A stretch of DNA of 24,055 nucleotides, taken from IMG/VR virus record IMGVR_UViG_3300017971_000759, positions 1-24,055 of that record; one strand, 5' to 3'. The position numbers and the translations under genes are program-made. Below are positions 1-24,055 of this stretch, in pieces; the first letter of the stretch is position 1, and each line of letters starts with the position of its first letter. This stretch comes from a virus. The notes under the pieces are model-generated. The model ran no database searches. It was not told the origin of the DNA and worked only from the letters and a program-made list of their open reading frames with translations.

Positions 1-879
1 CGGCACCATCGTCAGCGAAGGGACTGAGCTCGCCAATGTCAGCACATCCATCAACAAACTCACCGACCCCGGCACCAAATCCAGCGACTCCACCGAGCTT
101 GCCAGCGTCAGCACATCCATCAGCATACTGACCGACCCTGGCACCACCGTCAACCCTTCCGCACTCCCCACCAGCGTCAGCGCATCCATCAACAGCGACA
201 CCGACCCCGGCACCATCGTCAACGAAGGGACCGAGCTCGCCAGCGTCAGCACATCCATCAACAGGCTAACCGACCCCGGCACCACCGTCAATCCCTCTGC
301 GCTCCCCGCCAACGTCAGCGCATCCATCACCAGTGTCGTCACCGGCACCACCGTCAGCCCCTGCGCCGATCCCGCCAACGTCAAAGTATCCATCGTCAAC
401 GATACCGATCCCGGCACCACCGTCAACGATTCTGCCGATCCCGCCAGCGTCAAGGTATTCAACGGTACGGAAATCATCACCCTGATGGTTTCCACTGAAG
501 AGGCTAATGTTAAAGTGCTCACCGTGATCGTCACCGATCCCGGTACTACCGTCAATCCCTCTGCGCTCCCCGCCAACGTCAGCGCATCCATCACCAGGGA
601 CACCGTCCCCGGCACCACCGTCAACCCCTCTGCGCTCCCCGCCAACGTCAACGCATTCACCGTGATCGTTGCCGTCCCTGGCACCACCGTCAGCGAAGGG
701 ACACTCCCCGCCAGCGTCAACGCATCCATCACCAGCGTCGTCACCGGCACCACTGTCAACGATTCAGCACTCCCCGCCAGCGTCAACGTATCTAGCGAAA
801 TCGTCTGCGCTCCCCCCGCCGTCTTCTTCCCCCGCCGAACCCGATAATCAAACGGCCGCCGGTAAACGTGTCTGGCCAT
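1..879 (-). CDS. Repetitive fibre-like protein, 3' end outside window
   Basis: Reading the minus strand from an ATG at 877-879 gives 293 codons with no stop to the left edge. A GGGAGA ribosome site lies 5 nt upstream. After a basic head of about 28 residues come 12 copies of a unit of about 23 residues, consensus MDxLTLAGSAEGLTVVPG followed by SVSLL-type residues; copies 1, 5 and 7 are shortened by 1-3 residues. Short alternating beta strands with a PG turn suggest a beta-solenoid or beta-rich shaft, as in phage tail fibres or surface appendages. It is last in the minus-strand structural operon, 48 nt after the preceding gene. The plus strand is also open across the same repeats, but that frame has no matching operon or ribosome site. 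The C-terminal receptor-binding part, if any, lies outside the window. The fibre role is inferred; the repeat structure is seen directly. Confidence 0.75.
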   Translation of the reverse strand, partial: MARHVYRRPFDYRVRRGKKTAGGAQTISLDTLTLAGSAESLTVVPVTTLVMDALTLAGSVPSLTVVPGTATITVNALTLAGSAEGLTVVPGTVSLVMDALTLAGSAEGLTVVPGSVTITVSTLTLASSVETIRVMISVPLNTLTLAGSAESLTVVPGSVSLTMDTLTLAGSAQGLTVVPVTTLVMDALTLAGSAEGLTVVPGSVSLLMDVLTLASSVPSLTMVPGSVSLLMDALTLVGSAEGLTVVPGSVSMLMDVLTLASSVESLDLVPGSVSLLMDVLTLASSVPSLTMVP

Positions 880-889
880 CTATCTCCCT

Positions 890-923
890 GTCATTGCGAG
901 GAGCAAAGCGACGAAGCAATCTC
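890..923. repeat. Dispersed repeat family A copy (GTCATTGCGAGG...GCAATCTC)
   Basis: A 34-bp copy of the most uniform repeat family in the window, starting GTCATTGCGAGGAG and ending GAAGCAATCTC, with ATTGC/GCAAT as terminal dyad. It fills the gap between the two leftmost genes. Other near-identical copies lie at 4309-4342, 5764-5797, 7115-7148, 8101-8134 and 16412-16445. Confidence 0.85.
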
Positions 924-927
924 CCGC

Positions 928-1380
928 CTACCCCCCAACCTCCTCAAAATAAACCGTCCCACTCATCGTCAGCGCATCCCCTGGAGCCGTCTGCAACTCA
1001 ATCACCAACCGCCCGCTGGGCGAGATCACCGGCCTGCACTCCGGCGTCGGCATCCACAGCCACCCGTTCAGCACATTGAAACAAGCCGCGTGAATCTTTG
1101 TCCCCTCCGTGCCTCCCGAAGTATTGTTTGCCTCCACCGTCCCCCCAAACGCCGCGTCCCCTACCTCCAGCGGACTCGCTGTTACACTCGACCCACCCGA
1201 CCCACTCGCGCTGGCCCGATGGATCAGAATATTCAACATCTCGCTGTCCGTATCGCTCGACTGCGAGATCTCGCACCCATGCACCACCACACTCGCATCG
1301 CTCGGCGCATTGATCTCAAACAAATCCTGCGCCGCCGATACACTCACCTCCTCAAACACCGCCGAATACATCCTGCCCAT
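928..1380 (-). CDS. Small phage structural protein, beta-rich
   Basis: A 150-residue protein starting at ATG 1378-1380, with the ribosome site AAAGGAG 6 nt upstream. The sequence is acidic, has no membrane segment, and is rich in beta-prone stretches (SAVFEEVSVSAAQDLFEI near the start, SGTVYFEEVGG at the end). It resembles small hypothetical proteins in the tail or fibre-side modules of phages, with a Gly/Ser-rich middle (ASASGSGGSS) that may be a loop. It lies between the DNRLRE-like gene and the repeat fibre in the same operon, so a virion or fibre-associated role is likely. No catalytic motif is visible. The exact function is not recognised. Confidence 0.8.
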   Translation of the reverse strand: MGRMYSAVFEEVSVSAAQDLFEINAPSDASVVVHGCEISQSSDTDSEMLNILIHRASASGSGGSSVTASPLEVGDAAFGGTVEANNTSGGTEGTKIHAACFNVLNGWLWMPTPECRPVISPSGRLVIELQTAPGDALTMSGTVYFEEVGG

Positions 1381-1386
1381 ATTCGC

Positions 1387-1486
1387 TCCTTTCTCAATTC
1401 ATTCGTTTTAATTCGTTCCTTTCCCAATTCGTTCGTTTTAATTCGTTCTTTTCCCAATTCGTTCTTTTCCCAATTCGTTGTTGTCT
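1387..1486. repeat. Degenerate tandem repeat with AATTCGTT words
   Basis: The gap between the two flanking genes is almost entirely made of alternating 14-16 bp units built from TTCCCAATTCGTTC and TTTTAATTCGTTC on the plus strand. It is lower in GC than its neighbours. The end nearest 1387 merges into the ribosome site of the downstream gene. It is probably a slippage-grown variant of the family B words (ATCCGTTC) seen elsewhere in the window. Confidence 0.8.
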
Positions 1487-2059
1487 TCACATCCTAACCA
1501 ACGGCGACCGCCAATCCCGATGCACCCGCCCCGGCACTGGCGGAAACCCCAGAGAATAATCAATGTCCAATTTGGCCGCCAAACTGGAACTCGCATCGTA
1601 TGCCTTGAATCGCAAGGTGATCCCTGTCAGAGAATCCAGAATCAGAACCAAATCATCGGACGCAAAACCGCTCCGACTGACAACCTCTTGCACCGGATCA
1701 GTCACCGTGATCGAATACCAGCCCGTGCCCACACTAGAAGCACTCTTGCTGGCCTTGGCCGTGGTCCGCGACCGGCTGCTAATGTTCTCACTGTCAGTCG
1801 TGAACGTTCCCGGATCATCCTCGTCCTCACCGTAAATATCCAACTCGACATCATCATAATCTGTATCTGGAATCGAGAGCTGCACGGTGCCCACATCAAC
1901 AATAGCCCCCTGCGGCACAGTGACACTATTCCAACGCAATCCACCCCACTGATCCGAATCCGTCAACGAGATATTGACACTCGTCAAATCCATATCGCCA
2001 TTGCTAACCTCGTCCGCATCATCCGACGAAGCCCCCACCTGCAAATTGAGCGTGGTCAT
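1487..2059 (-). CDS. Beta-sandwich structural protein, DNRLRE-like
   Basis: A 190-residue acidic protein. The start ATG at 2057-2059 overlaps the stop of the upstream gene (ATGA), so translation is probably coupled. The layout (NISLTDSDQWGGLRWNSV, then a run of strands, then GWYSITVTDPVQEVVSRSGF and LRFKAYDASSS) is like the DNRLRE/carbohydrate-binding beta-sandwich type: one long strand-rich domain with a conserved 'W.s.dvT..Vq..' section. In phages such domains occur in tail and appendage proteins; a sugar-binding or adhesin role would be inference. There is no signal peptide. The family link is by pattern only and moderately uncertain; the gene itself is secure. Confidence 0.82.
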   Translation of the reverse strand: MTTLNLQVGASSDDADEVSNGDMDLTSVNISLTDSDQWGGLRWNSVTVPQGAIVDVGTVQLSIPDTDYDDVELDIYGEDEDDPGTFTTDSENISSRSRTTAKASKSASSVGTGWYSITVTDPVQEVVSRSGFASDDLVLILDSLTGITLRFKAYDASSSLAAKLDIDYSLGFPPVPGRVHRDWRSPLVRM

Positions 2060-2442
2060 AGAGCCGCAACCCCCGTTGGCACCTCGGCCCCGATCAGATC
2101 CGCCACCCCGGGTGCCGCCCGCAAACCCAGCGGATCCGTGTCCTCAGTCACAATGCTCTGATCCCGATTGTCCACTCGTCGCTTCATGTCAACCCGCGCC
2201 ACATAGCGCCGGATATTAGCCACAATCTCCGCCGCCACGTCGTTGGCCTGCTCCTCATAAGCCTTCGGCTCCAGGATCTCCCCATTCGGCCCCTCAGCCC
2301 CCACATACTCCCGGTGGGTACGGCGGATCTGCATCACAAAATCGTTGCGATGGACGATCTTGCCGCCGTCCAGGAAGGCCACATCCACATAGAGCCGGTG
2401 GCTGCCCTTGACGGTCTCAATCTTGGTGATCTTGAACTTCAT
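2056..2442 (-). CDS. Phage structural protein of unknown function
   Basis: A 128-residue protein starting at ATG 2440-2442, overlapping the beta-helix gene stop by ATGA, and itself overlapping the next start by ATGA. The tight three-gene overlap shows a coupled translational unit. It has an N-terminal beta region (KFKITKIETVKGSHRLYVDV) and a helical middle (EEQANDVAAEIVANIRRYVA), with no cysteines, signal or catalytic motif. Position after the head-tail adaptor suggests a small tail or appendage component. The product is not recognised. Confidence 0.8.
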   Translation of the reverse strand: MKFKITKIETVKGSHRLYVDVAFLDGGKIVHRNDFVMQIRRTHREYVGAEGPNGEILEPKAYEEQANDVAAEIVANIRRYVARVDMKRRVDNRDQSIVTEDTDPLGLRAAPGVADLIGAEVPTGVAAL

Positions 2443-3905
2443 CGCTCGTAGGCCCCCACGTCGGCCGCTGTGCCTTGCGGCCTGCCCACACCATCCAAAT
2501 CATACGGCGGGTATCCATCACCCCCCGCGTCAATCGCTGGGCTGTCTTCGACAAGATGATAATCACCTCTGGCAGGCTCCACAAATCTCAAATTCTCCAC
2601 CGTATAGCCAGCCTCTTTAGTCAGATTGTGATAAAAATTCGCATCTGGTGAACCGCCTTGGGCAATAGAGTCGCCCTCTGTGTCTATAATGATGTTGTTG
2701 AAAGCCTCATTCCCCCTACATTCGCTACATCGGAAAGCCACCCCGTACCTTCCTGCGCCAATGATTGTGTTATTGTAAACCATGTTGTTGTCAGACCAGG
2801 CCAGAATAGCATCAACGTATCCCCCAGAACCCCCGCCAGTCTCAACCAGCAGATTGTTGTAAATCCTGGCCGAAAACGGGCTGTTGTTCATCAAGATACC
2901 ACACCCGCCACTACCCACAATGACATTGTTATAGACTTCAGCCTTGGTGCCTTCGCTGATGGCAAGAGCGGCGTTTGCACCATCGGTCACAGCGTCACGG
3001 ATCACATTGTCATGTATAATGCAATCTTCAACTATGCCAGTGACCTTGAGCGCCCGACCGCCATTGTTCTCGAAAAGGTTGTGATCTACCTCCACTCGCC
3101 GTGATATAAACTCACCCGGATGCTCATGATACCCAGAGACACCCAAATAAAACGCATTCGGCGAATCGTGCATGTAGCAATGGTGGATGCGTATGTCGGT
3201 CATTTCAAAGTCCGGGTCAAGCGTATCCTTGACGCTCAGTCGAGCGCCATCCATCTCAATGTGATCCACTTCAATGTGATGGGAATGACCGTAGATCTTT
3301 ACGGGGCTCCTGAAATAAAAACCATACTCCGCGCCCGGCGCACCTGTCCCCGTCAGGCGAATATGTGAGCAATCCCTGCAAAGATAGAACTCCTGATTAG
3401 GATCCCACCCTCTCACCTGGCCGCCATCGTTTCGAATGGTGATCGGCTTCTCTGCCGTGCCCTGCAAGTCCCGAAATGCGATCTTGGTATAATTACCTGC
3501 TTCCAGGCAGATGACAGCACCAGGCGACACCCCACCGCCATCATATTGAACAGATCCAGGATTCAGCACAATGGTACATTCGCCACCCATCGGACCCCCG
3601 GTCGCCGTCGGCACCGGTGTCATCGTCGCCGTCGCCGAAGGCTCCACAACGACCGTTGGCGTCGGTGTCATCGTCGCTGTCGGCATCGGTATCTCTGTCG
3701 CTGTCGGCATAGGTGTCGGAGTCGTGGCCACCCGGATCTTCATCGCCACCCCATCACCCAGATCAAGCCAGCCACTCTCCCAATAAGCAGAGCCAATCAT
3801 AGGAGAGACACGCCGAGAAGCAATACCCACCCCCACCCCAATCGCCACAAACGCCACCAGCGCCATGGCCACCAACACAACCCTGCTTTTAGAACTCACA
3901 ATCAT
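2439..3905 (-). CDS. Membrane-anchored right-handed beta-helix protein
   Basis: The ATG at 3903-3905 is preferred (ribosome site GAGAGGTGG 4 nt upstream) over one 15 nt earlier. The 488-residue protein begins with one membrane segment (VVLVAMALVAFVAIGVGVGI, about residues 9-28), then a Thr/Pro-rich linker of about 45 residues (TPTPMPTATEIPMPTAT...), then a parallel beta-helix of pectate-lyase type with many 'NN.I.' and 'HHC.M' turns, and a C-terminal SPAIDAGGDG...DVGAYE motif found at the end of many secreted beta-helix proteins. It is probably a surface protein displayed outside the cell, or a polysaccharide-binding or cleaving spike. A membrane anchor is unusual for a tailspike, and the linker style is typical of Anaerolineae surface proteins, so acquisition from the host is possible. 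It lies 11 nt after the adaptor gene. Confidence 0.88.
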   Translation of the reverse strand: MIVSSKSRVVLVAMALVAFVAIGVGVGIASRRVSPMIGSAYWESGWLDLGDGVAMKIRVATTPTPMPTATEIPMPTATMTPTPTVVVEPSATATMTPVPTATGGPMGGECTIVLNPGSVQYDGGGVSPGAVICLEAGNYTKIAFRDLQGTAEKPITIRNDGGQVRGWDPNQEFYLCRDCSHIRLTGTGAPGAEYGFYFRSPVKIYGHSHHIEVDHIEMDGARLSVKDTLDPDFEMTDIRIHHCYMHDSPNAFYLGVSGYHEHPGEFISRRVEVDHNLFENNGGRALKVTGIVEDCIIHDNVIRDAVTDGANAALAISEGTKAEVYNNVIVGSGGCGILMNNSPFSARIYNNLLVETGGGSGGYVDAILAWSDNNMVYNNTIIGAGRYGVAFRCSECRGNEAFNNIIIDTEGDSIAQGGSPDANFYHNLTKEAGYTVENLRFVEPARGDYHLVEDSPAIDAGGDGYPPYDLDGVGRPQGTAADVGAYER

Positions 3906-3916
3906 CGTTCCACCTC

Positions 3917-4297
3917 TCACGTTTCATCCGCACTCACATCGTCACTATACCCATCCACCCGCGTCACAAACCGCGTCCCCGTCGCCGTCGCCGAGGTCCC
4001 ATGCCGCTGCCGCCATTCCTTCGCCAGCGCCTCAAACCGCTCCGCCGTCTGGCTCAACTGCTCCTTCCGAGGCCCCACTGCAATATCCACATACCCCGCC
4101 CACGCCGCCGCCAGCGCCTCAAACGACGCCGCCACTGCCCGCTCCCAGCTCCCCTCCGCCGTGATCAGCCCATCCAACTCCTCATCCGAGAAATTACCCG
4201 AGCTCGGCAGCGGCCCACTATCCTCCACCGTATCCCGCACATAAAACCGCACCTTATCCCGATCCGTCGTTAGATCCGCCCGATACGTAAACCCCAT
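3917..4297 (-). CDS. Head-tail adaptor (connector) protein
   Basis: A 126-residue protein. The N-terminus MGFTYRADLTTDRDKVRFYV, then RDTVED, then FSDEELDGLITAEGS and a long Ala-rich helix (ASFEALAAAWAGY), match the usual layout of gp6/gp15-type adaptor proteins that dock under the portal. The 'DKVR..i.Dt......fsDeEi' pattern is the main recognition point. It lies between a small beta-rich protein gene and the beta-helix gene, on the tail side of the capsid cluster, which fits the role. Length is in the usual range. It acts inside the particle at the head-tail joint; no enzymatic role is expected. Confidence 0.8.
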   Translation of the reverse strand: MGFTYRADLTTDRDKVRFYVRDTVEDSGPLPSSGNFSDEELDGLITAEGSWERAVAASFEALAAAWAGYVDIAVGPRKEQLSQTAERFEALAKEWRQRHGTSATATGTRFVTRVDGYSDDVSADET

Positions 4298-4308
4298 CCA
4301 TCACCCCT

Positions 4309-4342
4309 GTCATTGCGAGGAGCGCAGCGACGAAGCAATCTC
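4309..4342. repeat. Dispersed repeat family A copy
   Basis: A 34-bp copy (GTCATTGCGAGG...AATCTC) between the adaptor and the next gene upstream. Its last two bases form part of the TGA stop codon of the gene that ends at 4341. Confidence 0.85.
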
Positions 4343-4727
4343 ACACCCTCGACAAATCCTCATACACAATCGTCGCCACCACCCCATCGTCATTGTTCGC
4401 CTGCGCAATCGTCACCGTAATCCGATCATCGCACACCACCGGCGCCCCCTGATTCGTAATGTCACTGCCATCCGCCCCATCGTCCGCCTGCCACATCGGA
4501 TAAAACCACCCATCCGTGGCCGCATTGCTCACCGTCAGGATCGCCAGCGCCGGACTCATCGCCCCCGCCACCGTCACATCCGTCGTCCCCGCCGGTGGAC
4601 TATCCGTGTAAGCCAGATAAATCGCCCGGATAATCCCATTGATCACCACCGTCGAAGTCGTGTTGGCTGTGGCCACCCCTGCCCCACCCGTCGCCCCTGT
4701 CACCGTAATCGTCTCACGCCGAATCAT
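4341..4727 (-). CDS. Small beta-rich phage structural protein
   Basis: A 128-residue protein starting at ATG 4725-4727 with ribosome site GAGGAGG 5 nt upstream. It is rich in Thr, Val and Ala and lacks long helices (MIRRETITVTGATGGAGVAT at the start, DRITVTIAQANNDDGVVATI near the end). It looks like a beta-sandwich capsid or tail accessory protein. A similar overall pattern occurs in small proteins next to head-tail connectors. Its stop codon is completed by the edge of a family A repeat, implying that the repeat arrived without removing needed residues, or supplied the present end. Function is not recognised. Confidence 0.8.
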   Translation of the reverse strand: MIRRETITVTGATGGAGVATANTTSTVVINGIIRAIYLAYTDSPPAGTTDVTVAGAMSPALAILTVSNAATDGWFYPMWQADDGADGSDITNQGAPVVCDDRITVTIAQANNDDGVVATIVYEDLSRV

Positions 4728-4782
4728 ATCGCCTCCTCATCCGCTAATCCGCTCCCCAATCGTTCATTCGTTAATTCGTTCC

Positions 4783-5202
4783 CTATTCGTTGGCCAATCC
4801 GTTCAATCCGTTCCCCGAATCCGTTGACAGCCCTGCCTCCTCCGCAATCAATGCCAACCCCGCCGCCTCAATCAGCTTCTGCGCCGTCACCCTTCCCACC
4901 CCCGCCAGCGCCGTCAACGCCGTCACACTCGCCCCGGCCACCGCCTCCATTGTATGGAACCCCAACCCATGCAACGCCATCGCCATCCCCTCATCCACCC
5001 CCTCAATCCCCAACAGTTCATCTCCCAATCCGTTCAATCCGCTCCCCGAATCCGCTGACAGCCCCACCTCCTCAATCACCCCCTCCGCCAACAACTGCTC
5101 CCTCAACTTCGGAGGCAACTCATCATCCCCAATCCGCGCCCCCGCCTTCTTCACCACCCCCACCGACATCGCCCGAATATCCACCTTCGCTACATAACCC
5201 AT
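4783..5202 (-). CDS. Helix-hairpin-helix protein with repeat-derived inserts
   Basis: A 139-residue protein starting at ATG 5200-5202 (ribosome site GGGAGGTGG, 5 nt spacing), overlapping the CHAT-like gene stop by 13 nt. Residues 1-46 (MGYVAKVDIRAMSVG...) form an N-terminal module. Residues about 64-114 form tandem helix-hairpin-helix units (LLGIEGVDEGMAMALHGLGF and ALAGVGRVTAQKLIEAAG) of the kind that bind DNA backbone or mediate protein contacts. Two segments, GLSADSGSGLNGLGDE (47-62) and GLSTDSGNGLNGLANE (124-139), are encoded by two copies of dispersed repeat family B inserted in frame. Translational overlap suggests cooperation with the caspase-like gene. Its role in the particle is unknown. 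Confidence 0.8.
   Translation of the reverse strand: MGYVAKVDIRAMSVGVVKKAGARIGDDELPPKLREQLLAEGVIEEVGLSADSGSGLNGLGDELLGIEGVDEGMAMALHGLGFHTMEAVAGASVTALTALAGVGRVTAQKLIEAAGLALIAEEAGLSTDSGNGLNGLANE
4794..4833. repeat. Dispersed repeat family B copy, coding
   Basis: A 40-bp copy of the family CCAATCCGTTCAATCCG...GTTGACAGCCC. On the minus strand it is read in frame as the C-terminal 13 or so residues of the helix-hairpin-helix protein. A degenerate AATCGTTCATTCGTTAATTCG tract extends it on the left to about 4755. Confidence 0.85.
5025..5064. repeat. Dispersed repeat family B copy, coding
   Basis: A second 40-bp copy with three or so substitutions relative to the copy at 4794-4833. It is read in the same frame as that copy inside the helix-hairpin-helix gene, just before its HhH domain. 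Confidence 0.85.
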
Positions 5203-5723
5203 CGATCCACCTCCCGATAAACCCGAAACGCCAGCGTATCCTCCGTCACCCGATCAGGCCGCCGCAACTTCAACCGCATCTTAGCCACCCAAAACGCCCG
5301 CTGCAACTCCATCCCCAGCCCCAGCATCCACCGCACATACAACCCCAGCAGATCCGCCCCATCCACCCGCCCCGCCCGGGCATAATTCTCCCCCGCCCCA
5401 CCGATCACCGCCCGCGCCCCCCCGTCCAACAGCGCCTCCAACATCGGACTCTCCGGCAGATGGCAATTGGCCACGAAAACCACCGCCCCGCCCAGATCCA
5501 TCGCCCGCACCTGCTTGGCGCTCACCGCCGTCAGCCAATCGTCCCCATACCAAAACGGCTGCCCCGGCAACCCATGCAATTTGAAATACAGGAACTCCCG
5601 ACCATGAAACAGCGAGACATCCAGCGTCTCCAGCGAGGCAGGCGGCGAAAGCAACGGTTCCACCCCCGCCGCCCGCCTCACACTCCGCTCATAACTAGCC
5701 GCACAGTAAGCAAAACTCCGCAT
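5190..5723 (-). CDS. CHAT/caspase-fold-like protein in virion operon
   Basis: A 177-residue protein. Residues 44-51 (FLYFKLHG) and 81-87 (VVFVANC) match the two core strands of the CHAT/caspase-type fold, which carry the catalytic His (here H50) and Cys (C87). They are followed by SPMLEALLDGGARAVIGG (92-109), the typical 'larall.aGa.aVig' helix-strand of that fold, and a GLYVRWMLGLG helix. No large fusion partner is present, so this is close to a minimal catalytic domain. It lies between the 419-aa membrane-anchored gene and the HhH gene, overlapping the latter by 13 nt. If active it would be a cysteine peptidase acting on a capsid, tail or host protein. Fold assignment is by motif and order only; activity and target are unknown. 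Confidence 0.72.
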   Translation of the reverse strand: MRSFAYCAASYERSVRRAAGVEPLLSPPASLETLDVSLFHGREFLYFKLHGLPGQPFWYGDDWLTAVSAKQVRAMDLGGAVVFVANCHLPESPMLEALLDGGARAVIGGAGENYARAGRVDGADLLGLYVRWMLGLGMELQRAFWVAKMRLKLRRPDRVTEDTLAFRVYREVDRWVM

Positions 5724-5731
5724 CCGCTAAT

Positions 5732-5797
5732 CCGTCATTCCGAGTGAGCGCAGCGACATCTTCGTCATTGCGAGGAGCGCAGCGACGAAGCAATCTC
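5732..5797. repeat. Two dispersed repeats, family C fragment plus family A
   Basis: A truncated GTCATTCCGAGTGAGCGCAG copy is followed directly by a complete family A copy (5764-5797). Together they fill the whole gap between the two flanking genes. Confidence 0.85.
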
Positions 5798-5800
5798 CAA

Positions 5801-7060
5801 CTAACTGTTATCGTAATTCGCCAGACAGTTCCAATCGCTCCCGTTCCAGATCAACATCAACGTATCGCTCGCCCCCAGCGCCACGTTCGCCTTACATTCC
5901 ACATTCGCCCCCGTCCCGTCTATAGTGATAGCGTCCGCAGCGTTCCCGTTTCTCAAAATCAGCACATCGCCCGTCTCACCCCCATCCGCAATGCACGTGG
6001 TTGTATCACACGTGATCGCCTCCGTCGAGGTGATGACCTGATACGTCCCCGTCGGCGTGATCGTCTCATCAGCCCCGATCGCCAGCGTAGTTTGCGCCGA
6101 AAAGTTGAGCCACGTCCCGACATCAACCGTTGACCCTGCATTGAGATCATCACCCTCAATATCCCCGCTCGTGTCCAGATTCGCCGACCCAAAGTCCCAT
6201 TCACCGTTCGGGCTATTGCTGATCGTCTCGCTGTTCTGGCCCACGATATCATTGGTAAAAGTCCCCGCGCTCAGATCCAGACCATAGGTCCAGGTATCCG
6301 CCTCAGTGTAGATCACCCTCGAAGTGGTGATGGTCCCAGAGTTATCCAGGTCAGCCATAAAGTTGGCCCCAGCCGTGATCACATCATTGGAACCATCCGT
6401 TTCTACCCTGGAATAGATCCCATACCCCTCCGGGATGGTCGCCGTAGTCTTGGCCACCACTTTCCCCATGATCCCGATGCCGGTTGCGTTGCCTGTGCCC
6501 ACCACAGCTTTAAAGGTAGATTTTCCCTCGATACCATAGATAGTCCGTGTCGTGGGCATCGTCGCCGTGACCTGCGTGTTGGCAAACAGCGCCTGAAAAT
6601 CCGATGAGGACCCCCAGCCAGTGATATTGTATGCGCTGTGCCATCCATTGCCCCGCCCCAATGCGCTCACGTCAGAGATGTCAGCCCAATTGTCTGTCCC
6701 ATCATACGAGCGCATCTGACCGTAGACATAGATGTTGTCCGTGATCGCATCGCCCAGCGTCGTGTTTCCGCTGAAGGTCCCCGCTCCCGTCTGCGTCACC
6801 GCCCCCCCATCCGCCACCCGCCACACCACCGTCCCATCGTCTCGCAGCTCAATGATGTCCCCCGTGGAGGTCTGATCCACCACCAGCAGATCGGTCTCAT
6901 CTCCCGTCACATCCAGGCCCGAGAAATGTGTCACCCCTAGCGCCACAATCTCATCATCCTCTGGCGCACACGCCCATACCGCCAACAGCGCCAGGATCAG
7001 CACCAACCCCAACCCAACAACCGCCAACCCCCACCGCTGTCGTTCATTCATCTTCATCAT
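5801..7060 (-). CDS. Membrane-anchored or lipoprotein-like repetitive surface protein
   Basis: A 419-residue protein starting at ATG 7058-7060 with ribosome site AAGGAGGTAAG directly upstream. The N-terminus MMKMNERQRWG is followed by a hydrophobic segment (LAVVGLGLVLILALLAVWAC) ending in a Cys; VWAC is a weak lipobox, so either a lipoprotein or a signal anchor is possible. The rest is Thr/Gly/Asn-rich beta-type sequence with GDITG-like turns (e.g. GTFSGNTTLGDAITDNIYV) and a compact C-terminal domain ending LIWNGSDWNCLANYDNS, which resembles ends of phage appendage proteins. It follows the capsid gene, where a secreted protein is unexpected. Role may be surface display, exclusion of other phages, or a virion fibre. 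Function is not recognised. Confidence 0.8.
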   Translation of the reverse strand: MMKMNERQRWGLAVVGLGLVLILALLAVWACAPEDDEIVALGVTHFSGLDVTGDETDLLVVDQTSTGDIIELRDDGTVVWRVADGGAVTQTGAGTFSGNTTLGDAITDNIYVYGQMRSYDGTDNWADISDVSALGRGNGWHSAYNITGWGSSSDFQALFANTQVTATMPTTRTIYGIEGKSTFKAVVGTGNATGIGIMGKVVAKTTATIPEGYGIYSRVETDGSNDVITAGANFMADLDNSGTITTSRVIYTEADTWTYGLDLSAGTFTNDIVGQNSETISNSPNGEWDFGSANLDTSGDIEGDDLNAGSTVDVGTWLNFSAQTTLAIGADETITPTGTYQVITSTEAITCDTTTCIADGGETGDVLILRNGNAADAITIDGTGANVECKANVALGASDTLMLIWNGSDWNCLANYDNS

Positions 7061-7079
7061 CTTACCTCCTTACTGCATA

Positions 7080-7102
7080 GGGGCAGGGCTCGCCCCTGCC
7101 CC
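7080..7102. repeat. GC-rich hairpin between capsid gene and 419-aa gene
   Basis: GGGGCAGGG (7080-7088) and CCCTGCCCC (7094-7102) pair perfectly over 9 bp around a 5-nt loop. No T-run follows on the minus strand, so it is not a classical terminator; it could slow polymerase or protect the upstream capsid mRNA end. A family A repeat adjoins it on the right (7115-7148). Confidence 0.7.
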
Positions 7103-7114
7103 ACTTCAGTCCCT

Positions 7115-7148
7115 GTCATTGCGAGGAGCGCAGCGACGAAGCAATCTC
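7115..7148. repeat. Dispersed repeat family A copy
   Basis: A 34-bp copy identical in core to those at 4309, 5764, 8101 and 16412, located just after the stop of the capsid gene. Confidence 0.85.
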
Positions 7149-7161
7149 CGCCTCACCCTCA

Positions 7162-8067
7162 TCAACTCGGGTTATTCCCGTACACCCATCGCCAATCGCT
7201 CCAGCCATAGCTGTACCGCATATACCCTCGGAACCTGGCCTCCAAGCGGAAATCGCTGGTCGGATCCATCTCGAACTCCAACGGTATCCGATCGAACCAG
7301 TTCAGATACAGCTTCGCCAGCCCGCTATCAACCAGCCACCACGCGTTGGCGTCCGTCAGATAGTCCCACACGATCACCTTCCGCAGCTTGCTGCGCACAA
7401 AGTTGGCGTGATAATCGGCCGTGTCCGGCTTGTTCATCGTCTCAAAGATCGCCCAGGCCGATTCCTCCAGTTCTGGCGGCACCACCAACGCATCTGGATT
7501 CACTTGCACCAGCTCGCCCCGGTCGTCCGGATACTCCCGCATCAGCCGCCGCACCGTCACCACGTTATCATAAGACAGCGCATAGGTCCCATAGTTGTCG
7601 TGCGTGTCGCCGCTGTGTTCCGGCGAGAGCGGGTGAGAATCGTTGCACAGACTCACCCCATCGCCCCCGGTATAGCTGCTCGAGAAGGCGTTGTTGAACA
7701 CGCTCGCTGCGTGCTTTTCCCGCGTTCTCATCGCCGTCAACGCCAACTGCCGCGGCCGCTTGCTGATGATGTTGTACTGGTCATCGTCCACCAGCTTCCG
7801 CTCCACCTTAAAGCCCTTCACATACTCCACGTGGGTATAGGTCGTCTTGTAGAGCTGATCAAAGTCGTCGTACTCAATCGCCCCCTCGTACTCCTCCCAA
7901 TCGCTCATCCCACCCACACCCAGATCGTGCTCCTGAGGCTTGTCCGAACCGACCACATTGAACAGCATCGGGATCCGACTGGCCTCCGCCAGCGCGTCCC
8001 GCTGCACCTCAAAGATCGCCCTCAGCCCAGGCTCCAACAATTCAGTCCACATCTCCGAAATAGCCAT
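7162..8067 (-). CDS. Major capsid protein, Mu gpT-type
   Basis: A 301-residue protein starting at the second of two ATGs (8065-8067), 5 nt after GGAGG. The stretch YDDFDQLYKTTYTHVEYVKG, then ERKLVDDDQYNIISKRP, then AASVFNNAF...DGVSLCNDSHPLSP follows the layout of the Mu-like major head subunit (gpT) family, which adopts the HK97 fold. The length matches that family without an N-terminal delta domain, so no proteolytic prohead maturation is required in principle. It is preceded by decoration-like and scaffold genes, the usual order. It assembles into the icosahedral shell. A strong ribosome site fits high expression. Confidence 0.88.
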   Translation of the reverse strand: MAISEMWTELLEPGLRAIFEVQRDALAEASRIPMLFNVVGSDKPQEHDLGVGGMSDWEEYEGAIEYDDFDQLYKTTYTHVEYVKGFKVERKLVDDDQYNIISKRPRQLALTAMRTREKHAASVFNNAFSSSYTGGDGVSLCNDSHPLSPEHSGDTHDNYGTYALSYDNVVTVRRLMREYPDDRGELVQVNPDALVVPPELEESAWAIFETMNKPDTADYHANFVRSKLRKVIVWDYLTDANAWWLVDSGLAKLYLNWFDRIPLEFEMDPTSDFRLEARFRGYMRYSYGWSDWRWVYGNNPS

Positions 8068-8100
8068 CATTACCTCCTACGTAACGCATTATTCTACTCC

Positions 8101-8134
8101 GTCATTGCGAGGAGCGCAGCGACGAAGCAATCTC
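8101..8134. repeat. Dispersed repeat family A copy
   Basis: A 34-bp copy between the capsid and decoration-like genes. It ends exactly one base before the stop codon (TAG, 8135-8137) of the decoration-like gene. Confidence 0.85.
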
Positions 8135-8587
8135 CTAAGCATTCCCAAACGTAGTGTCCGAAAACACCACATAGGCCAGCACGTTCCCATCGTCGTCGGT
8201 GCCCGAATCCACCAGGGTCATAGACCCGTTGCTGATGTCGTCAGCATCAATGGTGTTCTCATCCGCCACGTCAATGGTCTTCGTGTACCCCACCTTAGCC
8301 GTGGTAGATGAGGCATCCATGCTACACCGCCACACCTGATTCCGGGTGATGATCGCGCAATACAACTCATCATCGTTACTCACCGCGTCGGTCTTCGTCT
8401 CCTGCACGATCACACTCACCTCATCAATGCTGCCCGACACCTTGTCCGCCCGGCCGTTGGAATCAATCAGGCACAGATCCCCGGCCACATAGCCACTGGC
8501 ATCCGCCACCATCGCGAAATCCCGGATCACCGGCGTCGCATTGCTGCCATCCAACATATACGCAAACTCAAACCCTCGACTAGCCAT
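8135..8587 (-). CDS. Capsid decoration-like small head protein
   Basis: A 150-residue protein starting at ATG 8585-8587, 5 nt after AGGAGG; an in-frame ATG 3 nt earlier is less well spaced. The sequence is beta-rich (ASGYVAGDLCLIDSNGRADK, DELYCAIITRNQVWR, GNVLAYVVFSDTTFG), with Asp-rich loops and no signal. Its place directly before the major capsid gene and after the scaffold is where decoration or head-stabilising proteins (lambda gpD-like or DUF2190-like) usually lie. Family membership is inferred from position and beta pattern, not from a decisive motif. Confidence 0.75.
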   Translation of the reverse strand: MASRGFEFAYMLDGSNATPVIRDFAMVADASGYVAGDLCLIDSNGRADKVSGSIDEVSVIVQETKTDAVSNDDELYCAIITRNQVWRCSMDASSTTAKVGYTKTIDVADENTIDADDISNGSMTLVDSGTDDDGNVLAYVVFSDTTFGNA

Positions 8588-8607
8588 CATACCTCCTTCA
8601 TCATATC

Positions 8608-8683
8608 GTCATTCCGAGTGAGCGAAGCGAATCGAGGAATCTCACCCTCCACTTCGTCATCCCGAGCGAAGCCGAGGAATCTC
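8608..8683. repeat. Two dispersed repeats, family C
   Basis: Two copies of GTCATTCCGAG...GAGGAATCTC (8608-8643 and 8656-8683) lie head to tail between the decoration-like and scaffold genes. The last bases of the second copy overlap the scaffold TGA stop (8682-8684). Confidence 0.85.
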
Positions 8684-9347
8684 ATTCCCCCTTCTTCTTC
8701 GCCTTCTGATACTGCTCATCCGTCAAACCCATTTTCCGCGCTATCGCCCTTTCCTCTTCGGAAAGCTCCGGAGCCCGCTCACCTGGACCCTGGCCACCGC
8801 CCGCACCTCCGTCCAGGCCCGGCGCTCGCCGCTTATCGCTCATCGGCAACCGCCCCGCCTCCACCAGCGCCTTGACCGCATCCTCCACCCCGGTCACCTG
8901 GCCATCCTCGCCGATCTCCACCCCGCTCAGATCTGCCAGCGCGAACGCATCCTCTGGATGCGCCGCCCCCGCCTGAGCCGCCGCCGCCACAAAGGCCGCC
9001 TTGATCAGCCGATCGTTGGCCTCCACCAGGGCTTGATCTCGTTCCGCTTCCAGGTCCGCCGCCCGTTTCTGCGCCTTCTCCAACTCTGACATCTGCTCAG
9101 CCTTCAGAGCATCCAACTCATCCTTGGCCTTCTTCAGATCGTCATAGTCACCGTACTTCTGGCGCTCCCGAGCCAACCGCTCCTGTATGATGCGATCCAA
9201 TTCCGCCTGCGTAAAAACGCGCGTCTCCTCCCCACCAGACTGTTCACCGCCGCCCGTCGCGTTAGTTCCACTGTCCACTACCTGAGTACCACTACTCATC
9301 TCCTGTGTACCACTGTCCACTGCCTGAGTATTGCTATCCGTTCCCAT
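8682..9347 (-). CDS. Capsid scaffold protein, coiled-coil
   Basis: A 221-residue protein starting at ATG 9345-9347 with GGAGGTGTTAGAG upstream. The N-terminal 45 residues are Ser/Gly/Gln-rich with three near repeats (AVDSGTQEM, SSGTQVVDSGT). Residues about 50-120 form a long charged coiled coil (TQAELDRIIQERLARERQKY, then KAKDELDALKAEQMSELEKA). A helical C-terminal section follows with a KR-rich end. This layout (disordered start, coiled coil, basic tail) is that of the Gp20/DUF4355 scaffold type lying just before the capsid gene. It is expected to guide procapsid assembly and to be lost from the mature particle. Family C repeat sequence supplies its stop codon. Confidence 0.82.
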   Translation of the reverse strand: MGTDSNTQAVDSGTQEMSSGTQVVDSGTNATGGGEQSGGEETRVFTQAELDRIIQERLARERQKYGDYDDLKKAKDELDALKAEQMSELEKAQKRAADLEAERDQALVEANDRLIKAAFVAAAAQAGAAHPEDAFALADLSGVEIGEDGQVTGVEDAVKALVEAGRLPMSDKRRAPGLDGGAGGGQGPGERAPELSEEERAIARKMGLTDEQYQKAKKKGE

Positions 9348-9421
9348 CTCTAACACCTCCACATTTTAACCGTATGCGTTACGTAATTTTTCCGCACTTC
9401 CGCTATTCCGCGCTCCCGATT

Positions 9422-9631
9422 TTATACCAACACACCAGAATAATCCGGCGCTTCACTAACCACCATCACCGCCTCCGCCGGAGCATCGCAAAACGAACAC
9501 CCCTTCACATCCGCATCCGTCTCCGAGCGCACCTGCCACTGCGTCCCACACACCTGACAGATCGCCACCCGCCCCGTCACCGCCGGAGCCTCATCCTCCG
9601 CCCCACACATCCTCTCAGAACACCTCGCCAT
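9422..9631 (-). CDS. Small zinc-ribbon protein in head gene cluster
   Basis: A 69-residue protein from ATG 9629-9631 (weak site GGCGCGG upstream); the longer open frame overlaps the head morphogenesis gene and starts in a dispersed repeat. It carries CQVCG and CSFC pairs 15-20 residues apart, a rubredoxin-like zinc ribbon, plus an early Cys pair (RCSERMC). Similar small ribbons appear in phage head modules, but their function is not known. It lies between the head morphogenesis gene and the scaffold gene in the same orientation. Confidence 0.65.
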   Translation of the reverse strand: MARCSERMCGAEDEAPAVTGRVAICQVCGTQWQVRSETDADVKGCSFCDAPAEAVMVVSEAPDYSGVLV

Positions 9632-9666
9632 TTCCGCGCCTTCCGCTATTCCGCCTTTCCGCGTTC

Positions 9667-10662
9667 CTACCGTCCACTCCGAGCCCCCGCCGGATGAATC
9701 TCCATCCTCACCCGCGCCTTCCACATCCTCAACTCCTCCCGCAGCCGCTTCACCTCATCCGTATCCGCCGCCCTCACCCGCACATCCGGCATCGCCCCCA
9801 AATCCGCCAACTTCCGCTTGATCTCATCCACCTGCCCCTGAGCCTCCGCCCTGGCCGCCAACTCCGCCTGCGCCGCCTCCTCCATCTCCCGCGTCAGATC
9901 ATCCCCCACATCCTCTGCCCGGATCAATACCTGCGACGTCCTACAATACCAATGAAACGGTGGATCCCTCATCTTGTCCGCAAACCGTGGCGTCCCCGTC
10001 AGAACAAAATCCTCTTCCATCCCCACTATCTGACCGTGGGCACGCAGACAACAGTCCGTTGTCCGCTCATCAATCGCCGCCACCGCCTGCCGCCTGAAAT
10101 CAATCCCCGTCCGTTCCGCTGCCCGCCCCACCCCCAACACCCGGCTCATCACCGCCGTAACCACCAACCACCGCGCCGCCTCTTGCACCACCTGCCCCGG
10201 ATATAGAATCCCCACCCGAGTATCATCCCCCAACACCAGCGCCGCCGGGCCCTCCCCCGCCACAATCGCCCGCGTCCTCACAATTTGCCCATCTACCACC
10301 GTCAGCACCGCATCCCTGGCCCCCACAACGATCTCCGGCGACACCACCGGCACATACTCCACCCCATAGGCTTCCAACTCCGCCCCCGCCTGCTCCTCCC
10401 CAATCGTCACCGCCTGCCGCAACGCCTCATTGACCCCCGCCTCCACGTCCCGCCGCAAAGCAGCCAACACCTCATTCACCTCCAGCGGCAACGCCAACCC
10501 ACCATTTCGATACACATCCCGCAACGCCCGATGCGCCACTCGATATGCCGCCAGGACCACCCCCCGAGGATGCTCCTCCGTCCCCAACCGCCCAAACAAC
10601 CGCCGCAACCGCCGCGTCGTATATTCCGCCGCCCTAACCGCCGCCAAATGCCCGTCAACCAT
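9667..10662 (-). CDS. Head morphogenesis protein, SPP1 gp7 / Mu F-type
   Basis: A 331-residue protein. The first two thirds are helical; residues about 198-250 carry the family signature: AIDERTTDCCLRAHGQIVGM followed by PPFHWYCRTSQ, matching the 'DerTt..Cr..hG......ppfHp.CRc' motif of Phage_Mu_F-type minor head proteins. A charged coiled coil ends it (EMEEAAQAELAARAEAQGQV). It follows the portal gene directly, the order seen in SPP1 and related phages, where this protein associates with the portal and a few copies enter the head. Start choice (ATG 10660-10662) has only a weak ribosome site, so a slightly later start is possible. Confidence 0.85.
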   Translation of the reverse strand: MVDGHLAAVRAAEYTTRRLRRLFGRLGTEEHPRGVVLAAYRVAHRALRDVYRNGGLALPLEVNEVLAALRRDVEAGVNEALRQAVTIGEEQAGAELEAYGVEYVPVVSPEIVVGARDAVLTVVDGQIVRTRAIVAGEGPAALVLGDDTRVGILYPGQVVQEAARWLVVTAVMSRVLGVGRAAERTGIDFRRQAVAAIDERTTDCCLRAHGQIVGMEEDFVLTGTPRFADKMRDPPFHWYCRTSQVLIRAEDVGDDLTREMEEAAQAELAARAEAQGQVDEIKRKLADLGAMPDVRVRAADTDEVKRLREELRMWKARVRMEIHPAGARSGR

Positions 10663-10681
10663 CCGCTAATCCTGCCAATCC

Positions 10682-10740
10682 GTCATTCCGAGCGACCGAA
10701 GGGAGTCGAGGAATCTCTAATCTCCAATCTCTAATCTCCA
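10682..10740. repeat. Dispersed repeat family C plus CTAATCTCC tract
   Basis: A 36-bp GTCATTCCGAGCGACC...GGAATCTC copy followed by tandem TAATCTCCAATCTC words that run to the end of the portal gene. The same tract type occurs at 17999-18065 and 23871-23895. Confidence 0.85.
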
Positions 10741-12173
10741 CTCTCCCCCACCCCCAACCCCCGCCGCGCCAAATCCATCATCGCCTGCCGCCCCTGAACC
10801 TCATCCGACCCCTTCATCTTCTCCACCTGCTCTGGCCCATACCCCGCCTCTAGCCAAATCTGCTCCTGCGGCACCCCCAATTTCTCCCGCTTCACCGCCA
10901 ACGCTTCCAAATGCTCCTTCTCATTCCGCGTCTCCGCATCCGCCCACAGCGTCTCAACCGTTTGCTCCTCATCCAGCTCCGGACCCTCCCCAAACGTATT
11001 CCAGATCCGCCGGGCCACCTGGATCGCATCCTCCCATGCGTTCCCAAAGCTCACATGCCGGTCCTTCGCTTTCGCCACCAACCCCGCCTCTTCCTGCTTC
11101 AGCGTCCCCTCCGCTGCCCGCTGCCGCGAGATCTGAAAATACGAGATCGGCGTCCGCGTCACCTTCGCAATCCGCAACTCAAACGAATCCACCAACCGGA
11201 TCATCGGATCCAGGTCCTCGCCCGGGAAAAACCCCACTGCTGCCCCGTTATCCCCCCCTGGCGGCCGCTTCGTGTAAACCCACGTCCCCGCTGACAATTC
11301 CAGCGAACTGGGATCGTCCCCGATCATCCAATAAATCCGAAAAGCTGTCGTATCCGCCGCCGCCAACAAATCAATGATGCTCTTATTCAACGCATTCTGT
11401 AGCGGCACCACATTCCGCAACTCCGATTGCCCGTAATTGTACCCCTCGTCCTTATTGCGAAAATGCACCACCGGCACCCCCAGCGGCTCTCCTCCCTCTG
11501 CCCCATCCCGCGTCCACCACAGCGGCCAGCCCTCATCCCCCTCCTCATACCGCTGCCAATTCCCCTCAAATTCATCCTCCCGGCTCACATACTTCTCAAT
11601 CCGATTCGGATGATACAAATTCAACCGCCGCACCTTGCCCGCATCCGGACCCTGCTCCACCCGCCACCGCTTCGATGCAAACAGCGGCACCCGCCGCCGC
11701 TCCGGATCGTAATGAATTTTTACCCCCTCCGTCCCATCGTACCCCAGCTCATACGAGAACCGCAGCCGCTCCTCCTCGTTGTCCCACTCCACCATCACAT
11801 ACGCATCCCCATCCCGCACCGCCGCCAGATGCACTATCCCTTGCACCCCATCCATCCGCGCCTGCTTCCACCAATCCCATATTATTTGAGATTGCCCCCC
11901 CGCCTCAAATCCCGTCACCTCCAACCGCTCCGCCAGCGCATCCACCACAATCTGGCAATAATTCGCGTTAAACTCCTCCCCCATCTTGATCTGCAAATAC
12001 CGCCGCTGCCGCTTCGACAACTGCGTATCGTGATCCCCATCGTAATACTCCCGATACGTCCGATACCGCCTCTGCCGCGTCGTATCCTCCGCCGCCAACC
12101 AATCCAAAAACGACGCCTGGACCTTATCCACCGTCTCCCGAGCTGGCACCACACTCGTCGCATAAGTCGTCAT
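10731..12173 (-). CDS. Portal protein, SPP1 gp6-type
   Basis: A 480-residue protein. Order of recognised segments: an N-terminal RYRTYREYYDGDH and NANYCQIVVDALAERLEVTG; a central barrel region with VVHFRNKDEGYNYGQSEL and NVVPLQNALNKSIIDLLAA; and a C-terminal helical crown with RTPISYFQISRQRAAEGTLK. The 'v.f.n......G.Sel..v..lqdalN....d' stretch is the signature of the SPP1 gp6/Phage_prot_Gp6 portal family. Length is usual for it. It forms the dodecameric ring at one capsid vertex, through which the terminase pumps DNA. It lies 45 nt downstream of terL, a gap filled by a family B repeat. Confidence 0.9.
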   Translation of the reverse strand: MTTYATSVVPARETVDKVQASFLDWLAAEDTTRQRRYRTYREYYDGDHDTQLSKRQRRYLQIKMGEEFNANYCQIVVDALAERLEVTGFEAGGQSQIIWDWWKQARMDGVQGIVHLAAVRDGDAYVMVEWDNEEERLRFSYELGYDGTEGVKIHYDPERRRVPLFASKRWRVEQGPDAGKVRRLNLYHPNRIEKYVSREDEFEGNWQRYEEGDEGWPLWWTRDGAEGGEPLGVPVVHFRNKDEGYNYGQSELRNVVPLQNALNKSIIDLLAAADTTAFRIYWMIGDDPSSLELSAGTWVYTKRPPGGDNGAAVGFFPGEDLDPMIRLVDSFELRIAKVTRTPISYFQISRQRAAEGTLKQEEAGLVAKAKDRHVSFGNAWEDAIQVARRIWNTFGEGPELDEEQTVETLWADAETRNEKEHLEALAVKREKLGVPQEQIWLEAGYGPEQVEKMKGSDEVQGRQAMMDLARRGLGVGESGD

Positions 12174-12218
12174 AATCCGCTCAATCCGTTCAATCCGTTC
12201 CCTGAATCCGTTGACAGC
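12174..12218. repeat. Dispersed repeat family B copy
   Basis: A copy of ATCCGCTCAATCCG...CCGTTGACAGC fills the gap between portal and terL. The terL stop codon begins directly at its edge (12219-12221). Confidence 0.85.
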
Positions 12219-13811
12219 TCACGCATACGCCACCACCCCCGGAGGCCCATACTCCTCTTGCGCCAGCATCTGCACCGCCCCACTCACTCCATCCACCTGG
12301 TCATCAAACGTCCCCCTCGGAAACTGAATCGCTTCTGCCAAAAACGCATCGTTCCACAGCCCCCGCACCATATATACCAATCCATCCTGGATCCGGCTTG
12401 ACCACACATTGGCCCGCACTTCCTTATTCCCCACCTCCTTCGGATTCACCCCCACCACCGACCGCGTCGCCAGCGCCCGGTCCCGTTGCAACTCCTGAAA
12501 ATACCCCGCTTGCTGCCCCGCCACCTCAATCCCCTGCACCACATGCATCGGATCCGCCAACATCACCTCCACCATCTGAGGCCGAGCATCCGCCCACGGC
12601 CCCGGCATCCGCGCGATATGCCGGATATAGATCCGCCCGTCTTTCCCGCGCCCCACCCGTCCCCCAACAATCCAATCCGCCCCCTCCCGGCCGCTCACCG
12701 CCAGATCCCAATACCGCACCTCCGTCAAATCCTCTGGCAGCTCCTCCTCATTAATAAGAATAATGTCATACGCCTTAATCAACGCCCCCTCAATCCGCTG
12801 TGGCCGCTGCTGATACAACGCCTCCCACTCATAAGCCCCGATATTCGCCCGGATCCGTTCCAGTGCCCCAATCGGATACTGCTCCGGCCACAACGCCTCC
12901 CCCGCCTCCCTCCCCAACACATCATCCCCATCATTCCGAACACCTATTCCGTCATTCCGAGCGACCATACCAAATCCGTCATTCCGAGCGACCAAAGGGA
13001 GTCGAGGAATCTCCAATCCGTTCCCTTCCGCGCCTTCCGCCTCTCCGCCATTCCGCGATTCCGCCATCGCCCGCAAGCACAACACCTCCCACCAATCCGC
13101 CCCCAGGTCCTCCACCATCCGCTTCAACAACCGCCCCGCCAGATCATCATGATGCCACCTCGTTTGGATCAGCACCATCGCCGCTCCCTCCTCCAGACGA
13201 GTGTAGGCCGTGCTCGTATACCACTCCCAGATCCCATCCCGGATCGCCTTGCTCTCCGCCTCCTTGCGATCCTTGTGAGGATCATCAATAATAAAAAGGT
13301 GGGCTCCCTTACCCGTGATCCCACCCCCAACACCCGAGGCCGCCATCCCCCCGTGATGCCCCGCCAGATTCCAATCCTCCACCGACCGGCTGTCCTCAGC
13401 GAGCTGCACCACCTGCGGTATTCCGGCTTTATCCCCAAACACCGCCCGATACCGCTGATCCGCCATCAAATTCCGTGCCCGCCTCGAGAACCCAAACGCC
13501 AAACTGGCATTATAACTGGCCATAATCACCCGCCGATCCGGATGCCGCCCCAGAAACCAAGGCGGAAACAACACACTCGCCGTCGTGCTCTTCCAATGCC
13601 TCGGCGGCATAAACACCATCAACCGCCCAATCCCCTCCGCCCCCCCTGTCGCCACAAACCGCTCCACCTGCCCCAGCGCCTCACACAACACCTCCAGATG
13701 CCGCGCCCCTGGCCACCCTCGATAAACATACCCCGCAAATTCCCCAAACTCCCGCCGCGCCAACTCCCTCCGCGCCAACTCCGCCCGCGCCTCATCTACT
13801 CCAACACCCAT
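12219..13811 (-). CDS. terL: Terminase large subunit with repeat-derived linker insert
   Basis: A 530-residue protein from ATG 13809-13811; an earlier in-frame start lies deeper in the upstream gene. ATPase: Walker A MPPRHWKST (68-76, Trp in place of the usual Gly), Walker B LFIIDDP (172-178), coupling motif VLIQTRWHHDDLAGRL (213-228). Nuclease: RYWDLAVS, GIEVAGQQAGY and DDQVDGVSGAVQML supply the acidic residues of the RNase H-like fold. Between them, residues about 250-297 (EIPRLPLVARNDGFGMVARN and neighbours) are encoded by dispersed repeats of three families read in frame. It cuts concatemeric DNA and drives it into the procapsid through the portal. It overlaps the upstream gene end by 16 nt. 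The insert lies outside all visible catalytic motifs, so the enzyme may still function. Confidence 0.92.
   Translation of the reverse strand: MGVGVDEARAELARRELARREFGEFAGYVYRGWPGARHLEVLCEALGQVERFVATGGAEGIGRLMVFMPPRHWKSTTASVLFPPWFLGRHPDRRVIMASYNASLAFGFSRRARNLMADQRYRAVFGDKAGIPQVVQLAEDSRSVEDWNLAGHHGGMAASGVGGGITGKGAHLFIIDDPHKDRKEAESKAIRDGIWEWYTSTAYTRLEEGAAMVLIQTRWHHDDLAGRLLKRMVEDLGADWWEVLCLRAMAESRNGGEAEGAEGNGLEIPRLPLVARNDGFGMVARNDGIGVRNDGDDVLGREAGEALWPEQYPIGALERIRANIGAYEWEALYQQRPQRIEGALIKAYDIILINEEELPEDLTEVRYWDLAVSGREGADWIVGGRVGRGKDGRIYIRHIARMPGPWADARPQMVEVMLADPMHVVQGIEVAGQQAGYFQELQRDRALATRSVVGVNPKEVGNKEVRANVWSSRIQDGLVYMVRGLWNDAFLAEAIQFPRGTFDDQVDGVSGAVQMLAQEEYGPPGVVAYA
12930..13068. repeat. Composite repeat island inside terL
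   Basis: From left to right on the plus strand: a fragment CATTCCGAACACC, a truncated family C copy (12951-12967), a full family C copy (12978-13013), family B words (CCAATCCGTTCCC), then a family D tract (TTCCGCGCCTTCCGCC..., 13021-13068). The minus strand stays open through all of it and reads as part of TerL. Confidence 0.85.
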
Positions 13812-14362
13812 ACCGCCACCACCGGCCCCGGATACATCACCCCACAAGATACATGTTGTCTAAAAAACTCCTCCGGAAAGTCCACCACGACCCGATACCT
13901 CGCCTCCTCCAACCAGATCGTATCAGCCTCAACCACCGGCTCTTCCAATACCCGAACCGCCAACTCCAACGCCTCCGGCTCCGATTCCAACGCCCAATAA
14001 TGCTGAATCCCATCACGGATCCCCAATCGAAACCAACCCGCCGACGTCAAATAACCCGTGTCTGTAACCCGAACCTCCAAAAACCGGCCACAATCAGGCA
14101 CAAAGACCAGCAACGTCTTCCCCGCCCACTGAGGCCAATACGGGACATCCCATTCATACAGACACTCACCGTTCCTGTCCTTCCTGCAATCGTTCACCGC
14201 AACAGTGGGAGCCGCCAGATCCAACCGCTCCCCATTCCGCATCACATCCCCATTCTGAAACGCCGGAGGCCCATAAGACGTCGCCAACCCAATCAAATCA
14301 GGCGGACGAACCGGAAAGGCCACCCCCAGGCTGAGAAACAACGCCATCAAAAGCTCAGGCAT
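13796..14362 (-). CDS. Double-psi beta-barrel (RlpA-like) secreted protein
   Basis: A 188-residue protein starting at ATG 14360-14362, with a hydrophobic start (LLMALFLSLGVAFPV) that could be a signal peptide or anchor. Residues 27-50 (ATSYGPPAFQNGDV...) and 97-103 (VRVTDTG) resemble the 'A.wYGp.f.G..ta.G' and 'V.inD.G' strands of RlpA/barwin-type double-psi beta-barrels, which bind or cleave peptidoglycan. Four Cys (C59, C67, C91, C173) could form disulfides outside the cell. It lies between terS and terL and overlaps terL by 16 nt, an unusual place for a secreted wall-active protein. A lysis or entry role is inferred; the fold call is moderate. Confidence 0.72.
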   Translation of the reverse strand: MPELLMALFLSLGVAFPVRPPDLIGLATSYGPPAFQNGDVMRNGERLDLAAPTVAVNDCRKDRNGECLYEWDVPYWPQWAGKTLLVFVPDCGRFLEVRVTDTGYLTSAGWFRLGIRDGIQHYWALESEPEALELAVRVLEEPVVEADTIWLEEARYRVVVDFPEEFFRQHVSCGVMYPGPVVAVWVLE

Positions 14363-14373
14363 ACAGTACCCAC

Positions 14374-14409
14374 GTCATTCCGAGCGACCGAAGGGAGTCG
14401 AGGAATCTC
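14374..14409. repeat. Dispersed repeat family C copy
   Basis: A 36-bp GTCATTCCGAGCGACC...GGAATCTC copy fills the gap between terS and the double-psi beta-barrel gene, almost identical to the copy at 10682. Confidence 0.85.
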
Positions 14410-14413
14410 ACCC

Positions 14414-15001
14414 TCACGTTTTACTCTTCACCCCCGGCACCCCCGCCAATGCCCGCAACTCCTCCGCATCCATCTCCGCCAAATCATCCGGCATCGCCGC
14501 CGCCAAATCCATCCGCTGCCGAGGCAGATAATCTCCCAACATCTCCAACGCCAATTTCCGATCCGAATGAGCCCTCGGATCCGACCTGCACGCCGACTTG
14601 ATCAGCGCCGCATAAATCTCCGCCCGCGCCTTACTCAACGCATTGATCGCCAACTGAGCAATCCGCACCTCCATCGCCGGATTCTCCACCTTCCAATCCC
14701 GGATCACCCGATCGCTCGTCAGCCCCAGCACCTCCACTGCCAACTCATGCTGCGTCTTCGGCCACCTCGACTCCTTTGGCTGTGCTGCCCATACCAAATA
14801 CACCGCCTGTCGCCACGGCCATCCCTCCGCCCGCAACGCCCAATAATCCTCCAGCCACGGAGCCGCGCCCTCACTCGCCTCAAAAACCTTCCGCGCCGCC
14901 TCACTCCGCAACTGCGCCTCATCCAGCGGATTCACCACCCCCTCCATCCCCGGCAGCGCCTCAATATCCAATTCCCCCTCAACCTCTTTCCAATCTACCA
15001 T
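14414..15001 (-). CDS. terS: Terminase small subunit-like protein
   Basis: A 195-residue protein. After an acidic start (DIEALPGMEGVVNPLDEA) comes a helix-turn-helix region, WPWRQAVYLVWAAQPKESRW then HELAVEVLGLTSDRVIRDWK, of the type found in small terminase subunits of the phBC6A51-like group. The rest is helical, with a region (AINALSKARAEIYAALIKSA) suited to oligomer formation. It lies upstream of terL in the same orientation, with one gene between. It should recognise the packaging start site and regulate TerL. No site-specific pac or cos element is identified, but a long hairpin lies 81 nt upstream of the start. Confidence 0.8.
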   Translation of the reverse strand: MVDWKEVEGELDIEALPGMEGVVNPLDEAQLRSEAARKVFEASEGAAPWLEDYWALRAEGWPWRQAVYLVWAAQPKESRWPKTQHELAVEVLGLTSDRVIRDWKVENPAMEVRIAQLAINALSKARAEIYAALIKSACRSDPRAHSDRKLALEMLGDYLPRQRMDLAAAMPDDLAEMDAEELRALAGVPGVKSKT

Positions 15002-15006
15002 TTCCC

Positions 15007-15085
15007 GTCATTCCCAGTGAGCATAGCGAATCAATCGAGGAATCTCCAATCCGTTCAATCCGTTCCCTGAATCCGTTGACAGCTC
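15007..15085. repeat. Dispersed repeats family C and B in tandem
   Basis: A family C copy (15007-15046, with an extra TCAA) is followed at once by a family B copy (15046-15085) whose end touches the long hairpin element. Confidence 0.8.
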
Positions 15086-15177
15086 ATGCGCTCGGAGCTG
15101 GGTCAGAGAGAGTGGCGGGACCGTGGGGGGATACCACGGTGGGAACCCCCTCCGACACCAGCTCCCAGCGCACGAGC
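15082..15177. other. Long-armed nested hairpin upstream of terS
   Basis: Arms of 20 nt (15082-15101 and 15158-15177; one is GCTCATGCGCTCGGAGCTGG) match at 18 of 20 positions. Inside them ACCGTGG (15120-15126) pairs perfectly with CCACGGT (15134-15140) around a 7-nt loop. No ORF crosses it convincingly. It could be a structured RNA, a packaging or cleavage site, or a small non-autonomous mobile element. Confidence 0.7.
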
Positions 15178-15184
15178 CAAATCC

Positions 15185-15266
15185 GTCATTCCATAATCCG
15201 TCATTCCGAGCGAAGCCGAGGAATCTCCTCCGTTAATCCGTCATTCCGAGCAAAGTCGAGGAATCA
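15185..15266. repeat. Three family C repeat copies
   Basis: A fragment (15185-15192) and two short copies (15200-15227 and 15240-15266) lie in tandem. The last supplies the TGA stop of the XhlA-like gene (15264-15266). The stretch 15002-15263 holds only repeats and the hairpin. Confidence 0.8.
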
Positions 15267-15536
15267 CAATCCCAACTCCCGCTTAATCAACGCCATCCCC
15301 AACCCCGCCACTGCCAACATCACCCACTTAATCAACGCCCGAATCCCCTTCACCTGCTCTTTGAGCAGAATCATCTCATCATCCAACTTCTCCACCCGGA
15401 TCTTCATCACCTTAAACTGATCCGCCTGGATCGCACTCTCAGCCAATTTCTCAACAGCACGAAATAACTCATCAAGACGCCGATCAATCTCCCGGAACCG
15501 CGCCTCCATCAACTCCTTCAAACTAATTTCCGACAT
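15264..15536 (-). CDS. XhlA-like coiled-coil/membrane lysis protein
   Basis: A 90-residue protein from ATG 15534-15536; the ribosome site is poor because the upstream DNA is dispersed repeat. Residues about 5-65 form a coiled coil (LKELMEARFREIDRRLDELF...), followed by one membrane segment (ALIKWVMLAVAGLGMALI) and a short basic tail. This is the plan of haemolysin XhlA-type phage proteins, which act with holins and endolysins at the membrane. The holin-like gene lies directly upstream in transcription, supporting a lysis pair. No endolysin is recognised in the window, unless the double-psi beta-barrel protein takes that part. Confidence 0.75.
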   Translation of the reverse strand: MSEISLKELMEARFREIDRRLDELFRAVEKLAESAIQADQFKVMKIRVEKLDDEMILLKEQVKGIRALIKWVMLAVAGLGMALIKRELGL

Positions 15537-15600
15537 ACCCAATACCCAATATCCAATCCCTAACTTGTGGTGAGCATAGTCGAACCATACCCACTACCCA
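15536..15600. repeat. CCAATACCCAATA-type repeat tract (family E)
   Basis: Tandem variants of ACCCAATACCCAATATCC and CCCACTACCCAATA lie on both sides of the unrelated words TAACTTGTGGTGAGCATAG. The same tract type is at 15981-16020 and 22283-22320. Confidence 0.75.
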
Positions 15601-15604
15601 ATAA

Positions 15605-15664
15605 GGCCCAGCTCAGCCGACAAAGCCATGATGAAAGTCGGATGTCAGCCAACTGAACTGGGCC
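15605..15664. other. Imperfect hairpin element downstream of holin gene
   Basis: GGCCCAGCTCAG (15605-15616) pairs with CTGAACTGGGCC (15653-15664) with a single G-T type mismatch, and the next CCGAC (15617-15621) pairs with GTCGG (15637-15641), leaving an 11-nt bulge. It is placed just after the holin-like gene stop on the minus strand; no clear T-run follows. It could be an mRNA 3' stabiliser, weak terminator or small RNA element. Confidence 0.6.
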
Positions 15665-15680
15665 GCCCGCATCGTCCCTG

Positions 15681-15956
15681 TCAAGCGCTCCTGTTGGCCC
15701 AACTATCCCCGACCTTATAGAGCCCCGTCGCTGCCATCCCGACCACGAGACCACTGATCACGGCCACAACCCAAGGCTCAATGAAAGGATACATAGCCAT
15801 GAGCTGCTTAGCCACACCGGCCAGCACTCCCAGGCCGATGGCCACCAGAGGACACCACTCAGAAGGGACCCCCAGGCTCTTGACATACTCCACCAGCCCA
15901 ATGATGATCAAAATAGCTGGTACACCTGCCAGAACCAAATCAGGCACCTGATCCAC
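15681..15956 (-). CDS. Holin-like membrane protein
   Basis: A 91-residue protein from GTG 15954-15956, with a strong AAAGGAGGTGAG ribosome site upstream. Three hydrophobic segments are visible: about 8-26 (VLAGVPAILIIIGLVEYV), 36-53 (PLVAIGLGVLAGVAKQLM) and 62-81 (WVVAVISGLVVGMAATGLY). The C-terminal end is short and polar. Size, segment number and the neighbouring XhlA-like gene fit a phage holin that opens the inner membrane at the end of infection. It starts a transcription segment after a clear terminator (16023-16052). The family is not certain. Confidence 0.78.
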   Translation of the reverse strand: MDQVPDLVLAGVPAILIIIGLVEYVKSLGVPSEWCPLVAIGLGVLAGVAKQLMAMYPFIEPWVVAVISGLVVGMAATGLYKVGDSWANRSA

Positions 15957-15980
15957 CTAACTCACCTCCTTTCCGCCAAT

Positions 15981-16020
15981 ACCTAATACCTAATACCCAA
16001 TACCAAATATCCACTACCCA
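15981..16020. repeat. Family E repeat tract (CCTAATACCCAATACC)
   Basis: Tandem variants of TACCTAATACC and CCCAATACCAAATATCC lie between the holin ribosome site and the terminator of the next gene. Confidence 0.75.
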
Positions 16021-16022
16021 AC

Positions 16023-16052
16023 AAAAAAGGGCGACCACTCTCGTGATCGCCC
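16023..16052 (-). terminator. Rho-independent terminator of 64-aa gene
   Basis: On the minus strand GGGCGATCAC and GTGGTCGCCC pair over 10 bp (one G-U) around a GAGA tetraloop, followed directly by six T. It lies 32 nt after the stop of the small gene at 16085 and before the holin gene. Confidence 0.88.
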
Positions 16053-16084
16053 CGGGACTCCTCAGCGCCTCTGTCGGGCAAACC

Positions 16085-16279
16085 CTACTGCACCCTCACC
16101 GGCTCACTCGGAGCCGGTCCTTTGATAAACCGCAGCTTGCCCTGCAACACCTCCAACTCTATAATAGCGTATCCGTGCTCTACTGCCTCAGCCAACTTCT
16201 CATCAATCTGCTGGATAATAGCTGGCGTCAGCACCTTCAACGATGACAAAAACTCACTGGCCTCAACAATCGTCGTCAT
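16085..16279 (-). CDS. Small protein in its own promoter-terminator unit
   Basis: A 64-residue protein starting at ATG 16277-16279, with GGTGAGGG 8 nt upstream; the longer open frame starts in low-complexity DNA. Sequence: an N-terminal helix (TTIVEASEFLSSLKVL), a second helix (PAIIQQIDEKLAEAVE) and two strands (AIIELEVLQGKLRFIKG). The 'helix, G.a.IeleV..GklrfI' end recalls the small DUF2292/YezD type, but the resemblance is slight. A near-consensus promoter and a strong terminator isolate it from the flanking operons, suggesting expression at another time, for instance in the lysogen or early in infection. Function is not recognised. Confidence 0.7.
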   Translation of the reverse strand: MTTIVEASEFLSSLKVLTPAIIQQIDEKLAEAVEHGYAIIELEVLQGKLRFIKGPAPSEPVRVQ

Positions 16280-16362
16280 CAGCACAGCCCTCACCTTCCA
16301 CGCAACACGCCTCACATTTTACGCTCCACATTTTACGCGCCACATTTCACCCCTCACATCCC

Positions 16363-16391
16363 ATTTTACCACAAATGTCCCCCCTTGTCAA
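16363..16391 (-). promoter_or_regulatory. Sigma70-type promoter for 64-aa gene
   Basis: On the minus strand TTGACA (16386-16391) is separated by exactly 17 nt from TAAAAT (16363-16368). It is 84 nt upstream of the small gene start. This is the best promoter match noticed in the window. The interval 16280-16362 holds only tandem ACATTTTACGC-type words. Confidence 0.75.
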
Positions 16392-16411
16392 CACTTTGTC
16401 ACCACCAATTT

Positions 16412-16445
16412 GTCATTGCGAGGAGCGCAGCGACGAAGCAATCTC
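16412..16445. repeat. Dispersed repeat family A copy, coding
   Basis: A 34-bp copy read on the minus strand as the last residues (EIASSLRSSQ) and stop of the HTH/Arg-rich protein. Confidence 0.85.
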
Positions 16446-17036
16446 CCACCGCCTCCGCCTTTTGCACCGCCGCCCCCGACAAACCCACACCCCCTCCTCC
16501 ACCTCCACCGCCCCCTCACATCCCAACTCCACACACCGCCGAAACCACCGCCTCCTCCGCCGCCCTGCCTTCCGATGCTCCTTACAATACACCGCCTGCG
16601 GATGCCCTGGCCAAAACCACGTCTCCCCCTCCTCCATCGTCCCTTCCGCCACCCGCGCCAGGCACTCCCGGCACTGCCGCCGCTCCGCATCAATCCGCCC
16701 CAACGGCACCGCCTCCTCATTCAACAACGCCGCCACCTCGACCACCCACTCCCGCTTCGGCTGCGGATCCGTCGCCCGATACATCTCCAACTGCTCCACA
16801 AACCGCCCCGAAGGCTGCCGCCAACCCCACTCCCCCTCCAACATCCGCACATACTTCCCATTGGAACCATATCCCAACACCGCCTCCAGATCCCGCGCCG
16901 TCAAATTCAACGACACCCGAAACACCCGCAGCTCCTCCGCAAAAGCCCGGATCTTCTCCTCTGACCACCTCTCAACTGGAGGTCTCCCACACTCCCCCGG
17001 CCTCCACCGACCCATCCCAACCCCCAATCCGCTCAT
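16413..17036 (-). CDS. HTH and cysteine/arginine-rich putative DNA-binding protein
   Basis: A 207-residue protein from ATG 17034-17036; a TTG at 17102 would add 22 residues encoded by repeat words and is less likely. After a short lead, FAEELRVFRVSLNLTARDLE then AVLGYGSNGKYVRMLEGEWG looks like a helix-turn-helix of the XRE/Cro style. Later come Cys pairs (RRQCRECLARV, AVYCKEH, CVELGC, VCRGRRCKRR) suggesting metal binding, and long Arg runs (KAGRRRRRWFRRC). This points to nucleic-acid binding, possibly regulation of the small-gene region. Its last ten residues are encoded by a family A repeat, so the original C-terminus was probably replaced. Specific function is unknown. Confidence 0.7.
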   Translation of the reverse strand: MSGLGVGMGRWRPGECGRPPVERWSEEKIRAFAEELRVFRVSLNLTARDLEAVLGYGSNGKYVRMLEGEWGWRQPSGRFVEQLEMYRATDPQPKREWVVEVAALLNEEAVPLGRIDAERRQCRECLARVAEGTMEEGETWFWPGHPQAVYCKEHRKAGRRRRRWFRRCVELGCEGAVEVEEGVWVCRGRRCKRRRRWEIASSLRSSQ

Positions 17037-17234
17037 TCCCTCATTCGTTAATCCGTTCCCATTCGTTGACCACCGTTGACAACTCCACAGAATCTCCCCC
17101 AAATCCCGCAGAGCCCTTTTTCCCCCTGTTTGTACCTATTTCTACCGCTCCCAGCCGCGTCAAAATCCCCTACTAGTACCCAAGTCCACCAACCCCCTTT
17201 TACCTCCCAGAAAGCCTCTCACAATTTACTTCCT
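17037..17234. other. Gap with repeat words, no gene seen
   Basis: The left part (17037-17085) is made of family B variants (CATTCGTTAATCCG, CATTCGTTGACCACC). The rest is AT-richer than the neighbours with short T and A runs but shows no convincing ORF, promoter or terminator. Confidence 0.5.
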
Positions 17235-17471
17235 TTATGTGCGCTTCTCAGAAGCAAAATCACCTCCAGCATATTCATAGGTTGCTGGATCATGCTGCGC
17301 TTCAATCTCGTCGGGGACATTATCATGGGACGGAACCCCCATAAGTTCTTTACGGAACTGCTTCAAGACCCCATTCAAAAATCCAGCACAGTATTGACAT
17401 CCATATGGTGTTATTTCCGTTCCACAATCAGCACAACGTTGCAAAGGGACATTGTTATTATTTGCAAACAC
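17235..17471 (-). CDS. Small zinc-ribbon protein
   Basis: A 78-residue protein from GTG 17469-17471 with an excellent AAGGAGG site 5 nt upstream. CADCG (13-17) and CQYC (25-28) form a compact double-CxxC zinc ribbon, followed by a helix (FLNGVLKQFRKELMG) and an acidic polar tail. Wobble positions are less GC-biased than in the neighbours (e.g. AATAATAACAAT near the start), suggesting different ancestry. A 10-bp inverted repeat lies just upstream of the ribosome site. It is a possible adaptor or regulator; function is not recognised. Confidence 0.75.
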   Translation of the reverse strand: MFANNNNVPLQRCADCGTEITPYGCQYCAGFLNGVLKQFRKELMGVPSHDNVPDEIEAQHDPATYEYAGGDFASEKRT

Positions 17472-17481
17472 CCTTTCCTCC

Positions 17482-17515
17482 TTGCTTCCTACAAGACACC
17501 CGTTCTAGGAAGCAA
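17482..17515 (-). promoter_or_regulatory. Inverted repeat before a ribosome site
   Basis: TTGCTTCCTA (17482-17491) and TAGGAAGCAA (17506-17515) are a perfect 10-bp inverted repeat with a 14-nt loop. In the minus-strand mRNA the second arm abuts the AAGGAGG site of the small zinc-ribbon gene, so it could control translation, or act as an operator. Confidence 0.65.
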
Positions 17516-17521
17516 ATTACC

Positions 17522-17758
17522 TTATTCCCCTTCCGTTCTCCGCTCAGTCCGTTCCCCAAATCCGCCTGTCCTGAGCCCTGTCGAAGGGTTGACAGCCCCC
17601 AACCCCACACACCACAAACACACCACCCTCTTCCTCGGCCGCCGATACACCCCCTCCTCCCCGCCCCCTCCCACCGGCCTCCCACAAACCGCACACCGCC
17701 CCGGGATCGCATCCTCAAACACCGACCCCCACCGCAACACCCCTTTCTTCATCCTCAA
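17522..17758 (-). CDS. Probable small zinc-binding protein, repeat-extended
   Basis: An open frame of 78 residues, with the core CAVCGRPVGG...VVCLWC giving two CxxC pairs 20 residues apart. The last 25 or so residues (AVNPSTGLRTGGFGERTERR...) are encoded by family B repeat DNA and look like a replaced C-terminus. The long start (17758) overlaps the upstream gene by 44 nt; a GTG at 17720-17722 would reduce this to 8 nt and is a reasonable alternative. Weak ribosome site. It may be a decaying gene. Confidence 0.5.
   Translation of the reverse strand: MRMKKGVLRWGSVFEDAIPGRCAVCGRPVGGGGEEGVYRRPRKRVVCLWCVGLGAVNPSTGLRTGGFGERTERRTEGE
17538..17596. repeat. Family B repeat variant with CCTGTCCTGAGCC insert
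   Basis: CAGTCCGTTCCCCAAATCCG, then CCTGTCCTGAGCCCTGTCG and GGGTTGACAGCCCC: a composite of family B ends around a different core. It encodes the C-terminus of the small zinc-binding ORF. Confidence 0.75.
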
Positions 17759-17996
17759 CCGCCTCCAACAACTCCACCATCAACCTTCGGTAAGGCTCCG
17801 GGATTTCGATCCGCTCCAGCAGCACCTCATTCTTGGACAGCACCTGGAACATCACCTCCGCCTCCCCCAAAGCTTGCATCGCAAACCCGTTTGCACCCAA
17901 GCTCTCCGCCATCGCCTGAAACGCCGTCCCCGCCACCGTCGCTCCCAATTCCAATAGTAGCCCCAGTAGTTCCCCGTCCGTTCGTTCCCCAATCAT
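17715..17996 (-). CDS. Small helical protein of unknown function
   Basis: A 93-residue protein starting at ATG 17994-17996 with AGGAGG 6 nt upstream. The longer frame to 18092 is only the CTCCAATCTC repeat tract read through. It is nearly all helical (DGELLGLLLELGATVAGTAF, FAMQALGEAEVMFQVLSK, PYRRLMVELLEAVEDE), acidic, without Cys or a membrane segment. It lies downstream of the two larger zinc-ribbon genes. No family is recognised. Confidence 0.68.
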   Translation of the reverse strand: MIGERTDGELLGLLLELGATVAGTAFQAMAESLGANGFAMQALGEAEVMFQVLSKNEVLLERIEIPEPYRRLMVELLEAVEDEERGVAVGVGV

Positions 17997-17998
17997 CT

Positions 17999-18065
17999 TA
18001 TCCCTCCTATCTCCAATCTCTATCTCCAATCCCCAATTTGAAATCTCCAATCTCCAATCTCTAGC
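17999..18065. repeat. TCTCCAATCTC tandem tract
   Basis: About seven degenerate copies of CTCCAATCTCTA-type words fill the gap between two genes and touch the stop codon of the upstream one. The same words are at 10718-10740. Confidence 0.8.
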
Positions 18066-18534
18066 CTCCAATGTCCACCCATCCACACTCATAACACCAC
18101 CCCGGATCTACAATATCCGCCCCACATTCCGGACACCCCTCCTCCTCATCCACACCTTCCGCGTTTTCCTTCATTCCGCGATTCCGCGTTTCCCCTTCTA
18201 CCCTCTCCCGGATCCGCCCCAAAAACTTCCTCAACAATACATCCCCATGCTTAATCTCCACAGGCACAGAGATCTCCACCTCCCCCCGCCGAGGTCCCTG
18301 TCCACAAAAGATCAACTTCACTGATTCAAACTCTACCACAATCAGAAAGTCCCGATTGTAAAACCCCGTTGGCAACCCACACAATCCAATTGCTATTTCC
18401 AAAACCTCTGTCCACATAATAGGTTCAGATCTCCACACTGGTTCATCAGCCACGGGCTCCATGCACTTGCTACAAAACGTATTCGGCCAGGCATTGCTCA
18501 ACTTCACACTCTTAAAACTCTGATGATAAACCAT
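18061..18534 (-). CDS. Zinc-ribbon protein with repeat-derived linker
   Basis: A 157-residue protein starting at ATG 18532-18534, preceded by GAGGAGGGG; the stretch before it is part of the upstream gene, with 23 nt overlap. An early CSKC pair (about 21-24) is followed by a beta-rich domain (DFLIVVEFESVKLIFCGQGP, GEVEISVPVEIKHGDV). The C-terminus has a second ribbon, CPECGAD...CYECG, nearly identical in plan to those of its upstream neighbour and of the protein at 23549. Between them ETRNRGMKENAEG is encoded by a family D repeat read in frame. Function is not recognised. Confidence 0.75.
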   Translation of the reverse strand: MVYHQSFKSVKLSNAWPNTFCSKCMEPVADEPVWRSEPIMWTEVLEIAIGLCGLPTGFYNRDFLIVVEFESVKLIFCGQGPRRGEVEISVPVEIKHGDVLLRKFLGRIRERVEGETRNRGMKENAEGVDEEEGCPECGADIVDPGWCYECGWVDIGG

Positions 18535-19168
18535 CTCTAATCCCCTCCTCTTCAAATATCAAGTCCAGATCGCATCCACACTCATAGCACCGCCTCTGCC
18601 CCGTAACCTCCGCCCCACACCTCGGACAATAATCCTCCTCTCCCCGTCCTTCATCATCCCAATCCGCAATATCCCCCGTCATTCCGAGCGAAGCGGGGCA
18701 AAGTCGAGGAATCTCCATCACCAACCGCATTCCAAACCGCTTACATCCCGTCCTCTTCACCGTCCGCAGCGTTAACGCCCTCATCGGCCTTGGAGGATCC
18801 CCCGGCGAAAATTTGCACACAAACACCTCTCTCAATCCAACCTGCCGCAGATGCACACAATTCCAACACGATGGCGTCAGCGGATCCCCAATCGCATTCA
18901 ATCCCCGCGCCCGATACCTGGCCATCTGCGCCCTCGAATCCTTCCTCGGCTTCCTCTTCCTTCGTTTCTTGCGCTCCACTTTCCTCCCCTCCCACAAACA
19001 CTTCTCCGCCCGACACTCCCCACAATACAACTCCTCCCGCGTTTCCCCTGGCGGCACCGGCCTCAAATTCCCGCTTTCATCCAAACACGCATACTCCTGC
19101 CCCTCAAAAGATGTCTTTAGCCACGGCACAGCCATAACCAACTGCCTTTGAGCCAACGCCCCACGCAT
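18512..19168 (-). CDS. Cysteine-rich protein with C-terminal zinc ribbon
   Basis: A 218-residue protein from ATG 19166-19168 (AAAAGGGGGG upstream). The first part has CGECRAEKC and WNCVHLRQ with later Cys (VCKFSP, GCKRFGM), suggesting one or two zinc sites; between them is a strongly basic stretch (ERKKRRKRKPRKDSR). The C-terminus is a ribbon, CPRCGAEVTGQRRCYECG, of the type shared with two other proteins here. Residues about 151-164 (EIPRLCPASLGMTG) are encoded by a family C repeat inserted in frame. It is first of a run of overlapping genes after the iteron region. Nucleic-acid binding is plausible; function is unknown. Confidence 0.75.
   Translation of the reverse strand: MRGALAQRQLVMAVPWLKTSFEGQEYACLDESGNLRPVPPGETREELYCGECRAEKCLWEGRKVERKKRRKRKPRKDSRAQMARYRARGLNAIGDPLTPSCWNCVHLRQVGLREVFVCKFSPGDPPRPMRALTLRTVKRTGCKRFGMRLVMEIPRLCPASLGMTGDIADWDDEGRGEEDYCPRCGAEVTGQRRCYECGCDLDLIFEEEGIRDGLSSEF
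18678..18715. repeat. Dispersed repeat family C copy, coding
   Basis: GTCATTCCGAGCGAAGCG...GAGGAATCTCC lies inside the cysteine-rich gene and is read through on the minus strand without breaking the frame. Confidence 0.85.
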
Positions 19169-19205
19169 AATCCCCCCTTTTCCGCCTAAAAACTGTAAAC
19201 ATCGT

Positions 19206-19552
19206 ATGAGGAACATTGGAACGTTCTCCCAAAACCCCTCAAAACAACGTTCCGATGTTCCACCCTATACATTAGAAGTAGTAGTAAGTTTTTAGTAAGT
19301 TTTATGGCACCTTTCTAAAATTCTCCCTATTACCCATATAAATAACCTTCTATAAGCTCCAATGTTCCGAGAAAAAGCCCATTTCCCTTGACATAACCCT
19401 GTCCTTTCTTCTCTCTCGTCGCCATTCCACGTCATCCTGAGCGTAGTCGAAGAATCTCGGAACATTCGGAACGTTATAATACCATCGTAGACCCAACAAA
19501 TTTTTTTTCTTAGTAGCAGTAGAAAAGGGGATATAACGTTCCAAACGTTCCG
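19206..19552. other. Iteron-rich gap, candidate replication origin or operator
   Basis: Nine GGAACRTT-type 8-mers: a direct pair at 19210-19225, its inverted pair at 19246-19261 (15 of 16 bases match), a single at 19361-19368, a second direct pair at 19459-19475 (9-bp period) and its inverted pair at 19535-19551. A perfect 11-bp tandem TAGTAAGTTTT x2 (19282-19303) and an AT-rich stretch to about 19360 lie between. A family C-like repeat copy is at 19430-19457. Located directly after the primase-helicase gene. No credible gene is seen in 19169-19555. Confidence 0.7.
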
Positions 19553-19555
19553 AAA

Positions 19556-22225
19556 TCACTCAAGATCAAAGCCAGGAGGAGGCTCATCCTCCTCCCACAT
19601 CTCCTTTTGGCCTACCATCGTCCGCTTCAGCACCCCAATGATCTCCCCCAGCCATTCATCATCCAGCCCAAACCGCTTCCGGAGCGCATCGACCCGATCC
19701 GCCTCATAAATCACCATGTAGGCCCGTCCCTGATCACTCCGTCTCTCCGTTCGGAGGTGGAGCTGCTTTCGTGCAATCTCCCCTACCTTCCGCGCCGTCA
19801 CCGACCGCTCCCGAGGCTTATCCTTCTCCTCTTCAATAATCTCCTCTTCCCCATTTGCTCGGTTCTCCGTATCAATCAGAATATTGACTGCCTTGGCCAC
19901 CCGCTTTACCGTCGTATCTGGCACTTCCTCCATCTCCAGATCCATCTCCCACAGCCCTACCAGCGCCTCCAGGACCCGGGCAGTCAACGTCATCCCCCGC
20001 TCAATGATGAGCTGCCGGTTGTACTCCTTGATAAACTGCCTCAGATCCCCCCGCAGATCCTCATCGTCAATCAGCGTCAGCAGCGCCACCGTCACCTGGT
20101 TCAGCCGTGGCTCCACACTCAATTCCATTTGCGAGTAATCCAGCTCGATCTCCGGCCGCCAATGCTCCAACCGGTAGCGCAGCAGCGCATTGCGCACCGC
20201 CAGCGTCTCCTCATCCCAAAACGCTCGAGGCAGATCAATCGGGATGTCCGTCCGCGTAGTAGGTCCCCCCGTCTCATGCGTCAAACAGCGGCTCTCCAAC
20301 GCCCAATCAAAGAACCGCTTTCGCGTCGCAATCACCTTCGGACCGTAGCACACAAACACCTCCGTATCAAACCCCGTCGTCTTATCCCCCGATCGCAACA
20401 CCACCCCCTGCGTCCGCTGGTATCCCGTGTTCAGGATCTTGATGATGTCCTGGCTCTCATCGCTCCGCCGATAGTCCGCCTCGTCCAGAATCAACGTCCC
20501 CTGATACCGATCCATAATCCGAAAGATCGGACTCACCGTCGCCGCCCCCGTCACAAACATCGGCCGATAGCACATCGCTCCCACCACCTGGATAAAGCGG
20601 CTCTTGCCCGTCCCCGCATCCCCCAGCAGCCGCAGATATGGCACCGTATTGAACGCATCATACAGCCACGAAAACAACACATAGTACGCTGCCAGCGTCT
20701 CATAGAACACATCCACATCCACATACTTCCGGATCACCCGCTGCACCCACCGCACCAACTCCCGCAACTCCCCCAGCTCCCCCACTGCCGAGGGAAACCG
20801 CACCACCGCCTCCGTCAGCACCCGGCTCCCCGCAGAGATCGGCCGATACCGCACCCCCTCCACATCCAGATGATCCACTACCCGGATCGCCCCATCCGGA
20901 AACCGACATGCAAACCGCGTCCTCCATCGCGCTTCCTTCCCCTGCCCATCTGGCGGCACCACAATCATCTCCAGCACATGATCAGCGATATACCCCCCTG
21001 GCATCTCCACCTGAATCACCGGCTCCCCACCGGCCCGGGTCCCAGCCTCCGCCTCTACCTCCCCCCGCGCCGCCTTCACCAGCGCATTAAACTGCCGTAC
21101 CTTCAACCCTAACCGCTTCACCAGCTCAGGCCGATGCATCGCCAACGCGAAATCATCCATCCTGGCCACCAACCCCAACGCCCGCTTTAGCCTCGCCTCC
21201 CGCTCCAACCCCTCCGCCTGGCCAGCCCGCTCCGCCACCAACATCACCCACAGCGGAGCCTCATCCAACAGCGCCTTAGCCTCCTCCGTCGTCCCCCCCT
21301 CCATCAACCACGCATTCACATCATGCGCTGGCCACCGCACCAACCGCGTCATCGGCCCCAGCGCATCCAGCACCTGCCGCGCCTCCGCCCCCTCATCCAG
21401 CCCCACCGCCACCACCTCATGCCGCCCCAGCGCCTTCAACAACGGAGCTCCCACCGACGTCCCCGCCAACGCCACCCCAGGGATCCCCCACTGAGCCAAC
21501 GTCACCGCGCACGCCTGCCCCTCCACCACCACCACCGCCCGCGCCCTCGCCCCATACTCATGATTCCAATACGCCCGCCGTTCCCCCACCAACTCCACTG
21601 GCGGATTCCAATGACGTTTCTCCTCCCTCGAGGCCGCCCTACCCATATAATACACCACCCGGCCACCCCGCACACACGGATAAACCAACATCCCCTTCGG
21701 CGTCTTCAACACCGCTCGAGCTGCCGAGCTCCCCAAATCCACCTCATGCATCTCCAGCTCTGCCCTCAACGCCTTCACATCCCCATCACAATATCCCAAC
21801 CCCGCCTCCCGAACCGTCTCCTCCGACCACCCCCGATACATACAATAAGCCAGCGCCTCCGGCGTCTCCCTCAGCACCCGGATCCAATGCCGACAAGCCA
21901 CCGTCAACACATCATATCGCCGCCTGGCCGCCACCGCCGCCTGAGCACTCTCCTCACTCCACTGTGGAGCCGCCAACCCCGCCCTCGAGCACAACCACTC
22001 CACTGACTCCCGAAACTCCCACCCCCGCCGCTGACACACCCACTCAATCACATCCCCCCACTCGTTTTGAGAATTCCAATTGTAGAGCTGCCGATGCGTA
22101 TCCACCACCAAACTATCATGCCGCACCCCCCGCATCCACCGTCCCGATCCCCGCAACTCCTCCTCGGCCCCGATGACTTCCTCAATTGGATTCGCTGCCT
22201 TCACCTGATCGAGATCAACACTCAC
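19556..22225 (-). CDS. Primase-helicase: TOPRIM and AAA+ ATPase
   Basis: An 889-residue protein starting at GTG 22223-22225 with AAAGGAGG upstream. Residues 1-85 have the layout of a CHC2 primase zinc domain (ANPIEEVIG..., LYNWNSQNEWGDVIEWV) but the zinc Cys and His are mostly missing. Residues about 229-310 form a TOPRIM domain (VVVVEGQACAVTLAQWGIPG, AVGLDEGAEAR, HDVNAWL) with the Glu present but the usual DxD reduced to D-E-G. Residues 530-650 carry an AAA+ type ATPase: Walker A GDAGTGKS (535-542), Walker B TLILDEAD (577-584). The C-terminus is helical with an acidic stretch. It probably unwinds and primes phage DNA at the adjacent iteron region. Whether priming is active is uncertain. Confidence 0.88.
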   Translation of the reverse strand: MSVDLDQVKAANPIEEVIGAEEELRGSGRWMRGVRHDSLVVDTHRQLYNWNSQNEWGDVIEWVCQRRGWEFRESVEWLCSRAGLAAPQWSEESAQAAVAARRRYDVLTVACRHWIRVLRETPEALAYCMYRGWSEETVREAGLGYCDGDVKALRAELEMHEVDLGSSAARAVLKTPKGMLVYPCVRGGRVVYYMGRAASREEKRHWNPPVELVGERRAYWNHEYGARARAVVVVEGQACAVTLAQWGIPGVALAGTSVGAPLLKALGRHEVVAVGLDEGAEARQVLDALGPMTRLVRWPAHDVNAWLMEGGTTEEAKALLDEAPLWVMLVAERAGQAEGLEREARLKRALGLVARMDDFALAMHRPELVKRLGLKVRQFNALVKAARGEVEAEAGTRAGGEPVIQVEMPGGYIADHVLEMIVVPPDGQGKEARWRTRFACRFPDGAIRVVDHLDVEGVRYRPISAGSRVLTEAVVRFPSAVGELGELRELVRWVQRVIRKYVDVDVFYETLAAYYVLFSWLYDAFNTVPYLRLLGDAGTGKSRFIQVVGAMCYRPMFVTGAATVSPIFRIMDRYQGTLILDEADYRRSDESQDIIKILNTGYQRTQGVVLRSGDKTTGFDTEVFVCYGPKVIATRKRFFDWALESRCLTHETGGPTTRTDIPIDLPRAFWDEETLAVRNALLRYRLEHWRPEIELDYSQMELSVEPRLNQVTVALLTLIDDEDLRGDLRQFIKEYNRQLIIERGMTLTARVLEALVGLWEMDLEMEEVPDTTVKRVAKAVNILIDTENRANGEEEIIEEEKDKPRERSVTARKVGEIARKQLHLRTERRSDQGRAYMVIYEADRVDALRKRFGLDDEWLGEIIGVLKRTMVGQKEMWEEDEPPPGFDLE

Positions 22226-22253
22226 CCTGTCCTCCTTTTACAACCTATACACC

Positions 22254-22275
22254 TATGATAATAACTGTTATCATA
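22254..22275. promoter_or_regulatory. Palindromic operator-like site before primase-helicase
   Basis: TATGATAA (22254-22261) and TTATCATA (22268-22275) form a perfect 8-bp inverted repeat with 6-nt spacer, 28 nt upstream of the gene start. It includes -10-like TATGAT and TATCAT on the minus strand, so a repressor bound here would block transcription. Confidence 0.65.
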
Positions 22276-22282
22276 ACTGCCG

Positions 22283-22320
22283 CCCCAATACCCAATATCT
22301 AATACCCACTACCCACCATC
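22283..22320. repeat. Family E repeat tract
   Basis: CCCAATACCCAATATC, TAATACCCACTACCC and CCACCATCCAC words in tandem upstream of the primase-helicase gene. The remaining bases to 22433 show no further motif beyond a short TTCCG/CGGAA dyad. Confidence 0.75.
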
Positions 22321-22433
22321 CACTCCGCAAGGGGACCCTCCCCGTCCGCCCATCCGCAGAGAGGATTTCCGGAACTAGCGGAATTTTCCAGCTACTGACT
22401 ACTAACCCTTATCCCGCCCAATCAACACTTCTC

Positions 22434-23480
22434 TCAGATCCGATCAAACGCGCACGGAAACCGCTCCAAATACTCTTCCACTCCCCACCGCTCCTCAAAC
22501 ATATCCAACTGATGATCATCCAACACAAACCTCAACTGCATCAACACCTTCCCTAACCCCTTCCTGATCATCAGCGTATGCCATGCCTTCGGATGCGTGT
22601 GCCGCATAATCGCCAGATGATTATTCGGGAACTTGATATCCATCCCACAGAACATACACCCATTGCGCTTATGAGATATCCACTCACCCTCTCCGTTATA
22701 AAATCCCATATCGTACAACGCAGCATACGGCACATCGAAGCGCCGGATATAAGCCCACACATCCTCATCCGTCCAAATCGCCATCGGATGCGCCTTCCAA
22801 ACCTTCTGACTTTTAGGATAATACAACTCCCCATAATCCAGATAATTAAACATCCTCTGCCGACTCTCCGCCGCCATGATCCCCAAAAAGACCAGATCCA
22901 CACCTAGCTCTCTTTGCAGTTTCTGACTAGGCCGCTCCTTCAAAAACGTACAACATGCCGACGAGATAGGCACCTCCGCCTGAATCGCATACTGCCCATC
23001 CAACTCTCCCCGCGCCGCCAAATCATCAAAAAACTGCTCCCGGCTGCTCTTGTGCGCCACCCCTCCCACTCCAAACGTCTTCCCCATCAGCGGCCAGCCA
23101 TACTCCTCCACCACCCACCAAAACGTAACCTCTGGCCTGGCCTCGTAATAATTCAAATCCCACTCATCCCGCAACCGCCGCGCAAACTTCACACACTCCG
23201 GAAACTCAATCGTCGTATTGCCATAAATAACGATGATACCCGGCACATGCTGCCGCAACAAATGCAACAATACCGTCGAATCCTTCCCCGCACTAAAAGG
23301 CAACGACGGCCTCTCACACCGACCCACCGCTCGCTCAATCACCTCATGAGCATACGCAATCTTAGCATCTAGAGAAAGCCCCTGCGCCTCCTCCAACTCC
23401 TGATACGTATAAACCTTCTCCTTTTGCCTCTTCGAGGCCCTATAATGCCGCCCCCCATGAGGCCGAACGATCGCCTCCAT
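22434..23480 (-). CDS. PAPS/APS reductase-fold protein with four-cysteine set
   Basis: A 348-residue protein; ATG 23478-23480 is preferred over a GTG one codon earlier. The nucleotide-binding loop LPFSAGKDST (60-69) is the SGGKDS-type PP-loop of the adenylyl-sulfate reductase/ATP pyrophosphatase fold. ISSACCTFLKERP has CC (176-177) and NGCMFCGMD has CxxC (275-278): together the CC...CxxC arrangement that binds a 4Fe-4S cluster in APS-type reductases. MAIWTDEDVWAYI is also a family signature. Phages carry such proteins with proposed roles in sulfur metabolism, DNA or RNA thiolation, but no dnd partners are visible. It lies between a zinc-ribbon gene and the primase-helicase. Confidence 0.88.
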   Translation of the reverse strand: MEAIVRPHGGRHYRASKRQKEKVYTYQELEEAQGLSLDAKIAYAHEVIERAVGRCERPSLPFSAGKDSTVLLHLLRQHVPGIIVIYGNTTIEFPECVKFARRLRDEWDLNYYEARPEVTFWWVVEEYGWPLMGKTFGVGGVAHKSSREQFFDDLAARGELDGQYAIQAEVPISSACCTFLKERPSQKLQRELGVDLVFLGIMAAESRQRMFNYLDYGELYYPKSQKVWKAHPMAIWTDEDVWAYIRRFDVPYAALYDMGFYNGEGEWISHKRNGCMFCGMDIKFPNNHLAIMRHTHPKAWHTLMIRKGLGKVLMQLRFVLDDHQLDMFEERWGVEEYLERFPCAFDRI

Positions 23481-23526
23481 CACTCACCCCTTCCGCGCCC
23501 TCCACCATTCCGCCCTTCCGCGTTCC

Positions 23527-23567
23527 CAAATCCGTTCAATCCGTTCCCCTAATCCGTTGATAGCCCC
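23527..23567. repeat. Dispersed repeat family B copy
   Basis: AAATCCGTTCAATCCG...CCGTTGATAGCCC copy between the PAPS-type gene and the zinc-ribbon gene, extending slightly into the latter's 3' end. Family D words (CATTCCGCCCTTCCGCG) adjoin it on the left. Confidence 0.8.
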
Positions 23568-23854
23568 TCTGGCCTATTTTCACAATACCAACAATGGCCA
23601 TCTGCCGGAACATCTGCCCCACAATCTGGACAAACAACCCGATCCACATCAAGATCCGATCTGAGCAACCAGATCTCCTCATCACTCAAAAACGCCCTTA
23701 CAGGATCCAGACCACCCCCCACGAGCCACCACAACACCTGTTGCGCCCCCGACAACTGCCCGCGCTTAAACGGATCCGATATCACCTCCCTCTCTCTGCG
23801 CCTGATCCTATCAATCTCCAGGCGCATCTCCTCCACTTCCTTTTCACTTCTCAT
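23549..23854 (-). CDS. Small helical protein with C-terminal zinc ribbon
   Basis: A 101-residue protein from ATG 23852-23854, with GGAGGTAGG directly upstream; the longer open frame overlaps the integrase and starts in repeats. A coiled-coil start (MRSEKEVEEMRLEIDRIRRR) is followed by a helical part (GQLSGAQQVLWWLVGGGLDP) and a ribbon, CPDCGADVPADGHCWYC, that matches the C-termini of the proteins at 18061 and 18512. Its last five residues run into a family B repeat. It lies between the integrase and the PAPS-type gene. Function is not recognised. Confidence 0.72.
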   Translation of the reverse strand: MRSEKEVEEMRLEIDRIRRREREVISDPFKRGQLSGAQQVLWWLVGGGLDPVRAFLSDEEIWLLRSDLDVDRVVCPDCGADVPADGHCWYCENRPEGLSTD

Positions 23855-23870
23855 CCTACCTCCCCCAATC

Positions 23871-23895
23871 CCCAATACCCAATCTCTAATCTCCC
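23871..23895. repeat. CCCAATACCCAATCTCTAATC tract
   Basis: A short mix of family E and CTAATCTCC words at the 3' end of the integrase; the integrase TAG stop (23886-23888) lies in it. Confidence 0.7.
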
Positions 23896-24055
23896 ATCCC
23901 CAACACCTCCTCCACCTCCCTCCACCCCTCATCCACAAACCCCCGCTGCGCCGCCAAATACACCTGCGTCACCCGCAACGAACTATGCCCCAACAACTGA
24001 CTAATCCGCTGCAACGGCTGCCCCGTCTCATCCCGCAAATGCGCCGCCGTATGCC
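23886..24055 (-). CDS. int: Tyrosine recombinase (integrase), C-terminal part only
   Basis: The last 56 codons of a gene that continues past the right edge. HTAAHLRDETGQPLQRISQL, then LGHSSLRVTQVYLAA, is the C-terminal catalytic block of tyrosine recombinases: the second catalytic His (LGH) and the nucleophile Tyr (VTQVY). The incomplete codon at the edge (xGG) precedes HT, where the conserved Arg of the 'RHT' motif is expected, so CGG (Arg) is likely. The final helix (WREVEEVLGMGD) is usual. It would integrate and excise the element, so a temperate phage or prophage is likely. No attachment site or tRNA is visible in the window. Confidence 0.9.
   Translation of the reverse strand, partial: HTAAHLRDETGQPLQRISQLLGHSSLRVTQVYLAAQRGFVDEGWREVEEVLGMGD

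Follow-up and report, generated by a model that had tools for sequence, protein, structure and literature searches.

The peptidase gene and its neighbours

The window, by which we mean the whole stretch of 24,055 nucleotides analysed here, carries a run of phage head genes with a scaffold (PF06810), a major capsid protein (PF25209) and a Mu-F-like protein, and among them lies the gene of a small putative cysteine peptidase that we call C25v (Table 1). The reading frame starts with ATG and encodes LYFKLHG, with H50, and VVFVANC, with C87, followed by GGARAVIGG; all of this, including the 37 residues between the His and the Cys, is present as the first-pass annotation had described it. The location in a virion operon, also pointed out there, is supported and is conserved in the relatives. 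C25v has no signal peptide or other export signal, and in the AlphaFold model the first core strand begins at residue 3.

Table 1. Features of the peptidase locus; positions refer to the window unless another locus is named.
Feature	Position	Strand	Evidence or remark
Small protein, homologue 3' of C25v in several relatives	4341..4727	minus	neighbour comparison
Helix-hairpin-helix (HhH) protein	4783..5202	minus	PF14520 E 1.8e-12; 13-nt overlap with C25v
C25v, predicted clan CD (C25-like) cysteine peptidase, 177 aa	5190-5723	minus	alignment, AlphaFold, Foldseek
C87 codon, putative nucleophile (ANC)	5463..5465	minus	invariant 17/17
H50 codon, putative catalytic His (LHG)	5574..5576	minus	invariant 17/17
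Anchored fibre-like protein, 419 aa, candidate substrate	5801..7060	minus	PF25692 E 1.7e-5
Fibre motif LGVTHFS, putative cleavage or recognition site	6920..6940	minus	conservation of L and G
Fibre hydrophobic N-terminal anchor (LAVVGLGLVLILALLAVWAC)	6968..7027	minus	lipobox-like Cys at anchor end
Major capsid protein without protease domain	7162..8070	minus	PF25209; relatives without C25v
Upstream fibre ORF of L038	7304-7891		

The HhH gene overlaps the end of the peptidase gene, and the two had been proposed to be translationally coupled. The overlap is there in the window, but the HhH gene is not adjacent to C25v in the relatives, and relatives of the HhH protein occur in phages that have no C25v; the HhH protein was therefore rejected as a functional partner. 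In the relatives the gene after C25v is instead most often a homologue of the small protein gene. The recurrence of this neighbour in several loci could mean that C25v has another virion partner, and that it cuts the small protein, a tail protein or itself during assembly or entry, all the more as clan CD domains of family C80 process their own chains (PMC12445089). We find this improbable, since proteins similar to the small one turn up in C25v-less phages as well, and since the gene downstream of C25v is more variable across the loci than the gene upstream.

Several other features of the window deserve mention in their own right. A 49-nt intergenic repeat with the core GTCATTGCGAGGAGCGCAGCGACGAAGCAATCTC is present in six copies (at 885, 4304, 5759, 7110, 8096 and 16407), one of which sits in the gap between the fibre gene and C25v, and there is a second repeat family, CGTCATTCCGAGCGA...GTCGAGGAATCTC. 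Similar repeats commonly separate genes in some bacteria, but within a phage operon they are unusual. An open reading frame at 1-879 consists of about eleven tandem repeats of 23 amino acids (LTLAGSAESLTVVPG..., with a unit of 69 nt) and runs off the end of the window. Finally, a second anchored protein is encoded in the virion run, at 2439-3920, with a hydrophobic segment at its N-terminus, a linker rich in Pro and Thr and a right-handed beta helix (PF13229, E 3.8e-12).

Relatives, fold and family

Searches of Pfam, NCBIfam, PADLOC and PHROGs gave no profile that recognised C25v. A phmmer search gave no solved relative, exact-peptide scans with the single sequence gave no relatives in the viral or genome collections, and neither did tblastn against annotated phages. 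The search patterns were loosened by means of a bait alignment (A1) that held two invented sequences written by hand; these served as bait only, and all homologues reported here are real DNA, checked by tblastn or HMMER. The scan with the bait patterns returned 12 viral loci with 38-58% identity to C25v and 15 distant cellular loci, and a second scan, with patterns from real sequences only, added five further viral loci. The resulting alignment (A3) has 17 viral sequences, namely the window protein and 16 non-redundant relatives, the duplicate L039 being omitted. An 18th relative (E 2e-58) was found on a 4.5-kb contig in a Chloroflexota genome bin, which is a hint, but no more than that, as to the host group.

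Both H50-G51 and C87 are invariant in the alignment, the distance between the His and the Cys is exactly 37 residues in every one of the 17 sequences, and the two residues are kept in sequences down to about 40% identity. The bait patterns favoured residues 46-59 (YFKLHG, QPFWY), so conservation in that segment is partly built in; C87 was in no pattern of the first successful search, and its conservation in the first 12 loci is thus independent of how these were discovered. Pairs of C25v relatives have dN/dS values of 0.22-0.35, which means purifying selection. As judged from the sequences, the invariant dyad, the fixed spacing and the purifying selection confirm that C25v is a real gene and not a product of chance. 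The loss of H50 or C87 in homologues, which the first-pass annotation had named as evidence against a peptidase, was not seen. The same observations, over the same range of identity, make it most unlikely that C25v is a catalytically dead structural protein with its caspase fold kept as a binding module, even if an invariant Asn precedes the Cys where the cellular relatives have Ala.

AlphaFold modelled C25v with high confidence from the 17-sequence alignment (pLDDT 93.2, pTM 0.90; the single sequence gave a pLDDT of 46), and strands E44-48 and E81-84 come before H50 and C87. In a Foldseek search of the PDB the best match was a SAVED-CHAT protein (E 5e-6), followed by the TPR-CHAT of Csx29/Craspase and by separase, with gingipain R, caspase-8 and CED-3 lower down; the eight highest-ranking matches, those with E <= 0.001, consist entirely of clan CD and CHAT proteins. 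A search of predicted viral structures gave no more than two matches at E < 0.001, neither of them informatively named. The caspase/CHAT-type fold that had been proposed from the letters is thus borne out, and the modelled fold together with the His/Cys dyad supports the placing of C25v among the clan CD cysteine peptidases.

By sequence, the nearest named family is Peptidase_C25, the gingipain family. A profile of the viral proteins finds cellular Peptidase_C25 proteins of 357-918 aa (E 6e-16 to 1e-7), and hhalign aligns the two groups over 158 columns (E 1.4e-11) with H50 on the His of the cellular proteins and Cys on Cys. The alignment covers only the second half, residues 175-349, of a cellular C25 protein of 356 aa, so that C25v is a homologue of C25 peptidases in their catalytic half only. 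The profile check against CHAT and C25 that had been suggested came out divided: homology to C25 was established in this way, but the PF01364 cut-off was not reached by C25v or the five other viral members scanned, and no CHAT profile in Pfam or PADLOC matched C25v. C25v is a previously unlabelled phage family, present in at least 18 phages from the environment, and a literature search covering open-access papers found no clan CD protease encoded in a virion operon.

Large cellular proteins of about 640-920 aa, with a catalytic half related to C25v, occur in L047, in L060 and in 16 of 400 sampled Chloroflexota genomes, and where scanned they combine TPR and C25. It is possible that such TPR-C25 proteins were the source of the phage gene.

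The anchored fibre upstream and its co-variation with C25v

The gene directly upstream of C25v encodes an anchored fibre-like protein, homologous or similar to that of the window, in all 16 non-redundant loci where this could be assessed. Ten loci have a gap of -1 to 13 nt between the two genes; in the remaining six it measures 73-287 nt. The fibres share a layout with a hydrophobic N-terminal segment, a spacer and then LG[VTMY]TH[FL][ST], and clearer lipoboxes than in the window, LIGC or LVGC, are seen in L041, L043 and L042. The C-terminus of the window fibre is a beta sandwich like that of Phage_depo_C. Twelve of the 16 fibres have the LG-x-TH[F/L] motif in strict form, two are near variants and two divergent, and its L and G are invariant in 14 fibre N-termini; in L064 and L066 C25v is present and the motif divergent.

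The viral collection was also searched in the reverse direction, with the fibre N-terminus, so as not to count only loci selected by C25v. The fibre alignment of 14 rows was too diverse for scanning, and subsets were used instead. C25v was found in all seven loci with an LG-type fibre and intact downstream sequence, two further loci were truncated, and an additional scan returned the same contigs. L072 and L076 were left unscored, as their sequences break off within the fibre gene. The motif is all the same not an exclusive signature of C25v, and we rejected it as such, because the fibres of one lineage, L078, L079 and L080, keep GTTHFT, without the Leu, in phages that have no C25v. In these three the GTTHFT stands directly behind a signal-peptidase-like site (ALAYA-GTTHFT; in L079 the gene is at 5935-7212), so that a virion-type fibre looks like a secreted protein. 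It is as if the same fibre N-terminus were made in another way.

Across 15 loci, pairwise C25v divergence is correlated with the divergence of the fibre N-terminus, for which the 120 residues surrounding the motif were taken (r 0.65; p 0.0005 by permutation), and less with the divergence of the fibre C-terminus, for which the last 110 residues were taken (r 0.30). The partial correlation with C25v is 0.60 for the N-terminus when the C-terminus is controlled for, and 0.03 for the C-terminus when the N-terminus is. Were physical linkage alone at work, the ranking should be reversed, as the C-terminus is the part of the fibre encoded nearest to C25v. Capsid sequences were available for 14 loci, and in these C25v and the fibre N-terminus correlate at 0.69 with the capsid controlled for, and C25v and the capsid alone at 0.39, or 0.06 without L064 and L066. 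When L064, L066 and L037 are dropped the correlation of C25v with the fibre N-terminus falls to 0.50 (p 0.0015). Frequent exchange of receptor-binding tips could be another cause of the weak C-terminal signal, and joint transfer combined with such swapping of tips can produce the co-variation in 15 linked loci.

The first-pass annotation had suggested that C25v might process a head protein. As a prohead protease it would mature the capsid or the scaffold in place of the missing standard protease. The gene is part of the head operon, the window gave no sign of a further protease, and cysteine head proteases exist, e.g. that of Streptococcus phage Cp-1, which belongs to clan CR (PMC12445089). 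Relatives of the window capsid were however found in 33 loci, with a variable stretch after the capsid gene, and none of the 22 such records searched contains C25v (tblastn and profile searches with two positive controls; some records are fragments); their capsid proteins are up to 72% identical to that of the window. Where genes downstream of the capsid were inspected in capsid-relative loci, none had the fibre motif. In most C25v loci the capsid proteins are extended at the N-terminus by a long stretch and are similar to 'major head and protease' families, so that many C25v phages would have a capsid already fused to a head-protease-like region, although the protease match within the extension itself is weak; those of the window, L064 and L066 are short. 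No PHROG of head maturation proteases matched C25v, and no PHROG was common to the 17 members. As C25v is missing from the 22 capsid-relative records, mostly accompanies very different capsids where it is present, and shows no co-variation with the capsid when L064 and L066 are left out, we rejected the reading as a prohead protease and hold it to be very improbable. In L040, just before the capsid gene, an ORF of 488 aa (1796-3262) has an N-terminus like an RNA-ligase PHROG and a region like a head maturation protease.

The main rival to a processing of the fibre is that C25v is directed against the host, as a late or virion-delivered protease that serves takeover or lysis, or that disarms a defence of CHAT or Craspase type, the site behind the fibre being a hotspot for accessory genes. 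The interval between capsid and connector does hold variable cargo in the relatives, the best structural matches of C25v are defence peptidases, the lack of a signal peptide is what would be expected of a cytoplasmic enzyme, and one relative comes from a bin of the Chloroflexota, a phylum whose host genomes contain large C25 proteins. A free-standing accessory gene would, on the other hand, not be expected to follow one and the same kind of anchored fibre in 16 of 16 loci, nor to vary along with the fibre N-terminus more than the capsid accounts for, and we consider this explanation rather unlikely, if the most serious of the alternatives.

A possible fibre-processing enzyme and its known counterparts

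The adjacency to the fibre and the joint evolution with it make fibre trimming a more probable role than head processing, and of the targets first proposed, a tail or entry protein is the one we favour, the candidate being the anchored fibre. Our tentative hypothesis, to which we would give somewhat less than an even chance, is that C25v is an active clan CD endopeptidase that forms a unit with the upstream fibre and cuts it near LG-x-THF[S/T], thereby removing the anchor. The fibre would be made with a membrane or lipoprotein anchor at its N-terminus, followed by a short spacer and the motif; C25v would cut in or beside the motif, e.g. at L|G, and the fibre, rid of its anchor, would be assembled on the virion or released. 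That the enzyme is active, that the fibre is what it cuts, at which bond it does so and why the anchor would be removed are all inferences, and L|G is a guess made because these two residues are invariant. The motif could also be nothing more than the start of the fibre shaft. Since C25v has no export signal and the fibre is expected to be exported, enzyme and site may sit in different compartments, which might be solved by a cut before export, at lysis, or by C25v carried in the virion. That this would amount to a dedicated system of fibre maturation, where anchored precursors are freed by a gingipain-type peptidase that recognises LG-x-THF[S/T] and one gene could give both a cell-surface and a virion form, is a further step that we regard as doubtful, though not far-fetched.

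If the pairing is functional, it supplies a particular enzyme together with a candidate for its substrate and for the site, within reach of a single co-expression experiment, and it is relevant to the question why the virion operons of some phages encode proteins with export signals. A caspase-fold phage family in the virion gene run, tracking one class of anchored fibre, has been invisible to Pfam, NCBIfam, PHROGs and PADLOC. Discussion of caspase-fold peptidases in prokaryotes has centred mostly on host, cell-death and defence proteins.

The likeness of C25v to Peptidase_C25, above all to the TPR-C25 proteins and the C25 proteins of 350 aa from Anaerolineales, WOR-3 and Stahlbacteria, extends over the SPP... 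segment, LYF-LHG, WYG, the Cys and the C-terminal helices, all of which align. C25v differs from these proteins in that it lacks both the TPR and the N-terminal half of a two-half domain of about 350 aa, in the invariant Asn before the Cys (NC, against EAC in the cellular relatives), and in being encoded in a phage virion operon. Clan CD peptidases are strict for P1, and the known C25 peptidases, the gingipains, cut after Arg or Lys (PMC12445089). To the CHAT peptidases C25v is alike in fold, with TM-scores of 0.65-0.67 over the query (the SAVED-CHAT filament 8tl0, E 5e-6; 8eey, E 1e-4), but the identity is about 12-16%, and C25v has no sensor domain and lies outside any defence locus. The autoprocessing domains of family C80 share the clan CD fold as well, with a weak fold match (3eeb, E 0.02); they cut after Leu (PMC12445089), but act in cis within a larger protein and serve here only as a precedent for specificity. 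The prohead protease of the Cp-1 type is likewise a cysteine protease that a phage encodes among the genes of its virion, but C25v belongs to a different clan and does not track the head genes.
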